A stretch of DNA of 64,000 bases, taken from contig NZ_JAIEPN010000091.1 of the NCBI RefSeq assembly GCF_019748365.1, positions 23,025 through 87,024 on the forward strand, written 5' to 3'. Source of the DNA: Novosphingobium sp. Its GTDB lineage: Bacteria > Pseudomonadota > Alphaproteobacteria > Sphingomonadales > Sphingomonadaceae. The notes under the pieces are model-generated. The model did not search any database. It was not told where the DNA came from and was given only the letters and a program-made list of their open reading frames with translations. Positions 1 to 64,000 of this stretch are shown one piece after another. The number at the start of each line of letters is the position of its first letter. The first letter of the stretch is position 1. A program made the position numbers and the translations under genes.

Positions 1-584
1 GGGCGTTCGACGCATCGAACGTCCACACGCATCTGGGTTCCGTTTCGTCCGAGCAGGCTATGATGGTTGTCGAGAAATGGCGCGAGAGCGGCTTGCGGGT
101 CGGCTTTACCAACGGCTGCTTTGACATCGTCCATGCCGGACACATTGCCATCCTGCGCGAAGCACGGCGCCGGTGCGACCGGCTGGTTGTCGGCTTGAAC
201 TCCGACGCATCGGTCACACGCCTGAAGGGTCCGGGTCGGCCAGTGCAATCCGAAAGCTCGCGCGCCGCCGTGCTGGCGGCGATCGATGCCGTCGATCTCG
301 TGGTGCTTTTCGATGAGGACACTCCGCTGCGATTGATCACGATGCTTCGGCCAAGCGACCTGATCAAAGGCGCCGACTATTCCGAAGACGCCGTGGTGGG
401 CGCCAGGGAAGTGAAGGCCGACGGCGGGCGCGTTCACCTGATCGACCTGCTTGACGGACATTCCACGACGGCCGCGGTCCAACGCATCCTGGAAGGAAAG
501 AGGAAAGCAGCCGAAGGCGGACACCTTGCACGGGGTTTGGCCGAAGAATCCGCGCAGGCCCCGGACACGCAGGTGCTGCAATGA
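1..584 (+). CDS. hldE: HldE, nucleotidyltransferase end (5' truncated by window edge)
   Basis: This is the C-terminal part of the ADP-heptose synthase, which adenylylates D-glycero-beta-D-manno-heptose 1-phosphate to ADP-heptose in the cytoplasm. The reading frame is open to the left edge, so the ATG at 60 in the ORF track is internal. The visible part begins with a cytidylyltransferase-type signature ([15 protein letters not shown]) and contains the later [11 protein letters not shown] stretch typical of HldE. Whether the N-terminal sugar kinase domain is fused upstream cannot be seen; fusion is usual. The stop overlaps the hldD start as ATGA, so the two are translationally coupled. The tail after the domain is a poorly conserved Gly/Ala-rich extension. 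Confidence 0.9.
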
Positions 585-1552
585 TCCTCGTGACCGGCGG
601 AGCCGGGTTTATCGGCGCGAATGTGGCTGCCGCGCTGGACGGGACCGAGGTCATCGCGATCTGTGATCGCTTTGGCTGCGACGATCGATGGATGAACCTG
701 CGGCCTGTCACGGTCGATCGCTTCGTTTTCCCGGAAGAGATCGAGGATTTCCTCGATCAAGCTGGCGCGGAAATATCCGCAGTGGTCCACATGGGTGCGA
801 TCAGTGCCACGACCGAGCGTGACGTGGATCTGATCGTGCGCAACAATCTCCAGTTCAGCCTCAAGCTCTGGCAATTCTGTGCGCGGCGCCAAATCCCCTT
901 TATCTATGCTTCATCCGCGGCGACGTACGGCGATGGCCAGAACGGCTTTGATGACCGCAGCGATGATGCCTATCTCGGAAGCCTGCGCCCGCTCAACGCC
1001 TATGGCTGGAGCAAGCTGGCCTTTGACCGCCAGGTTCTGGCGATGATCCGCCGGGGCGAGCCCGCTCCCAGTCGGTGGGCAGGCCTCAAGTTCTTCAATG
1101 TCTATGGCCCTCGCGAACGTCACAAGGGTGCGATGCGGTCGGTGGTCACCGCCAACTTCGAGAAGCTTCGCGACGGGGAAGGCCTGAAGCTGTTTCGATC
1201 CGATCGGAGCGACTACACCGATGGCGGTCAGATGCGCGACTTCATCTTCGTCAACGACTGCGTGGCGGTCATCCAATGGATGCTGGCCAACGAGTTTGAA
1301 TCGGGCCTGTTCAACGTCGGCACCGGCAAGGCCCGGTCGTGGCTGGACCTTGGCAAGGCGATGTTTTCGGCACTCGGCCTGGAGCCCCGGATCGACTTCA
1401 TCGACATGCCGGCCAACCTGATCGGCCGCTATCAGTATTTCACCGAGGCGAAGATGGAGCGGCTTGCCGCGATCGGCGCGCCGGTCCCGGCGACGGACCT
1501 CACGGCAGGCGTTGCTGCGACGTATCGCTATCTTGCGGATGAGGGGGCGTGA
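581..1552 (+). CDS. hldD: ADP-L-glycero-D-manno-heptose 6-epimerase
   Basis: HldD epimerises ADP-D-glycero-D-manno-heptose to the L-glycero form, the activated heptose donor. The protein has 323 residues, normal for the family. It opens with the Rossmann NADP-binding motif [11 protein letters not shown] at about residues 5-15, has the SSAATYG strand at 111-117, and the extended-SDR catalytic pair Tyr141/Lys145 in YGWSK. It overlaps hldE by 4 bases and its TGA is nested in the GTG start of the next gene (GTGA). The tight coupling to capsule export genes suggests that the heptose goes into the exported polysaccharide. Confidence 0.95.
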
Positions 1553-2754
1553 CTCGAGCCCAATCAGGTCAACACCTGGCGGGCCGCGCGGGTCAATCTG
1601 GCCGCGGCGGGCTCCTGAATGGTTTCCGGGGCTATTTCGCCAAGCATTACGCGCGTGTGCTGTTCATGGCGGTGTTCGTGCTGCCCAGCCTGCTGGCTGC
1701 CATCTATCTGTCGCTGGTCGCGTCGGACCAGTACTATTCTGAAACGCGCTTTCTGGTCCGCTCGCTCGAGAAACCCGCCGCCCAAGGTGCAGCTGCCTAT
1801 CTTCAGGATTTTGGCATTCTGCGTGCAAGTGATGATGCCTTCGCGATCCAGGAATACGTCCGTTCGCGCGATCTGATGCATGCTGTCATGGCTGAGATCG
1901 ATCTGCGCAAGGTATGGAACCCGCCCGGGGCCGACTTCTACAGCCGTTACGGCAGCATTCTGTTCCCCGACAGCGACGAGGCGCTCTACCGCCACTTCTT
2001 GCGCAATGTCACGGTCGAGAAAAACCTCGAAACCGGCATCACGACAGTGCGTGTCTATGCTTACAGTGCGAAGGACGCACAGGCGATTGCCAAGATCATT
2101 CTGGCCAGGAGCGAAGGCCAGGTGAACGCCATGAACGTCCGAGCCCGATCCGACAGCCTGACGGTTGCCGAGCGCGCGAGCCAGGACGCCGCACAGAAAC
2201 TGCTTGCCGCCAATGTCGCGTTGACGCAGCAGCGGCAACGATCGAGCGAGATCGACCCGAAGCGTGAAGCCGGAGCGGCGGTGGAAAGAAACTCCACCCT
2301 TGAGGGTGAAATCGCCAGCCTGGAAGTTACGCTTCAGACCATGCGGGCACGGGCTCCTGCAAATCCGGCGATCCCGGCGATGGTCCAACGGCTCAACGCG
2401 CTCAAGGCCGAGGCGGCCACCCAGCGCCAGGCGCTGACCGGATCTCAGACAGCCGCCGCCAGCCCGATGCAGGGCCTTGCCGGCAAGCTGGATGAGATGA
2501 ACCGGCTCGAGGCCGAAGCGGAAATTGCCGAACGGACCTACGAGGATGCACGCAAGCAGCTTGCCAATGCGCAGGAAGAATTTGCCCGGCAGCAGGTTTT
2601 TGTCGAAGAGGTGGCCGCGCCGAGCCTGCCGGACGTTCCGCTCGAGCCTCGCCGCTGGCGCTATTTCTTCACGGTGACGTTGCTTGCGTTCTGGACCTTC
2701 CTGATCCTCTACCTGCTTGTGTCAGGTAGTCGTGAACACCTGAACTTGCACTGA
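1549..2754 (+). CDS. KpsE-like capsule export inner-membrane protein (copy 1)
   Basis: This is a polysaccharide co-polymerase type 3 (Wzz-fold) protein, which in group 2/3 capsule systems bridges the KpsMT ABC transporter and the outer-membrane channel. It starts at GTG 1549, overlapping the hldD stop. Of 401 residues, about 30-55 form a first membrane helix (VLFMAVFVLPSLLAAIYLSL) and the C-terminus holds a second (FFTVTLLAFWTFLILYLLVS). Between them lies a long periplasmic part with coiled-coil stretches at about 195-350. The proline-rich segment before TM2 (SLPDVPLEPRRW) is typical. A paralogue lies two genes downstream (3553-4725), which is unusual. Confidence 0.88.
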   Translation: MTRAQSGQHLAGRAGQSGRGGLLNGFRGYFAKHYARVLFMAVFVLPSLLAAIYLSLVASDQYYSETRFLVRSLEKPAAQGAAAYLQDFGILRASDDAFAIQEYVRSRDLMHAVMAEIDLRKVWNPPGADFYSRYGSILFPDSDEALYRHFLRNVTVEKNLETGITTVRVYAYSAKDAQAIAKIILARSEGQVNAMNVRARSDSLTVAERASQDAAQKLLAANVALTQQRQRSSEIDPKREAGAAVERNSTLEGEIASLEVTLQTMRARAPANPAIPAMVQRLNALKAEAATQRQALTGSQTAAASPMQGLAGKLDEMNRLEAEAEIAERTYEDARKQLANAQEEFARQQVFVEEVAAPSLPDVPLEPRRWRYFFTVTLLAFWTFLILYLLVSGSREHLNLH

Positions 2755-2761
2755 AACGAAG

Positions 2762-3544
2762 ATGCCGATCCGGTTTCCCCGCCTTCGCAAGAAAGCTCGC
2801 GTGATCAACGCCTTGCTGATCCGCGAACTGATGGCCCGGTTTGGGCACCACAACATCGGCTTCATGTGGCAGATCATCGAGCCGCTGATGCTGACCCTGG
2901 GCGTGATGATTTCGTGGTCGTTCATCTACGGCGACCGCAATCACGGCGTGCGCGTCATCCCGCTGGTGCTTACCGGCTATACCTTCCTGACCTTGTGGCG
3001 GCACATGATCGCACGCCTGACCCATACGTTCCGCCATGGTTCAGGCCTGCTGTTTCACCGCGACGTTCGACCGGCCGACATTCTCGTCGCGCGGGGCCTG
3101 CTGGAATCGATCGGGACCTTGATATCCTTCTTCGTTGCCTACATCCCGCTCAGCCTGCTCGATGTGATCGAGCCGGTCGATGACTATCTCGTCCTGCTTG
3201 GCGCCTGGACCCTGATGGCCTTCTTCTCGTTCGGCGTTGCGCTCGTCATCACGGCATTGGCCCACTTTTCGGACGCGTTCGAACGGATCGTTCAGCCGAT
3301 CATGTACCTGATCCTGCCGCTGACCGGCGTGTTCTACATGGTCTACTGGCTCCCACCAGCGGCCCAGTCGATCGTCAACTGGTCCCCCCTGGTGAATGCC
3401 AGCGAGATGTTCCGCGCAGGCTACTTCGGGTCTGGCCTGCCGACCACCTGGAATGCAGCTTACGTGCTGCTCTGTGCGATTGCCGTCAATGCGGTAGGCT
3501 GGGTTCTTGCGCTGAAGGCCCAGCAGCATATCGAGCTGGAATAG
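2762..3544 (+). CDS. kpsM: KpsM-like capsule ABC transporter permease
   Basis: This is the inner-membrane permease of an ABC-2 type polysaccharide exporter, pairing with the KpsT-like ATPase at 4718. It has 260 residues with about six hydrophobic helices, starting after a cytoplasmic amphipathic N-terminus (VINALLIRELMARFGHHNIGFMW). That N-terminal pattern, with RE..RFG..NIG and W.IIEP, is characteristic of the KpsM/Wzm group. It begins 7 bases after the KpsE-like gene. The natural substrate is presumably a lipid-linked capsular glycan; its structure cannot be read from this protein. Confidence 0.93.
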   Translation: MPIRFPRLRKKARVINALLIRELMARFGHHNIGFMWQIIEPLMLTLGVMISWSFIYGDRNHGVRVIPLVLTGYTFLTLWRHMIARLTHTFRHGSGLLFHRDVRPADILVARGLLESIGTLISFFVAYIPLSLLDVIEPVDDYLVLLGAWTLMAFFSFGVALVITALAHFSDAFERIVQPIMYLILPLTGVFYMVYWLPPAAQSIVNWSPLVNASEMFRAGYFGSGLPTTWNAAYVLLCAIAVNAVGWVLALKAQQHIELE

Positions 3545-3552
3545 AGAACCGC

Positions 3553-4725
3553 GTGATGCAAGGCCAGCCCGAGATCGACAATGCACCGCGCCAGCAGCTT
3601 GTTCTGCTGAACAGTGTGGCCGATGGCGAAACCCACGCGATCAGCCCGCTGCATCGCCGCGATCTTGTCCTGCTGGCGCTGCTCGGGCTCGTTGCCATGA
3701 TCGCCGTGCTCTACAACTTCGTGATCGCGACACCGCGCTATGCCTCGGAGATGAGCTTCGTGGTGCGGACGCTTGATCGCTCGCACCAGCGGTTCAGCTT
3801 CCTCAATGTTGGCAGTGGCGGCAGCGGGGACGATGACAGTCATGCGATCGTCGCCTACATCGAATCGCGCGATATGCTCGCGTCGATCAACGCCGACCAG
3901 TTCGTCTCGCGGATATTCAGTGCCGAGGGCGTCGATGCCTTTTCCGCATTCCCGTCATGGCTGGCCGGGGCAGGCGAGGAACGCTTCTTCAAGCACGTTC
4001 AGGACTACATCAATGTCAGGTTCGACGCCGGTACCGGCATAACGTCGGTTTCGGTGCAGGCCTTTACCGCAAGCGATGCGAAACGTCTGGCCGAGCGTCT
4101 GCTCGCGGCTGCCGAAGCGAAGGTGAACCAGCTCAACGCGCGCGCGCACGATGCCATGGTGTCCTCGGCCGAGGCTGAATACAAAGCAGCCGACGCAGAC
4201 CTTGGTGCCCAGTTGGCTGAACTGGCCGCAGTTCAGCGCCGGACCGGGGTGATCGAACCCGGGCTGGAAGCGGGCGCCGCGATCGGGGTCAGCTCGGATT
4301 CTGCCAGTGCGCTCTCGCAGATCAATGTCGAGCTGGCCAACACGATCCGGGTCGCGCCGCGCAGCCCATTGATCCAACAGTTGCAGACCCGCCGCGCCGC
4401 GATCCTCGCAGATCTTGGTCGGCAACTTGCCGCCCGAAGCGGTGACAAGGGCTCGTTGGCCGAGCGCATCGGGCCCTATATGGCAGTATCGGTCCGGTTG
4501 AATGTTGCCGAGAAGCGTCTGCTGGGCGCCAGCCTCGCGCTCACCAATGCCCGCAACACCGCCAGTAGCAACAGAATCTACATCGAATGGATCTCGCGCC
4601 CCGGCAGCCCTGACATTCCGGCGTACCCTCGAAAGTGGTTCAACCTCCTTGCCGTGGTGCTGGTGGCAGCCGGTCTGCTCTGGATCGTCAGGAGCCTTTC
4701 GGATCTGGTGATGGCCGATGACTGA
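3553..4725 (+). CDS. KpsE-like capsule export inner-membrane protein (copy 2)
   Basis: This is the second Wzz/KpsE-type co-polymerase in the operon, with 390 residues. It begins at GTG 3553 directly followed by ATG 3556; either can serve as start. It has a TM helix at about 37-57 (LVLLALLGLVAMIAVLYNFV), a periplasmic region with coiled-coil stretches, a pre-TM proline segment (SPDIPAYPRKW) and a C-terminal TM. The alignable blocks with copy 1 (TPRYASEMSFVVR against SDQYYSETRFLVR; the GIT-V motif; N.LNARAHD against NAMNVRARSD) show that they are paralogues but quite diverged. Its last 8 bases overlap the kpsT start (ATGACTGA). Confidence 0.87.
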   Translation: MMQGQPEIDNAPRQQLVLLNSVADGETHAISPLHRRDLVLLALLGLVAMIAVLYNFVIATPRYASEMSFVVRTLDRSHQRFSFLNVGSGGSGDDDSHAIVAYIESRDMLASINADQFVSRIFSAEGVDAFSAFPSWLAGAGEERFFKHVQDYINVRFDAGTGITSVSVQAFTASDAKRLAERLLAAAEAKVNQLNARAHDAMVSSAEAEYKAADADLGAQLAELAAVQRRTGVIEPGLEAGAAIGVSSDSASALSQINVELANTIRVAPRSPLIQQLQTRRAAILADLGRQLAARSGDKGSLAERIGPYMAVSVRLNVAEKRLLGASLALTNARNTASSNRIYIEWISRPGSPDIPAYPRKWFNLLAVVLVAAGLLWIVRSLSDLVMADD

Positions 4726-5431
4726 AACCTTGCCTGACATCATGCCGGCCCATGTCCCGGAGGGCCGCTCATCGCCGCGCAGACGGATTGCCGCGCAAGG
4801 CATATCCAAGGTCTATCAGACCCCGACTGGCCCCAAGCAGGTCCTGTCCGGCATCGATTTCTCGATCGGACCCGGCCAGAAACTGGCCGTCCTGGGCCGC
4901 AACGGCGCCGGCAAGTCGACCCTGGTCAAGATCATCGGCGGCGTCGAACGGCCAACCGGGGGACGCATTGTTCGCGGCATGTCGATGTCATGGCCGCTCG
5001 CATTCGGCGGCGGCTTCGAGGCAGCGATGACCGGTTATGACAACATCCGCTTTATCGCGCGGGTCTATGATCAGCCGTTCAAGGACATGATCGAACGGGT
5101 CGATGATTTTGCCGAGCTGGGCCAGAATTTGCTCTTGCCGGTCAAGTACTACTCATCCGGCATGCGGGCCCGCCTCGCTTTTGCGCTGACACTCGCGATC
5201 GATTTCGATTGCTATCTGATCGATGAAGTCATCGCGGTTGGCGATCAGCGCTTTCATCAAAGGTGTCACGACGCGCTTTTCCGCGATCGTGCCGGTGCTG
5301 CGATGATCCTGGTCAGTCACGATATCGGGATCATCCGGGAATACTGCGATACGGCACTGGTGCTGAAGGGTGGCTATGGCAGGACTTTCACCGATCTGGA
5401 GTTGGCGATCAGTATCTATGCAACGCTGTGA
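4718..5431 (+). CDS. kpsT: KpsT-like capsule ABC transporter ATP-binding protein
   Basis: This is the ATPase that powers the KpsM permease. It has 237 residues: Walker A GRNGAGKST at 60-68, an ABC signature of the capsule type (YSSGMRARLAFAL), and Walker B LIDEVIAVGD. The short protein, the degenerate signature SSGMRARL and the IDEV-A-GD Walker B are typical of KpsT/Wzt-N without a carbohydrate-binding C-terminal domain, so substrate choice probably does not depend on a Wzt-type lectin domain. It overlaps the upstream KpsE-like gene by 8 bases and the downstream lipoprotein gene by 14. Confidence 0.95.
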   Translation: MTETLPDIMPAHVPEGRSSPRRRIAAQGISKVYQTPTGPKQVLSGIDFSIGPGQKLAVLGRNGAGKSTLVKIIGGVERPTGGRIVRGMSMSWPLAFGGGFEAAMTGYDNIRFIARVYDQPFKDMIERVDDFAELGQNLLLPVKYYSSGMRARLAFALTLAIDFDCYLIDEVIAVGDQRFHQRCHDALFRDRAGAAMILVSHDIGIIREYCDTALVLKGGYGRTFTDLELAISIYATL

Positions 5432-6569
5432 AATCACCGTCCCGGCTGTCCCGGCCTGGCCGCGACAATGGCGCACGCTGGCATTGGCTGTGCTGGCGGC
5501 TCTGTCGCTTGCGGGCTGCGCCACCTTGCCGCAGGCGGGACCAACCGGGCGGCGGATCATCTCGGCCGGGGCCAAAGGCGATTTTGCGGTGGTGGAGGTG
5601 ACCGGCGTCAGCGCCTTGCCCCAGGCCGAAACCTTGCCTCGGTTCACGGCGCTTCCTCCGTCGTGGCGCACGTCGGTCGGCCAGCTTGCGCCTGGCGACA
5701 CCGTGAGCGTCATCTTCTACGAGGTCGGCGTGCGGATCTTTTCCGGCGGCTCGTCCGGCCAGGGCGGCGCTTTCGATCCGGCGGCCAAGGGCGAGAAGGT
5801 CGGCCCGATCGAAATCGACCAGGGCGGTCGCATAACGCTGCCCTATGTCGGCACGCTTGCGGCAGCGGGGCGAACGCCCGCGCAACTCGCGCGGGACATC
5901 GAGGAACAGCTGCGCGGCAAATCGGAATACCCGCAGGCGGTTGTCCAGCTCGACGCTGCGAACGGCAGCGCGGTGATCGTCGGCGGAGAAGTCGCGAACC
6001 CCGGGCGGGTCCGCCTGACCGCCGCGCATGAGCGCCTGCTCGACATCATTGCCTTGTCAGGCGGGCACCGGGGCGAAACCGGCGACCTGCTGCTGCGGGT
6101 GATGCGCGGGGATGCGGTGAGCGAAGGACCGGTCGATGCGCTGAGCTTCAACAATATTGGCGGGATGCCGATGGAGCCGGGCGATCGGATCGATGTGGTC
6201 CGGACGCGGCGCGGTTTCTCGGTGCTGGGCAGCGCCAACAAGGTCAACCGCTATCCGCTGCCGCTCCGTTCCACCTCGCTTGCCGAAGGGCTGGCCCTGG
6301 CCGGAGGGGCGAACGAAAACGTCGCCAATCCGGCAGCGGTCTTCGTGTTCCGCTATGTCAGACCGTCCCCGGACGCGCCCGAGCAGCCGGTGGTCTATCA
6401 CATCAACATGCTGAAGCCGGTCTCGTACCTGCTCGCCCAGAAGTTCGATCTGCAGAACAAGGACGTCGTCTACATCGCCGGCGCCGAAGCCAACCAACCC
6501 GGCAAGCTCCTGCAGATGATCGGGCAGGTATTCACCCCGCTGGTTATCGCCCGACAGATCACGAATTGA
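5418..6569 (+). CDS. KpsD/Wza-like polysaccharide export outer-membrane lipoprotein
   Basis: This is the outer-membrane polysaccharide export channel of the capsule system. The ORF track starts at 5370, inside kpsT. ATG 5418 is preferred because it yields a compact signal peptide ending in the lipobox LAGC with Cys34 as the lipidation site. Length is then 383 residues. The poly-export domain follows (PGDTVSVIFYEVG, then GRITLPYVGTLAAAGRTPAQLA), and later segments (AVIVGGEVANPGRVRLT and FSVLGSANKVNRYPLP) look like two SLBB-type beta-grasp repeats. The C-terminus ends in a short hydrophobic stretch. Closest in type to the KpsD/BexD/CtrA group. Confidence 0.88.
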   Translation: MQRCEITVPAVPAWPRQWRTLALAVLAALSLAGCATLPQAGPTGRRIISAGAKGDFAVVEVTGVSALPQAETLPRFTALPPSWRTSVGQLAPGDTVSVIFYEVGVRIFSGGSSGQGGAFDPAAKGEKVGPIEIDQGGRITLPYVGTLAAAGRTPAQLARDIEEQLRGKSEYPQAVVQLDAANGSAVIVGGEVANPGRVRLTAAHERLLDIIALSGGHRGETGDLLLRVMRGDAVSEGPVDALSFNNIGGMPMEPGDRIDVVRTRRGFSVLGSANKVNRYPLPLRSTSLAEGLALAGGANENVANPAAVFVFRYVRPSPDAPEQPVVYHINMLKPVSYLLAQKFDLQNKDVVYIAGAEANQPGKLLQMIGQVFTPLVIARQITN

Positions 6570-6594
6570 CGCCAAGCACACGAGGAGTCAGCAA

Positions 6595-7620
6595 TTGCCT
6601 ATTGAGAACGAAGAAATTCGCAACGCCTTGCGCCAGTTTGCGCAGAGTATCGATCCGAGTAACGGGAACCCGAACACCGAACCGTTGTGGGAACTGATCC
6701 GCGACATCGGCATGGTCAAGCTTAACGTGAAGAATCTAGGCTATGACATCGCACGAGCCTTGTCGGACAGCCAGATCGCCAAAGTTCCGGCATCCCCGCA
6801 GCCGGTCAAACTGGGCTGGCGGGCTTCGACGCAAGCAGACATCGAGAGCGATTGGGCCGCATTCTGGTGCCACGAGCTGGGAATCAAGCCGCTCTATCAC
6901 CGGAAACTCTGGGAACTGCCTTACGTTCTCCACAATTTGTGGGTCCACGGCATGATTGCGCCCGGCAAGCGCGGGCTCGGTTTCGGTTGCGGCGAAGAAG
7001 CCATACCCAGCTATCTGGCGAGCAAGGGCGTGGACGTCGTAGCTACCGACCTGCCGGCGGATCATGCCAGCGCCCAGGGTTGGCGACAGACAGCACAGCA
7101 TACCGACAGTCTGGAGAAAATCTGGCGGCCGCACCTTGTATCCAAGGCTCTGTTCGACCGGCATGTCAGCCTTGAATTTGTCGACATGAACGCAATCCCG
7201 GAACACTTGCGCGATTTTGACTTCTGCTGGTCGATTTGCGCAATCGAGCATGTCGGATCGATCGAACTTGGTCTCAAGGTGGTTGAGAATAGCCTTGCGA
7301 CGCTCAAGGCAGGTGGGATCACGGTTCACACTACCGAATTCAATTTCATGCCGGGGCCGACCATTGACAATTGGGGTACAGTCCTGTTCCAGCAGCAACA
7401 TTTCGAGGACTTGGCCCGTCGGTTGATTTCGGCAGGACACCGCGCAGAACCGATCAGTTTCGATGTCGGCGACGGCCCTCTTGATCGCTTCGTCGATTTA
7501 CCTCCGTTCGGGGTATATCCTTGGGTCAATGAACCAAAGGATGAGTTCCCCGCGCACCTCAAACTGTCGATTGATGGCTTTCCCAGCACTTGCTACGGCG
7601 TCGTCGTGGAAAAGGGTTAA
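6595..7620 (+). CDS. Class I SAM-dependent methyltransferase-like protein of the capsule cluster
   Basis: The start is TTG 6595, supported by a GAGGAG ribosome binding site 8 bases upstream. The 341-residue protein has a helical N-terminal part (about 1-60), then a Rossmann-like core: GKRGLGFGCGEEAIPSYLA resembles motif I, VDVVATDLP motif II, and FDFCWSICAIEHVGSIELGL the motif following the acidic strand. These are the hallmarks of SAM methyltransferases, though motif I departs from GxGxG. It follows the export genes by 25 bases and may modify the exported glycan. Base composition here looks lower in GC than the flanking genes, as often seen in capsule-specific genes. The substrate is unknown. 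Confidence 0.65.
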   Translation: MPIENEEIRNALRQFAQSIDPSNGNPNTEPLWELIRDIGMVKLNVKNLGYDIARALSDSQIAKVPASPQPVKLGWRASTQADIESDWAAFWCHELGIKPLYHRKLWELPYVLHNLWVHGMIAPGKRGLGFGCGEEAIPSYLASKGVDVVATDLPADHASAQGWRQTAQHTDSLEKIWRPHLVSKALFDRHVSLEFVDMNAIPEHLRDFDFCWSICAIEHVGSIELGLKVVENSLATLKAGGITVHTTEFNFMPGPTIDNWGTVLFQQQHFEDLARRLISAGHRAEPISFDVGDGPLDRFVDLPPFGVYPWVNEPKDEFPAHLKLSIDGFPSTCYGVVVEKG

Positions 7621-7661
7621 AAGCCCGGGAAACTATATTCCTTGATTCAATACTTTACCGA

Positions 7662-8744
7662 TTACGGCTTAGTCTTTGGGCTAAGACTTAAAGCGGTAAG
7701 GCAGAATCTTCCAGATATTGCACCACTGCAGATGAACGTTCGAATTTCTATAGGTTGGTATTGATCCTGAATCTCAAAGTCGAAGGTAAGGCGGTAACTG
7801 CCGCCTCCTTCGATTTGAAACTGGTGGTCAACCTTGGCTTCGCGATCCGCCAACAAATCGATCCGGAAGCTGTTGGCGGGCACGTTCCCGTCGGCAAAGA
7901 ACTCGATGCTTGCTTCCCAGTGCCCCGCCGGGAAATTGAAGTAGGGACCAAATGTCAGGCATCGCGCCGGGCCCACCAGTTCGATCGGCCCAGTCATGGG
8001 CAAATGCGGCGGCTTGCCATCAACAAGGACGGCAACCGGAAGGTTGAAGCGCTCTTGTTGGCGAGTCATGGTCAGAGAGTAGATGCGGTCGAGCTGCGCC
8101 AACGTGCCCTCATCCCTGTCGTCACCGACAAATGCACCATGACTGAAATGCTCGCAGAGAAGTGCCTCCAGTGGTCGATCAAGGGCCCGATCACGGATCA
8201 TCGCAGTGAGCGCGTCATGGGCAACGCCCAATACGGCTGCAATCTTCTGGGCGAGCTGGCCAGCTGGCGCGTCGAATTCGGGTCGGATGATGATGGCGCG
8301 CTCTATGGCTGAAATCGCGATCGATCCGATTTGCGCGCGACTGATTGAGCGTGCCGCATCAAGCAACGCCAGATCTCGCGCCGAAATGAAATCGCGGCAG
8401 GCCTCGGCAAATCCCTGATCTACGACGACGACGGGAAATCGTTCAGCCGTCGCATAACGTACTATGGAATCATCGGGGACTTCCGAAAGAAGCAGCTTCG
8501 GCTCGATGCTCGCACCGGCCAGGCGCCTGACAGTCTCCTCAGACATGGAGTTGAACGGGATCACCTCGCACGAGCCATAGGCGCGCTGCATGAGGTCTCG
8601 AGCGAAGTCGGCGGCGAGGTAGGTGAGCGAAGTGGGCAGGCCGCAGATCAGTCCGAAGTGCTCTGGCCCGGCAGGCAGCGGCGCCAGTGCGGTCGACTTG
8701 CGCCGGCGCCGGGGAGCGGGAGCCGCGCCGTGGTCAGCCGTCAT
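7662..8744 (-). CDS. Unassigned protein with C-terminal beta-sandwich-like domain
   Basis: I do not recognise a named family. ATG 8744 is preferred over GTG 8804, giving 360 residues; neither has a clear ribosome binding site. A basic, Ala/Pro-rich N-terminus is followed by an alpha/beta part beginning FGLICGLPTSLTYLAADFA, faintly like the 5'-PSB loop of sulfotransferases (GLPxSxT) but lacking the expected glycine. The last ~110 residues (GPYFNFPAGHWEASIEFF ... RIDLLAD ... GGSYRLTFDFEIQ) read as an all-beta, jelly-roll-like module of the kind often attached to glycan-handling enzymes. It is convergent with the methyltransferase gene and shares its lower GC, so it probably belongs to the capsule locus. 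Function unknown. Confidence 0.6.
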   Translation of the reverse strand: MTADHGAAPAPRRRRKSTALAPLPAGPEHFGLICGLPTSLTYLAADFARDLMQRAYGSCEVIPFNSMSEETVRRLAGASIEPKLLLSEVPDDSIVRYATAERFPVVVVDQGFAEACRDFISARDLALLDAARSISRAQIGSIAISAIERAIIIRPEFDAPAGQLAQKIAAVLGVAHDALTAMIRDRALDRPLEALLCEHFSHGAFVGDDRDEGTLAQLDRIYSLTMTRQQERFNLPVAVLVDGKPPHLPMTGPIELVGPARCLTFGPYFNFPAGHWEASIEFFADGNVPANSFRIDLLADREAKVDHQFQIEGGGSYRLTFDFEIQDQYQPIEIRTFICSGAISGRFCLTALSLSPKTKP

Positions 8745-8889
8745 CGCAGCGCCGCCAGGGCACACAGAGCAACCGCCGCGGGGCAAACCGCCGGCGTTGC
8801 GCACCGGGCAGACGGCAGTGTTCGAATCACCGGCAGGCTTGTCACAAGATGTGGTCCGCTTCGGGCCAAGGCGTTGAAATGGCGATGCT

Positions 8890-8919
8890 GCTATAGCCAG
8901 CCGGGGCAGGACTGTTCAA
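8890..8919 (-). promoter_or_regulatory. Candidate sigma-70 promoter for the unassigned gene at 7662-8744
   Basis: On the minus strand, TTGAAC and TATAGC are separated by 18 bases in the 227-base gap between the isomerase stop and the unassigned gene. The hexamers are fair matches to the primary-sigma consensus. The position is about 145 bases ahead of ATG 8744. I see nothing else in this gap. Confidence 0.4.
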
Positions 8920-8971
8920 TCCGCATGTGCACATTCGCGCGGTCCGAGCCGTGCCGTGTGCAGATGCTAGT

Positions 8972-9571
8972 TCAGCCGAGCATCTCCTCGATCTGGCCAA
9001 GGCGTTCCTTGCCGAAGAACATCTCGCCTTCCACGAAGAAGGTCGGGATACCGAAAGCCCCGCGATCGACGGCGGCCTGCGTGTTGGCTGCGAGCCGGTC
9101 CTTCACCGCAGCGGACTGGGCGCCCTCTGCCAGCGCGGCGGCGGGAAGGCCGGCCGCGGCCATCACCGCCTCGACGGCGGCGCTGTCGGAAGGATCGAGC
9201 CCCTCCTCCCAGACCGCGCGGAGAAAGGCTTCCGCACATGGCTCGCCGCAGCCGAGATCGATGGCGGCGAGCAGCAGGCGCAGAAGTTCGACCGAGCGGA
9301 ACGGGAACGCCGGATTCATGCGGAACTTCGTGAGGCCGTGGCGGGCGATGAAGCGCTGCATTTCCAGCTGGGCATAGGCGTTCTTGCCCTTGATCTCGGC
9401 ATCGCGAATGAAAGGCGGCGCATTGCCGGTGAGCTTGTGCATGCCGCCGAGGAGCGTCGGTATAATCGTGATCGTTGCCCCCTTGCGGGCGGCAAGCGCC
9501 TTAAGCGGCCACCAGGCGAGATAGCCGTTGGGGCTGACGAAATCGAAGATGAACTCGATGGTCTTGGTCAT
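8972..9571 (-). CDS. 2-hydroxychromene-2-carboxylate isomerase-like (DsbA/GST-kappa family) protein
   Basis: This is a 199-residue thioredoxin-fold protein of the HCCA isomerase/GST kappa family, whose known members isomerise aromatic catabolites using glutathione. The start is set at ATG 9571 rather than the much longer ORF, because the upstream SDR stop lies only 1 base away and the fold begins at once (FIFDFVSPNGYLAW). Ser13 of the SPN motif matches the glutathione-contacting serine of the family, and there is no CxxC. The C-terminal GAFGIPTFFVEGEMFFGKERL is the standard cis-proline end. It sits in a two-gene operon with the SDR; the substrate is not evident. Confidence 0.88.
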   Translation of the reverse strand: MTKTIEFIFDFVSPNGYLAWWPLKALAARKGATITIIPTLLGGMHKLTGNAPPFIRDAEIKGKNAYAQLEMQRFIARHGLTKFRMNPAFPFRSVELLRLLLAAIDLGCGEPCAEAFLRAVWEEGLDPSDSAAVEAVMAAAGLPAAALAEGAQSAAVKDRLAANTQAAVDRGAFGIPTFFVEGEMFFGKERLGQIEEMLG

Positions 9572-9572
9572 G

Positions 9573-10316
9573 TCAGAAGCGCTCCTGCCAGGGGCGAAGG
9601 TCAAGCTCGTGCGTCCAGGACGAGCGGGGTTGCTGGTGCAGCCAGACGAAAGCCTCGGCGGCATCTTCGGGCTTGAGCACCGAGTCTTCAGCCAGCAGCG
9701 GCGCGACATCCTCCACCCGCGAGCGCAGGAAAGTGCCATCGATCGCGCCGTCGCAGACCACGTGGGCGACATGGAGGCCTTCGGGGCCCAGTTCGCGCGC
9801 CATCGACTGGGCAATAGCGCGCAGGCCGTGCTTGGCGGCCGCGAAGGCAGCAAAGCCTGCCCCGCCGCGCAGCGAGCCGGTGGCGCCGGTGAAGAGAATC
9901 GTGCCTGCCCCACGCGGCGCCATCACACGCGCTGCCTCTCGCCCGGCAAGGAAGCCCGCAAAGCAGGCCATTTCCCAGACCTTGGTGAAGACGCGCGAGG
10001 TCGTCTCGCGGATGCCGAAGCGGACATTGGCGCCGATGTTGAACACGGTGACGGCAATGGGGCCAATTTCGCGCTCGATCCGGTCGAACAGGGCCACGGT
10101 TTCCTCTTCGGAGCGGGCATCAACGCCAAAGGCATGCGCCGCGCCGCCAGTGGCGCGAATCTCGGCGCAGAGCGCTTCGAGCTGATCCAGATGGCGAGCG
10201 CGGCGGGTAACGCAGACGGTAAGGCCGGTGCGCGCGAAGGCCCGCGCGATGGCGCCGCCCAGACCGTCGCCCGCACCGATGACGAGGCACACGCCGTTGC
10301 TGGCTGGTTCGCTCAA
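9573..10316 (-). CDS. Short-chain dehydrogenase/reductase family protein (Tyr replaced by Phe)
   Basis: This is an NAD(P)-binding SDR-fold protein. TTG 10316 is chosen as start because AGGGAGAG precedes it by about 6 bases and the fold begins immediately; the ORF track extends to 10364. Length is 247 residues. The cofactor motif is GAGDGLGGAI near residue 10. The catalytic YxxxK is replaced by FAAAK (in GFAAFAAAKHGLRA), so the usual proton-donor tyrosine is absent. Downstream ARELGPEGLHVAHVV identifies an SDR subgroup in which I believe this Phe is common. It precedes the isomerase by 1 base and is divergent from the nitrilase. Confidence 0.85.
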   Translation of the reverse strand: MSEPASNGVCLVIGAGDGLGGAIARAFARTGLTVCVTRRARHLDQLEALCAEIRATGGAAHAFGVDARSEEETVALFDRIEREIGPIAVTVFNIGANVRFGIRETTSRVFTKVWEMACFAGFLAGREAARVMAPRGAGTILFTGATGSLRGGAGFAAFAAAKHGLRAIAQSMARELGPEGLHVAHVVCDGAIDGTFLRSRVEDVAPLLAEDSVLKPEDAAEAFVWLHQQPRSSWTHELDLRPWQERF

Positions 10317-10411
10317 GACGCTCTCCCTTTCCTCTGTTGGCATTCTTCGTACCGCGCAGAACATGAAGTTAGCAATCGCCCGAGCGAAAGGCCGCTGCTA
10401 GATTGCGCACC

Positions 10412-11355
10412 ATGAGCAACTCTCCCTTTCGCGCCGCTGTTGTGCAAGCGGCATCCGATCCCGCAGGCAGCGCAGCATCCGCCGCCAAGGCTGCCCGTTT
10501 GATCGTCGAAGCCGGAGCTGCGGGCGCGCGGCTGGCGGTGTTTCCCGAAGCCTTCATCGGCGGCTACCCAAGGGAGCACGGTTTGGCGCGCCGATCGGGC
10601 TGCGGCTGCCGGAAGGACGCGAGGCTTATGCGCGGTACCATGCCGCATCCGTAGCGCTGGACGGGCCGGAGATCGCGGCTGTGCGTGAGGCGGCGGGGGC
10701 CGCAGGCATGGTCGTGGTGATCGGCGTGATCGAGCGCCTCGGCTCGACGCTCTATTGCACCGCGCTGATCATCGACGGGACGGCGGGCACCATGGCGCAC
10801 CATCGCAAGCTGATGCCGACCGCTGCCGAGCGCCTTGTCTGGGGCTTCGGCGATGGCCCCACCCTGCCCGCTGTGGAGACCGCGCTGGGGACGGTGGGCG
10901 CGGTGATCTGCTGGGAAAACTACATGCCGATGCTGCGCATGGCGATGTATGGGCAAGGCGTGACACTCTACTGCGCGCCGACAGCGGACGACCGCGACGG
11001 CTGGGTTTCAACCATGCGCCATATCGCGCTGGAGGGGCGCTGCCACGTGCTCTCCGCCTGCCAGTTCCTGCGGCGGCGCGATCTGCCCGAGGGGCAGGAA
11101 TGCGTGCTGGGCGAGGATCCCGATACCGTGCTGATGCGCGGCGGCAGCCTGATCATCGGACCGCTGGGTGAAGTGCTGGCAGGCCCAGACTACAGCGGCG
11201 AGACGGTGCTCTATGCCGAGATCGATCCCGCAGAGATTGCCCGCGCGCGCTATGATTTCGACGCGGTGGGGCATTACTCGCGGCCCGATGTTTTCCGCCT
11301 CACGGTGGACAGGCGCGCCAAGCCGGCGGTGGCGTGGATCGAGGACGAAGCCTGA
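10412..11355 (+). pseudogene. Nitrilase-family C-N hydrolase, broken by a one-base deletion
   Basis: Two ORFs in different frames (start 10412; continuing in the frame of the 10681-11355 ORF) together encode one nitrilase. Frame 2 reads LAVFPEAFIGGYP and frame 1 resumes KGARFGAPIGLRLPEGREAY, so the shift lies at 10567-10570, where TACCCAAG probably lost one C. With one base restored the gene is exactly 315 codons (314 residues), the family size. All three catalytic residues remain: Glu in FPEAF, Lys in HRKLMPT, Cys in VICWENYMP. The type resembles aliphatic/aryl nitrilases. It may be a real inactivating mutation or a sequencing error in a short homopolymer. The stop overlaps the next start (TGATG). 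Confidence 0.85.
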
Positions 11356-11978
11356 TGCACCTCAGGATGGACGCGCTCAGCGGTGCCGAGCGCTACAAGC
11401 TGCTGGCCGGGTCCGTGGTGCCGCGTCCGATTGCGTGGGTTTCGACGCGGTCTGCGGCGGGCGTGGGCAATGTCGCGCCCTACAGCTTCTTCAACATGAT
11501 ATCGGCCGCGCCGCCGCTGGTGGTGCTGGGCGCGATGCGAGGGAGCGGTGGCGGCCTCAAGGATACGGCGGCCAACATTCTGGAAACGCAGGAATTCGTC
11601 GTCAATCTGGTGAGCGAGCCGATGCTCGAGGCGATGAACGTGACTTGCGTGGATGCGCCGCCCGAAGTCGATGAGGCGATGCTTGCGGGCCTCGAGATGA
11701 GCCCGAGCGAACTTGTTGCGCCGCCGCGCATCGCAGGGGCTCCGGTGAGCCTCGAATGCAGGCTCTATCAGGCCATCGACGCGCCGCCGGGCAGCACGAT
11801 CATTCTCGGCGAAGTCATGGCGATGACGATTGACGACCGCTTCGTCGATCCTTCGAACCTGCGGCCCGATCCGGTGGCGATGCAGCTGATGGGCCGGGTT
11901 CACGGCGTGGGCGGCTATACCCGGATCCAGACCGACCGGGCGCTGGAAAGGCCCGTCTATCGTCCCGGAACAATTTGA
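11355..11978 (+). CDS. Flavin reductase-like (FMN-binding split-barrel) protein
   Basis: This 207-residue protein starts at ATG 11355, sharing one base with the nitrilase stop. The sequence SVVPRPIAWVSTRSAAGVGNVAPYSFFNMISAAPPLV is diagnostic of the flavin-reductase-like / DIM6-NTAB family that binds FMN. Members act as flavin reductases for two-component monooxygenases or as stand-alone flavoproteins. Coupling to a nitrilase suggests a catabolic operon for a nitrile or related nitrogen compound; this is inference. The stop codon at 11976-11978 touches the regulatory site of the next operon. Confidence 0.85.
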   Translation: MHLRMDALSGAERYKLLAGSVVPRPIAWVSTRSAAGVGNVAPYSFFNMISAAPPLVVLGAMRGSGGGLKDTAANILETQEFVVNLVSEPMLEAMNVTCVDAPPEVDEAMLAGLEMSPSELVAPPRIAGAPVSLECRLYQAIDAPPGSTIILGEVMAMTIDDRFVDPSNLRPDPVAMQLMGRVHGVGGYTRIQTDRALERPVYRPGTI

Positions 11979-11993
11979 TTCACTCGATTGAAT
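11978..11993 (+). promoter_or_regulatory. Probable LacI-family operator 1 (MFS-galactosidase operon)
   Basis: ATTCACTCGATTGAAT pairs at 7 of 8 positions about a central CG step, the layout of LacI-family operators. It lies 64 bases before the permease start. The right half CGATTGAATCA is identical to the site ahead of the TonB receptor (26504-26519), and the core also appears ahead of the GH68 gene (17736-17751). A TTGAAT hexamer inside the site could be the -35 element, with a weak TAGACG 17 bases on, so bound repressor would block the promoter. The assignment to the LacI at 19768-20766 is inference. Confidence 0.6.
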
Positions 11994-12056
11994 CATTCTG
12001 TTTGCTAGGGTAGACGGTCACAAAGGCTCCAATGAGAGTCGTGCGGGAGAGTACCG

Positions 12057-13478
12057 TTGAGCGTGACCCATTCCCAAGGAAACGAGCGGACCCCGGCCCA
12101 GCGCAAGCCGATCCTCCCGCTTCTGCGCGTCATCGAGATGAACCTCGGGTTCCTCGGCCTGCAGTTCAGTTTCGGGCTGCAACAGGGCAACATGGTGCCG
12201 ATCTATTCCTGGCTCGGCGCGGATGAGTCGAACCTGCCGATCCTGCAACTGGCGGGACCCATGACAGGCTTGCTGATCCAGCCGCTGGTGGGCGCGCTTT
12301 CCGACCGGACCAACTCGCGCTTCGGCCGGCGCACGCCCTATTTCCTGATCGGCGCGGTGATGTGCAGCCTTGGTCTGCTGTTCATGCCGTTTTCCGCCAG
12401 CATCCTGATGGCGGCGAGCCTGCTGTGGCTGCTCGACGCCGGCAACAACATCACGATGGAACCCTACCGCGCCTATGTGAGCGACCGGCTGGACGAGAGC
12501 CAGCACGAGATCGGCTATCTCAGCCAGAGTGCGTTCACTGGCCTTGCGCAGTGCCTGGCGTTCCTTTCGCCTTCGATCCTCGTCTACTGGGTGGGGATCG
12601 ACCGCAATGCGGTGGATGCACACAATATCCCGACGATCACGCATATCTCGTTCATGGTGGGCGCGGTGCTTTCGATCACCACGATCCTGTGGTCGATCTG
12701 GCGCGTGCCCGAATTGCCGCTGAGCGAGGACGAGAAGGCCCGCATCGCTGCCGCGCCGCGCTCTGCAGGTGCAACGCTTGGTGAAATCGGCCGCGCCATC
12801 GTGGAAATGCCGCAAGCCATGCGCTCGATGGCGTGGATGAGCCTGTTCCAGTGGTACGGCTTCTCGATCTACTGGTCCTACAGCGCGCTTTCGATCGGGC
12901 GGTCGATCTACGATACTGCTGACAAATCGAGCGAGGCGTTTCGCGCAGCCGTGCTGACAACGCAGCAGCTGGGCGCGTTCTACAACCTCGTCGGCTTTGC
13001 GGCGGCGCTGGCCATGGTGCCGATCTCGCGCGCACTCGGTGCTTCGCGCGTGCACATGGCCTGCCTTGCCGCGGGTGGGATCGGGATGGTCGCGCTTGCC
13101 CACGTGGCGAGCACGCCCTCCGCGCCCGGCGCGCTGTTTTCCGCACTGGCGATGCCGGACCTTGGCAGCCACACCCCGCTGCTGCTCATCGCGGTGACGC
13201 TGGGCCTTGCCTGGGCGAGCATCATGGGCAACCCCTACATCATCCTCGCAGGCTCGATCCCACCCGAGCGGACGGGGGTCTATATGGGCATTTTCAACAT
13301 GATGATCGTGATCCCGATGCTGCTCAACGGGGTGACGTTCGGCTGGATCTACAACCATGTGCTGGGGGCGGACCCGCGCAATGCGCTGAGCTTTGCCGGT
13401 GCGCTGCTGGTCATGGCCGCAATCACCATGCTGCGCGTGCCCGATCCGCGCAAGGCGGCAGGGCTGGCGCATGCCTGA
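12057..13478 (+). CDS. MFS sugar permease
   Basis: This 473-residue major facilitator protein has about 12 membrane helices and resembles the sucrose/maltose permeases found in TonB-type sugar loci. The start is TTG 12057 behind GGGAGAG; a GTG at 12063 is possible. Features seen: the loop 2-3 signature GALSDRTNSRFGRRTPYFLIG, and the helix with DAGNNITMEPYRAYVSD, similar to the GPH/sucrose-symporter group. It probably moves the oligosaccharide from periplasm to cytoplasm, handing it to the alpha-galactosidase. The last 8 bases overlap the galactosidase start (ATGCCTGA). Operator 1 lies just upstream. Confidence 0.88.
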   Translation: MSVTHSQGNERTPAQRKPILPLLRVIEMNLGFLGLQFSFGLQQGNMVPIYSWLGADESNLPILQLAGPMTGLLIQPLVGALSDRTNSRFGRRTPYFLIGAVMCSLGLLFMPFSASILMAASLLWLLDAGNNITMEPYRAYVSDRLDESQHEIGYLSQSAFTGLAQCLAFLSPSILVYWVGIDRNAVDAHNIPTITHISFMVGAVLSITTILWSIWRVPELPLSEDEKARIAAAPRSAGATLGEIGRAIVEMPQAMRSMAWMSLFQWYGFSIYWSYSALSIGRSIYDTADKSSEAFRAAVLTTQQLGAFYNLVGFAAALAMVPISRALGASRVHMACLAAGGIGMVALAHVASTPSAPGALFSALAMPDLGSHTPLLLIAVTLGLAWASIMGNPYIILAGSIPPERTGVYMGIFNMMIVIPMLLNGVTFGWIYNHVLGADPRNALSFAGALLVMAAITMLRVPDPRKAAGLAHA

Positions 13479-15534
13479 GCGCGCGCCCCGGATCATCGCC
13501 CTGGAAAGCCCGGGATGCAGCGCCGTGTGGGAGCTCCCTCCCGGCGAAGCGCCGCTGTGGCGCTACTGGGGGCCGCGCCTGCCCGATGGCGCGCGCCCTT
13601 CTGCACCTCTGCGCAGTGAACGGCCGGAACCCAGTTTCTCGCTCCATTTCGACCAGCCGCTGACGGTGTTTCCTGGCTTCGGCATGGGCTGGTTCGGGCA
13701 AAGCGCGCTGCTGGCAGATCGCGGCGGGCAGGGCTGGTCGTTTCAGGCGAGCGAATGCGAGGTCGAGCAGCCGGACGCGCAGACCGTGCGCTTCGTGCTG
13801 CACGATGCAGTGGCCAGGATCGCGGTGACGACGAGCTACACGCTCGATCCCGCGACCGATGTGATGACCGTGCGCACCGCGCTTTCCAACGAAGGCGCCG
13901 CGCCGCTCCACGTGCACTGGCTGGCCGCCGCCGCACTGCCGTTGCCGGAAGACGCGGCGGAGGTCCATTCGCTCGCCGGGCGGCACAATTCGGAATTCGT
14001 GCCGGTGCGCGATCCCCTCACCCGCAGTATCTGGCGGCGCGAGAACCGGCGCGGGCTGACCTCGCACGATTGCTTCCCCGGTGCGGTGGCGACCTGCGCG
14101 GACGGCAGTGCCTATGGCGCGCAGATCGCGTGGTCGGGCAACCACGTGCAGACGATCGAGTGGATCGACGACGGACGCTGGCAGTGGCAGCTCGGCGAAT
14201 GGCTCGCGCCGGGCGAGGCTATCCTTGCGCCCGGCGCGGTGCTGCAGAGCCCCGAAGTGCTGGCGACCGCCTCCGCCGAAGGGCCAAACGGCGTGGCGCA
14301 CGCCTTCCACCGCGGCGTCCGCGCACGGATGACATGGCCGGGCGGCGCGGCTGGCGCGGCCAAGCGCCCGGTGCATATCAACACCTGGGAAGGCTTCTAC
14401 TTCAAGCACGACGAAGCCGCGCTGATGGATCTGGCGCGGGCAGCGGCGAGCATCGGGATCGAGCGCTTCGTGCTGGATGACGGCTGGTTCGGGAAGCGCG
14501 ACGACGACACCTCCTCGCTCGGCGACTGGACCGTAGACAAGCGCAAGTATCCGCGCGGGCTGGGTCCGCTGGCGAAGACGGTGACCGACCTTGGCATGGA
14601 ATTCGGCCTCTGGGTCGAGCCCGAGATGGTCAACCGCAACAGCGAGCTTTATCGTCGCCATCCCGACTGGGCGCTGCACGTAGATGGTCGCCCGCTGCTC
14701 GAGGCGCGCAACCAGCTGGTCCTCGATCTCGCACGGCCCGAAGTCAGCGCCTATCTGTTCGATGCGATCGCGGCGCTGCTGCGCGAGTTGCCGATCGGCT
14801 ACCTCAAGTGGGACCACAACCGCGATCTCGTCCATGCCGGAAACGAGCCGCATTACCGCGCGCAAGTGCTGGCGACTTATGCTTTGATGGACCGCCTGCG
14901 GGCTGCTTTCCCCAATGTGGAGATCGAAGCCTGCGCCGGCGGTGGCGGGCGGATCGATGCGGGGATCATAAAGCGCACGCACCGCTTCTGGACCAGCGAC
15001 TGCATCGACGCGGTCTCGCGCGCGCAGATGCAGCGCGGCTTCCTCCAGTTCATGCCCCCCGAAGTGATGGGCAGCCACGTGGGTGCAAGCCCGGCGCATT
15101 CGACCGGGCGCTCGCAATCGATGGCCTTCCGCTGCGGCGTTGCGCTGCCGGGGCATTTCGGCGTGGAGCTTGATGCGCGAAAGCTGGGCGAGACCGAGCG
15201 CAAGGAGCTGATGGCCGGGATCGCGCGCTACAAAGCCCTTCGCGAACGCCTGCATCAGGGGCGCGTGTGGATGGGCGAGGTCGGCGACGGCGTGGTGTGG
15301 CAGGCCCATGGCTCTGCCGAGGACATGGTCGTGCTGGTGACCCGCACGCAGCCCACCACGATGCGCCATCAGCCCAACCTCAGGCTGCCGATGGCACTGC
15401 CCGGACGCACGTATACGATTGCGTCCGAAAAGGGCGAGCTCGCGAGCATGGACGGTGGCTGGCTCAGCCGCGTAGGCATGGCCGTCCCGCCGCTTCCCGG
15501 CGAGGCGGTTCTGGTGCTTGAGGTGCGTTCATGA
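13471..15534 (+). CDS. Alpha-galactosidase, GH36
   Basis: This enzyme hydrolyses terminal alpha-1,6-galactosides such as raffinose, stachyose or melibiose. ATG 13471, overlapping the permease stop, replaces the longer track start and gives 687 residues without a signal peptide, so it should act in the cytoplasm. Domain order fits GH36: an N-terminal beta-sandwich, then a TIM barrel with [19 protein letters not shown], the nucleophile Asp448 in YLKWDHNRD and the acid/base Asp510 in [11 protein letters not shown], then a C-terminal beta domain. It is followed by galT with an ATGA overlap. With raffinose the products would be galactose (to GalK/GalT) and sucrose (to the GH68 enzyme). Confidence 0.94.
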
Positions 15535-16565
15535 GTTTCGATCCGGCCGAACATCCCCATCGGCGTTACGACCCGTTGAGCGACACCTGGCTGCTCGTCT
15601 CCCCGCACCGCGCCAAACGGCCGTGGCAGGGGGCGGAGGAAGTGCCGGATACGACCCGCCCGCCCGCGCACGATCCCGGTTGCTATCTCTGCGCCGGCAA
15701 CACGCGGGTGAACGGGGAGCGCAATCCGGACTACACCGGGCCTTACGTGTTCCGGAACGATTTCGCGGCGCTGCTGCCCGATACCCCTGCGCCCGACATG
15801 GGCAGCGGGCTGTTCCGCGCCGAGCAGGCGACGGGCGAGGCAAGGGTGATCTGCTTTTCGCCCGACCATGGCCGCACCCTGCCCGAGCTTTCGGATGACG
15901 AGCGCCGCGCGGTGATCGATTGCTGGTGCACCGAGGCGGCGGACCTTGGACAGCGCTACAGCGTGGTTTCGATCTTCGAGAACAAGGGCGCGATGATGGG
16001 CTGCTCCAACCCGCATCCGCACGGGCAGGTCTGGGCGACAAGCCATGTGCCGCAACTGATCGCGACCGAGGACCGCACCCAGGCGGCCTGGCTGGCGAAC
16101 ACGGGCCGGCCGATGCTGGCCGAACTGGTCGATGCAGAAGCCGATGGCCCGCGCGTGGTCTGCGCGAGCGAGCACTGGCTCGCCATCGTCCCGTTCTGGG
16201 CGGTCTGGCCGTTCGAGACGCTGCTGCTGCCGCGTTTCGATGTGGCGCGGCTGCCGGACCTTTCAGCCGATCAGCGCGCCGATCTGGCGGGTATCCTTGG
16301 CGATCTCACCACGCGCTATGACAACCTGTTCCAGTGCTCCTTCCCCTATTCGATGGGATGGCATGGCGCGCCGTTCGGGCAGGAGCCGAGCGCGCACTGG
16401 CGCCTTCACGCGCATTTCTATCCGCCGTTGCTGCGCTCGGCCTCCGTGCGCAAGTTCATGGCGGGGTTCGAGATTCTGGCAGAAACGCAGCGCGACCTGA
16501 CCGCCGAGCAAGCTGCGGAACGGCTGCGCGCCTGTGGCGGTGCACATTTCCGGAGCGGCACATGA
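15531..16565 (+). CDS. galT: Galactose-1-phosphate uridylyltransferase
   Basis: GalT exchanges UMP between UDP-glucose and galactose-1-phosphate in the Leloir pathway. The 344 residues include the active-site HPHGQ motif with nucleophilic His164 and the N-terminal [23 protein letters not shown]. An early CYLCAGN pair of cysteines and later histidines ([11 protein letters not shown]) match the metal-binding family pattern. It overlaps both the galactosidase and galK through ATGA junctions, so the four genes from the permease on are one transcription unit. No galE is present in the window, so UDP-galactose epimerisation must be encoded elsewhere. Confidence 0.96.
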
Positions 16566-17698
16566 ACCTGGCGATGGCAGACCCGGCGACCGATCTGTTC
16601 GGGGCACCGCCCGCGCTGGTGGTACGCGCACCGGGGCGGGTGAACCTGATTGGCGAGCACACCGACTACAACGACGGCTTCGTGCTGCCGGTGGCAATCA
16701 GCGTCGAGACCCGAGTCGCCGCAAGACCGCGCGGCGACCGGCGCATCCGTGTGATCGCCAGCGACTTCGGCAGCGCCGTGGCCGAGTGGGAGCTCGATGC
16801 CCCCTATGCAGCCAACCCTTCCGCGCCCTGGGCCGACTATATCCGCGGCATGACTTGCGCGATGATCGCGCGCGGCCACCAGCTGATCGGCGCAGACCTT
16901 GCCGTGAGCGGAACGGTGCCCAAGGGCGCCGGGCTGTCCTCCTCGGCCTCGCTGATGGTCGGCATCGGCCGGGCATTGGCCGAACTGGCGGAGCTCGCCA
17001 TCGCGCCGGCCGAAATCGCGCTGATGGCACAGGCCGGCGAGTGCGACCATGTCGGCATGCGCTGCGGGATCATGGACCAGCTGGCGTCTGCCTGCGGGGT
17101 CAAGGACCACGCGCTGATGATCGATTGCCGCTCGCTCGCGGTGCGCCCGGTCGCGCTGCCGGAGGGCGTCGCGATCCTCATCGTGCATTCGGGGGTCGAG
17201 CGTGGGCTGGTCGAAGGCGCCTACAACGAGCGCCGCGCGCAGTGCGAGGCGGCTGCCGCTGCTGTGGGGGTTTCGGCCTTGCGCGATGCCGATATGGCGA
17301 TGCTGGAAGGCGCCGGGCTCGACCCGCTGACCCTTGCCCGCGCACGCCATGTGGTGACCGAAAACGCGCGGGTTCTCGCCGCAGCGGAAGCGCTTGAAGC
17401 CGGGGATCTGGTGGCGATGGGCGCGCTGATGGCCGCGTCGCACAGCTCGATGCGCGACGACTTCGAGATCACCGTGCCGCGCATCGATGCGCTGGTAGCC
17501 GAATTGCGCGCGCTGATCGGCCCAGAAGGCGGTGCGCGGATGACCGGCGGCGGCTTTGGCGGCGCGGTCGTCGCGCTGTGCCGTGCGGACCGCGCCGATG
17601 CGGTGCTGGCAGGCCTCACCTACCGCAAGCCTGATGGCGGGGCACCGCTGGTGCTGCGCGAAACCGCCTGTGACGGGGCCAACCTCGTCATGAGATAA
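16562..17698 (+). CDS. galK: Galactokinase
   Basis: GalK phosphorylates alpha-D-galactose at C1 with ATP. ATG 16562 overlaps the galT stop and gives 378 residues; the longer track ORF is a read-back into galT. GHMP-kinase landmarks are intact: the galactokinase signature [19 protein letters not shown] near residue 25, the ATP-binding [10 protein letters not shown], and the C-terminal [13 protein letters not shown]. It follows galT directly and is followed by operator 2 and the GH68 gene, so it closes the galactose half of the locus. Confidence 0.96.
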
Positions 17699-17735
17699 GT
17701 CCCGCGTCTGTCCCTTTTCGGTGGCTGCCGCTCAA

Positions 17736-17751
17736 TTCCAATCGATTGTTT
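17736..17751 (+). promoter_or_regulatory. Probable LacI-family operator 2 (GH68-fructokinase)
   Basis: A perfect 10-base palindrome CAATCGATTG lies in the galK-GH68 gap, 16 bases before ATG 17767. Aligned on the central CG it matches 12 of 16 positions of the consensus ATTCAATCGATTGAAT drawn from the three sites. No convincing -35/-10 pair is visible, so it could control either a short-leader promoter or read-through from the galactose operon. Confidence 0.5.
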
Positions 17752-17766
17752 CAGGATACCTGCTTG

Positions 17767-18906
17767 ATGTCCGTACTGACTTCCCCGACCACGCACTGGA
17801 CTGGCGAGCACCTTCGCGCGCTGCGACAGGAGCCGTGCCACCAGATCCCGCTGGTCGATGGCAAGACCTTGCGCCACCCGCTGCCAGGCCTCGACTTGTG
17901 GGACCTCTGGCCGCTGCAGCTGGCGGACGGCAGCACGGCCGTGGTCGATGGCTGGACGCTGTGGTTCGTGCTCTCGGCCCCGGCGGGCGAGGACCCCGAG
18001 GCGCGGCACGATATTGTCCGCATCCGCCTGATGGCCGCACGCGGGGACGAATGGCGCGACCACGGCAATGCCCTGCCGGGCGACCTCAATCCCGGCAGCC
18101 GCGAGTGGGCCGGCTCGGCGCTTTATGATCCCGAAACCGCCGCGGTTACCCTCTACTGGACCGCATCGGGGCTGCGCGGGGAAATGCCGCGCACTTTCAC
18201 CCAGCGCATGTTCGAGACGACGGGCACCCTGTCCGGCGACGCCGGCGGCTTCACGGTGGAAGACTGGAGCACCCCGCGCGAAATCGCCGGCGGGCCGATA
18301 CCGCACTATGTGCTGGTGACCGCCTCCGAAGGCGTGCCGGGCATGATCAAGGGCTTCCGCGATCCGGCGCATTTCCGCGATCCCGCTGATGGCGCGGACT
18401 ATCTGCTGTTCACCGGATCACTCAAGGGTTCGGCGAGCCCGTGGAACGGCTGCATCGGCCTGCTGAAGCGCGAGGGTGACAGCTGGGCGGTGCTGCCGCC
18501 ACTGCTGAGCGCCGACGGGCTGAACAACGAGCAGGAGCGGCCGCATATCGTCTTCCACGCTGGACGCTACTACCTGTTCTGGTCGACCCAGCGGAAGGTC
18601 TTTGCGGCGGGCGAACCCAATGGTCCGAACGGGCTTTACGGCATGGTCGCCGAGAGCATGGGAGGCCCCTGGCTGCCTCTCAACGGGAGCGGGCTGGTCG
18701 CAGGCAATCCGCCCGAAGCGCCGGTGCAGACTTATAGCTGGTGGGTCACGCATGAACTCACCGTGCACGGTTTCGTCGATTATCCCAATTCGCTGAAGGG
18801 CAATGACCATGGCGATGCGGCATGGCGGCGGGCCCATTTCGCTGGCGTGCCGGCCCCGGTGTTCCGGCTGGTTCTCGACGGGACCCGCGCGGAAGTCGCA
18901 GCATGA
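17767..18906 (+). CDS. GH68 sucrose-cleaving enzyme (levansucrase/beta-fructofuranosidase family)
   Basis: GH68 enzymes break sucrose to glucose plus a fructosyl unit that goes to water or a growing levan. ATG 17767 (weak AGGA upstream) gives 379 residues; TTG 17746 is the alternative. The catalytic set is complete: nucleophile Asp46 in LWDLWPLQ, stabiliser Asp198 in FRDP, acid/base Glu256 in NNEQERPH. REWAGSA is also typical. There is no signal peptide and the protein is shorter than secreted levansucrases. With a fructokinase fused by ATGA overlap and a permease upstream, it most likely acts as a cytoplasmic sucrose hydrolase. Secretion by another route, as reported for Zymomonas enzymes, cannot be excluded. 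Confidence 0.9.
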   Translation: MSVLTSPTTHWTGEHLRALRQEPCHQIPLVDGKTLRHPLPGLDLWDLWPLQLADGSTAVVDGWTLWFVLSAPAGEDPEARHDIVRIRLMAARGDEWRDHGNALPGDLNPGSREWAGSALYDPETAAVTLYWTASGLRGEMPRTFTQRMFETTGTLSGDAGGFTVEDWSTPREIAGGPIPHYVLVTASEGVPGMIKGFRDPAHFRDPADGADYLLFTGSLKGSASPWNGCIGLLKREGDSWAVLPPLLSADGLNNEQERPHIVFHAGRYYLFWSTQRKVFAAGEPNGPNGLYGMVAESMGGPWLPLNGSGLVAGNPPEAPVQTYSWWVTHELTVHGFVDYPNSLKGNDHGDAAWRRAHFAGVPAPVFRLVLDGTRAEVAA

Positions 18907-19775
18907 GCGCGGGCCGTTACGGCCTGATCGAGGCGGGCGGCACCAAGTTTGTGCTGGGCGTGGCCGATGCAGACCGCACCATCCATGCGCGGGAGCGGAT
19001 CCCCACGACCACCCCGCTGGAAACGCTGGGCGCGGCAGTAGAATGGTTTGCAGCGCAGGGCGCGGACTACGCCGCCTTCGGCATCGCCTCGTTCGGACCG
19101 CTTGATCTGGACCCCGCTTCCGCCAGCTTCGGCTGCGTGCGCCCGACGCCCAAGCCGCATTGGAGCGGAGCGAGCCTGATCGAGCCCTTCAGCACGCGCT
19201 TCGGGGTGCCAGTGGCGATCGATACCGATGTGAACGGCGCGGCCTTGTCAGAGGCGCTGTGGGGCGCGGGAGCCGGATTGGGCTCGGTGCTCTATCTCAC
19301 CATCGGCACCGGAATCGGCGGCGGCTTTTGCAGCGACGGACACTTGCTGCGCGGGCTTTCGCACCCGGAAATGGGCCATATCCGCATGCCGCGCCATCCG
19401 GAGGATCCGGACTTTGCCGGGACCTGCCCGTTCCATGGCGATTGCCTCGAAGGTCTTGCCTGCGGGCCGGCAGTGATTGCGCGCTGGGGCAAGTCGCTTT
19501 CGGAGTTGCCTGAGGGTCACCCCGGCAAGCGCATCATCGCTTGGTACATCGGCCGCGCGCTGGCGACCTTCCAGACGGTGATGGAGCCGGCCCGCATCGT
19601 GCTGGGCGGCGGCGTGACGGCGACGGAGGGGCTGCTCGACCTGATCCGCGCCGAAGCACTGGCGGCGAACGGTGGCTACACCGTGGGCAAGATCGACGAA
19701 CTGATCGTCCCGCCGGGTCTGGGCGACAACGCCGGTCTGCTGGGCGCTCTCGCCCTGGCGTTTGCGCTCAGGTAG
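18903..19775 (+). CDS. ROK-family fructokinase
   Basis: This enzyme phosphorylates fructose to fructose 6-phosphate. ATG 18903 overlaps the GH68 stop (ATGA) and gives 290 residues. The N-terminal phosphate loop is IEAGGTKFVLGV, the ATP/sugar region IGTGIGGG, and the ROK zinc site is HPEMGH followed by CPFHGDCLEGLACGPA. The HIRMPRHPEDPDFAGTCPFHGDCLEG block is characteristic of Zymomonas/Bacillus-type fructokinases rather than glucokinases. It consumes the fructose released by the GH68 enzyme. The last 8 bases overlap the convergent lacI gene. Confidence 0.92.
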   Translation: MSAGRYGLIEAGGTKFVLGVADADRTIHARERIPTTTPLETLGAAVEWFAAQGADYAAFGIASFGPLDLDPASASFGCVRPTPKPHWSGASLIEPFSTRFGVPVAIDTDVNGAALSEALWGAGAGLGSVLYLTIGTGIGGGFCSDGHLLRGLSHPEMGHIRMPRHPEDPDFAGTCPFHGDCLEGLACGPAVIARWGKSLSELPEGHPGKRIIAWYIGRALATFQTVMEPARIVLGGGVTATEGLLDLIRAEALAANGGYTVGKIDELIVPPGLGDNAGLLGALALAFALR

Positions 19776-20766
19776 ATTCGCGGACCAGCAGGCGCGGCTG
19801 GAGAATGACCGAGTGGATCTCCTCCCCCGCTATGCGCTGGATCACGCTGGTGACGAGGTTCTCGGCGCCCTGTTCCAGATCCTGCGCGATCGTGGTGAGC
19901 GGCGGCATCGTGTGTTCGCCCAGCGGAAGACCATCGTAGCCGATCACCTTGACATCACCGGGCACCGCAAGGCCCTGTTCCGCCAGCACGCGCATGGCGG
20001 TGACGGCGATGACGTCGGAGGCGGCGACCACGCCATCGGGCCGATTGGTCCTGGTGCGGAAATACTTGCCGATCTCTCCCTGCGCGGCATCCGCCACGAG
20101 GTGCGTCGGCACCACGCTGAACTGGGCACCGGCGCGCTCGACCACTGAGCGGCAGCCTTCAAGCCGCTGCCCGATCTCGATCGCGCGGGCATCGCCGAAG
20201 AATACGATGTTGCGGCAGCCGCGCTCCAGCAGGTGCTGCCCGGCCAGCGCGCCGCCGCGGAAATTGTCCGAACCCACCGAGCAATGCGCCTGCCCCGCAA
20301 TATGCGAGCCCCAGACCACGAGCGGGCGGTAAAGTTCGGCCACCCGGTCGAGCACGACGGACTGGTCCGACTGGCCGATCACGATGATCCCGTCCGACTG
20401 GCCTGAGCGTGCCAGCTTGAGCAGCCAGTCCTCGTCCGTCGGCACGACGCGCGAGAGGAGGAGGCTGTAGCCGCGGTTCGTCAGCTTGTCCGCCAGCAGG
20501 CCCAGCATCGTGATGAAGAACGGGTCGGAGATGTTCTGCCGCACTTCGTGGCCCAAGGGGATGACCACGCCGATCGTGTTCGTCTTGCGCATGCGCAAGT
20601 TGCGCGCGGTGGCATTGGGCGTGAAGCCATGCTTGCGCGCCAGCGCCACAATCATGTCGCGCGTGGCGGGGGTGACAAGGTTCGAGCCCGACAGCGCGCG
20701 CGAGACCGTGCCGCTGGTGACACCGGCGATCTCGGCGAGTTCCTTGAGGGTCTTGGGGCCGGTCAT
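19768..20766 (-). CDS. LacI-family transcriptional repressor of the sugar locus
   Basis: The 332 residues start with the LacI helix-turn-helix and hinge (LKELAEIAGVTSGTVSRALSG ... RNLRMRKTNTIGVVIP), followed by a periplasmic-binding-protein-like effector domain ending in IQRIAGEEIHSVILQPRLLVREST. It is the last gene of a minus-strand group (TonB receptor, halogenase-like, oxygenase-like, lacI) and overlaps the fructokinase gene tail to tail by 8 bases. The three CG-centred palindromes at 11978, 17736 and 26504 are its most likely targets. The inducer is probably the intact sugar or a breakdown product; not determinable here. Confidence 0.93.
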   Translation of the reverse strand: MTGPKTLKELAEIAGVTSGTVSRALSGSNLVTPATRDMIVALARKHGFTPNATARNLRMRKTNTIGVVIPLGHEVRQNISDPFFITMLGLLADKLTNRGYSLLLSRVVPTDEDWLLKLARSGQSDGIIVIGQSDQSVVLDRVAELYRPLVVWGSHIAGQAHCSVGSDNFRGGALAGQHLLERGCRNIVFFGDARAIEIGQRLEGCRSVVERAGAQFSVVPTHLVADAAQGEIGKYFRTRTNRPDGVVAASDVIAVTAMRVLAEQGLAVPGDVKVIGYDGLPLGEHTMPPLTTIAQDLEQGAENLVTSVIQRIAGEEIHSVILQPRLLVREST

Positions 20767-20774
20767 TTCTGGCC

Positions 20775-20809
20775 AGTCATGTCTGGAGCATCATGGCAAA
20801 GTCATGTCT
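20775..20809. repeat. Direct repeat AGTCATGTCT x2 in the lacI leader
   Basis: AGTCATGTCT occurs at 20775-20784 and again at 20800-20809, a 25-base period, in the 43-base gap between the oxygenase-like gene and lacI. The purpose is unknown; it may be chance or a regulatory element. Confidence 0.4.
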
Positions 20810-22186
20810 TCAGGCGGAGGTCGGAACGACATCGAAGGCGATGTTGAGCCGTTCACCCGCTGCGAATGGATAAGTGCCATGCCACAGGATGGAGGGGAAG
20901 ACCACTAGGTGCCCAGCCCGGGCAGGTATTACTACATAGGGTGGGAGCTTAACACCAAGCTCGGGCGGCGGCGCACCAAGCTGCAGCGCACCGGCGGGCG
21001 CGGGGCCCGGATCATCGGGTAGCGCGACATAGAGCACCGCCGAAAGCCAGCCGACCGGGTGGCTGTGCGTTACATTGAAGCCCCCCGCCCCGAGCCGCAC
21101 CGACCAGCTGCCGGAAATCTGCAAACCCCCGCGCGGACGGCCCAGAACCGGATGGTGCGGATCGGGCGGCGGCAACGTGCGCACGAAATCGCGCAGCGCT
21201 TCCATCAGCCGCGCGCGGACGGTGCCGAGCAGCGGCTCATGACGCAGCAGGATCGAGCGATCCGTCTGCGTGCCATGGCGCACCGATTGTTCGGCATAGG
21301 GCAGCGAGGCGGTGTGCAGGCGGCGCAGCAGCGCGGCGAGATCGGCAAGCTCTGTGGCGGAAAGGCCGGGATCGAGAAGGCCGTGAAGCACCGGATCGCC
21401 GTCCAGCCAGGCCGCGCGCGGATCGCCGAGCAGGCGCCACGCGGTGGAGAGATAGGGCCAGACCTGACCGGCCAGCCGCGTGCCGGTGAGCGGCAGGGCG
21501 AGATCGCGCGCCCGCGCAGGATCGCCAGCGCGCAAGGCGGTCCGGATACGGCAGAGCACGAGGAATTCGTCGTCGGCGCCGGTCAGTGCAGCGAGGCGCC
21601 TCTGCGCTTCGGCGAGGGCACCAGTTTCGCTGGCGAGAAACGCGCGGGCGACGGCGAGCGCTCGGGTCTCGCCAAGTTGGCGGGCGGCTTCATCGAGGAT
21701 GCGCTGCGCGGCAGGCCAATCGCGCTGCTGGGCGCGCAAGGTGAACCAGCCGAGCCAGAGGCCCTGATTGCGCGGTTGGCTCCGGACTGCCACTGCAAAG
21801 CCAGCATCGTACAAGTCCGCATCGCCATGGCTGTAGCGCAGGCTGGCCAGCACGCGCTGGCCGTCGAGCCAATCGGGCCTTGCCGCAAGCGCGCGGACGA
21901 GCACGGCTTCCGCCTCGCCCGGCTGACCCTCCGAAGCGAGTGCCAGCGCGTGGTTCCTCAGCACATCGGGATTTTCGGGCCAGAGCCGCACGGCCCGTTC
22001 AAACAAGGCGGCCGCCGGGTAGCCCAGTTCATACGCCGATTGCGCGCGCAGGAAGGCGGTGAGCGGATCGTCAGGGGCAAGCCGCGCGGCTTCGTTGATC
22101 GCCTTGTCCGCGCCCGCCATGTCCTGCACGGCGCGTGCGGCACGGGCGCGTTCGCGCCAGACTTCGGCTTCGAGCTGCTCCGACAC
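20810..22186 (-). CDS. TPR plus 2OG-Fe(II) oxygenase-like protein
   Basis: GTG 22186 (VSEQLEAEVW), 4 bases after the halogenase stop, is the better start and gives 458 residues. Roughly the first 300 residues are Ala-rich helical repeats of TPR type (DPLTAFLRAQSAYELG, ENPDVLRNHALALASEGQPGEA). The last ~150 match the putative 2OG-Fe(II) oxygenase group: HSHPVGWLSAVLYV supplies histidines, and FPSILWHGTYPFAAGERLNIAFDV supplies the distal His and Arg. Such genes recur beside TonB receptors and tryptophan-halogenase-like genes in sphingomonad and Caulobacter sugar loci. What it modifies is unknown. Confidence 0.8.
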   Translation of the reverse strand: MSEQLEAEVWRERARAARAVQDMAGADKAINEAARLAPDDPLTAFLRAQSAYELGYPAAALFERAVRLWPENPDVLRNHALALASEGQPGEAEAVLVRALAARPDWLDGQRVLASLRYSHGDADLYDAGFAVAVRSQPRNQGLWLGWFTLRAQQRDWPAAQRILDEAARQLGETRALAVARAFLASETGALAEAQRRLAALTGADDEFLVLCRIRTALRAGDPARARDLALPLTGTRLAGQVWPYLSTAWRLLGDPRAAWLDGDPVLHGLLDPGLSATELADLAALLRRLHTASLPYAEQSVRHGTQTDRSILLRHEPLLGTVRARLMEALRDFVRTLPPPDPHHPVLGRPRGGLQISGSWSVRLGAGGFNVTHSHPVGWLSAVLYVALPDDPGPAPAGALQLGAPPPELGVKLPPYVVIPARAGHLVVFPSILWHGTYPFAAGERLNIAFDVVPTSA

Positions 22187-22190
22187 GCGC

Positions 22191-23708
22191 TCAGGCCGCG
22201 GCTGGAGCACCGACGAGACCGGCGATATAGGCCGGGTGGCTCGGCAGTTTGGCCGCTTCGGCTGCCATCGCCGCGCGCAGTTTGGCAAGGTAGTCGCGCG
22301 CATCGATGCCGCGGTGTTCGATCAGGGGATCGAGGCCTTCGGGATAGTTGTGCTGACCGATATGGACCGCGAGCCACGAGGCGGGGGCGAACAAGTCCAT
22401 CTCGCGCGCGATCAGGCGGCCGTGGCGGCGGAAGTGGTCCAGCTTGAGCGCCAGCGTATCGGGCACCTCCATGGCTGAGACATAGCGCCACAACTCGTGG
22501 TCCTGCCGCTGCGTGAGCTTGTAATGGAGGATCAGGAAATCGCGGATCCGATCCGTTTCCGCGTCGGCGATACGGTTGAATTCGGCGATCGTGGCGGGAT
22601 CGAAGTCGCGATCCGGGAACAGCCCGATCAGCTTGGATATATTGGCCTGAATCAGGTGGATCGAGGTCGATTCCAACGGCTCCAGAAAGCCGCTGGAAAG
22701 GCCCACCGCGATGACGTTCCGGTTCCAGTGCTGCTTGCGGCGGCCGGTGCGGAAGCGCACGAAGCGAGGGTCCCCGAGCGCTTCGCCATCGAGGCGGGAG
22801 GCGAGCAGTTCCGCCGCCTTGTCGTCGTCCATGAACTGGCTGGAATAGACGTAGCCATTGCCGATGCGGTGCTGCAGCGGAATGCGCCACTGCCACCCCG
22901 CCTCGCGCGCGGTGGAGCGGGTGTAGGGCGTCGGCGCGCCGGCATTGGCGCATGGCATGGCGACGGCGCGGTCGCATGGCAGCCAGTGGCTCCAGTCCTC
23001 GAACCCCGTCTTGAGCGCACCCTCGATCAGCAGTGCACGCAGGCCCGAGCAATCGATGAAGAGATCGGCCTCCAGCGTCCGCCCGCCCTCCAGCGTCACG
23101 CTTTCGACGAAGCCGGTCTCGCCGCTCAGCGTCACGTCGGCGATCTTGCCTTCGACGCGCGTGACGCCGCGCGCCTCGGCATGGCTGCGCAGGTACGCGG
23201 CGTAGAGCGAAGCGTCGAAGTGGTAGGCATAGTCGAAAGTCGAGAGCAGCGAGCGCTGATCGGGCACGGGCCTTGCCATGCGGCCGGCGCGGGCGATCTG
23301 CCAGGCCATGGAAAGCTCTTCGAGCGGGAACGCGCCCGGCTCCTCGCGCGTCTTCAGCCAGTACTGGTGCAGCGGCACCATATCGAAATTGCGGCCATGC
23401 GGGCCGAACGGGTGGAAATAGCGGCTGCCGACAGAGCCCCAGTCGACGAACTCGATGCCGAGCTTGAAGGTGCCGCGCGTCTCGCGGATGAAATCGGCCT
23501 CGCTGATGCCCAGCGTCTCGTTGAACAGGCGAATGGGGGGAATGGTCGCCTCGCCCACACCCACGATCCCGATTTCATCGGATTCGACGAGCGTGACCTT
23601 ACAGTTCTGCTTGAGCATGGTGGCCAGCATGGCCGCGGTCATCCAGCCCGCCGAACCGCCGCCGACGACAAGCACGGAACGGATCCGCCGATCCCCTTCG
23701 TTCACCAC
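22191..23708 (-). CDS. Tryptophan halogenase-like flavoprotein
   Basis: This is an FAD-dependent protein of the flavin halogenase family. The track starts at 23723, but GGAAGGGG lies 5 bases before GTG 23708 (and 8 before GTG 23705), so 23708 is preferred, giving 505 residues. Motifs seen: GGGSAGWM for FAD, IGVGEATIPP-like GVGEATIPPIR, FKLGIEF with the lysine equivalent to the catalytic one of PrnA, WQWRIP (the WxWxIP halogenase motif) and FLEPLESTSIHLIQ with the paired glutamate. No flavin reductase is adjacent. Its place in a TonB-sugar locus, with a 2OG oxygenase-like partner, suggests a role other than making halogenated antibiotics. Confidence 0.9.
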   Translation of the reverse strand: MVNEGDRRIRSVLVVGGGSAGWMTAAMLATMLKQNCKVTLVESDEIGIVGVGEATIPPIRLFNETLGISEADFIRETRGTFKLGIEFVDWGSVGSRYFHPFGPHGRNFDMVPLHQYWLKTREEPGAFPLEELSMAWQIARAGRMARPVPDQRSLLSTFDYAYHFDASLYAAYLRSHAEARGVTRVEGKIADVTLSGETGFVESVTLEGGRTLEADLFIDCSGLRALLIEGALKTGFEDWSHWLPCDRAVAMPCANAGAPTPYTRSTAREAGWQWRIPLQHRIGNGYVYSSQFMDDDKAAELLASRLDGEALGDPRFVRFRTGRRKQHWNRNVIAVGLSSGFLEPLESTSIHLIQANISKLIGLFPDRDFDPATIAEFNRIADAETDRIRDFLILHYKLTQRQDHELWRYVSAMEVPDTLALKLDHFRRHGRLIAREMDLFAPASWLAVHIGQHNYPEGLDPLIEHRGIDARDYLAKLRAAMAAEAAKLPSHPAYIAGLVGAPAAA

Positions 23709-23762
23709 GCAAACCCCTTCCACAATGCCCCGCCGTTTTCCGGCACGTGCCTTTGCTTACGC

Positions 23763-23803
23763 AAAAAGGGGTGGGTGCGGAACCGTCTGGCCGCGCCCAC
23801 CCC
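23763..23803 (-). terminator. Rho-independent terminator after the TonB receptor
   Basis: On the minus strand GGGGTGGGCGCGG and CCGCACCCACCCC form a 13-base stem with one mismatch and a 10-base loop, followed by TTTTTGCG. It begins 41 bases after the receptor stop and precedes the halogenase-like gene, so the downstream three genes depend on read-through or on their own promoter. Confidence 0.8.
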
Positions 23804-23843
23804 TCTTCAGTGTGCCTTCCCTTTCGGGGGGCCGTTCAGCCGA

Positions 23844-26390
23844 TCAGAAGTTGAAGCGGACCGAGGCGTTCACGTTGCGGCCGAGCACCGGCGAGATGCC
23901 GCCGATGAAGCGGCCATTGCCGACATTGTAGTCCGTGCCGGCCGGCCCGAGCGGGGTCAGCGTGTCGAACAGGTTGTAGACGTTGATGCCAAGCTCGAGG
24001 TTCTTGACCGGGCGAACCTTCACGTTCGCGCCGACCACGCTGCCGCCCGGCCACTGGTTGCCAGCACCATCGAGCGTGCTCGTCACGCCGGTGATGTTGG
24101 CGCCGACCGAGAGGTAATCGGTCGCATCGTAGTTCGCCGCGAAGGTGTACGACAGATCGGGGATGTTAGGCGACCGCGAGAAGACAGAACCCGGTGCCGA
24201 GGGCTGTCGCTTGGCCTTGTTGTACGTCATGTTCGCCAGCAGGCTGAAGCCGCCGAGGCTTACCGTGCCGTAGAATTCCGCACCGGTCGTCTTGTACCTG
24301 TCGGCCACGATGCAGGTGGTGGCATTGGGGTCGCCAGTGACGATCGGGCAGTTCCGGGGGCTCAGTTCGAACGTCGTGATGTTGAAGTGGCTGTGGTAGA
24401 CGGTGAGTTCGACCGTATAGCGCGCCGCGCCGATGTCGCCGCGGTTCTTGAGGCCCACTTCGTACTGATAGACACTGTTCGCAACCGCCACGTTGCCGCG
24501 ATCGTTGAGCGAGCCATTGGAATTGAAGTAGCCGCTGAAGCTCAGACGATCGGCGTTGGCACGCACGCCCTTCGAGGCGCGGACGAACAGGTTGAGGTTG
24601 TCCGCCGGCTTGAAGTTGGCACCGACCGACCACGAGGTGGTCGCCTTGGTGAAGTTGATGTTCTCACGCGCGCCATCGGGCAGGAAGTAGGGCAGCGTGA
24701 CCGACTGCGAGGCGCCCGTCACCGGGTTGACCGCGTTCTGGACGATGAAGTTGGTGACCGGATCGCCCGTGCCCGGGTTGGCGTTGATGCCCGAACCCGA
24801 CCCGCGGTTGATGTCGTGACGGATCGAGGCGTCGAGCCCGAACTTGCCCACATCGAAGATGAAGTCGGCATAAGGCGCGTTGTCGGTGAAGCTGTAGTCG
24901 TAGGTGCGGGCGCAGCAACCACCCCAGTTGTTGTTGTAGCCGGTGAAGCCGTTGGCGCTGAGCAGGTTGCCAGCCGCATCGAGCAGATCGATCGGCGAGG
25001 CGGTCGGGGTCAGCGAGGCATTGAACTGGTTGGGGTGCCAATCCATCCCGATCTTCTGGTTCATGTAGAACCAGCCAGCGGTGAGGTTCGCCTTCACCGA
25101 GCCGAGATCACCCTGCCAGTTGACCTTGAGGTCATTGACGAAGCTGCCGATGTCGCGGATCCGCGTGTAAACCGAGACGTTGTTGTTGTAATAGGCCTCG
25201 GCGACGTCCTTGCCCTTGTCGGGGCCGGCCGAATAGACCGCGCGGGCAACCACGCCGCCGTTCCTGGTCGAACCGATCAGGCCCGAGAGCGGAGCAACGC
25301 TGAGGAAGTTCGACGAGAAGCCGCCGCTCATGTTGGTGTAGCGGGCGTTGTTGTCGACGGTGATGCCGTTGTCGAACTTGTAGTGCAGCTGCGCCTGAAG
25401 CGACTGGGAATTGGTGGTGATGCCGTTCAGCGGGGTGCTGCTGACCGCACGGGTCCCGAAGTCGACGTAGTTGACGACCGGGTTGAACACCGAGAAGTTC
25501 GAGGCACGGCGCGGATCGAAGCCCGGGCACGCCTGAAGATCGGAGACCTTGCCGCCGCTGAGGTTGCCGCAGACGATACCACCCTGGGTATTGGGCTCCT
25601 GCGTGTCCTGCGCCTTGAAGTAGAGGCGGAAGAAGCCGCGGTTGTCATCGAATTCGCGCGTGATGTTGCCCTTGATCAGGTACGAGTTCGAAAGGTCGTA
25701 GCCCGAGTGCCAGGGGCCATTGCCGGCGCCGTAGTAGCCGCCGATGTTGAAGTAGGTCTTGTCGTCGATGCCGCCCGAGAGCAGGAAGCTTGCGCGCGTG
25801 TAATCGTAGGAAAGATTGCGCTCGAGCTGGACATAGCCGCCTTCGCTGCGATCGGTCTTGCTGATGTAGTTGATCACCGCGCCGGGCGCCTGGCTGGCAA
25901 GCGTCGCGGCGGTGCCGCCGCGGATCGCATCGACACGGACGTCGGTCGGGCTCGACTTGGTCCAGTAGTCGTTGTTGCCGAACTGGATGTCACCATACAG
26001 CACGGTCGGGAGGCCATCTTCCTGCAGCTGCACGAAGGTGGCACCGCCGGTGGCGACGGGCAGACCGCGAACGGCGAAGTTGCCGTTACCGCCCGGACCC
26101 GAAACGTTGGGCTGAAGGCCCGGCAGAAGGCGAAGCAGATCGCCTTCCGACATCGGGCGGAAGTTCTGGATGATCGACGAATCGACCGAGGAGATCGAGA
26201 CCGAGCTGTCGAGCTTGCTCTTGGTACCGGTCGAGGCGGTGACGACGATTTCGCTGAGGGTATCGCCTTCGGCCTTGTCGGTCGCGGCGGCGTCAGCGGG
26301 CGCAGCGGCCTGCGCAAGCACCGGGGTCGAAAGGCTGGCCATGGCCAGCGCGACGACGGATGCACACGATTGAATTGCAGTGAGCTTCAC
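23844..26390 (-). CDS. TonB-dependent receptor for oligosaccharide uptake
   Basis: This outer-membrane receptor brings the sugar into the periplasm using TonB energy. GTG 26390 is chosen because GGAGGG lies 6 bases upstream and a signal peptide follows directly (VALAMASLSTPVLAQA); the track start adds 62 non-coding residues. The 848-residue protein has a plug with a TonB-box-like SEIVVTAS and the SEGDLLRLLPGLQPNVSGPGGNGNFAVRGL segment. A 22-strand type barrel follows, ending in the C-terminal phenylalanine (NASVRFNF). Operator 3 lies about 115 bases upstream, tying it to the alpha-galactoside/sucrose genes; the exact ligand is inferred from context. Confidence 0.93.
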   Translation of the reverse strand: MKLTAIQSCASVVALAMASLSTPVLAQAAAPADAAATDKAEGDTLSEIVVTASTGTKSKLDSSVSISSVDSSIIQNFRPMSEGDLLRLLPGLQPNVSGPGGNGNFAVRGLPVATGGATFVQLQEDGLPTVLYGDIQFGNNDYWTKSSPTDVRVDAIRGGTAATLASQAPGAVINYISKTDRSEGGYVQLERNLSYDYTRASFLLSGGIDDKTYFNIGGYYGAGNGPWHSGYDLSNSYLIKGNITREFDDNRGFFRLYFKAQDTQEPNTQGGIVCGNLSGGKVSDLQACPGFDPRRASNFSVFNPVVNYVDFGTRAVSSTPLNGITTNSQSLQAQLHYKFDNGITVDNNARYTNMSGGFSSNFLSVAPLSGLIGSTRNGGVVARAVYSAGPDKGKDVAEAYYNNNVSVYTRIRDIGSFVNDLKVNWQGDLGSVKANLTAGWFYMNQKIGMDWHPNQFNASLTPTASPIDLLDAAGNLLSANGFTGYNNNWGGCCARTYDYSFTDNAPYADFIFDVGKFGLDASIRHDINRGSGSGINANPGTGDPVTNFIVQNAVNPVTGASQSVTLPYFLPDGARENINFTKATTSWSVGANFKPADNLNLFVRASKGVRANADRLSFSGYFNSNGSLNDRGNVAVANSVYQYEVGLKNRGDIGAARYTVELTVYHSHFNITTFELSPRNCPIVTGDPNATTCIVADRYKTTGAEFYGTVSLGGFSLLANMTYNKAKRQPSAPGSVFSRSPNIPDLSYTFAANYDATDYLSVGANITGVTSTLDGAGNQWPGGSVVGANVKVRPVKNLELGINVYNLFDTLTPLGPAGTDYNVGNGRFIGGISPVLGRNVNASVRFNF

Positions 26391-26503
26391 AGGTATCCCT
26401 CCCGATTGCGAGCACTTTTGTGCGTACGACAGCAGCGAATCGAAGCCTCGAGACGCCTGCATGCCGGTTCTCTGGCAAAAGGATGGGCCAAGCGCAAGCA
26501 GGA

Positions 26504-26519
26504 ATTCAAGCGATTGAAT
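26504..26519 (-). promoter_or_regulatory. Probable LacI-family operator 3 (TonB receptor)
   Basis: ATTCAAGCGATTGAAT pairs at 7 of 8 positions about its centre and shares CGATTGAATCA exactly with operator 1. It lies about 115 bases before the receptor start, on a stretch where TTGAAT on the minus strand could be a -35 hexamer. Binding by the locus LacI is inference. Confidence 0.6.
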
Positions 26520-26629
26520 CAGAGATTGCACGGGAGCGGAGGAAGTGTGTCTTCTTTGCATCGGGCGGGAGATCACCCCGGCGGATGGGCAAGCAGGCGC
26601 TTCAGGAGCACGGCTGGACCATCACCCTC

Positions 26630-26646
26630 TTGACGTTTACGTAAAG
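26630..26646 (+). promoter_or_regulatory. Palindromic site ahead of the acyl-CoA dehydrogenase operon
   Basis: TTGACGTTTACGTAAAG contains the perfect 10-base palindrome TTTACGTAAA, about 100 bases before the first acyl-CoA dehydrogenase. ACGT-centred sites of this kind are seen ahead of fatty-acid or branched-chain acyl-CoA degradation genes in proteobacteria. I do not name the regulator; no regulator gene lies beside it. Confidence 0.45.
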
Positions 26647-26747
26647 TGGAAGGATGGAGGGTGCAGAAGACCGGCATCCCGCAGTGGATGCCGAGTCTCG
26701 CCGCGTCAGGGCCTTAAAAAGGCCATGGATTCAAAAGGGAGAGCTTC

Positions 26748-27941
26748 ATGCATCTTGATTTCAGCCCCGAGGACCTCGCCTTCCAGCAGGAAGTCCGTGC
26801 CTTCATCGCCGAGAATTATCCGGCGGAGCTGCGCGGCAAGCAGGACGAGGGCGACGAGCTTTCGAAGGAAGACTTCCTTTCCTGGCACAAGGTGCTGGCG
26901 AAGAAGGGCTGGATCGCGCCGGCGTGGCCGGTGGAATACGGCGGCACCGGCTGGACCGCGACGCAGAAGTACATCTGGTCGGAAGAGACGGCGCGCGCGG
27001 ACTGCATCCGCCTGATGCCTTTCGGCCTCTCGATGGTCGGACCGGTGATCTACACCTTCGGCACGCCCGAACAGAAGGCGAAGTTCCTGCCCGGCATACT
27101 TTCGGGCGATGTGTGGTGGTGCCAGGGCTATTCCGAGCCGGGTTCGGGCTCCGACCTCGCCTCGCTGCGCACCAAGGCGGTGCGGGACGGCGATCACTAT
27201 GTGGTCAACGGCCAGAAGACCTGGACGACGATGGCGCAGCACGCTGACTGGGGCTTCTTCCTCGTCCGCACCGATCCCGATGCCAAGCAGCAGGAAGGCA
27301 TCTCGTTCCTGCTGATCGACATGAAGAGCCCCGGCATCACCGTGCGCCCGATCATCACGCTGGGCGGCGAGCACGAAGTCAATGAAGTGTGGCTGGAAGA
27401 CGTGCGCGTGCCGGTCGAGAACCGCATCTACGAGGAAAACAAGGGCTGGACCTGCGCCAAGTTCCTGCTCGCGCACGAGCGCACCGGGATCGCCGGTGTG
27501 GCGGCGTCGAAGCGCGGGATCGAGAAGGTCAAGTCCATTGCCCGTGCCGAGCTCGACGGCGACAAGCCGCTGATCGCCAACGCGTTCTTCAAGCGCAAGA
27601 TCGCCGAGCTGGAAATGGACCTCACCGCGCTCGAGTTCACCGAGCTGCGCAGCCTGGCGGGCGAAAGCGCGGGGCGCGGTCCGGGGCCGGAATCGAGCCT
27701 GCTCAAGATCAAGGGCTCGGAAATCCAGCAGCGCCTGACCGAGCTGACCCTGGAAGCGGTGGGCCACTATGGCGCACCTTATTTCCGCGGCTTTGGAGAG
27801 GGCGACAACGAACACCCGATCGGGCCGGACTACGCGCACCGCGCCGCGCCGACCTATTTCAACACCCGCAAGACGACGATCTACGGCGGTTCGAACGAGA
27901 TCCAGCGCAATATCATCGCCAAGATGGTGCTGGGGCTCTGA
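26748..27941 (+). CDS. Acyl-CoA dehydrogenase (subunit 1 of a pair)
   Basis: This FAD enzyme introduces the alpha-beta double bond into an acyl-CoA. ATG 26748 follows GGGAGAG by about 6 bases. The 397 residues follow the family order: helical N-terminus, YSEPGSGSDLASLRTKAV and WTTMAQHADW of the middle beta domain, then the helical end with YGGSNEIQRNIIAKMVLGL. The position of the usual C-terminal catalytic glutamate is Gly (YGG), but AHERTGIAG carries a Glu of the isovaleryl-CoA dehydrogenase type. Sequence and pairing resemble the PimC/PimD and steroid FadE type heteromeric enzymes. A second dehydrogenase follows 62 bases on. Confidence 0.93.
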   Translation: MHLDFSPEDLAFQQEVRAFIAENYPAELRGKQDEGDELSKEDFLSWHKVLAKKGWIAPAWPVEYGGTGWTATQKYIWSEETARADCIRLMPFGLSMVGPVIYTFGTPEQKAKFLPGILSGDVWWCQGYSEPGSGSDLASLRTKAVRDGDHYVVNGQKTWTTMAQHADWGFFLVRTDPDAKQQEGISFLLIDMKSPGITVRPIITLGGEHEVNEVWLEDVRVPVENRIYEENKGWTCAKFLLAHERTGIAGVAASKRGIEKVKSIARAELDGDKPLIANAFFKRKIAELEMDLTALEFTELRSLAGESAGRGPGPESSLLKIKGSEIQQRLTELTLEAVGHYGAPYFRGFGEGDNEHPIGPDYAHRAAPTYFNTRKTTIYGGSNEIQRNIIAKMVLGL

Positions 27942-28003
27942 CATTATGTGAGGCCGCCGCGCAGCAAGAGCCGCGGCGGCCCCTTTAGCGGGATTTGAGG
28001 ACA

Positions 28004-29134
28004 ATGGATTTCAGCTACACCGAAACGCAGGGCATGCTGCGTGACACGCTCGCGCGCTTCCTTGCCGACACCTACGATTTCGAGACGCGCAAGAAGATGC
28101 TGCTGCGCCCCGAAGGCCGCGATCCGGGCATCTGGCAGGCGCTGGCGACCGAGCTCGGCATTCTGGGTGCGCCCTTTGCCGAAGAGCATGGCGGCCTTGG
28201 CGGCGGCGCGCTCGAGAACATGATCATGATGGAAGAGCTGGGCAAGGTCATTGCGGTCGAGCCTTATCTCCAGACCGTGGTGATCGGCGGCGGCGCGATG
28301 AAGCGCGCGCCTGCAGCCATGGCGGATGCGGTGATCCCCGAGATCATCGCGGGCAATGCCGTGATCGCGTGGGCCTATGCCGAGCCGCAGGGGCGCTATG
28401 ATCTGGCGAACATCCGCACAACGGCGAAGACGGACGGCGCGGGCTTCGTGCTTTCGGGCCATAAGGCGGTGGTCTATGCCGCGCCGTGGGCGACGCACCT
28501 CCTCGTCACCGCACGCACCGGTGGTAACCAGCGCGAGCGCGAAGGCGTCGAGCTGTTCCTTATCGACGCGAGCCTGCCAGGCATCGTGCGGCGGGACTAC
28601 CCGACCGTCGACGGCTTCCAGGCGAGCGAAATCTATTTCGAGAACGTCGCCATCCCCGGCGACTCGCATATCCCCGGCGGCATCGACCTGATCGAGCTTC
28701 TGGCGGACGAGGCCACCATGGCGATCTGCGGCGAAGCCTGCGGGGTTAGCCGCAAGCTCCACGAGGGCACGCTCGACTACATCAAGCAGCGCAAGCAGTT
28801 CGGCCAGCCGATCGGCAAGTTCCAGGTGCTGCAGCACCGCATGGCCGACATCTTCATCGAGGTGGAGCAGATCGCCTCGATGGCGTTGATGGGCACGCTC
28901 AAGCTCGATCTTCCGGCGGATGAGCGCAAGGCAGCAGTGAGCCTTGCCAAGGCGAAGGTGGCGCGCAGCATCAACTTTGTCGGGCAGAACGCGATCCAGA
29001 CCCACGGCGGCATCGGCATCACCGTCGAGCTCGCCATCGGCCACTACTTCAAGCGCGGCACGATGATCGAGAACCAGTTCGGCTCGGCGGACTTCCACCT
29101 TGGCCGGTTCGAGGATCTGACGCTGGCGGCCTGA
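28004..29134 (+). CDS. Acyl-CoA dehydrogenase (subunit 2 of a pair)
   Basis: This is the second acyl-CoA dehydrogenase-fold protein, 376 residues from ATG 28004 with TTGAGGAC just upstream. It has the shorter, diverged pattern of the partner subunit (AYAEPQGRYDLANIRTTA in place of the canonical SEPGSGSD region, VARSINFVGQNAIQTHGGIGITVE in the C-terminal domain). It retains QTHGG-G rather than YEGT. Such pairs usually form alpha2beta2 enzymes acting on bulky, branched or dicarboxyl acyl-CoAs. The specific substrate cannot be told. A GC-rich hairpin pair separates it from the convergent flavoprotein gene. Confidence 0.9.
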   Translation: MDFSYTETQGMLRDTLARFLADTYDFETRKKMLLRPEGRDPGIWQALATELGILGAPFAEEHGGLGGGALENMIMMEELGKVIAVEPYLQTVVIGGGAMKRAPAAMADAVIPEIIAGNAVIAWAYAEPQGRYDLANIRTTAKTDGAGFVLSGHKAVVYAAPWATHLLVTARTGGNQREREGVELFLIDASLPGIVRRDYPTVDGFQASEIYFENVAIPGDSHIPGGIDLIELLADEATMAICGEACGVSRKLHEGTLDYIKQRKQFGQPIGKFQVLQHRMADIFIEVEQIASMALMGTLKLDLPADERKAAVSLAKAKVARSINFVGQNAIQTHGGIGITVELAIGHYFKRGTMIENQFGSADFHLGRFEDLTLAA

Positions 29135-29152
29135 TCGGGCCGCAGATCAAAG

Positions 29153-29248
29153 CCCCTCCCCACTCGGGGAGGGGTTGGGGAGGGGTGAGCGAGCCATCCT
29201 GCCAGCGCCCATCACCCCCACCCAACCTCCCCCGAGCGGGGGAGGGGC
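29153..29248. repeat. Inverted pair of GC-rich intergenic repeats, likely bidirectional terminator
   Basis: The left unit (CCCCTCCCC-ACTC-GGGGAGGGG then TTGGGGAGGGGTG) and the right unit (CACCCCCACCC then CCTCCCCCGAGCGGGGGAGGGG) are two near copies of one element in opposite orientation. Each folds as a hairpin, and together they fold as one long stem. They fill the gap between convergent genes. This looks like the small palindromic repeat family common in Sphingomonadales and Caulobacterales; a degenerate copy sits inside smr at 43873. Confidence 0.75.
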
Positions 29249-29274
29249 AGTTAGTGCTTGTTGCGGGGCAGCGC

Positions 29275-30246
29275 TCAGGCCATCCCCGCCAAGCGCTCGC
29301 GGATGATGCTGTTCGCCTGCGCCATGATGCGGTCGATCAGGTCCTTGCAGGTCGGGATGTCGTGGATGAGGCCGGCGACCATGCCGCAGCTCCACGCGCC
29401 GGCTTCCATGTCGCCTTCCATCATGATGCGCGGATAGACGCCGGCGACTTCCTCGATGATATCCTCGAACTTGATGTCGGCGCCGAGGCGGCGTTCCTTT
29501 TCGAGCAGGCGTTCGACCGCCGCGTTGGTCAGCACGCGTTCAGTGTTGCGCAGCGGGCGCATGACGAGGCGGGTGTCGAGTTCGGAGGCGGCGAGGAGTG
29601 CCTGCTTCACCTTTTCATGCACCGGCGCTTCCTGCGTGGCGATGAAGCGCGTGCCCATGTTGATGCCGTCCGCCCCCAGCGCCAGCGCGGCAACGAGGCT
29701 GCGGCCATCGGCCATGCCGCCCGAGGCGACGAAGGGGATGGTGAGTTCCTCGGCCGCGCGGGGGAGCAGGATGAAGTTCGGAATATCGTCCTCGCCCGGG
29801 TGGCCGCCGCATTCGAAGCCATCGACCGAGATCGCATCGCAGCCGACGTTTTGCGCCTTCACGCTGTGGCGCACCGAAGTGCACTTGTGGATCACCTTGA
29901 TCCCGGCGTCCTTGAAATAGGGCAGGAACGGCGCGGGGTTGTTGCCCGCGGTTTCGACGATCTTGACCCCGCCTTCGATGATCGCGCGGATATAGCCCGG
30001 ATAATCGGGCGCGTTGACGGTGGGCAGGAAGGTGAGGTTCACGCCGAACGGCTTGTCGGTCATATCCTTGCAGCGCGCGATTTCATTGGCGAGCGCATCT
30101 GCGGTCTTCTGCGTGAGGCCGGTAATGATGCCGAGCCCGCCCGCATTGGAGACGGCAGCGGCCATTTCGGCAAAGCCGACATAGTGCATGCCGCCCTGGA
30201 TGATCGGGTGCTCGATGCCGAACAATTCGGTGATGCGGGTCTTCAT
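29275..30246 (-). CDS. Nitronate monooxygenase-like FMN oxidoreductase
   Basis: This 323-residue TIM-barrel flavoprotein belongs to the nitronate monooxygenase / NAD(P)H quinone reductase group (old name 2-nitropropane dioxygenase). The start ATG 30246 follows GGGAGAGAG. Motifs are IIQGGMHYVGFAEMAAAVSNAGGLG at the N-terminus, DGFECGGHPGED with the conserved His, and the phosphate-binding ASGGMADGRSLVAALALGADGINMGTRF. Many homologues beside acyl-CoA dehydrogenases oxidise unknown substrates, so true nitronate activity is uncertain. It converges on the dehydrogenase pair across the repeat at 29153. Confidence 0.9.
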   Translation of the reverse strand: MKTRITELFGIEHPIIQGGMHYVGFAEMAAAVSNAGGLGIITGLTQKTADALANEIARCKDMTDKPFGVNLTFLPTVNAPDYPGYIRAIIEGGVKIVETAGNNPAPFLPYFKDAGIKVIHKCTSVRHSVKAQNVGCDAISVDGFECGGHPGEDDIPNFILLPRAAEELTIPFVASGGMADGRSLVAALALGADGINMGTRFIATQEAPVHEKVKQALLAASELDTRLVMRPLRNTERVLTNAAVERLLEKERRLGADIKFEDIIEEVAGVYPRIMMEGDMEAGAWSCGMVAGLIHDIPTCKDLIDRIMAQANSIIRERLAGMA

Positions 30247-30416
30247 GGCTGACTCTCTCTCCCGTTGGATGATCTTGCGACTGCGCCGTCGGTATCATGT
30301 TACCCAGTTTAAGGCCCACTGCCATAACTGGAAGGGGGTGCTTCGACCGATCCGGGCCGAGATCTTCGCCGGGCGACCTGCGCCTCTGCGCGGACGGAAG
30401 AGGCCTCCTCCGCCCC

Positions 30417-30845
30417 TCAAGCCTCTCTATCAGACCGGAATGTCACGCCCTTGTGCCAGAAATAGCTGATGAACACTGTCAGCAGCGAAAAGCCGAACTG
30501 GGCTGGTATCGGATGCAAGCCAAGGCCCTGCACCAGCAGCGGCAGTGCGATCAGGTTGGCCCCGAACACGGCGTAGGAATAGGACGAGAAGTAGGCGAAC
30601 TCGCGCAGGATATTGGCCCGCGTGCGAAAGACGCCGATCTTGTAGGTGCTGAAGGCGAAGACGACGCAGATCACTTGCGAGAGCAGCAGCGCGGCCATGT
30701 AGTGACGCGTGAACCACGGCGAAAGCCACAGCAGCGCCGGAAAGAACGAGAGCCCGAACGCAGTGTTCGCCGCACCGGCGAGGAGATAGCGCACCGGACG
30801 CTCGCCCCGGCGCAACCGCACGAGAACGCGCTCGACGGGGTTCAC
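30417..30845 (-). CDS. GtrA-family membrane protein
   Basis: This small 142-residue protein has four hydrophobic helices and the GtrA/DPMS landmarks: RYLLAGAANTAFGLSFF at the first helix and a C-terminal FWHKGVTFR. GtrA proteins are thought to help flip or bind undecaprenyl-linked sugars, but no glycosyltransferase partner is adjacent. The start is GTG 30845, overlapping (GTGA) a possible short ORF upstream. It ends 170 bases before the next gene on the same side; that gap holds only the upstream region of the flavoprotein gene. Confidence 0.88.
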   Translation of the reverse strand: MNPVERVLVRLRRGERPVRYLLAGAANTAFGLSFFPALLWLSPWFTRHYMAALLLSQVICVVFAFSTYKIGVFRTRANILREFAYFSSYSYAVFGANLIALPLLVQGLGLHPIPAQFGFSLLTVFISYFWHKGVTFRSDREA

Positions 30846-30997
30846 CGATTTGCGCCCTTGCGGTGGATCTGGGAGACCGAAACAGAGCCGGTTTCGCTGG
30901 GCAGGATGATCTTCATCACCGGCCCGCCGTATCCGATGATGGTCGGTCGCTCCAGCCCGTTCGCTGCCGTGCGGCCCTCGCCTGCGATCCGGTCCAT
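30842..30997 (-). CDS. Possible 51-residue ORF between mutM and gtrA
   Basis: A short frame from ATG 30997 to TGA 30842 fills the mutM-gtrA gap and its stop is nested in the gtrA GTG start (GTGA). The third codon positions are strongly GC, as in the real genes around it. The product (MDRIAGEGRTAANG ... SVSVSQIHRKGANR) has no signal peptide, membrane helix or motif I recognise. The ribosome binding site is weak. It is below the track's length as an independent ORF; the 107-residue track version runs back into mutM. Confidence 0.4.
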   Translation of the reverse strand: MDRIAGEGRTAANGLERPTIIGYGGPVMKIILPSETGSVSVSQIHRKGANR

Positions 30998-31013
30998 CTG
31001 CCGCGACTGCCGG

Positions 31014-31829
31014 TCAGGGCCGCTGGCAGGACGCGCAGAAGAACGTGGAGCGCCCGCCCTGCACGATCCGGCTGACCGGCTTGCCGCAATGGCAGGGCTC
31101 GCCCTCGCGTCCGTAGACGCGCCAGTCCTTGGCGAAATAGCCAAGCTCGCCATCGGGGCGGACATAGTCGCGCAAGGTGGAGCCGCCCGCGCGAATCGCT
31201 TCTTCGAGCACCGCGCGGATTTCGGGCACGAGCCGGGCGAGCGCGGCGCGGCTGACTTTGCCCGCCTCGCGCTCCGGATGGATCTTCGCGCGGTGCAGCG
31301 CCTCGCAAACGTAGATATTGCCCAGCCCGGCGACGATCTGCTGATCGAGGAGGAGCAGCTTCACGGCGGCGAAGCGGCCGTCGAACGCCTTGGCGAGGTG
31401 CGCGGCGGTCAGGCCCGGGCCAAGCGGTTCGGGGCCCATTGCAGCAAACTGCGGCCATTTTTCGAGCGCATCGGTATCGACGAGATCGACCGAGCCGAAC
31501 CGGCGCGCGTCGTTCAGCGCCAAAGTCCGCCCTGCCCCGGTTTCCAGCACGAGATGATCGTGCTTGCCGATGTCGTCAGGATCGATTCGCCAGCGCCCGC
31601 TCATGCCAAGGTGGAAGACCATGGTCTGCCCGCGATCGACATGGATGAGCCCGTACTTCGCGCGCCGCGAAAGGCTGGTGACGCGCGCACCGGTCAGCGC
31701 CTGCACCAGACCGTCCGGGAACGGGCGGCGCAAGTCCGCGCGGCGGGTCTCGATACGCGCGATGACCTGTCCATCGAGGACATGGGCAAGGCCGCGGACG
31801 GTGGTTTCGACTTCGGGCAATTCGGGCAT
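31014..31829 (-). CDS. mutM: Formamidopyrimidine-DNA glycosylase
   Basis: MutM excises 8-oxoguanine and formamidopyrimidines and nicks the strand. The 271 residues start with the catalytic MPELPEVE (Pro2 nucleophile, Glu3), carry the beta-hairpin lysine in RRAKYGL and the helix-two-turn-helix AGLGNIYVCEALH. The C-terminal zinc finger is EPCHCGKPVSRIVQGGRSTFFCASCQ. The first cysteine pair is spaced C-x-C instead of the usual C-x2-C, a one-residue shortening. It is divergent from ubiE with a 59-base gap. Confidence 0.95.
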   Translation of the reverse strand: MPELPEVETTVRGLAHVLDGQVIARIETRRADLRRPFPDGLVQALTGARVTSLSRRAKYGLIHVDRGQTMVFHLGMSGRWRIDPDDIGKHDHLVLETGAGRTLALNDARRFGSVDLVDTDALEKWPQFAAMGPEPLGPGLTAAHLAKAFDGRFAAVKLLLLDQQIVAGLGNIYVCEALHRAKIHPEREAGKVSRAALARLVPEIRAVLEEAIRAGGSTLRDYVRPDGELGYFAKDWRVYGREGEPCHCGKPVSRIVQGGRSTFFCASCQRP

Positions 31830-31888
31830 CGTGCATTGCCCCTAACAGGCTTTGCGGTTGCGGCAATTCCCACGTAAAGGCGCGGGGT

Positions 31889-32641
31889 ATGACTGACGCA
31901 ACTGCTGCCGAGCCCGAAACCGTCTCCTTCGGCTATGAGGAGGTGACTCCGGAAGAAAAGACCGAGCGCGTGGGCGCGGTGTTTTCCTCCGTCGCGAAGA
32001 ACTACGACCGGATGAACGACGCCATGTCGGCGGGGATGCACCGGCTGTGGAAGGACCGCTTCGTGCGCCGGGTAAAGCCGCGCGCAGGCGAGGCGATCCT
32101 CGACATGGCAGGCGGCACGGGCGATATCGCGTTTCGCATGGCGCGGCATGGCGCGGCGATCACCGTCTCCGATATCAATCAGGACATGCTCGACGTCGGC
32201 ATCGAGCGCGCCGAGAAACAGGGCATCCAGGGCCTGACGTGGTCGCGCCAGAATGCCGAGGAGCTGACCTTTGGCGACAAGGAATTCAACGCCTATACGA
32301 TCGCGTTTGGCATCCGCAACGTGACGCGGATCGACAAGGCGCTGGCCGAGGCGCACCGCGTGCTCAAGCCCGGCGGGCGGTTCTTCGTGCTTGAATTCTC
32401 GACTACCGAATGGCCGGGCTTTGCCGAGGCTTACGACTTCTATTCGCACCGGATCGTGCCGCAGCTGGGCCAGATGATTGCGGGCGATTCCGAATCGTAT
32501 CGCTATCTGATCGAGTCGATCCGCCGCTTCCCCAAGATGCGCGAATTCGAAGGCATGATCCGCAGCGCAGGCTTCCGCCACACCAAAGTCGAGCCTATTC
32601 TGGGCGGCGCGGTCGCGATCCATTCGGGCTGGAAGGTCTGA
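31889..32641 (+). CDS. ubiE: Demethylmenaquinone/ubiquinone C-methyltransferase UbiE
   Basis: UbiE is the SAM-dependent C-methyltransferase of the ubiquinone (and menaquinone) pathway. Its 250 residues carry the family signatures VFSSVAKNYDRMNDAMSAGMHRLWK near residue 30, motif I LDMAGGTGDIAF, and AFGIRNVTRIDKAL plus RVLKPGGRFFVLEFS. It is followed after 10 bases by ubiB, a usual pairing in alphaproteobacteria, and mutM lies divergently upstream, also a common neighbour. No dnaA is in view. Confidence 0.96.
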   Translation: MTDATAAEPETVSFGYEEVTPEEKTERVGAVFSSVAKNYDRMNDAMSAGMHRLWKDRFVRRVKPRAGEAILDMAGGTGDIAFRMARHGAAITVSDINQDMLDVGIERAEKQGIQGLTWSRQNAEELTFGDKEFNAYTIAFGIRNVTRIDKALAEAHRVLKPGGRFFVLEFSTTEWPGFAEAYDFYSHRIVPQLGQMIAGDSESYRYLIESIRRFPKMREFEGMIRSAGFRHTKVEPILGGAVAIHSGWKV

Positions 32642-32651
32642 GGAATACCCT

Positions 32652-34205
32652 TTGACCCGGCACATCACCCATATCCGCCGCCTGCTGGGCTGGGGCATCA
32701 CGCTTGCCCGGCATGGCGCGCTGATCGGCATCGAGAACGATGCGAACACGCCCGCGCCGGTGCGGCGGCTGGTGAAGCTGGCGCGCTGGGCCTCGCTCAC
32801 CGGCAAGAACCGTGACCGCGACTATGCCGGGGCATTCCGCGCCATCGGTCCGGCAGCGATCAAGCTGGGGCAGACGCTGGCGACGCGGCCTGACCTCGTG
32901 GGGCCGGGTCCGGCAGAAAACCTGCTCAAGCTGCAGGACAAGCTGCCTCCAGTCGATTTCGCGCTGATCCGGCGCGAGATCGAGACGAGCTTTGAGCGCC
33001 CGCTGGAATCGCTGTTTGCCGAGTTCGAGGAAGATCCGGTCGGCGCGGCTTCGGTGGCGCAAGTGCACCGCGCGGTGACATCTGATGGCCGCAAGGTCGC
33101 GGTCAAGGTGCTGCGTCCGGGCGTGCGCGAGAAGTTCGCCGCCGATATCGCGACCTATGAATGGGCGGCGGCGCATCTGGAAGCGCTGGGCGGCGAGGCC
33201 TCAAGGCTGCGTCCGCGCATGGTGATCGCCAATTTCAAGCGCTGGACCTTGCGCGAGCTGGACCTCAGGCGCGAGGCGGCCTCGGCCTCCGAGCTTGCCG
33301 AGCAGATTCATGCCTTCCCCGGTTACCGCGTGCCGAGCATCGACTGGGACCGCACCAATGGCCGGGTGATGACGCTCGACTGGATCGACGGGATCAAGAT
33401 CAGCGACAACGATGCGATCGATGCCGCCGGACATGACCGCAAGGTGCTGGCGAGCCGGCTGGTGATCGCGTTCCTGCGGCAGGCGATCAGCGGCGGATTC
33501 TTCCATGCCGACATGCACCAGGGCAACCTGTTCATCGAAGCCGACGGCACGATCACCGCGATCGATTTCGGCATCATGGGCCGGATCGACCGGCGCGCGC
33601 GGCAGTGGCTGGCGGAAATCCTCTATGGCCTGACGACGGGCAACTATACGCGCGTAGCCGAGATCCATTTCGAGGCGCAGTACGTGCCGAGCTACCATTC
33701 GGTCGCCGAGTTCGCGACGGCGCTGCGCGCGGTGGGCGAGCCGATGCGCGGCAAACCCGTGAGCGAGCTTTCGGTCGGCCAGATGCTCGACGGGCTGTTC
33801 GCCATCACGCGCGATTTCGACATGCAGACCCAGCCGCACCTGTTGCTGCTGCAGAAGACCATGGTGATGGTCGAAGGCATCGCCACCCAGCTCGATCCTT
33901 CCATCAACATGTGGGACGTGGCTGCGCCCTTCGTGCGCGATTGGATCCGCGACGAGCTGGGCCCCGAAGCCGCGATTGCCGACCGCATCCGCGAGAACGT
34001 GAAGACGCTGCTGGGCCTGCCCGATCTTGTGCGCCGGGTGGAAGAGCGCTTCCCGCCCAAGGGCGGCGCGCCTGAAGACCCGCCGCTGCCGCCGATCGCG
34101 CTGATCGGCGATGGCGGCGGGCTCAAGTGGCTTGGCTACGCAATGGCGGCTGCACTGGGTGCTGCGGCGAGTGCGGGAGTGATGCTCCTCGGGCTCTGGA
34201 CGTGA
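32652..34205 (+). CDS. ubiB: UbiB-family atypical kinase for ubiquinone biosynthesis
   Basis: UbiB is a membrane-associated protein kinase-like ATPase needed for coenzyme Q production. The start is TTG 32652 (TTGACCCGGCAC), 10 bases after ubiE. The 517 residues include the family's KxGQ motif (AAIKLGQTLATRPDLVG), the Ala-rich nucleotide loop (PVGAASVAQVH), the lysine in VAVKVLRPGV, the catalytic HADMHQGNLF and metal-binding IDFGIMG. Two hydrophobic segments at the C-terminus (YAMAAALGAAASAGVMLLGLW) would anchor it in the membrane. Confidence 0.95.
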   Translation: MTRHITHIRRLLGWGITLARHGALIGIENDANTPAPVRRLVKLARWASLTGKNRDRDYAGAFRAIGPAAIKLGQTLATRPDLVGPGPAENLLKLQDKLPPVDFALIRREIETSFERPLESLFAEFEEDPVGAASVAQVHRAVTSDGRKVAVKVLRPGVREKFAADIATYEWAAAHLEALGGEASRLRPRMVIANFKRWTLRELDLRREAASASELAEQIHAFPGYRVPSIDWDRTNGRVMTLDWIDGIKISDNDAIDAAGHDRKVLASRLVIAFLRQAISGGFFHADMHQGNLFIEADGTITAIDFGIMGRIDRRARQWLAEILYGLTTGNYTRVAEIHFEAQYVPSYHSVAEFATALRAVGEPMRGKPVSELSVGQMLDGLFAITRDFDMQTQPHLLLLQKTMVMVEGIATQLDPSINMWDVAAPFVRDWIRDELGPEAAIADRIRENVKTLLGLPDLVRRVEERFPPKGGAPEDPPLPPIALIGDGGGLKWLGYAMAAALGAAASAGVMLLGLWT

Positions 34206-34217
34206 CGGTGATCTGAA

Positions 34218-35336
34218 GTGAGCAGGACGCCACCCCTGCCCGGCCTGCGCCTGCCCAAGCGGCATTTCAACGCGCTTGACCTGTCGCGCCTGCTGGCGGC
34301 CTGTGCGGTGCTGTTCTGGCACTACCAGCACTTCTTCGTGCCGCCGGTGGACTACCAGTTCCATGTGAACCGCAAGGCGGTCTCGCCGCTCTATCAGGAG
34401 CTGTGGTGGCTGTTCGATTATGGCCACGTCGCGGTGCAGTATTTCTGGGCGGTTTCGGGCTTTGTCTTCGCGCATGTCTATCTTGCCGACGCTGGCGCGC
34501 GCGGGCGTTTCTGGCTGGCGCGGGTGGCGCGGCTCTGGCCGCTGCATCTGCTGACGCTCGGCCTCGTGGCGGTGATGCAGGCGGCGTACAACGGGGCGAA
34601 CGGTACCGAGTTCATCTATCACCATCAGGATGCAAAACATTTCGCGCTGAGCCTGGGGCTGGCGCATTACTGGGGCTGGCAGGCGGACCAGTCGTTCAAC
34701 GGGCCTTCGTGGTCGCTTTCGACCGAAATCCTTGCCTATGCCGCGTTCTGGCTGCTGCTGCCGGGCCTCAGGCGTTCGCCCACCGTGCTGGCGCTGACGG
34801 CGGCGGTGCTGGCGCTGGCGCTGTTCTTCCTGAAGGCGCCCGATGGCCCGGTGTTCACCTGCATCGGCTATTTCTTCGGCGGCGCGGCGGTCTATGGCGC
34901 GGCGCTAAAGGGGGGCTTGCGCGCAGGTGTGCTGACGGCGCTGGCGGCCTTGCTGACCGTGGCCGCGCTGTGGCTGGGGCTCAGGCTGCACTGGGGCGAT
35001 GCGGCGACGCTGGCAGGCACGTTTGCCGCGCTGTTTGCGGTGCTGGCGATCGACACCGCTGACCGCAGCGACCGACTGGCCGCCGCGCGCCACCTCGGCG
35101 ATGCCTCCTACGGCGTCTATCTCTGGCATTTCCCGATCCAGCTTGCGCTGGTGCTGCTGATCGATTGGGCACTGGGTTCGCGCGGGATCGCGCGGCAACC
35201 CGCGTTCCTGCTGTTCTTTGTGGGCGCGAGCGTGCTGGCAGGCTTTGCCTCGCACCGCTGGTTCGAGCGGCCTGCGCAGAAGCTGGTGCTGAAGCTGGCG
35301 GGCAAACGCCGCGCGGCGGGAACCGTGGCCGCCTAA
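34218..35336 (+). CDS. Acyltransferase 3 (OafA-type) membrane protein
   Basis: This 372-residue integral membrane O-acyltransferase starts at GTG 34218. It has about ten hydrophobic helices and the family opening FNALDLSRLLAACAVLFWHYQHFF, with the proposed catalytic histidine in that first helix. RFWLARVARLWPLH (the R..R..P loop) and GPSWSLSTEI are also typical. Family members acylate surface sugars such as O-antigen, exopolysaccharide or peptidoglycan; the target here is unknown. The stop overlaps the next, convergent gene by 4 bases. Confidence 0.88.
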   Translation: MSRTPPLPGLRLPKRHFNALDLSRLLAACAVLFWHYQHFFVPPVDYQFHVNRKAVSPLYQELWWLFDYGHVAVQYFWAVSGFVFAHVYLADAGARGRFWLARVARLWPLHLLTLGLVAVMQAAYNGANGTEFIYHHQDAKHFALSLGLAHYWGWQADQSFNGPSWSLSTEILAYAAFWLLLPGLRRSPTVLALTAAVLALALFFLKAPDGPVFTCIGYFFGGAAVYGAALKGGLRAGVLTALAALLTVAALWLGLRLHWGDAATLAGTFAALFAVLAIDTADRSDRLAAARHLGDASYGVYLWHFPIQLALVLLIDWALGSRGIARQPAFLLFFVGASVLAGFASHRWFERPAQKLVLKLAGKRRAAGTVAA

Positions 35337-35737
35337 CCCGCGATTTCGGCGATCCTGTGGTGCGGCAAGAGGCGCCACGCGGCGAGCGCCAGCACCACGT
35401 GGCCGGCCTCGGCCGCCATCGGCATGGCCCAGCCGGGGTAAACGCCCACCACGGCCAGATTCAACGCGCGGCCGAATAGCGTCGTGCCAAAGAGCATCGC
35501 AGGCACGAGCAGCAGATCGGCATTGCGGCGCCACGCGCCCCACATCATGCACACGGCGCCGACGCCGAAGAACGAGGTCATGTCGCCGCGAATGGTCGAA
35601 AGGCCGGCAATCCCTATGGGGGCGATGCCGAAGACGGGGCCCGATGCGGTCGATTGCGGGGTGAGCAGGAACGAGCCCGCCATCGAAAGGTCGAACATCC
35701 CGACGAGGAAGATCAGGGCGGTCAGGATCAGGCGCAT
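35333..35737 (-). CDS. Small four-helix membrane protein (DUF4345-like)
   Basis: ATG 35737 gives 134 residues with four hydrophobic helices (LILTALIFLVGMFDLSM; DMTSFFGVGAVCMMWGAW; LLLVPAMLFGTTLFGRAL; AGHVVLALAAWRL). The TIRGDMTSFFGVGA segment and size resemble DUF4345 proteins, which have no known function. The track ORF extends upstream without support. It lies between two convergent or divergent housekeeping genes and does not look part of an operon. Confidence 0.7.
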   Translation of the reverse strand: MRLILTALIFLVGMFDLSMAGSFLLTPQSTASGPVFGIAPIGIAGLSTIRGDMTSFFGVGAVCMMWGAWRRNADLLLVPAMLFGTTLFGRALNLAVVGVYPGWAMPMAAEAGHVVLALAAWRLLPHHRIAEIAG

Positions 35738-35846
35738 CGGCAGGTTTTCCTTATGTTTGTGCCAGCGTGGGCCTGCGCGCGCGTGGAAGCAAGCCGGCGC
35801 AGCAAAAGGATTGCGCGATAGCACGCGCCATTGCACAAGCGCGGCC

Positions 35847-37040
35847 ATGCAGGGCAAGCGCATCCTCCTTATCATCGGCGGCGGCATCGCGGCCTACAAG
35901 GCCAGCGAACTCGTGCGGCTGATCCGGCGCGAGGGCGGCGAAGTCACTTGCGTGCTGACCGAAGGCGGCAGCCATTTCGTGACGCCGATGACCTTGGCGG
36001 CGCTGAGCGAGAACGCGGTGCACACCACACTGTGGGACCTCGATGCCGAGGCGAAGATGGGGCACATCCAGCTTTCGCGGGCTGCCGATCTGGTGGTGGT
36101 CTGCCCGGCGACGGCGGACCTTCTGGCGCGGATGGCAGGCGGGATCGCGAACGATCTGGCGACGACCTTGCTGCTCGCGACCGACAAGCCGGTGCTCGCT
36201 GTGCCGGCGATGAACGTGCGGATGTGGGAGCATCCCGCCACCCGGCGCAACGTCACGACGCTGCGCGGCGACGGTATCGAGGTGATGGAGCCCGACGAGG
36301 GGTCGATGGCTTGCGGCGAGTTTGGAGCAGGACGGCTGCCGGAACCGCCCGCGATTCTGGCGGCGATTGCCGCAAAGCTGGGCGGTGTGCCCACCGGGCC
36401 ACTGGCGGGCAAGCACGTGCTGGTGACGGCGGGGCCGACGCACGAGCCGATCGATCCGGTGCGCTACATCGCCAACCGGTCAAGCGGAAAGCAGGGGTTT
36501 GCCATCGCTGCCGCCGCCGCAAGGATGGGCGCGCGGGTGACGCTGGTAGCCGGGCCGGTCACGCTGCCGACGCCGCCGGGGGTGACGCGCATCGATGTCG
36601 AATGCGCGCGCGAGATGGCGGCGGCGGTGGCCGAGGCGCTGCCCGCCGATGCGGCGATCATGGTCGCGGCGGTGGCGGACTGGCGGGTGGCCACCGAAGC
36701 CGACCAGAAGCTCAAGAAGGATGGTTCGGGCGTGATCCCGCCACTGCACCTGACCGAGAACCCCGACATTCTCGCGCGGCTCGGCGCTTCACCGGATCGG
36801 CCGCGCCTGCTGGTGGGCTTTGCCGCCGAGACCGAGAACGTGGTCCCGCACGCGCAGGCCAAGCTGGTGAAGAAAGGCGCGGACTGGATCGTCGCCAATG
36901 ATGTCTCGGGCGATGTGATGGGCGGCCACCTCAACGCGGTGCACATCGTGCGCGCGGACGGGGTGGAGAGCCTGCCCGAGATGCCCAAGGACGCGGTCGC
37001 CGCCGCGCTGGTCGAAAGGATTGCCCATGCACTTGCGTGA
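35847..37040 (+). CDS. coaBC: Bifunctional phosphopantothenoylcysteine decarboxylase/synthetase
   Basis: CoaBC makes 4'-phosphopantetheine for coenzyme A: the N-terminal flavoprotein decarboxylates and the C-terminal half joins cysteine to phosphopantothenate. ATG 35847 gives 397 residues, the family size. CoaC landmarks: [25 protein letters not shown] and [14 protein letters not shown]. CoaB landmarks: [31 protein letters not shown], and [13 protein letters not shown] with the catalytic lysine. The dut start lies inside its last codons (14-base overlap), a conserved alphaproteobacterial pairing. Confidence 0.96.
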
Positions 37041-37497
37041 CGCCGTGCCCGTGATGGTCAAGCGCCTGCCCGGGAACGACGACCTGCCACTGCCCGCCTA
37101 TGCCACCAGCGGCGCAGCGGGGATGGATGTGGTTGCGGCGGAAGATGTCGACCTTGCCCCCGGCGCGCGCCATGCGGTGGCGACGGGCCTCGCCATGGCG
37201 ATCCCGGAGGGGTTCGAGATTCAGGTGCGCCCGCGTTCAGGGCTGGCGCTGAAGCACGGCGTGACCGTGCCCAATACGCCGGGCACGATCGACAGCGATT
37301 ATCGCGGCGAACTCAAGGTGATCATGATCAACCTCGGTGCGGAGACCTTCTCGATCCGCCGGGGCGACCGGGTTGCGCAACTGGTGCTGGCACCGGTGAC
37401 GCAGGCGGCATGGCTCGAAGTCGAGACGCTGGATGACACCGCGCGCGGAGCGGGCGGGTTCGGCTCGACCGGGGGCCTTGCGGCGCTCCCCGGCTGA
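37027..37497 (+). CDS. dut: Deoxyuridine 5'-triphosphate nucleotidohydrolase
   Basis: Dut hydrolyses dUTP to dUMP, keeping uracil out of DNA. ATG 37027 gives 156 residues; TTG 37021 is possible. All five trimeric dUTPase motifs are visible in order: GAAGMDVVA (1), [11 protein letters not shown] (2), [13 protein letters not shown] (3), [12 protein letters not shown] (4) and [10 protein letters not shown] (5). It overlaps the coaBC end by 14 bases and is convergent with the lipoprotein gene 17 bases on. Confidence 0.97.
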
Positions 37498-37514
37498 GCC
37501 GAACCGCGCCGGGT

Positions 37515-38210
37515 TCAGCTCTTCTTCTTTTCAGGCGCGATCGAGATACGCACCGTTTCCCCGTTGCTGCCCGGGAAATTGGTGAACATGGCCTCGACCA
37601 GCTTGGGCACGAGATAAGGCAGGCGGTTCGAGCTCGACGAGGCTTCGGCCTTGCCCTCGAACAGGCGCTTGCCATCGGCACGGCGATCGATCTTCATGTC
37701 GATCCCGCTGGTGAAAACGGTGACGACATCGACGCCGCCGCCCCAGCCGCCACCCCAGGCGCCGCCCCAACCGGGACCCCAACCCGGGCCCCAGCCGCCC
37801 CAGCCACCCCAGCCCGGACCCCAGGCGCCACCCCAGCGGCCACCCCAGCCAGGGCCCCAGCCCGGACCCCAGAAGGGATCGGCGAAGCCATTGTTGCGCA
37901 GACGGTCCCGGCCGCGATCGACACCATAGTCGAACTGGACGACGAGATCGGCGGTCTGCGCGCTGGCGGCTGGCACATAGCCGACCTTCTGCAACTGCGC
38001 GGCGACGATCCCGGCATATTGCGCGAACTCAAGGCCACCCGCGTTGCGCGGGTCCTGCGGGACGACCGCGAAAGTCTGGCCCGCGGGTGCCGGCAACTCG
38101 GCCTGGAAGCGGGAAACATTGGCGTTGAAAGGCGTGGCACAGGCACTGAGCGCGAGCAGCAGGGGCGCTGCCAGCATGGCGAAGCGATTGCGCATCGGAT
38201 TAAGGTTCAT
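37515..38210 (-). CDS. DUF4136-type lipoprotein with Gly/Trp-rich insert
   Basis: This 231-residue envelope lipoprotein has the lipobox LSAC after a hydrophobic signal (MLAAPLLLALSAC); ATG at residue 6 is another possible start. The DUF4136 core is split by about 50 residues of GPGW/GGWGG repeats (residues ~115-165), encoded by tandem CCCCAGCC-like units. The folded part resumes at VDVVTVFTSGIDMKIDRRADGKRLFEGKAEA and ends with a Lys-rich tail. The function of DUF4136 is unknown; the aromatic-glycine insert may bind the cell wall or glycans, which is speculation. Confidence 0.82.
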   Translation of the reverse strand: MNLNPMRNRFAMLAAPLLLALSACATPFNANVSRFQAELPAPAGQTFAVVPQDPRNAGGLEFAQYAGIVAAQLQKVGYVPAASAQTADLVVQFDYGVDRGRDRLRNNGFADPFWGPGWGPGWGGRWGGAWGPGWGGWGGWGPGWGPGWGGAWGGGWGGGVDVVTVFTSGIDMKIDRRADGKRLFEGKAEASSSSNRLPYLVPKLVEAMFTNFPGSNGETVRISIAPEKKKS

Positions 38211-38418
38211 TTCGGGCGACTCCTTGATGCGGAACCAGCTCCCCTGTTAGCCGGCACCGCCGCATTGGTAGCATGCAAAACGGGTACGCGTCAGGTGCTG
38301 AATGCTGGTTTAACAGCAGGGCAAAAACCAAGCAATTCCGGGCGATTCCAGCACCAAAGGGTCAATTTGATGCAATTTGTTACACCGTGGCAGCACAGTA
38401 CAAACACAGCAATGTGTC

Positions 38419-39438
38419 TTAACCGCGCAGGAGCCCAAGCGCCGCATAGGCGCGCGTCAGCGTCGGTGCGGCGAGCGCCCTGGCCCTCGCCGCACCGTCT
38501 GCGAGGATCGCATCGAGCGCGGCGGTATCGCTGCGCAGATCGCGGTAGCGCGCGGTGATCGGCGCCAGCTTCTCGACCAGCAGTTCGCCGAGCGCGGGCT
38601 TGAACGCGCCGAAGCCCTGCCCGCCGAACTGCGCCAGCACTTCGGCCTGGCTGATCCCCGCCATCGCGGCATAGATGCCGACAAGGTTGGCCGCCTCGGG
38701 CCGCTCCTTGAGGCCGTCCATCTCGCCCGGCAGCGGCTCGGGATCGGTCCTGGCCTTGCGCACCTTCTGCATGATCGCATCGGCATCGTCGGTCAGGTTG
38801 ATGCGGCTCATGTCCGAAGGATCGGACTTCGACATCTTTGCCGATCCATCGCGCAGGCTCATGATCCGCGCGGCTTCGGGCGGGATGATCGGCTCGGGCA
38901 GCGTGAAGATCGGATCGGCCTCCGCAGCGAAATCGTTGTTGAACTTCTGCGCGATATCGCGGGCAAGCTCGAGGTGCTGCTTCTGGTCCTCGCCCACCGG
39001 AACGTGAGTCGCCTGATAGAGCAGCACGTCGGCGGCCTGCAGAACCGGATAGGTGAACAGGGCAACGCTGGCGCCTTCACGGTTCTTGCCCGCCTTGTCC
39101 TTCCACTGCGTCATCCGGTTGAGCCAGCCCATCCGCGCGGTGCCGGTGAGCAGCCATTGCAGCTCGGCATGGGCGGGGACTTGCGTCTGGTTGAACACGA
39201 TCGAGCGCTTGGGATCGATCCCGCAAGCAACCAGCGCGGCGACCATCTCGCGCGTGCCCGCCGTGAGCGCGGCGGGATCGTGCGGCATCGAGATCGCGTG
39301 AAGATCGGCGAGGAAATAGAGGCACTCGCCGCCCTTCGCGGTCCATTCGTCCTGCATCGCCACCCAGTTCCGGATCGCGCCCAGATAGTTGCCGAGGTGG
39401 AGATTGCCGGTGGGCTGGATGCCCGAGACGATACGCAT
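38419..39438 (-). CDS. trpS: Tryptophanyl-tRNA synthetase
   Basis: TrpS charges tRNA-Trp. ATG 39438 gives 339 residues, the usual class Ic length. The HIGH-like motif is [13 protein letters not shown] near residue 9 and KMSKS occurs as [14 protein letters not shown]. The track extends the frame upstream into murJ without support. It lies 8 bases behind murJ on the same strand, so murJ-trpS are probably cotranscribed. The 208-base gap after it has a structured stretch (see findings) but no gene. Confidence 0.97.
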
Positions 39439-39446
39439 GGGTTGAG

Positions 39447-41024
39447 TCACTCTGATGGGGCGCGCTTGCGGCGCAGGAGAAGTTGCAGATCGGCCTTGGA
39501 AAACGCGCCGAGCACGATGGCGCTGAGCCCATAGACGAGGCCGCCCGCCGAAACCAGCACGGTAAGCGTGAGGAAGCGCACGAACCACGTACCGTGGACA
39601 TAGGGCATCAGCAGGCCCTGCCCCGCCCAGAGCACCGCGCCCATCGCGAGCGCGGCGAGGGCGAGGCGCGGCACACGGCGGCGGAGGCGCGCATCGGTGG
39701 TGAACTGCCCGCGCGCCACGAGGGTGCGGTAGAGCATCACCACGTTGACAGTGGAGGCAATCGCGGTGGCGAGCGGCGGTCCCATGTGCTGCAGCGGCAC
39801 GATCAGCAACAGATTGAGCGCGAGGTTCACGCCCATCGAGATCGTGGCGTAGCGCACCGGGGTGACCGTATCCTGCCGCGCATAGTAGCCCGGCGTCAGC
39901 ACTTTCACGAGGATGTAGCTGGGCAGGCCGATCGAGAAGGCGGCGAGCGCCTGCGCTGTGAAATGCGCGTCATCCGGCGTGAAGCGGCCATAGCCGAACA
40001 GCGCCGCGGCAATCGGCTCACCGCACAGCACCAGCGCGACGGTGGCGGGGAGCGTGAGCAGCAGCGCGAGTTCGAGCCCGCGGTTCTGCGTTTCCATCGC
40101 GCCCGCCTCGTCCCCGCCGCCAAGCTGGCGCGAGATCGTGGGGAGCAGCACGGTGCCAAGCCCGATACCGATGAGGCCAAGCGGCAGCTGGTTGAGCCGG
40201 TCCGCCATGTAGATGTAGGTCACCGAACCATGCGCGAGGAGCGAGGCGGCCAGCGCGGTGGAAATGACGAGGTTGATCTGCACCGCACCGGCCCCGGCGG
40301 CGGCTGGCCAGATCAGCGCCATCAGCCGCTTCACATCGGCATCGAGGCGCGGCAGGCGCAGCTTGAGGCTCACCCCGGCGCGGCGACAGGCCCAGACCAG
40401 CCAGATCAGCTGGAACGCGCCCGAAACCGAAACACCGATGGCCTGATTGCGCGCGGTGATCATCGGATCAGCCGAGTGGAACAGCAGGAGCGCGGCGATC
40501 AGCGTGAGGTTGAGCAGGATCGGCGCCGCCGCATTGACCCAGAACTTGTGCAGCGAATTCAGGATGCCTCCGCACAACGAGACGAGGCTGATCAGCATGA
40601 GATAGGGGATCGTCATGCGCGACAGCGCGACAGCGAAGGCGAACTGATCGGGGCTGACCCCGTTGAACTGGCCCGAGAGCACGAACGTGACCGGCCAGGC
40701 AAAGATTTCGAGCAGCGCGGTCATCACGATCAGCACCGGCAGCAGCACGGCCAGCGCCCGCTCGGCAAAGTCCAGACCATCGGGCAGGCCCTGCCCTTCC
40801 GGATCACCCACCTTCCGGTTGAACATCGGGATGAAGGCCGAAGCGAAGGCGCCCTCGGCAAAGAGGGCGCGAAACATGTTGGGCAGGCGGAAGGCGACAA
40901 GGAACGCGTCGGACGCGAAGCCTGCGCCCACATAGCGGGCGAACAGGCTGTCGCGAACGAGGCCCAGCACGCGGCTGGCAAGCGTGAGCCCGCCGATCGT
41001 ACCGGTTGCCTTGAGGAGGTTCAT
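39447..41024 (-). CDS. murJ: Lipid II flippase MurJ
   Basis: MurJ moves lipid II across the inner membrane for peptidoglycan assembly. The 525 residues have about 14 hydrophobic helices and the MVF/MOP signatures: [27 protein letters not shown] at the N-terminus, [25 protein letters not shown], and the later [16 protein letters not shown] containing a family Arg/Asp cluster. It ends 8 bases before trpS. The gene order secB-murJ-trpS is usual in sphingomonads. Confidence 0.96.
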
Positions 41025-41066
41025 GGCTGCTGCTTCATGGCTGGAAGGGCCATGAAACCGGCCGGA

Positions 41067-41594
41067 TCAGGCCTGACCGGCGGTGCCGGCGGCCAGTTCC
41101 TCGGCCTGGCGGGCTTGCAACTGCTGCAGGTAGAGACCGTTGAAATCGATCGGTTCGAGCAGCAGCGGCGGGTAGCCCGCATCGCGCACGGCATCGGCGA
41201 TGATGCGTCGGGCGAAGGGGAACACGAGGCGCGGGCCTTCGGCGAAAAGGAACGGGTGGGCCTGCTCTTCGGTCACGTTGCGCATGCCGATCAGCGCGCC
41301 GTAGAGCAGTTCCACGACATACATCGTGCCCTGCGCCGTCTTCGAGGTGCCGGTGATCTTCATTTCGATCTCATGCACATCGGGGCCGAGCGGCCGCGCG
41401 CCGATGTTGAAATCGATCGAGACTTCAGGGGCATCAGTCCACTGATAGCTTTCCGGCGCGTTCGGATTCTCGACCGAGAGATCCTTGATATACTGGGAGA
41501 TCAGGCCGATCGCGGGGCTGGTGTCCTCGCCATTGGGAGCCGGGCTGGACGCATCGAGATCGAGCGGGGTGATGATATCGCCTTCTTCGGCCAT
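41067..41594 (-). CDS. secB: Protein-export chaperone SecB
   Basis: SecB holds preproteins unfolded and hands them to SecA. ATG 41594 gives 175 residues, close to the alphaproteobacterial length. The conserved core is visible: SQYIKDLSVENPNAPESY, EIEMKITGTSKTAQGTMYVVEL, and PFLFAEGPRLVFPFARRIIADAVRDAGYPPLLLEPIDFNGLY. It is divergent from timA across a 286-base gap in which I see no further gene, and starts the secB-murJ-trpS minus-strand group. Confidence 0.96.
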   Translation of the reverse strand: MAEEGDIITPLDLDASSPAPNGEDTSPAIGLISQYIKDLSVENPNAPESYQWTDAPEVSIDFNIGARPLGPDVHEIEMKITGTSKTAQGTMYVVELLYGALIGMRNVTEEQAHPFLFAEGPRLVFPFARRIIADAVRDAGYPPLLLEPIDFNGLYLQQLQARQAEELAAGTAGQA

Positions 41595-41880
41595 GATCGT
41601 ACTTTCATGCGAATGGAATGGAACGGTGCGAAACAGGTTGGCGCGCCGCCTAGCATCTGCCGGAGAGCGGGGCAATCGCACTTGCGCGGCGGAGCGCGGA
41701 GCGCCGGTTGCGACAACGTGCCCCTAGAGGCAGGCAAAAAACCGCCTCAGGAAGCTATTCGGGGTGCCGTCCACGCGTTGTTCATTTGTATTTCGTAACC
41801 ACATAGGGCACGATGAAGTGTTGGCGGCGACCGGGACCCGCAGGCCCGGCCACCGCCCTGATCAAGCAGGATGTGGCCTT

Positions 41881-42555
41881 GTGATTGTTGAAATTGTGAT
41901 TCTCGCGATGATCGCAGCATTCCTGGGCCTGCGACTCTATGCCGTTCTGGGCCGCCGGCCCGAGCAGAACGACGAGCCGCTGCGCCGCCGCGTGGAGCAG
42001 CCCGATCCGGCCAGCGCGCCGCGCAACCTGACGCCGCGTCTGCCGGAAAAGAGCACCGGCGCGCCGCGCACGCTGCCGCTGCCGCAGGACAGCCAGCTTG
42101 ATTCCCGCGCCGAAGCCGGCATCCGGGCGATTGTCGCAGCGGAACGCCGCTTCGATGTCGGCCAGTTCCTCGCCGGTGCGCGCGGTGCCTACAGCATGGT
42201 GCTCGAAGCCTTCTGGCGCGGCGACAAGGAAGAACTTTCTCAGCTGTGCGACAGCGACGTCTATGCCGGCTTTGCCGAAGCGATCGACGCCCGCAGCGCC
42301 GCGGGCGAGGCAATCACCGCCAAGCTGATCCGCATCGAGGAAGCGCGCATTGTCAATGCGAGCTACGCTGCGCCGCGGGCACGCATCACCGTCAGCTTCG
42401 TCGCCGATGTGGCCTCGGTCACGCGTGATGCGAACGGCGCGGTCGTGGCGGGTTCGCTGGATGATGCGATCGAGACCCGCGACGTCTGGACTTTCTCGCG
42501 CGATCTCACCTCGCGCGATCCGGACTGGATGGTCGACGAGACCGACGAGGGCTGA
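41881..42555 (+). CDS. timA: Tim44/TimA-family membrane-anchored protein
   Basis: GTG 41881 is chosen, with AGGATG about 12 bases upstream; 224 residues. One N-terminal membrane helix (IVEIVILAMIAAFLGLRLYAVLG), a Pro-rich linker, and a C-terminal Tim44-like domain of the NTF2 fold (FLAGARGAYSMVLEAFWRGDKEEL ... VTVSFVADVASVTRD). Bacterial homologues of mitochondrial Tim44 stand between secB and mltA in alphaproteobacteria, as here. A role in envelope protein handling is proposed; the biochemical activity is not known. mltA follows 5 bases on. Confidence 0.9.
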   Translation: MIVEIVILAMIAAFLGLRLYAVLGRRPEQNDEPLRRRVEQPDPASAPRNLTPRLPEKSTGAPRTLPLPQDSQLDSRAEAGIRAIVAAERRFDVGQFLAGARGAYSMVLEAFWRGDKEELSQLCDSDVYAGFAEAIDARSAAGEAITAKLIRIEEARIVNASYAAPRARITVSFVADVASVTRDANGAVVAGSLDDAIETRDVWTFSRDLTSRDPDWMVDETDEG

Positions 42556-42560
42556 TTTTC

Positions 42561-43775
42561 GTGGCGTTCCGGGGGGCAGGACGGGCCGGCAAGCTGGCCT
42601 GGCTTGCCATTCTCGCGCCCGCGCTCCTCTCCGGCTGCATTCCGCTGATCCCGCAGGGCGCGCCGGTTCCGCCAGTTCCGCCCAGAGCGCCGAATGCCGC
42701 GCTGGTCGGCACGCGCCTTGGGCCTACACCGGCCGGGCTTGGCTTTACCGACAGCAATGCGCGCGCAGCGCTGGCCGCGTTTGCCACAAGTTGCCCGCGC
42801 CTCACCAAGCGCACCGATACAAGCGGCCTGACCCGGCCTGAAGACTGGGCCCCGGCCTGCGCCGCCGCAGCAGGCTGGCCCCCCGAGGACGCGCGGGGCT
42901 TCTTCACCCGCTACTTCGAAACGGCGACCGTGGCGCGCGGCGAAGCGCTGGTAACGGGCTACTACGAGCCGGAGATCGCCGGGGTGCGTGTGCGCCAGCC
43001 GGGCTTCGACATTCCGGTCTATGCCCTGCCCCCCGATCTCGTCCGCGCCCGGCCGGGCGATGCGCCGGCGCAGCCTGACGGCAGCCAGCCGCTCGGCCGC
43101 TATGACGAGACCGGGCGCTTCGTGCCCTATTTCGACCGCACCGCCATCGAGAACGGCGCCTTGGCGGGACGGGGGCTGGAAATCGGTTGGGTTGCAGACC
43201 GGGCGGAACTGTTCTTCCTGCAAGTGCAAGGCTCGGGCCGTCTGCGCGCGCCCGATGGCACCGTCATGCGGCTCGGCTTCGCGGGGCAGAACGGTTTTCC
43301 CTATACCGGAATCGGCAGCGTGATGCGCGCGCAGGGGCTGATCGGCACCGGGCCGGGCCAGTATCCCGGATCGATGCAGGGCATCCTGCGCTATATCCGC
43401 GAGCATCCCGCAGAAGGCGCAGCGCTGATGCGGCAGAACCAGAGCTATGTGTTCTTCCGCGAGCGCACCGGGCCGGACACGGTGGGCGCGCTGAACGTGC
43501 CGATCATGCCGCGCACGACGCTGGCGGCAGACCCGGCCTTCGTGCCGCTCGGCGCACCTGTCTGGCTGAACGGCGCGGGCGGCATCAGCGGACTCTGGGT
43601 GGCGCAGGATACCGGCGGCGCAATCAAGGGGCCCAACCGGTTCGACAGCTTCTGGGGCGCGGGCGCCGAGGCGCGCACGATCGCCGGCGGGATGCGCGCG
43701 CAGGGGCAGGCGCTGATACTGCTGCCCAAGGGCACGCTCGCCCGCCTGAACGGCCCCGGATCGGGCGGAATGTGA
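42561..43775 (+). CDS. mltA: Membrane-bound lytic murein transglycosylase A
   Basis: MltA cleaves glycan strands of peptidoglycan to 1,6-anhydro ends. It starts at GTG 42561 and has 404 residues. A lipoprotein signal ends in LLSGC with Cys26. The MltA barrel includes VTGYYEPEIAGVRV, FLQVQGSGRLRAPDG and YVFFRE; the C-terminal 3D domain carries the catalytic Asp in VAQDTGGAIKGPNRFDSFWG. The stop is nested in the smr start (GTGA), so timA-mltA-smr are coupled. Confidence 0.95.
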   Translation: MAFRGAGRAGKLAWLAILAPALLSGCIPLIPQGAPVPPVPPRAPNAALVGTRLGPTPAGLGFTDSNARAALAAFATSCPRLTKRTDTSGLTRPEDWAPACAAAAGWPPEDARGFFTRYFETATVARGEALVTGYYEPEIAGVRVRQPGFDIPVYALPPDLVRARPGDAPAQPDGSQPLGRYDETGRFVPYFDRTAIENGALAGRGLEIGWVADRAELFFLQVQGSGRLRAPDGTVMRLGFAGQNGFPYTGIGSVMRAQGLIGTGPGQYPGSMQGILRYIREHPAEGAALMRQNQSYVFFRERTGPDTVGALNVPIMPRTTLAADPAFVPLGAPVWLNGAGGISGLWVAQDTGGAIKGPNRFDSFWGAGAEARTIAGGMRAQGQALILLPKGTLARLNGPGSGGM

Positions 43776-44359
43776 GAGCGCCGCCACGCGGGCTGAGCCC
43801 GGACGAAGCCGCGCTGTGGCGGAAGGTGGCGGCCACCGTCACACCGCTCCATCCGAAGAAGGCAGCACCTGCTCCCCTCCCGCCTGCGGAAGGGGCCGGG
43901 GATGGGCCTGTCGAGACGCCCTCGCCTCCACCAAAGCGCGTGAAGGGTCGCGTCCCGCCGCCCCGCCCCGAACCCGCTCCGGTGGCAACGCCGGTGCGTC
44001 CGCTGACCGCGGGCGGGCTCGATTCCAGCTGGGACCGCAAGTTGACGCGCGGGCCGCTCCAGCCTGATGTGACCATCGACCTGCACGGCCTGACCCTCGC
44101 CATGGCGCATGAGAGGCTCAATGGCGGAATCGCGCAGGCGCTGGCGATGGGCGCGCGGGTGATTCTGCTGATCGCGGGCAAACACCGGCCGGTGCCGGAA
44201 AACGATCTGCGCGGCGAAAAGCGCGGCGCCATCCGCGCCAAGCTGCTCGACTGGCTGGCCGCAAGCCCCCATGCCGGGCGCATCGCCTCGGTCCGCCCAG
44301 CGCAGCCGCGCCATGGCGGCGACGGCGCGGTCTATATCGTGCTCAGGAAAGCGCGCTGA
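43772..44359 (+). CDS. Smr-domain protein
   Basis: GTG 43772, overlapping the mltA stop, gives 195 residues; the long track ORF is a shadow of mltA. The N-terminal ~30 residues (RGLSPDEAALWRKVAATVTPL) are the usual opening of alphaproteobacterial Smr proteins. A Pro-rich linker follows, then the Smr domain: DLHGLTLAMAHERL, VILLIAGKHRPV and the C-terminal GAVYIVLRK. Smr domains are endonucleases acting on DNA or RNA in other proteins; the role here is unproven. Part of the linker is encoded by a GC-rich repeat element (43873-43908). Its end overlaps dapE tail to tail. Confidence 0.88.
   Translation: MRAPPRGLSPDEAALWRKVAATVTPLHPKKAAPAPLPPAEGAGDGPVETPSPPPKRVKGRVPPPRPEPAPVATPVRPLTAGGLDSSWDRKLTRGPLQPDVTIDLHGLTLAMAHERLNGGIAQALAMGARVILLIAGKHRPVPENDLRGEKRGAIRAKLLDWLAASPHAGRIASVRPAQPRHGGDGAVYIVLRKAR
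43873..43908 (+). repeat. Degenerate GC-rich repeat element inside smr
   Basis: CCCCTCCCGCCTGCGG followed by AAGGGGCCGGGGATGGG has the same plan (C-rich arm, short loop, G-rich arm, then a GGGG-TGGG tail) as the intergenic units at 29153-29248. It is read in frame as part of the smr linker (PLPPAEGAGDGP). Confidence 0.55.
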
Positions 44360-45485
44360 CGGCGATCCGCCGGTAAATGCGTACGAGGACTTCGAGGTCC
44401 TCCACCGCCACCGCCTCGTCGGTCTTGTGCATCGTTGCGTTGGTGAGGCCGAACTCGATCACCGGACACAGCGCGCGCAGGAAGCGGGCGTCGGAGGTGC
44501 CGCCGGTGGTCGAAAGTTCGGGCACCAGCCCCGTCTCCGCCTCGACTGCCGCCGAAACCAGCGCCGATTGCGCACCCGGTAGCGTGATGAACGCCTCGCC
44601 ATGGAGCGTGGCGCGGACTTCGGTGCGGTGCTTCGCGGCGATTTCCGTCACACGGTCGACCAGTGCTTGCCCGGTGTGGTGATCGTTGTAGCGGATCGAA
44701 AGCCGCGCGCGGGCCTCCGCCGGGATCACGTTGGTGGCGCGGTTGCCGACCTCGAGATCGGTGATCTCGAGGTTGGAAGGTTGGAACCAGTCGCTTCCTT
44801 CATCGAGCACCAGCGCGTCGAGCTCGGCCAGCAGGGCGACGAGGCGCGGGATCGGGTTGTCCGCCAGATGCGGATAGGCGACATGGCCCTGCGCCCCCTT
44901 GGCGGTGAGCCAGACGTTGACCGAACCGCGGCGGCCGATCTTCACCATATCGCCCAGCCGGTGGACCGATGTCGGCTCACCCACAAGGCAGAAATCGGGG
45001 ATCGCGCCGACTTCGCGCATGTGGGCGATGAGCGGGACGGTGCCGTGCTTGGCGGGGCCTTCCTCGTCGCCGGTGATAATGAAGCTGATCGTGCCGGCCT
45101 CGGCGGGAATCTGCTCGACAGCGCAGACCATCGCGGCAATCGCGCCCTTCATGTCGACCGCGCCGCGCCCATAGAGCATCCGGCCGCCGGGCACTTCGCG
45201 CAAGTCTGCGGTGAACGGCCCGCTCGACCAGCCCTCGCCCGGAGGGACGACATCGAGGTGGCCGGCAAAGGCAAAGTGGCGCGAACCCGCCGGGCCCTGC
45301 CGGATCGCGAAGAGATTTTCGACCGGACCTTCAGGCGGCTCGCCCGCAAGAAAGCGGTGCACCGCAAAGCCCATGGGGGCGAGCATGGCTTCGAGACAAT
45401 CGAACACCGCGCCGGTGGCGGGCGTGATGCTGGGCGCCTCGATCAGCGCGGCGGTGCGGGCAAGGACATCATTGGCAGGCGGCAT
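44343..45485 (-). CDS. dapE: Succinyl-diaminopimelate desuccinylase
   Basis: DapE releases succinate from N-succinyl-LL-diaminopimelate in the lysine/peptidoglycan precursor pathway. ATG 45485 gives 380 residues; the longer track frame runs into the divergent cupin gene. Metal and catalytic motifs of the M20 family are present: FAGHLDVVPPG (His and Asp), AVDMKGAIAAM (bridging Asp), ITGDEEGPA (Glu-Glu) and the C-terminal metal-binding His in EFGLTNATMHKTDE. SIRYNDHHTG marks the dimerisation lid. It converges on smr with a 17-base overlap. Confidence 0.95.
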   Translation of the reverse strand: MPPANDVLARTAALIEAPSITPATGAVFDCLEAMLAPMGFAVHRFLAGEPPEGPVENLFAIRQGPAGSRHFAFAGHLDVVPPGEGWSSGPFTADLREVPGGRMLYGRGAVDMKGAIAAMVCAVEQIPAEAGTISFIITGDEEGPAKHGTVPLIAHMREVGAIPDFCLVGEPTSVHRLGDMVKIGRRGSVNVWLTAKGAQGHVAYPHLADNPIPRLVALLAELDALVLDEGSDWFQPSNLEITDLEVGNRATNVIPAEARARLSIRYNDHHTGQALVDRVTEIAAKHRTEVRATLHGEAFITLPGAQSALVSAAVEAETGLVPELSTTGGTSDARFLRALCPVIEFGLTNATMHKTDEAVAVEDLEVLVRIYRRIAVSALS

Positions 45486-45529
45486 GGTCCCGCGATAGAC
45501 GAGTGCCTGGCGTGAAGGAAGGACCCGAA

Positions 45530-45994
45530 ATGCCCAAACTTGATCTCGCCGCAATCCCCGAGACCAACCGGACCGGATATCCTGCGCCCTTTGACGCAGA
45601 AGTCGAAGGACGGTGGTACAGGCGGCTCGGGCAGGCCAGCGGGTTCGGGCACCTCTCGGTAAGCCATGTCGTGCTGAGACCCGGGGCGTGGTCATCCCAT
45701 CGGCATTGGCATGCCAGCGAGGACGAGTTCGTCGTGATGTTATCCGGCGAAGCGCATCTTTTCGATGACCATGGCACCCACATTCTGCGCGCGGGAGACT
45801 GTGCCAGCTTTCCGGCCGGAGAAGCGAACGGCCACCATCTGCGCAATCTATCGAATGCAGATTGTGTGTTCATCGTCGCCAGCGCAGGGGATCGGACCGG
45901 GGGCGGAATCTACTCGGACATCGACATGCAGTTCAACGCGGACGGCTACTTTCACAAGGACGGCACGCCCTACGGCTCGGCGCGAACGCCTTGA
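45530..45994 (+). CDS. Cupin-domain protein
   Basis: ATG 45530 is preferred over GTG 45503 because GAAGGA lies about 7 bases ahead; 154 residues. A single small-barrel cupin is clear: SHRHWHASEDEFVVMLSGEAHLFDDHG provides the first metal-binding set and AGEANGHHLRNLSNADCVF the second. A tail (DIDMQFNADGYFHKDGTPYG) is common in one cupin group. Such proteins bind a divalent metal; the substrate is unknown. It is divergent from dapE by 44 bases. Confidence 0.82.
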   Translation: MPKLDLAAIPETNRTGYPAPFDAEVEGRWYRRLGQASGFGHLSVSHVVLRPGAWSSHRHWHASEDEFVVMLSGEAHLFDDHGTHILRAGDCASFPAGEANGHHLRNLSNADCVFIVASAGDRTGGGIYSDIDMQFNADGYFHKDGTPYGSARTP

Positions 45995-46034
45995 ATGATC
46001 TGCGACGTAATTGCCGAGCGCGCAGATGGCATGT

Positions 46035-46050
46035 GATGTGAGATCACATC
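46035..46050. promoter_or_regulatory. Perfect palindrome upstream of the small membrane protein gene
   Basis: GATGTGAGATCACATC has two perfect 7-base arms around a 2-base centre, 22 bases before ATG 46073. The arms TGTGA/TCACA resemble CRP half-sites, but the spacing is 2 rather than 6, so it is more likely an operator for another dimeric regulator overlapping the promoter or leader. Confidence 0.5.
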
Positions 46051-46072
46051 CGGGTAGCGGAGGCCTGCCGAC

Positions 46073-46495
46073 ATGCAATCACGCGCGTTTCACAAGCTCT
46101 GGCTGAAAGTGGCCGCGGTGATCGTGGGCTCGTTCGGGCCGGTGTTTTTCCTCGGCACGATGCTGGCCACGGCCGAGCCCGCGCGCTTCACGCTTGATCT
46201 GCTGAGCTGGCCGGTGGACGGCAGCGTGACCTACGCCGCGCCCGACACGCGGTTTCTCTCCGCGCTGACCGGCGGCTTCCTGCTGGGCTGGGGCGTGACG
46301 ATCTGGTGTCTTGCGCAATGGGTCCACGATGCCGCGCCCGAAGCAGTGCGGCGGACGGTGGTGACGGGCCTGCTCGCATGGTTCTGCCTCGATAGCGCGG
46401 GCTCGATCGCATCGGGCAATGCCGCCAATGCGGCAATCAACGTGATCGTGCTGCTGACGGCGGTCGGGCCGCTGTGGCGTCCGGCGAAGGATTAG
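46073..46495 (+). CDS. Small membrane protein of unknown function
   Basis: The 140-residue product has four predicted hydrophobic helices (VAAVIVGSFGPVFFLGTML; FLSALTGGFLLGWGVTIWCLAQW; VVTGLLAWFCLDSAGSIA; AAINVIVLLTAVGPLW). I do not recognise a family. A perfect palindrome sits just before the start, implying its own regulation. It ends with a 4-base tail-to-tail overlap with the GST gene. Confidence 0.7.
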   Translation: MQSRAFHKLWLKVAAVIVGSFGPVFFLGTMLATAEPARFTLDLLSWPVDGSVTYAAPDTRFLSALTGGFLLGWGVTIWCLAQWVHDAAPEAVRRTVVTGLLAWFCLDSAGSIASGNAANAAINVIVLLTAVGPLWRPAKD

Positions 46496-47160
46496 ATTTC
46501 GGCCGCTACATCGAACTTGGGGATAGTCCAAAGCTCCTGAGCGGCAGCAGCACGCCAGGCTTCGAGCCATTCGTGCTCCCAGATCGCGTCCATATAGGCG
46601 GCGGCAAAGCCGGGCACGGGCACGCCATACTGGCGGAAGCGAACGACAACCGGCGCAAAGAAGATGTCTGCCGCACCAAAGGTGCCAAAGAGAAACGGGC
46701 CGCCCTTGCCGAAGCGGGCACGCGCCTGGGCCCAGAGGGTGAGGATGCGGGTGGCATCGGCGCGCACGGCACCGCTCAGCGGCTTTTCAAAGGGATCGAT
46801 GCGCAAGTTCATCGGCAGCTCGCTGCGCAGCGCGGCGAAACCCGAATGCATTTCCGCCACCATCGCGCGGGCCATGGCGCGGGCATCATCGGCCTTGGGC
46901 CAATAGCGATCGCGCCCCACTTTATCGGCCAGATATTCAAGGATCGCGAGGCTGTCCCACACCACGCTTTCGCCGTCCCACAGCACCGGCACTTTGCCGG
47001 CCGCAGGGGCAAGCTCGGGAATCGCACCCTTGGCCTCATCCCAGCCATCGCCATAGAGCGGGATCACCTGCGTTTCGAACGCAAGGCCGGATTGGCGAGC
47101 CGCGAGCCAACCACGCAAGGACCAGCTGGAATAGGAACGATTGCCGATGACGAGTTTCAT
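46492..47160 (-). CDS. Glutathione S-transferase family protein
   Basis: The 222 residues have the GST layout: a thioredoxin-like N-domain (MKLVIGNRSYSSWSLRGWLAA, cis-Pro KVPVLWDGESVVWDSLAILEYLAD) and a helical C-domain (FGAADIFFAPVVVRFRQYG). The N-terminal NRSYSSWSLR pattern, with Ser residues in the glutathione-activating position, is shared with the second GST at 56003-56686, so the two are paralogues. The physiological substrate is not known. Confidence 0.88.
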   Translation of the reverse strand: MKLVIGNRSYSSWSLRGWLAARQSGLAFETQVIPLYGDGWDEAKGAIPELAPAAGKVPVLWDGESVVWDSLAILEYLADKVGRDRYWPKADDARAMARAMVAEMHSGFAALRSELPMNLRIDPFEKPLSGAVRADATRILTLWAQARARFGKGGPFLFGTFGAADIFFAPVVVRFRQYGVPVPGFAAAYMDAIWEHEWLEAWRAAAAQELWTIPKFDVAAEI

Positions 47161-47296
47161 GCGCGGGCAGGCCTAACCCTTCCGTGCTGCGCTGTCGAGG
47201 CGGCGGGCAAGGTTAGTTTTTTGGGTACAAGCCTGCCGGTGTCGCGCGGATAGGCGGCGCAACCGGGCGACAAGGGGGTTCGCGCGATACAGCCGC

Positions 47297-49258
47297 ATGG
47301 CATCGAAGGCTGACGTGGCTGCTCCGCCCTTTGTGGCGGCAGACGGATCTCCCGAGCGGGGTTCCGGCCAACGCCCCTTGCCCGTCGTGCAGTTCCTGCG
47401 CCTGCGCAAGCAGCTGCCGCCAATGTACCTCATCCTCACAATGAACGCGGCGGCGCTGGCCTACACGCATGAGGGCATCGCGCCGCCATCGCTGACGCTG
47501 TGGCTGCCGGGCGGGCTGATCATCGCGTGCATCATCCGGGTGCTGCAATGGATGCGCCCGATCGATGAGAATGCGATCAGCAAGGAGCTTGCGCTGAGCC
47601 TGCTGCGGCGCACCGAGATCATGGCGGCGGCGCTCTCGCTGCTCTTCGTGACATGGGCGCTGGCGCTAGACCAGTTCGGCCATGGCGATGAACATGGCCA
47701 CGTTACCGTGTTCGTGGCGATCACCGTGATGGGCTGCATCTTCTGCCTGAGCTATCTGCCCCGCGCAGCGCACCTCGTCTGCCTTGTCGTGCTGGGCATA
47801 TTCCTCACCTACTGTCTAGCCCGCGGGACGGTGACGATGGCATCGATGGCGGTGAATATCCTGATGGTGAGCGTGGTGGTGCTCAAGGTGCTGCGCGATT
47901 CCTACGGGTCGTTCACGGCGCTTGAGGATTCGCAGGCCGCGCTGCATCGCGAGCGGGTTCAGGCCCAGCGCCTGGCAGAGGAAAACGCGCGCCTCGCGCA
48001 CTCCGATCCGCTGACCGGCTTGCCCAATCGCCGCTACTTCTTCGCCCGGCTCGATGCGCTGCTGGCGCGCGGAGAGCCCGCGCCGCCCTTTGCGATCGGG
48101 GTGATCGATCTCGACCGGTTCAAGCCGATCAACGATGTCCACGGCCACGCGCAGGGTGACCGGCTGCTGCAGGTGATCGGCGAGAGGCTGCGCAGCGCGA
48201 CAGGGCCCGATGCGGTGATCGCAAGGCTTGGCGGCGACGAGTTCGGGATCATCATCGAAGACTCGATGGAAGCAGCCGAAACCATGGGCACCTGGCTGTG
48301 CGAGCGGGTGCAGGAACCGGTGCCGCTGGGCGACATTGTGGTCTCGGTCGGTTGCTCGGTGGGCCTTGCAGCGTGGCCGGAAGCGGGCACTTCGGCGCAC
48401 GACCTGTTCGACCGCGCGGACTTTGCGCTTTATCACGCGAAGAGGGCGCGGCGCGGCGGAATCGTGCGTTTTTCGTGCGATCTGGAGCGGATGATCCGCT
48501 CCGAGCAGGCGCTGGAAGCGGCCTTGCAGAGCGCGGATCTGAAGCGCGAGCTGGCGATGGTCTATCAGCCGATCGTGCGCACGCGTTCGTTGGCGATGGT
48601 CGGGGTGGAAGCGCTGGCACGCTGGGAATCGCCGGCCATCGGCGCGGTGCCGGCCGAGCAGCTGTTTGCCACCGCCGAGCGGCTTGGCATGGCGCGCACG
48701 GTCACGCTTGCTGCGTTCGAGCGGGTGCTGGCAGACTTCACCCGTCTGCCGCACGAGCAGCGCCTTTCGTTCAATCTTGCGCCAACCGATATTGCCGATC
48801 CGGGCACGGTGGCCGCGCTGATCGAGCGGATCGCGCGGAGCGGGATCGATGCAGAGCGGCTGGTGTTCGAGATTACCGAGACTTCGCTGATCGGCGATTT
48901 CGGCGCAGCGCGCTCCGCGCTCGAACAGCTGCGCGCCTGTGGGGCCAAGATTGCACTCGACGATTTCGGGACGGGCTATTCGAGCCTCAGCACGCTGCAC
49001 ATGCTGCCGATCGATATCATCAAGATCGACCGCAGCTTCGCGGTGCGGCTCGACGATGGCGAAGGCCGGCGACTGGTGCGCGCGATCTTCGATCTCACGC
49101 GCTCGCTGCGGCTGGAATGCGTGTTCGAGGGGATCGAGACCGAAATGCAGCTGATGGAAGCGACGCTGGCCGGCTTCCACTATGCTCAGGGCTATTTCAT
49201 CGAGCGGCCGGTGGCGCTTGATCTGCTGCTGGAGCGGCAGGCCTCGCGCGCGGCCTAG
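47297..49258 (+). CDS. Membrane-bound GGDEF-EAL cyclic-di-GMP protein
   Basis: The 653-residue protein has five or six N-terminal membrane helices (roughly 35-195), a short coiled coil (AALHRERVQAQRLAEENARL), a GGDEF domain with intact GGDEF at 312-316 and an EAL domain with intact EALARW at 438. Later EAL residues (ETSLIGDF, DDFGTGYSSLSTL, IKIDRSF) are also conserved, so both cyclase and phosphodiesterase activity are possible. I see no RxxD inhibitory site before GGDEF. The signal sensed by the membrane part is unknown. It ends with a 4-base overlap with engB. Confidence 0.93.
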   Translation: MASKADVAAPPFVAADGSPERGSGQRPLPVVQFLRLRKQLPPMYLILTMNAAALAYTHEGIAPPSLTLWLPGGLIIACIIRVLQWMRPIDENAISKELALSLLRRTEIMAAALSLLFVTWALALDQFGHGDEHGHVTVFVAITVMGCIFCLSYLPRAAHLVCLVVLGIFLTYCLARGTVTMASMAVNILMVSVVVLKVLRDSYGSFTALEDSQAALHRERVQAQRLAEENARLAHSDPLTGLPNRRYFFARLDALLARGEPAPPFAIGVIDLDRFKPINDVHGHAQGDRLLQVIGERLRSATGPDAVIARLGGDEFGIIIEDSMEAAETMGTWLCERVQEPVPLGDIVVSVGCSVGLAAWPEAGTSAHDLFDRADFALYHAKRARRGGIVRFSCDLERMIRSEQALEAALQSADLKRELAMVYQPIVRTRSLAMVGVEALARWESPAIGAVPAEQLFATAERLGMARTVTLAAFERVLADFTRLPHEQRLSFNLAPTDIADPGTVAALIERIARSGIDAERLVFEITETSLIGDFGAARSALEQLRACGAKIALDDFGTGYSSLSTLHMLPIDIIKIDRSFAVRLDDGEGRRLVRAIFDLTRSLRLECVFEGIETEMQLMEATLAGFHYAQGYFIERPVALDLLLERQASRAA

Positions 49259-49917
49259 ATCGCAGCGTCCTCGAGGATCGCGGCGCGCAGTTCGGGGATG
49301 CCCATCTTGAGTTCGGACGAGGTGACATGGATCTGCGGGAACGCGGCCGTCCGCTTGCGCGCGGCGGCCTCGGTTGCCGCGACAGTGGCGGCGAGTTCGC
49401 TGGCATTGATCTTGTCCGCCTTGGTGAGGACGACGCGGTAACCGACAGCCGCCTCGTCGAGCATCCGCATCATGTCCTCGTCGACCGGCTTGATGCCGTG
49501 GCGCGCATCAACGAGCAGCAGCGTGCGCTTGAGCACGACGCGGCCGCGCAGGAAATCGCGCACGAGCCGCTTCCACTGCTCGGTGACGCTGGGCGGCGCC
49601 TTGGCGAAGCCGTATCCTGGCATATCGACCAGCCGCATCTGGATCGGCTCGCCCACATCGAAGAAATTGAGTTCCTGCGTGCGCCCCGGCGTGACCGAAG
49701 TGCGCGCCAGCGAATTGCGCCCGGTGAGCGCGTTGAGCAGCGAGGACTTGCCAACATTCGAGCGGCCCGAGAATGCGATCTCGGGCACGGCAGGATCAGG
49801 CAGGAACTTCAGCGCGGGCGCGGACTTGAGGAACGTGATGGGCCCGGCAAACAGACGCCGCGCGCGCTCCTCAAACGCGGCGCGCGCCGCGGCTTCCGCT
49901 TCGGTCAATCCGGTCAT
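49255..49917 (-). CDS. engB: Ribosome biogenesis GTPase EngB/YihA
   Basis: EngB is an essential GTPase in large-subunit assembly. Its 220 residues carry G1 GRSNVGKSSLLNALTGR, the G2 threonine in RTSVTPGRTQELNFF, G3 VDMPGYGFAKAP and G4 LTKADKI. The start ATG overlaps the yidC stop as ATGA. It is last in the rpmH-rnpA-yidD-yidC-engB block, a conserved alphaproteobacterial order. Confidence 0.95.
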   Translation of the reverse strand: MTGLTEAEAAARAAFEERARRLFAGPITFLKSAPALKFLPDPAVPEIAFSGRSNVGKSSLLNALTGRNSLARTSVTPGRTQELNFFDVGEPIQMRLVDMPGYGFAKAPPSVTEQWKRLVRDFLRGRVVLKRTLLLVDARHGIKPVDEDMMRMLDEAAVGYRVVLTKADKINASELAATVAATEAAARKRTAAFPQIHVTSSELKMGIPELRAAILEDAAI

Positions 49918-51728
49918 CGCGTCTTCGGCTTGCGCGGAGTGGTCTTCTGCTCGCGCGCGGCGACGCGGTCGATATCAAGCTGGTCCTTGTCCGCCTGCGC
50001 CTTCAGCTGGGGATGCTTGCTGTAGAGGTACTTCTGCTGCGCGATGGTGAGCAGGTTCGAGGTGATCCAGTAGATCAGCAGGCCCGCCGCGAAGGGGGCC
50101 ATCACGAACATCATCATCCACGGCATCAGCGCCATGACCTGCTGCTGCGCCGGGTCCATCGCCGCGGGCTGCAGCTTGAACTGCGCCCACATCGTGATGC
50201 CGAGCAGAATCGCCAGCACGCCGATAGCGAGGAAGGCGGGCGGGGTGAACGGCAGCAGGCCGAACAGGTTGAGCACGTGCAGCGGATCGGGCGCCGAGAG
50301 ATCCTTGATCCACAAGTAGAAGGGCTGGTGGCGCATCTCGATGGTGAGCACGAGCACCTTGTAGAGCGCGAAGAACACCGGGATCTGCAGGAAGATCGGC
50401 AGGCAGCCGGCGAGCGGATTGACGCCTTCCGCCTTGTAGAGCGCCATGATTTCCTGCTGCTGCTTCTGCTTGTCGTCCTTGAAGCGTTCCTGGATGACCT
50501 TGAGCTTGGGCTGGATCGCGCGCATCGCCGCCATCGAGGCGAACTGGCGCTGCGCGACCGGGAACATGATGCCGCGCACGATCACGGTGAGCAGGATGAT
50601 CGCAAGGCCGAAGTTGTGCACCGCGCGGAACAGCGCATCGAGCAGCCAGAAGATCGGCTTCTCGAACCAACGGAACCAGCCCCAGTCGATCGAGAGCGAG
50701 AGGTTGGTGGCCCCCTGCTTCTCGTAGGCTTCAAGGACGTTGTTTTCCTTGGCACCGGCGAAGAGGCGCACCGTCTGCGCGGCGGTCTGCCCCGGGGCGA
50801 TGGTCGCGACAGGGTAGATCAGATCGGCCCGGAAGATATCGCCGCCAACGTTGCGGAAATCGCCCTTGGGCTGGGCAGCGCCGTTCGCGGTGTCGGGGAT
50901 CAGCGCCGAGAGCCAGTAGATATCGGTAAAGCCGATCCAGTTGGCCGAACCTGCAGGGCTGACGGTGCCGGCGGTCTTCACGTCGGAATAGTTGTTGTCG
51001 AACGTCACCGCGCCATCGAACGCCGCGATCGGGCCCGAGTGGACGTTCCAAGTATCGAGGCTGGCGGTGCGGTCGGTGCGGTTGACGAGGGCAAAGGGCT
51101 TGACCGCAACGGGCGCTCCGCCAGCGTTGCTGACCGACTGCGTGACGGTGATCATGTAATCGGAATCGATCGCATAGCGGATCGCGAAAGTCTGTCCGGT
51201 GGGGTTGGTCCATTTCAGCGTGACGGGCGTGGCGGGCGTCAGCTTTGCGCCTTCGGCCTGCCACAACGTATCGGGTCCGGGCGCGGCGACGCCGTTCTGG
51301 CCGATCCAGCCGACTTGCGCATAGTGCTGCGCAGGCGTGCCGGCGGGCGAGAACAGGCGCACCGGCGCGCTGTTCTTGTCGAGCGTTTCGCGGTGGCGGA
51401 CAAGCGTCAGATCATCGACGAGGCCGCCGAGGAGGTTGATCGAACCCTTGAGCCCGGGTGCATCGACGGGAATGCGGTGACCGGCGGCAAGCGCCTGGGC
51501 CAGATCCTGCTTTTCCAGCGCGACGTCACCCGGCGCCTGCAGGCCGCCTTCACGGGTCGGCTTGAGCGCGGGCGCGGGAGCACCGGGTGCGGCTGCACCA
51601 GCGGCGGCAGGGGCACCCGCGACAGGCTTGGCAGGCTGCGGGTAATAGTACCGCATGCCAAGATCCCAGCCGACCAGCATGATGGCCATGAGCACCATCG
51701 CCAGGATTACGTTGCGCTGATTTTCCAC
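49914..51728 (-). CDS. yidC: Membrane protein insertase YidC
   Basis: YidC inserts and folds inner-membrane proteins, alone or with SecYEG. The 604-residue protein has an N-terminal signal anchor (VILAMVLMAIMLVGWDLGM), a Pro/Ala-rich spacer, the large periplasmic beta domain (about 60-350), and the conserved five-helix core beginning FGLAIILLTVIVRGIMFPVAQRQFASMAAM with the hydrophilic-groove arginine. The C-terminal tail is basic. yidD lies 54 bases upstream. Confidence 0.97.
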   Translation of the reverse strand: MENQRNVILAMVLMAIMLVGWDLGMRYYYPQPAKPVAGAPAAAGAAAPGAPAPALKPTREGGLQAPGDVALEKQDLAQALAAGHRIPVDAPGLKGSINLLGGLVDDLTLVRHRETLDKNSAPVRLFSPAGTPAQHYAQVGWIGQNGVAAPGPDTLWQAEGAKLTPATPVTLKWTNPTGQTFAIRYAIDSDYMITVTQSVSNAGGAPVAVKPFALVNRTDRTASLDTWNVHSGPIAAFDGAVTFDNNYSDVKTAGTVSPAGSANWIGFTDIYWLSALIPDTANGAAQPKGDFRNVGGDIFRADLIYPVATIAPGQTAAQTVRLFAGAKENNVLEAYEKQGATNLSLSIDWGWFRWFEKPIFWLLDALFRAVHNFGLAIILLTVIVRGIMFPVAQRQFASMAAMRAIQPKLKVIQERFKDDKQKQQQEIMALYKAEGVNPLAGCLPIFLQIPVFFALYKVLVLTIEMRHQPFYLWIKDLSAPDPLHVLNLFGLLPFTPPAFLAIGVLAILLGITMWAQFKLQPAAMDPAQQQVMALMPWMMMFVMAPFAAGLLIYWITSNLLTIAQQKYLYSKHPQLKAQADKDQLDIDRVAAREQKTTPRKPKTR

Positions 51729-51782
51729 TCTGCCTCGCGTCGAAAAGTCGTGTCTGCCGGATATGCTGTCACGGCACCGGCC

Positions 51783-51995
51783 CTAGGGAACAGGATCATA
51801 GCCGTGGCCACCCCAAGGATGGCAGCGCAATAGCCGCTTCACCGTCAGCCAACCACCCTTAATCGCACCGTGTTTGCCGAGCGCCTCGATCGCATATTGC
51901 GAACACGAAGGGCTGTAGCGGCACGAGGGCGGGAGGACCGCCGAAGGGCCGATTTGCCAGAGGCGGACCAGTGCGATCAGCAGACGTCGGATCAC
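51783..51995 (-). CDS. yidD: Membrane protein insertion efficiency factor YidD
   Basis: This 70-residue cysteine-containing protein matches the YidD family: [46 protein letters not shown], with the three-cysteine pattern. It is thought to help YidC-dependent insertion at the membrane face. The start is GTG 51995, overlapping the rnpA stop (GTGA), which couples the two. Confidence 0.95.
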
Positions 51996-52390
51996 TTGCC
52001 CCGTCCTTTCGGCTTGCCCTTGCTGCCGGGCCTGCGGGGCGGATCGCCCTTGCCCGCCGCCACGCGGGAAAGCGCGGCTTCGAGTTCCTGGCGCAGCAGC
52101 GCAAAATCGCGCTCAATCCCGTTCTCGCGCCCGATCAGCACGTGGTCTGCGCCGGCGATTCCTTGCGCGGGCAGCACTTCCCGCGCGAGCGCGCGCAGGC
52201 GGCGCTTCATGCGGTTGCGGGCGACTGCGTTGCCGATGCGCTTGGTGACGGTGACTCCGAAGCGCAGCAGGCCATCCGGGCGCGCCAGCGGGTTCACCAA
52301 AAGCACGAAACCGGGCCTTGCGACCCGGATTCCGTTGTTCGCGGCGAGGAAATCGACGCGCTTCGCAATGGTTTCCAGCTTGCCCCCCAT
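51992..52390 (-). CDS. rnpA: Ribonuclease P protein component
   Basis: RnpA is the protein subunit of RNase P for tRNA 5' maturation. ATG 52390 gives 132 residues beginning [14 protein letters not shown], which is where the family homology starts; no good ribosome binding site precedes it, so translation may depend on rpmH just 26 bases upstream. The RNR motif helix is clear ([19 protein letters not shown]). A basic low-complexity tail ([16 protein letters not shown]) extends the C-terminus. The track ORF runs through rpmH in another frame. Confidence 0.92.
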
Positions 52391-52416
52391 CGCAGGGGCA
52401 GCCGGGCCCTCGGCGA

Positions 52417-52551
52417 TCAGGCCGAGAGCTTCTTGCGGCCGCGGGCGCGGCGGGCGCGGAGCACCTTGCGGCCACCGACAGTGGCCATGCGGGCGCGGAA
52501 GCCGTGGCGGCGGGCACGCACGAGGTTGCTGGGCTGGAAAGTGCGCTTCAT
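52417..52551 (-). CDS. rpmH: Ribosomal protein L34
   Basis: This is a 44-residue gene not in the ORF track. The translation [20 protein letters not shown] ... ending [11 protein letters not shown] is the full bacterial L34 sequence. It lies 26 bases ahead of rnpA in the classical order and about 65 bases downstream of a good promoter. Confidence 0.97.
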
Positions 52552-52622
52552 CGGTTTGCTCTTTTCGTTCGAATCGGTTTGACCGCAGCCTGCGCGAAAC
52601 GCGGCCCGGAATCAGGAGCGCG

Positions 52623-52651
52623 CCGATACGCTGCGATGCCCTCGCAGTCAA
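52623..52651 (-). promoter_or_regulatory. Promoter of the rpmH operon
   Basis: On the minus strand TTGACT and TATCGG are separated by 17 bases, giving a leader of about 65 bases before rpmH. The -35 element is near consensus. Confidence 0.6.
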
Positions 52652-52705
52652 GCACTGCGGCGGCTTTCCGGACTTCTCCGCTCTCCCGCCGCATTGATAA
52701 CGCTG

Positions 52706-52770
52706 ACAGAAAAAAGGCCCGGTCGTTGCCAACCGGGCCTGAAAGTTTTGGGAGAGGATGCCTGAAAGGC
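52706..52770 (-). ncRNA. Candidate small RNA upstream of rpmH
   Basis: About 65 bases between a promoter-like pair (52777-52805) and a strong terminator (52710-52740). The predicted transcript has a small 5' hairpin around GCCTTTCAGGC, an unpaired pyrimidine stretch CATCCTCTCCC that could pair with ribosome binding sites, then the terminator. This layout matches alphaproteobacterial trans-acting sRNAs in which a C/U-rich loop targets Shine-Dalgarno sequences. The alternative is that the hairpin simply ends the transcript of the stress-protein gene 240 bases upstream. Confidence 0.5.
52710..52740 (-). terminator. Rho-independent terminator (candidate sRNA / usp transcript)
   Basis: A perfect 9-base stem AGGCCCGGT/ACCGGGCCT with an 8-base loop is followed on the minus strand by TTTTT. 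It works in the minus direction only. Confidence 0.85.
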
Positions 52771-52776
52771 AGCTTT

Positions 52777-52805
52777 CATATGCAACTATCCCACTTTCTT
52801 CGCAA
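52777..52805 (-). promoter_or_regulatory. Candidate promoter of the small RNA
   Basis: On the minus strand TTGCGA and CATATG are separated by exactly 17 bases and point to a start near 52770. The -10 match is moderate. Confidence 0.4.
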
Positions 52806-52980
52806 GTGCGAAATGGACCATAATGGTTGCACTTTTTGCAATCCCCTCACAACAATCGCCCGGAGGCCGCCGATTTCCATCGTCATTACAGCACTATGAC
52901 TCCTTGGCATCGCGCCGATGCCAAAATCGGATAGCGCTCTCGCTGCGTCGCAACATGCCCCAAGGGGAAGGTAACGGGCC

Positions 52981-53760
52981 TCAATGCGCCAGCAGCAGCG
53001 GCACCATCGACGTATCGAGCAGCGCGCGCGAGACCCCGCCGAGCAGCAATTCGCGCAGCCGGCTCTTGCCGAACAGTCCCATCACGATGAGCCCCGCACC
53101 AAGTTCATGCGCCTTGTCGGCAATCATCGTGCCGATCGCCCCGTGCTTCGCCACTTCATGCACTTCGGCATGGATATCGTGACGCGAGAGGTAGCAGGCC
53201 GCATCGCGCGCGGGGAAGCTGTCTTCCTTCTCGCGCACCATGAGGATGTGGACCGCGCTGGACAAGGCGAGCAGCGGCAGCGCCGCGCGCATCGCGGCGG
53301 CGGCTTCGTGTCCGCCGTCCCACGCCAGAAGCACCGGCTTGTCGAACACCACCAGCGGCACCCCGCGCGGCAAGGCGAGCACCGGGCAGCGCGAGCCCAG
53401 CGCCACTTCCTCCAGCGCCGGATCATCGAGGCTGGCGACAATGCAATCGGTGAAACGTGCCGCCGCCGCCACGCCTTCGACGCGGCCCTGATCGGTCAGC
53501 ACGACATCGAAGGGCACGTCCTCGTTGGCGAGCCGCTTGTCGAGATCGGTGGCGAGCTGTTCGTCGGCCGCGCGCACTTCATTGATCACCTCGGCCGACA
53601 TCGCCGCGCCGCCGAAGGGTTCCCACAGCGCCATCTGGGCAAACGGCGTGGCGATCTGGAACGAGACATGGCCGCGCATGGCCCGCGCCAGCGCGAGCGC
53701 GGTTTCAACCCGGTCGTCGAGCGTATCGGCATTGTCCGCTGGGCAGAGAATCGAACGCAT
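52981..53760 (-). CDS. Tandem universal stress protein
   Basis: ATG 53760 gives 259 residues with two Usp folds. The N-terminal half (SILCPADNADTLDDRVETALALARAMRGHVSF) is degenerate. The C-terminal half begins VLLAWDGGHEAAAAMRAALPLL and ends with the nucleotide-binding pattern GLFGKSRLRELLLGGVSRALL (G-x2-G-x9-G-x-S). Two-domain Usp proteins of this kind are usually ATP-binding stress proteins in the cytoplasm. The track extension to 53862 has no support. The 151-base gap to the divergent HAD gene shows nothing distinctive. Confidence 0.9.
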   Translation of the reverse strand: MRSILCPADNADTLDDRVETALALARAMRGHVSFQIATPFAQMALWEPFGGAAMSAEVINEVRAADEQLATDLDKRLANEDVPFDVVLTDQGRVEGVAAAARFTDCIVASLDDPALEEVALGSRCPVLALPRGVPLVVFDKPVLLAWDGGHEAAAAMRAALPLLALSSAVHILMVREKEDSFPARDAACYLSRHDIHAEVHEVAKHGAIGTMIADKAHELGAGLIVMGLFGKSRLRELLLGGVSRALLDTSMVPLLLAH

Positions 53761-53911
53761 GGGTTCCTCCTTGGGTGTGGTTGCTGGAACCGGGATAGAC
53801 CCGTTCCGGACCAATGCCCAATGATCCACGTCAAATCGCCAACCCGCTTGCCGGCCTTGCACACGCCGCGCCGACCGCTATGCCGCCATCACGACAAGGC
53901 TGGGAGCGGAC

Positions 53912-54574
53912 ATGGTGACGGAACAGGCATTTGCGGCAGTGATCTTCGATTTCGGCGGGGTGATCACCTCGTCGCCGTTCGAGGCCTTCAACCGGCTGGA
54001 AGCCGAGCGCGGATTGCCGCAGGACTTCGTGCGCCGCGTCAACGCGACCAATCCCGACGATAACGCCTGGGCGAAGTTCGAACGGGCCGAGATCGGCACC
54101 GCGGAATTCGACGCGCTGTTTGCCGCAGAAGCCCGCGCGCAGGGCCATGAACTGGCCGGAAGCGAAGTGCTCGCCGTACTGGCAGGGGCGGTTCGCCCGG
54201 CGATGGTCATCGCGCTCGATCAGCTCAAGGCAGCCGGTTATCGCATCGCCTGCATTACCAACAACGTGCCCGCCGGGCACGGCGGCGCCGGTCTCGCCCG
54301 CAGCGAGGACCGCAGCGATGCACTGGAACTGATCTTCGCGCGCTTCGAGCACGTGATCGAGAGCAGCAAGGCCGGGGTGCGCAAACCCGATCCGCGCATA
54401 TATCTTATGATGTGCGAGAAACTGGGGCTCGAACCCGCCGCCTGCATCTACCTCGACGACCTTGGGGTGAACTGCAAACCCGCGGCAAAGCTGGGGATGC
54501 ACGCGATCAAGGTGACAAGCGGCGAGCAGGCGCTGGCTGATCTTTCGGTCCTGCTCGGACTGCCGCTGGGGTGA
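53912..54574 (+). CDS. HAD-superfamily hydrolase
   Basis: A 220-residue HAD-like phosphatase, subfamily IA with a helical cap. Motif I is VIFDFGGVITSS, in which the usual second Asp of DxD is Gly (DFGG), as in the epoxide-hydrolase N-domain/YihX-like group. Motif II is ACITNN, the motif III lysine lies in SKAGVRKPDPRIY, and motif IV is IYLDDLGVNCKPAAKLGM. The DxG form makes classical phosphatase activity uncertain. It precedes scoA by 54 bases on the same strand. Confidence 0.85.
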   Translation: MVTEQAFAAVIFDFGGVITSSPFEAFNRLEAERGLPQDFVRRVNATNPDDNAWAKFERAEIGTAEFDALFAAEARAQGHELAGSEVLAVLAGAVRPAMVIALDQLKAAGYRIACITNNVPAGHGGAGLARSEDRSDALELIFARFEHVIESSKAGVRKPDPRIYLMMCEKLGLEPAACIYLDDLGVNCKPAAKLGMHAIKVTSGEQALADLSVLLGLPLG

Positions 54575-54628
54575 CAAGCTGGCCCTTGGCGCTAGATAGG
54601 CTCTGCACAGCACAGGAGCCGGATTCGC

Positions 54629-55339
54629 GTGGCCAAGAAGCTTTATCCCGATGCCGCCAGCGCCCTTGACGGGCTGCTGCGCGATGGTCTCCTGATCGCC
54701 TGCGGGGGCTTCGGCCTTTGCGGGATTCCCGAGCGTCTCCTGAATGCGGTGCGCGATTCGGGGGTGAAGGACCTGACCTTTGCCAGCAACAACGCCGGGA
54801 TCGACAACGAAGGCATCGGCATGCTGCTGCGCACGCGGCAGGTGAAGAAGATGATCGCCTCCTATGTGGGCGAGAACAAGGAATTCGAGCGCCAGTACCT
54901 TTCGGGCGAGCTGGAAGTGGAATTCTGCCCGCAGGGCACGCTCGCCGAACGCATGCGCGCCGGCGGCGCGGGCATTCCGGGCTTCTACACCAGGACCGGC
55001 GTCGGCACCCTGGTGGCCGAGGGCAAGGAATCCAAGATCTTCGGCGGGCAGGAATACATTCTCGAGCAGGGCATCTTCGCCGATCTGGCGCTGGTGAAGG
55101 CGTGGAAGGCGGACGAGACGGGCAACGTCGTGTTCCGCAAGACCGCGCGCAACTTCAACGTGCCGGCCGCCACCTGCGGCAAGGTCTGCGTCGTCGAGGT
55201 GGAGGAAATCGTCCCCACCGGAAGCCTCGATCCCGATGCGATCCACCTGCCGGGCGTCTACGTCCAGCGACTGATCGTGGGTTCGCCCTATGACAAGAAG
55301 ATCGAATTCCGCACCACTCGCAGCACGGATGTCGGCTGA
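54629..55339 (+). CDS. scoA: 3-oxoacid CoA-transferase subunit A
   Basis: Subunit A of succinyl-CoA:3-ketoacid CoA-transferase, which activates acetoacetate with succinyl-CoA. It starts at GTG 54629 and has 236 residues. It begins [36 protein letters not shown] and includes [15 protein letters not shown] and [12 protein letters not shown], all strongly conserved in the family. It shares its stop/start with scoB (TGATG). Confidence 0.95.
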
Positions 55340-55998
55340 TGACCAAGCATGATGGAATGACCGCGGGCTGGACTCGCGACCAGATGGCCGCCCGCGCCGC
55401 GCGCGAACTGCAGGACGGCTACTATGTGAACCTTGGCATCGGCATCCCGACCTTGGTGGCGAACCATATCCCCGAGGGAATGACGGTGACGCTGCAGAGC
55501 GAGAACGGCATGCTCGGCATCGGGCCCTTCCCGCTCGAGAACGAAGTCGATCCCGACCTTATCAACGCCGGCAAGCAGACGATCAGCGAACTGCCGCACT
55601 CGGCCTATTTCGACAGCGCGCAGAGCTTTGCGATGATCCGCGGCGGGCATATCGACCTCACCGTGCTCGGCGCGATGGAAGTTGCCGAGAACGGCGACAT
55701 CGCCAACTGGATGGTGCCCGGCAAGATGATCAAGGGCATGGGCGGCGCGATGGACCTCGTCGCGGGCGTCAAGAAGATCATCGTGGTGATGGAGCACTGC
55801 GCCAAGGACGGCAGCCCCAAGTTCATCCCCGCCTGCACCCTGCCGCTGACCGGCAAGGGCGTAGTCGACATGGTGATCACCGATCTTGCCGTGTTTGCGC
55901 GGCCCGATCATGCCTCGCCGTTCAAGCTGATCGAACTGGCGCCGGGCGTGAGTGCCGATGACGTCCGCGCCAAGACCACCGCGCACTACGTAGACTAG
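55339..55998 (+). CDS. scoB: 3-oxoacid CoA-transferase subunit B
   Basis: Subunit B carries the catalytic glutamate in [12 protein letters not shown], which forms the enzyme-CoA thioester. The 219 residues also show [15 protein letters not shown] and the [19 protein letters not shown] block. It is translationally coupled to scoA through TGATG. The pair would let the cell use or make acetoacetate, for example in polyhydroxybutyrate turnover. Confidence 0.96.
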
Positions 55999-56002
55999 CC
56001 TC

Positions 56003-56686
56003 GTGGCCTATACCCTCATCACCGCGAACCGGAACTATTCGAGCTGGTCGCTGCGGCCGTGGCTCTTGATGAAGGCGCTGGGCATTCCCTTCGAGGACCG
56101 GCTGGAGCCCTTCACCAAGCCTTCGAACTACGACGAGTTCCGCGCCTTTTCGCCCACCGGGCAGGTGCCGGTGCTGCTCGATGGCGAGACGACGGTGTGG
56201 GATTCGCTGGGCATCGTGCTGTATCTCTCGGATCGGCACGAGGGTGTGTGGCCCACCGATCCCGCCGCCCGCGCCTTTGCGCAGTGTGCCACAACTGAAA
56301 TGCACGGCGGCTTTTCGGCGCTGCGCAACGATTGCACGATGAACGTCGGCGTGCGCGTGCAGCCCCGCCCGATGCGCGAGGCGCTGCTGCGCGATGTGGC
56401 GCGTGTGCGCGAGATTTTCGAGGAGGGCCTTGCGCGCTTCGGCGGGCCGTGGCTGGCCGGCGAGGCCTTCACCGTGCTCGACGCGTTCTATGCACCGGTC
56501 GCGTACCGCATCCGGACGTACGGGCTCGACGTAGGTAAGGGACAGGCCTGGGTCGACCACGTAATCGCGCATCCTGCCATGCAGGCATGGGAAGCGGCGG
56601 CGCTGGAGGAAACGTGGCGGGAAGTGGGCCACGAGGAAGACCTGCTCTCCTGCGGCGCGATTACGGCGGACTATCGCAAGGCTTAG
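56003..56686 (+). CDS. Glutathione S-transferase family protein (second copy)
   Basis: GTG 56003, only 4 bases after scoB, starts a 227-residue GST. N-domain: YTLITANRNYSSWSLRPWLLMKALGIPFEDRL, with the cis-Pro loop QVPVLLDGETTVWDSLGIVLYLSD. C-domain: AGEAFTVLDAFYAPVAYRIRTYGLDV. It is paralogous to the GST at 46492 but only moderately similar. Placement behind scoAB may reflect cotranscription rather than a shared pathway. It ends in a 4-base overlap with the convergent DUF983 gene. Confidence 0.88.
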   Translation: MAYTLITANRNYSSWSLRPWLLMKALGIPFEDRLEPFTKPSNYDEFRAFSPTGQVPVLLDGETTVWDSLGIVLYLSDRHEGVWPTDPAARAFAQCATTEMHGGFSALRNDCTMNVGVRVQPRPMREALLRDVARVREIFEEGLARFGGPWLAGEAFTVLDAFYAPVAYRIRTYGLDVGKGQAWVDHVIAHPAMQAWEAAALEETWREVGHEEDLLSCGAITADYRKA

Positions 56687-57105
56687 GCCTGATCGTCCGC
56701 CTTTTGGCGCGCGTTCAGCTCTGCCCAGAGACCTTCGGTGCCCGCTTCCATCGCGTGGTTCACATATTGGGACGCGGCGAGCCAGCCCTTGAACGGGCGC
56801 ATCGAGGCGACGCAGCCAACAACAAGAACCGGCACCGAGGTTAGCGCATGGACCCACCACGGCGGATCGAATTTCACCTGCACGTAGACCACCACGAAGA
56901 CCAGCGGCAGCGCGGTCAGGCACAGCGCGAAGAAGGCCGGGCCATCGTCCGTCTGCGCGTAGCTGAAATCAAGGCCGCAGCTGTCGCAGGTCTTGGCCAG
57001 CTTGAGCCAGCCCGCGAACATATGCCCCTCGCCGCAGCGCGGGCATTTGCCCTGCCAGCCGCAGCGCAGGATCCACGCAAGCTTCGGGTTGGAAATCAGC
57101 GCCAT
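56683..57105 (-). CDS. DUF983 zinc-ribbon membrane protein
   Basis: ATG 57105 (MALISNPKLAW) gives 140 residues; GTG/ATG further up is less likely. A zinc-ribbon with two CxxC pairs (KCPRCGEGHMFAGWLKLAKTCDSCGLDF) precedes two membrane helices (FFALCLTALPLVFVVVYVQV and VHALTSVPVLVVGCVA), the DUF983 plan. DYSYAQTDDGPAFF-like FSYAQTDDGPAFFALC is the conserved box. The molecular function is unknown; homologues are common near cytochrome oxidase genes in alphaproteobacteria, but not here. Confidence 0.87.
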   Translation of the reverse strand: MALISNPKLAWILRCGWQGKCPRCGEGHMFAGWLKLAKTCDSCGLDFSYAQTDDGPAFFALCLTALPLVFVVVYVQVKFDPPWWVHALTSVPVLVVGCVASMRPFKGWLAASQYVNHAMEAGTEGLWAELNARQKADDQA

Positions 57106-57145
57106 GAGATCGCCGTTAGACCTCGCGGCCGGCTCCCGCAATCGC

Positions 57146-58699
57146 TTAGTGATCAGCCGCTGCGGCCTGCATCGGCGCTCCGCCCATCGCTGGCTTGCCG
57201 CCCTTCACGAAGAACAGCACCGGGATCGAGGCCCAGCAGAGCAGGCCCATCATGTAGAAGTCGTTGAGGTAGCCGATCATCGCCGCCTGCTTGTTGACCA
57301 TGCCATCGACCACCCGCATCCCGGCTTCAGACACGCCGCCAAAGGCCGTGATGCGGTCCAGATCGAACGGCACGCTCATGCGTGTGATCTGTGCGCCCAT
57401 CTCGGCGTGGTTCACCTGGATGTTGCGTGCGAGCATGAAGGTGCACACCGCGATGCCGATCGAGGCGCCGATCGAGCGCATCAGGTTGTTGAGCCCGGCG
57501 GCATCGGTGCGCAGATCGGGCGGCAGGGTGGCGAAGGCGATCAGATTGATCGGCATGATCGTGAAGCTGATGCCCACGCCCTGGATCAGGCCGGTGACGA
57601 AGATCGGCTCCATCGGCATGTCTGGCGACCAGCCCGACATCAGCCAGAGCGACCAGCCCGAAAGCCCCATACCGATCGCGAGCGCGATGCGCGGGTCCAT
57701 CTTCGTGATCCAACGCCCGAGCAGCGTGATCGTGACGAGCAGGCCGATCCCGCGCGGCGCGAGCAGCCAGCCGGCATCGACCGCCGGGTAGCCATAGATG
57801 CCCTGCAGAAGCCCCGGCAGCAGTGCCAGCACCGCCATCATCACGCAGCCGATCAGGAACATGAAGATCAGGCTGGCAACGAAATTGGCATCTGCAAACA
57901 TGCGCCCCGGGAACAGCGGCTTGTCGGCAGTGACGAGATGGACAACCGCCATCCACGCGCTGCAGGCCCAGATCACGGCGTAAGTCACCACTTCGGCGCT
58001 GCCGAACCAGTCCTGCGAGGGGCCGCGATCGAGCATCAGCTGGAACGAGGCGAGCGCGAGCGCGACGAGCAGCCAACCGGTGAGATCAATCGGACGCCGA
58101 ATCGCAGTCTGGCGTGGCAAGAGCCACCAGAGCACGAGGCCGGACGCGATCCCGATGGGCACGTTGATGAAGAACACCCAACGCCAAGAATAGCTTTCGG
58201 TGATGTAGCCTCCGAGCAGCGGCCCGGCGATGGGCCCGAGCATGACGCCTTGCGTGAACAGCGCCATCATCTTCGGGCGCTCCTCGGTGGTACTCGCATT
58301 GAGCATCACCGTCTGCGCGAAGGGCGAAAGGAACGCGCCGCCAATCCCCTGAACCACGCGGAATGCCACCATCTGCCCGAGGTTCTGCGCAAGGCCGCAC
58401 AGAATCGAGGCCCCGGTGAAGGCCACAACCGAGAATGTGAAGACGACGCGGATGCCGAATCGGTCGACCAGCCAGCCGCCCAATGGCAGCACCACGGCAG
58501 AGGCGAGCACATAGCTTGTCAGCACCCAGCTGATCGTTTCCTGCGTTGCCGAAAGCGAGGCTTCCATATGCGGCAGCGCGACGTTGGCAATCGTGGTGTC
58601 GAGCACCTGCATGACCATCGCCGCCATCACCGCAGTGAACAGCAGCGGGCGGTGCTTCACCTGCCAGGCAGGCGGCTGGGCGCTACTTGTCGCCGACAT
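57146..58699 (-). CDS. EmrB-type multidrug efflux permease (DHA2 family)
   Basis: This 517-residue MFS exporter has about 14 membrane helices. Family motifs: LDTTIANVALPHMEASLSATQETISWVLTSYVLASAV in helix 1-2 (motif D1), GWLVDRFGIRVVF (motif A) and motif C around GVMLGPIAGPLLGGYI. With the EmrA-type adaptor just upstream (17-base overlap) it should form a tripartite pump with a TolC-like channel encoded elsewhere. Likely substrates are hydrophobic toxicants or antibiotics. Confidence 0.94.
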   Translation of the reverse strand: MSATSSAQPPAWQVKHRPLLFTAVMAAMVMQVLDTTIANVALPHMEASLSATQETISWVLTSYVLASAVVLPLGGWLVDRFGIRVVFTFSVVAFTGASILCGLAQNLGQMVAFRVVQGIGGAFLSPFAQTVMLNASTTEERPKMMALFTQGVMLGPIAGPLLGGYITESYSWRWVFFINVPIGIASGLVLWWLLPRQTAIRRPIDLTGWLLVALALASFQLMLDRGPSQDWFGSAEVVTYAVIWACSAWMAVVHLVTADKPLFPGRMFADANFVASLIFMFLIGCVMMAVLALLPGLLQGIYGYPAVDAGWLLAPRGIGLLVTITLLGRWITKMDPRIALAIGMGLSGWSLWLMSGWSPDMPMEPIFVTGLIQGVGISFTIMPINLIAFATLPPDLRTDAAGLNNLMRSIGASIGIAVCTFMLARNIQVNHAEMGAQITRMSVPFDLDRITAFGGVSEAGMRVVDGMVNKQAAMIGYLNDFYMMGLLCWASIPVLFFVKGGKPAMGGAPMQAAAADH

Positions 58700-59753
58700 G
58701 GACCGTCACGTTCGCACTCAGGCCGGCGATCAGCGGACGGTCACCGCTGGACGAATCGATGGCGATGCGCACCGGCACACGCTGGGTGACCTTGACCCAG
58801 TTGCCAGTGGCATTCTGCGCCGGGAGGACCGAGAACTCCGAGCCCGTACCCGCGCCGATGCTGTCGACATGGCCCTTGAGCTTGAGGCCGGGGTAGGCAT
58901 CGAGCTTGACCTCTGCGGGCTGGCCGGGGCGCATATGGGCAAGATCGGTTTCCTTGAAGTTCGCCTCGACGCGGGCCCCGCCCTCGCGCACGATGGAGAG
59001 CATCGGCACGCCGGTGAAGACCATCTGGCCGATCTGCAGGCGGGTCACCTGCGTGACGCGGCCCGAGACCGGCGCGCGGACGACCGTGCGGGTGAGATCG
59101 AGCGCGGCCTTGGCACGGGTGGCCTGCGCGGCGGCGACTTGCGGGTTCTGCCCGGGCACCTGCGCACCGGTGGCGAGCTGGGCGCGCGCCTTTTGCACTT
59201 CGGCGGCGACCGAGGCGAGCCTGTCACGCGCGGCGGCGACAGCGTGCTGCGCCTCGTCCATGCGAGCGCGGGTGTTGAAGCCGCGATCGAGCAGCGCCTT
59301 CTCGCGCGCATATTGTGCTTCGGCGAGGGCGAGATCGTCACGCGCGCCGGCGATATTGGCGGCATTGGCGCCAACATCGGCGGAAAGCGCGGTGATATTG
59401 GCCTGCGCGCTGGCAATCTGCGCATCGGCCTGGCGGATCGCGACTTCGTAGCTGGTGGGATCGATCCGGAAGAGCACGTCGCCCGCCTTGACCTGCTGGT
59501 TTTCGCGCACGTTCACGGCGACGACGAGGCCGTTCACCTCGCCCGCGATCGAGACGATGTCCTGCTTCACATAGGCGTTGTCGGTCGAGACCTCACCGGG
59601 GCTGCCGAACCACCACACCAGCGCGCCGCCCACGATCAGCGCGGGGACCACCAGCATGGCAACCAGCCGCAGCCGCTTGTTGCGCACGGCCTTGCCGCGC
59701 TCCTTGGCGTTGGCTTCGACTTCGACGGGCTTGAAGGGATCGGCCTCAGCCAT
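58683..59753 (-). CDS. EmrA-type membrane fusion protein (HlyD family)
   Basis: This periplasmic adaptor of the efflux pump has 356 residues. One N-terminal membrane helix (LVAMLVVPALIVGGALVWWF), the lipoyl halves (VSIAGEVNGLVVAVNVRENQQVKAGDVLFRID and VRAPVSGRVTQVTRLQIGQMV), a long alpha-helical hairpin between them, and a C-terminal beta-barrel. It overlaps marR by 8 bases and emrB by 17, so all three are one transcription unit. Confidence 0.94.
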   Translation of the reverse strand: MAEADPFKPVEVEANAKERGKAVRNKRLRLVAMLVVPALIVGGALVWWFGSPGEVSTDNAYVKQDIVSIAGEVNGLVVAVNVRENQQVKAGDVLFRIDPTSYEVAIRQADAQIASAQANITALSADVGANAANIAGARDDLALAEAQYAREKALLDRGFNTRARMDEAQHAVAAARDRLASVAAEVQKARAQLATGAQVPGQNPQVAAAQATRAKAALDLTRTVVRAPVSGRVTQVTRLQIGQMVFTGVPMLSIVREGGARVEANFKETDLAHMRPGQPAEVKLDAYPGLKLKGHVDSIGAGTGSEFSVLPAQNATGNWVKVTQRVPVRIAIDSSSGDRPLIAGLSANVTVHVGDK

Positions 59754-60210
59754 GGGCGAGCGCTCCTTCCTTGATCACCCGTTCCGGCGGGGTTTCCTCG
59801 AGCAGATTGGCGCGCACGCGCTCGAGCAGGGCAAGCAGAAGCGCGCTTTCATCGGGCGTGAAGCCCTGCTGCGCTTCCTCGAACACATCGGTGGCGCAAA
59901 CGAACAGCTCATCGAGCAGCGGCGTGGCAGCATCGGTCAGGAACAGGCGCCAGGCGCGGCGATCGTTGGGATCGGCACGGCGCTCGACCATGCCGGATTT
60001 CTCCAACCGGTCGATCATGCGCCCGGCCGTGATCGCCTCCACTTCCAGCCACTGCGCTAGCGCGCCCTGATTCACGCCGGGGGTGCGGCGCAGCGCGGCG
60101 AGCATGCGCCACTGCGGGCCGGTGACGCCGAAGCGGCGGCTGACCACGTCGAAGCGCTTGCGCAGCAGGCGGCTCACGTCCGAGGTCAGGAAAGCGATAT
60201 TGTTCTGCAT
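59746..60210 (-). CDS. MarR-family repressor of the efflux operon
   Basis: ATG 60210 (MQNNIAFL) is taken as start, 154 residues; the track extends 12 residues upstream. A winged helix is clear: QWRMLAALRRTPGVNQGALAQWLEVEAITAGRMIDRLEKSGMVERRADPNDRRAW, with the D-x-R wing. Dimerising helices flank it. As first gene of the emrAB operon it is the probable local repressor released by pump substrates. A 9-base inverted repeat overlaps its start codon. There is no obvious ribosome binding site, so the message may be leaderless. Confidence 0.9.
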   Translation of the reverse strand: MQNNIAFLTSDVSRLLRKRFDVVSRRFGVTGPQWRMLAALRRTPGVNQGALAQWLEVEAITAGRMIDRLEKSGMVERRADPNDRRAWRLFLTDAATPLLDELFVCATDVFEEAQQGFTPDESALLLALLERVRANLLEETPPERVIKEGALAHG

Positions 60211-60233
60211 AGCTACGCACATAATAGCTATGC
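60207..60233 (-). promoter_or_regulatory. Inverted repeat operator at the marR start
   Basis: GCATAGCTA and TAGCTATGC are perfect 9-base arms separated by 9 bases. The site covers the proposed start codon of marR and an AT-rich stretch (with TTGACT and TATTAT on the minus strand just upstream) in an otherwise GC-rich region. Autoregulatory binding by MarR is the likely role. Confidence 0.6.
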
Positions 60234-60334
60234 TTATAATAGTCAAACTTGTCTAAAAGGGCAGGCCCTCCCCTTTGTTCCCTTCGACAAGCCAAATTCT
60301 GCCCGCTAAACCATGAGGTAAAGGGGATGGATGA

Positions 60335-60961
60335 ATGGGCGAAGGGGTGCTTGGAACGGGCCCGGGCGGCGGGAGAGCGAGCCTGTCCTCACGCCTTGTC
60401 AAACGCGCGCTGCTGGGATTCTACCGGTTGCAGGGCTGGAAAGCGATCGGTGCGCCCCCGCCGGGCGGGCGCTATGTGATCATCGCCGCGCCGCACACCT
60501 CCAACTGGGATTTCGTGTACTTCCTCGGGCTCGTGAACGAACTGGGGCTCGATGCGCACTTTATGGCCAAGGAAAGCCTGTTCCGCTGGCCGATGGGCGG
60601 CTTCATGCGCGACATGGGCGGCATTTCGATCGACCGTTCGGCGCGGCACAACGTGGTCGACGCGATGATCGCCGAATTCGCGCGGCGCGACCGCTTCGCG
60701 TTGACCATCGCGCCGGAAGGCACGCGCAGCGCGGTCAACCAGTGGCGCACCGGCTTCTATCATATCGCGCTGGGCGCCGGGGTGCCGATGGTGGTCGGGC
60801 TGATGGACTATGGCCGCAAAGTGGGCGGGCTCGGCCCGGCGATCATGCCGACCGGAGACTACAAGGCCGACATGCAGCAGGTGGCCGAGATCTACCAGAG
60901 CGTGACGCCGAAGCATCCCGAGCGCGGGATCAAGGACTTTGCAGGGATGTTCAATGCTTGA
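60335..60961 (+). CDS. Lysophospholipid acyltransferase family protein (PlsC-like)
   Basis: This 208-residue protein of the glycerolipid acyltransferase superfamily has the catalytic HX4D motif in PHTSNWDF, the second block KESLFRWPMGGFMRDMGGISIDRS, and the substrate motif APEGTRS. It is shorter than typical PlsC and belongs to the compact 1-acyl-glycerol-3-phosphate acyltransferase-like group. The acyl acceptor is unknown. It overlaps the DUF1295 gene by 8 bases and is divergent from marR. Confidence 0.85.
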   Translation: MGEGVLGTGPGGGRASLSSRLVKRALLGFYRLQGWKAIGAPPPGGRYVIIAAPHTSNWDFVYFLGLVNELGLDAHFMAKESLFRWPMGGFMRDMGGISIDRSARHNVVDAMIAEFARRDRFALTIAPEGTRSAVNQWRTGFYHIALGAGVPMVVGLMDYGRKVGGLGPAIMPTGDYKADMQQVAEIYQSVTPKHPERGIKDFAGMFNA

Positions 60962-61739
60962 AGGTCTGATTGTTAATGCCATCGCGCTTGCCGTGCTGAT
61001 GGCGCTGCTGGCGCACACGGCGGCGAAGATCGGCGATGTGAGCTTCATCGACGCGGTGTGGGGCGCGGCGATGGCAGTGCTCGCGGTTTCAGCCTGGGCG
61101 CAGGCGGCGGAGAAAGGCCCGCGCGCCAGCCTGATCGCGGCGATGGCGCTGATCTGGGGGGCGCGGCTCGGCTGGCACCTTTACACCCGCTGGCGCGCGC
61201 ATGGCGAGGACGTGCGCTACGCCCGGATGCTGGGCAAGGCGCGCAAGGCCGGCAAGTATGGCCGCGCCGCGGCGCAGGTCTTCGCGGTGCAGGCCGTGCT
61301 GCTCTATGTGACCTGCCTGCCCGCGCAGCTGGGCGTGCTGGCGTCCGGAAGCGAGGGCATCGGCGCGCTGGCCATGGCAGGCGGCGCGCTCTGGCTGATC
61401 GGCTTCGCGTTCGAGACCATCGGCGATGCGCAGCTGACTCGCTTCCGTGCCGATCCGGCGAACAAAGGCCGCGTCCTCGATACCGGTCTGTGGCGCTATA
61501 CCCGCCATCCCAACTACTTCGGTGATGCCTGCGTGTGGTGGGGCATATGGCTCGCCGCAAGCGAGGCGGGCCTCACCGTGGCGCTGGCCTCGCTGGCCGG
61601 GCCGCTGTTCCTGACGTTCACCCTCACCCGCTGGTCGGGCAAGCCGCTGCTCGAGAAGGGCCTCGTCCAGCGCCGTCCCGACTATGCCGAGTATGTGCGC
61701 CGCACATCGGGGTTCATTCCTTGGCCACCGAAGCGGTAA
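60954..61739 (+). CDS. DUF1295 membrane protein (steroid 5-alpha-reductase-like fold)
   Basis: ATG 60954, nested in the acyltransferase stop (ATGCTTGA), gives 261 residues with about six or seven hydrophobic helices. The C-terminal signature LDTGLWRYTRHPNYFGDACVWWGIWL and LEKGLVQRRPDYAEYVRRTSGFIPWPPK is that of the DUF1295 / isoprenylcysteine methyltransferase and steroid reductase superfamily. Members may be reductases or methyltransferases on lipid substrates; coupling to a lipid acyltransferase supports a membrane-lipid role (inference). Confidence 0.88.
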   Translation: MLEGLIVNAIALAVLMALLAHTAAKIGDVSFIDAVWGAAMAVLAVSAWAQAAEKGPRASLIAAMALIWGARLGWHLYTRWRAHGEDVRYARMLGKARKAGKYGRAAAQVFAVQAVLLYVTCLPAQLGVLASGSEGIGALAMAGGALWLIGFAFETIGDAQLTRFRADPANKGRVLDTGLWRYTRHPNYFGDACVWWGIWLAASEAGLTVALASLAGPLFLTFTLTRWSGKPLLEKGLVQRRPDYAEYVRRTSGFIPWPPKR

Positions 61740-61748
61740 CCGCGCCCA

Positions 61749-63536
61749 TCAGCCGCCCGCGTCAATAGACCGCGCCTCACGCGGCACATCGACCACGGCC
61801 TTGCTGCGAAACAGGGCTTCGAACGCCTCGATATCGGTCGGTCCGGTGACCTGATCGCGCCCCGACTTGAAGACCGTGAAGCCATCACCGCCAAGCGCGA
61901 GGAAGCCGTTCAGCGTCACACGGTAGCTCGCGGCGGGATCGAGCGGTTTGCCGTTCAGCGTGATCGCCGTGATCCGGCTGCCGACCGGTTGGCGGCGATC
62001 ATAGCGATAGACGAGCCCTGCCGAGGGCGCGAGGACCTGCTCAGGACCGTTCGCATCGAAGCCCTGTTCGAGCGCGGCCTTGATTTCGGCGCCGGTCAGG
62101 GTTTCGGTGACGAGTGCGTTGCCGAAGGGCTGGGCGAGATAGATATCGCCGAACGTGACGGTGCCGTCTGCCGCCGGAACCAGCGGAGCGCGGACGCCGT
62201 AGGGGTTCATGAAGGCGAGCTGGGCACCGGCGCTGCGCGTCGCGGCCAGCTGCGCATCGGCGATCAGATGCGCGAGCGGCCCGCCGGTGCTGCCTGCGGG
62301 TGCCTCGCCCCGGTCCGCCGGCCCCGACAGCTTGCCCACCGGGCGGGTGGCATAAGCCTTTGACGCATCGACATAGCGCTTGATATAGTCGGCGATATCC
62401 GCGCGCGGCGCATAAGCGGGAACGAGCGACGAGAGCGCCATCGGCCCCTTGGCCGAAGTGAACGGCTGCGACTGCACGATGAGGTTGCGTGCGCTGCGGC
62501 TCACGACACGGTGCTGCACGGGATCGATCGTCAGCGTGATCTCGGTCAGTTCCTTGCCATAGAGCCCCGCGCTGGTCAGCAACACCTTGCGCGCCGGATC
62601 ACTGGTCGGCAGCTCGCAGATATAGTCGGCATGGGTGTGGCCCGAGACGACCAGATCGACAGCGGGTGACATGCGGGCAAGGATCGGCTGGATCTCGCCG
62701 GCAAAGCCGTTGCAGCCATTGGGATCGGGAGCACCCGCCTGCTTGCCGCCCTGGTGGATCAGCACGACCACGGCATCCGCGCCCTTGGCTTTCAGCTTGG
62801 GCACCTCGGCATTGATCGTGTCCGCCTCGTCGGCAAAGGTCACCTCGGCGATTCCCGCCGGATTGACGAGCATCGGCGTGCCCCTGAGCGTAAGGCCGAT
62901 CACCCCGACTTTCACCTGGCGCTCGCCGCTGCCGAAAGTGCGGATCGCGCTGGCCGGGAAAAGTGCCGTGCCCCCGGCCGTGAGCGTGCTGGCGGCCAGA
63001 TAGCGGAAACGTGCCCCGGCAAATTGTTCGAGCTGGCAGGGCTCGCGCACAGTGAGCTTTTCGCAGCCGCCCATCTGCATGCGCAGCAGTTCCCGTGTGC
63101 CCCGGTCGAACTCGTGATTGCCGACCGCCGCATAGTCGAGCCCGAGGCGGCTCAGCGTTTCGATCGAGGGTTCGTCGAGGAAAAGCGAGGATGCCAGCGG
63201 CGAGGCGCTGATGAGATCACCCGCCGCGACGGTGAGCGAGTTGGGATGGCGGGCACGCAGCGAATCGAGCGCGCTGGCCAGCCACGCCGCACCACCAGCC
63301 GGGACCTGTGCAGTGCCGCCCTGCCCATCGGGCACGGCGACGCTTTGGCGCGGGGGTTCGAGATTGCCGTGGAAATCGTTGAAGGCGAGGACGGCGATCT
63401 CGACCGGCGCCGCTGGCGGCGGTGCCGACGCGACGATGATCCCGGTGCGCGGCGCGGCGCAGGCCGAGAGCAGTGCTGTGAGCGCAAGAGCGCCGCCGAT
63501 GGCTCTGTGGCGGCGCGGGTTGCCCATCATCGTCAT
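61749..63536 (-). CDS. UshA-like 5'-nucleotidase lipoprotein
   Basis: ATG 63536 is supported by GGGAAG 8 bases upstream; 595 residues. A lipoprotein signal ends in LLSAC (Cys26), so the protein is envelope-bound. The N-terminal metallophosphatase domain shows LAFNDFHGNLEPP, VGNHEFDRG, VVSGHTHADY; the C-terminal 5'-nucleotidase domain shows FMNPYGVRAPL and FGNALVTETLTG. It should hydrolyse nucleotides or related phosphate esters in the periplasm. It converges on the DUF1295 gene and diverges from the TetR gene. Confidence 0.92.
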   Translation of the reverse strand: MTMMGNPRRHRAIGGALALTALLSACAAPRTGIIVASAPPPAAPVEIAVLAFNDFHGNLEPPRQSVAVPDGQGGTAQVPAGGAAWLASALDSLRARHPNSLTVAAGDLISASPLASSLFLDEPSIETLSRLGLDYAAVGNHEFDRGTRELLRMQMGGCEKLTVREPCQLEQFAGARFRYLAASTLTAGGTALFPASAIRTFGSGERQVKVGVIGLTLRGTPMLVNPAGIAEVTFADEADTINAEVPKLKAKGADAVVVLIHQGGKQAGAPDPNGCNGFAGEIQPILARMSPAVDLVVSGHTHADYICELPTSDPARKVLLTSAGLYGKELTEITLTIDPVQHRVVSRSARNLIVQSQPFTSAKGPMALSSLVPAYAPRADIADYIKRYVDASKAYATRPVGKLSGPADRGEAPAGSTGGPLAHLIADAQLAATRSAGAQLAFMNPYGVRAPLVPAADGTVTFGDIYLAQPFGNALVTETLTGAEIKAALEQGFDANGPEQVLAPSAGLVYRYDRRQPVGSRITAITLNGKPLDPAASYRVTLNGFLALGGDGFTVFKSGRDQVTGPTDIEAFEALFRSKAVVDVPREARSIDAGG

Positions 63537-63661
63537 GCAATAGTCTTCCCTGCCCATCTCAACACCAAACCGGACTCGATCAAATGCCTGAACCTAGATT
63601 GAAACCCGGCCCGGCAATGCCTAAAATGCGCTATAGCCCTCTCAGGCGACAGGATCATAAC

Positions 63662-64000
63662 ATGCCGCGCGCGCAGTCCGATATTGAAGCCGGTCAGGAA
63701 CGACTGGTCGTACTTGCCTGTGCGCTCATCGAAGAGCGCGGCGGGCAAGCGCTTACCATGCAGGAAGTGGCCGCCCGCGCAGGCATTTCTCCCGCGCAGG
63801 TGCTGCGCTATTTCGAAAGCCGGGAGGCGCTGCTGGAAGCCGTGGCGGAATACTGGTTCCGCCCCAAGGTTGCGATCATGGAAGAAGTGGTCGCCAGCGA
63901 ACTGCCGCCCCGCCGGAAGATGTACGAATTCTTCGCACGCCGCTTCGTCATGCTCCGCGATGCCTACCGCGCCGATCCGGTCGCGCACGAGATGTACGTC
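63662..64000 (+). CDS. TetR-family regulator (3' truncated by window edge)
   Basis: This frame is not in the ORF track because it runs off the right end. ATG 63662 opens 113 codons without a stop. The translation has the TetR helix-turn-helix LTMQEVAARAGISPAQVLRYFESREALLEAVAEYW at about residues 30-65, followed by the start of a helical ligand domain (EEVVASELPPRRKMYEFFARRFVMLRDAYRAD). It is divergent from the nucleotidase gene across 125 bases, which it may control, or it may control genes to the right. Confidence 0.88.
   Translation, partial: MPRAQSDIEAGQERLVVLACALIEERGGQALTMQEVAARAGISPAQVLRYFESREALLEAVAEYWFRPKVAIMEEVVASELPPRRKMYEFFARRFVMLRDAYRADPVAHEMYV

Follow-up and report, generated by a model that had tools for sequence, protein, structure and literature searches.

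Does the gap between usp and rpmH in this Novosphingobium sp. contain a small RNA gene, and if so, to which family does the RNA belong and what could control it? The initial annotation had proposed such a gene and had left its novelty to an Rfam search. We scanned the whole window (the entire stretch of 64,000 nucleotides that was analyzed) with Rfam 15 and observed a sole match, RF00519 (suhB / MmgR), at 52701-52777 on the minus strand. This match scored 54.9 bits (cut-off, 41), covered model positions 1-77 of 77 and had an E of 1.5e-8 for the whole window, which supports the proposed gene and answers the question of novelty. Judged from its sequence, the usp-rpmH gap holds a real sRNA gene, belonging to the already known SuhB/MmgR (alpha-r8) family and not to a new kind. 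The genes and RNA parts are as follows.

52981..53760, minus strand: usp (universal stress protein, PF00582), the upstream gene and a conserved neighbour in Novosphingobium
52771..52710, minus strand: SuhB/MmgR (alpha-r8) sRNA, a predicted 62-nt transcript (from the Rfam match, the fold and the length of S. granuli SuhB)
52771..52759, minus strand: 5' hairpin UGCCUUUCAGGCA, 5 pairs with a UUC loop (from the fold)
52745..52760, minus strand: unpaired anti-Shine-Dalgarno core CAUCCUCUCCCAAAAC (from fold and conservation)
52710..52740, minus strand: intrinsic terminator, with an 11-pair GC-rich stem (52740..52715), a GCAA loop and a T-run (52715..52710)
52421..52552, minus strand: rpmH, the downstream gene, a neighbour in a subset of relatives only

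Structure and distribution of the small RNA

The 5' hairpin, the unpaired stretch and the terminator with a T-run that had been described on the minus strand were all present at the named site. The unpaired CAUCCUCUCCC begins at 52760 on the minus strand, CAUCCUCUCCCAAAACUUUC comes between the hairpin and the terminator stem, and CAUCCUCUCCCAAA is an unpaired, invariant part of the sRNA. RF00519 is described as having a short helix at the 5' end and then a conserved C/U-rich stretch without structure (PMC1273637), and the window sRNA has both. The predicted 62-nt RNA folded at -28.1 kcal/mol (z = -4.6), and none of 200 shuffles was as good. Conservation of the loop and both stems in sphingomonads, named as a check in the initial annotation, was also observed: the core was invariant, the 5' helix was nearly so, and in a 14-sequence alignment 7 of the 11 terminator-stem pairs were altered on both sides by compensatory changes (0/500 shuffles as high). 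Since the 5' helix hardly varies, covariation is uninformative for it.

We then considered whether a terminator and a hairpin could have come together incidentally, with no regulatory RNA. Terminator-like matches in 2.5 kb were at chance level (2 found, 2.1 expected), promoter-like matches in the stretch were likewise at chance level, and the sRNA promoter gave no textbook sigma-70 match at the 9-of-12 threshold. The case for the sRNA thus rests on homology and conservation, and the Rfam E of 1.5e-8, the family-wide conservation and the covariation make an incidental hairpin hardly credible.

Three copies above the RF00519 cut-off were found in the genome (54.9, 47.7 and 46.2 bits), all with GCCUUUCAGGCAUCCUCUCCCAAA. 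The sRNA was detected in at least 59/60 genomes of the genus and at least 133/151 of the family, counts that are lower bounds because the filters were strict. In some genomes (L005, L017, L022, L051 and many others), suhB copies lie within about 0.2-1 kb of one another; these clusters, and the presence of up to eight copies per genome, indicate that genomes of the genus differ strongly in copy number.

Three known systems share the family or the name. Sphingopyxis granuli TFA SuhB, involved in carbon catabolite repression of tetralin genes, resembles the window sRNA in name, bacterial order and length (about 61-62 nt), but it comes from another genus, and its target thnR is specific to tetralin degraders. 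MmgR (alpha-r8) of Sinorhizobium meliloti shares the Rfam family, the CU-rich anti-Shine-Dalgarno core and a PhaR (AniA) site at its promoter; it differs in being 77 nt long, the sole alpha-r8 RNA of S. meliloti, and in its 10-mer, UUUCCUCCCU instead of AUCCUCUCCC. The UUUCCUCCCU form is also the one described for alpha-R8 in Caulobacter, whereas AUCCUCUCCC is common to all three copies of this genome and to most sphingomonad relatives examined. SisA-D (alpha-R8) of Caulobacter crescentus are likewise several siblings with one shared core through which mRNAs are repressed; their promoters are unrelated to each other, whereas the three copies here have box 2 (see below) in common. AbcR1/AbcR2 (alpha-r15) also carry CU-rich anti-Shine-Dalgarno motifs, and a partial likeness to SuhB has been noted (PMC7143759), but they have 114-120 nt, three stem-loops and two motifs, as against 62 nt, two stem-loops and one motif for the window sRNA.

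A conserved promoter distinct from usp

The minus-strand promoter suggested in the initial annotation, TTGCGA-N17-CATATG, was found with both hexamers and a spacer of exactly 17. It lies among the following elements.

52825..52841, minus strand: box 1 TTGCAAAAAGTGCAACC, with two TGCAA repeats
52799..52813, minus strand: box 2 dyad TTTCGCACTTGCGAA, spanning the -35 (consensus TTTCGCANTTGC)
52800..52805, minus strand: -35 element TTGCGA, 17 bp from the -10
52777..52782, minus strand: -10 element CATATG, conserved as CATANN

Across 90 distinct loci, information content was near zero upstream of -72 and rose in three islands downstream: box 1 TTGCAAAAANTGCAAC, box 2 TTTCGCACTTGC(ACAA or GAA) with the -35 inside, and CATANN at -10. 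Because a locus had to contain the RNA core to be included, conservation of this core in the set is by construction, which does not apply to the upstream boxes. Box 2 was present in 80/90 loci and in 0/90 of the control stretch, and in 75 of these 80 it ended 31 bp ahead of the hairpin; box 1, searched with a loose pattern, was present in 69/90 (control, 4/90). Promoter, RNA and terminator are found together in relatives as one unit of constant spacing. In its 16-base form, box 2 had 0-3 matches per genome in the genus, most of the places among those listed being about 36 bp before an sRNA match, and the 12-base form had 8 exact matches in this genome, three of which are the sRNAs. An exact box 2, TTTCGCACTTGCGG, was also observed at locus L075 (position about 1500, minus; contig C138:11233-11244), upstream of a gene of 223 aa (MTDTPENAAPEAATKPKARK...) that diverges from enolase; from its sequence, this gene is a possible further member of a box 2 regulon.

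These data bear on the alternative raised in the initial annotation, that the RNA is merely the 3' UTR of the usp mRNA, or a 3' end processed from it, with the usp terminator as its end point. The usp gene is directly upstream on the same strand, about 210 nt away in the window, and the sRNA lies 3' of usp in 26/26 named close relatives, which had been retrieved by a search with the adjoining usp protein; rpmH follows the sRNA in only about 60% of the 26. However, the usp stop and the sRNA are 206 to 2129 nt apart in the different relatives, at times with another gene in between (L006 and some other lineages), while the distance from box 2 to the RNA is fixed, and L002 and L003, the two paralogues in this genome, have the same promoter block with no adjoining usp. 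Since the promoter block stays fixed while the usp distance varies, the sRNA is not simply a usp 3' UTR; neither the lack of an own promoter nor a fixed link to the parent end, the marks of a 3' UTR-derived sRNA, was observed. SuhB was also detected by dRNA-seq in S. granuli (PMC6563040). Taken together, these observations make an origin from the usp mRNA very unlikely.

In one Novosphingobium lineage, the gene between usp and the sRNA is methyltransferase-like (L006 1657..2523, minus), and it was also found in the L006 relatives L005, L013, L016, L020, L030, L059, L114, L120 and L127.

PhaR-like sites and possible control of the RNA

In S. meliloti, PhaR (AniA) recognizes YGCRNYGCR within AT-rich DNA; the mmgR promoter is bound by it, with the site listed at TSS position 13 (PMC12542648). 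Box 2 (YGC-N4-GCR) resembles this consensus with one extra base between the half-sites. We tried the PhaR motif as an account of boxes 1 and 2 and rejected it: the consensus was present in the proximal 110 bp of only 21/90 loci, and box 2 was one base too long. This same test revealed more distant sites, and the window has one.

52952..52944, minus strand: candidate distal PhaR/AniA operator TGCGACGCA; it precedes the hairpin by 182 bp and follows the usp stop by 29 nt

The sequence TGCGACGCA agrees with canonical YGCRNYGCR and is a predicted site in the promoter region of the window sRNA, its role being unproven because it lies 182 bp upstream. Among the 90 suhB loci, YGCRNYGCR was observed at -178..-187 in 38, as against 1.4 in shuffles, and in 14 it stood at -19, where it overlaps the -10 (0.1 in shuffles). 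The -19 site corresponds to the position-13 site reported for mmgR. The PhaR site of MmgR, like that of some sphingomonads, is in the core promoter; the window copy, by contrast, lacks the proximal -10 site and has only a half-site, TTGCA, at -19.

Two features temper the distal counts. In the closest relatives the flanks are conserved too, so the distal site there adds no independent support, and the signal is partly confounded in the L006-type lineage because the site falls in the 3' end of the methyltransferase-like gene. We repeated the count on 64 filtered loci, after removal of the methyltransferase-confounded loci, the window's near relatives and two near-duplicates. The distal site was present in 15/64 against 0.94 in dinucleotide shuffles and the proximal site in 13/64 against 0.12, figures that overstate significance because shuffles ignore relatedness; 26/64 loci had neither site. 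In the methyltransferase-like gene, the LRRS codons form a PhaR-like site at -183, the same position as in lineages without the gene. Distances of the distal PhaR-like sites clustered near -169, -181 and -192; the numbers are small, and the clustering is suggestive of helical phasing.

The genome has one PhaR gene, and the gene was present in 58/59 genomes tested. The Phasin_2 model detected a single phasin gene, and two canonical PhaR sites precede it. We tentatively propose that sphingomonad SuhB is a direct output of PhaR through two alternative fixed sites, one over the -10 and one about 182 bp upstream, with a second regulator acting on boxes 1 and 2; we give this somewhat less than an even chance. 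The distal position is an unusual place for repression and the proximal site is absent from the window copy, both of which speak against PhaR control here. A different arrangement, which concerns the control of the RNA and not its identity, would have boxes 1 and 2 serve a regulator other than PhaR as the main control, the PhaR-like sites being secondary or fortuitous. Boxes 1 and 2 are indeed the best conserved promoter parts, the 16-base box 2 is rare in the genus, and the box 2 spacing exceeds by one base a PhaR consensus that the genome uses unchanged at its phasin gene. Yet canonical PhaR sites recur beyond chance at two fixed positions and rhizobial mmgR has been proven to be under PhaR; we regard main control by another regulator as plausible though on balance doubtful. 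Whichever regulators act, the conserved promoter elements, including the PhaR sites, may be the new part of this finding.

Proposed mode of action and targets

The genome contains an Hfq gene (contig C208:29895-30320), whose single open frame of 236 aa apparently encodes a tandem pair of Hfq domains (106 and 81 bits). Hfq proteins of this double type are on record for Novosphingobium. S. granuli SuhB, of 61 nt, represses thnR with Hfq (PMC6563040). Masking of the Shine-Dalgarno sequence by the core is the mode of both this SuhB and Caulobacter SisA (PMC6563040, PMC12559287). By analogy with S. granuli SuhB, the window sRNA likely exerts Hfq-dependent repression at the 5' UTR, and we consider it very probable that it is a trans-acting, Hfq-assisted member of the SuhB/MmgR (alpha-r8) family. 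Its own promoter would start transcription at about 52771 and the intrinsic terminator would stop it; the unpaired CAUCCUCUCCC core would then pair with ribosome-binding sites of the GGGAGAGG type in target mRNAs, whose translation it would block.

The core complement, GUUUUGGGAGAGGAUG, corresponds to a Shine-Dalgarno site with an adjoining AUG, and the expected targets are therefore those with GGGAGAG before the start codon. The strongest core complements among the 58 open frames of the window were at 26748+, acyl-CoA dehydrogenase-like (ribosome-binding site AAAAGGGAGAGCTTCATG, -13.7 kcal/mol with the core), and at 30246-, nitronate monooxygenase-like (GGGAGAGAGAGTCAGCCATG, -15.2 kcal/mol), both named by inspection; as 58 frames were compared, they are leads only. 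The ribosome-binding sites of phasin and PhaR were rejected as direct targets, since their predicted pairing with the core (-7.0 kcal/mol for phasin, -5.9 for PhaR) was weaker than the background mean of -8.4; this suggests targets other than those proposed for rhizobia, or ones reached less directly. MmgR limits PHB granules and is itself repressed by AniA (PMC7143759).

In Caulobacter, SisA-D repress mRNAs through the alpha-R8 core, SisA acting on many, and CrfA sponges SisA-D (PMC12559287). Scanning for core complements with up to 3 mismatches gave 94 matches, of which three are the sRNA genes themselves; the reversed control gave 47. The seven best other matches of this simple complementarity scan included no clear start-codon target or CrfA-like sponge. 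One guessed Rfam accession, tried as a sponge candidate, belonged to an unrelated family.

In S. granuli, SuhB increases when the growth rate is high, and PHB acts positively on suhB transcription (PMC6563040). Titration of PhaR by PHB granules could explain this effect. In carbon-rich cells that store PHB, the repressor PhaR would be drawn away from the promoter by the granules, so that more sRNA would be made; the raised sRNA would in turn silence secondary carbon-use genes. This chain from granules through PhaR and the RNA to silencing is a candidate explanation that falls a little short of probable.

The sRNA itself is an ordinary further member of a widespread alphaproteobacterial family, and its promoter is of moderate interest. 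Sphingomonads are important pollutant degraders, in one of which SuhB is the known catabolite-repression sRNA. The conserved PhaR sites and boxes give a directly testable promoter model for the effect of PHB on suhB transcription. If SuhB is indeed an output of PhaR, this would account for the onset of catabolite repression in response to PHB stores.
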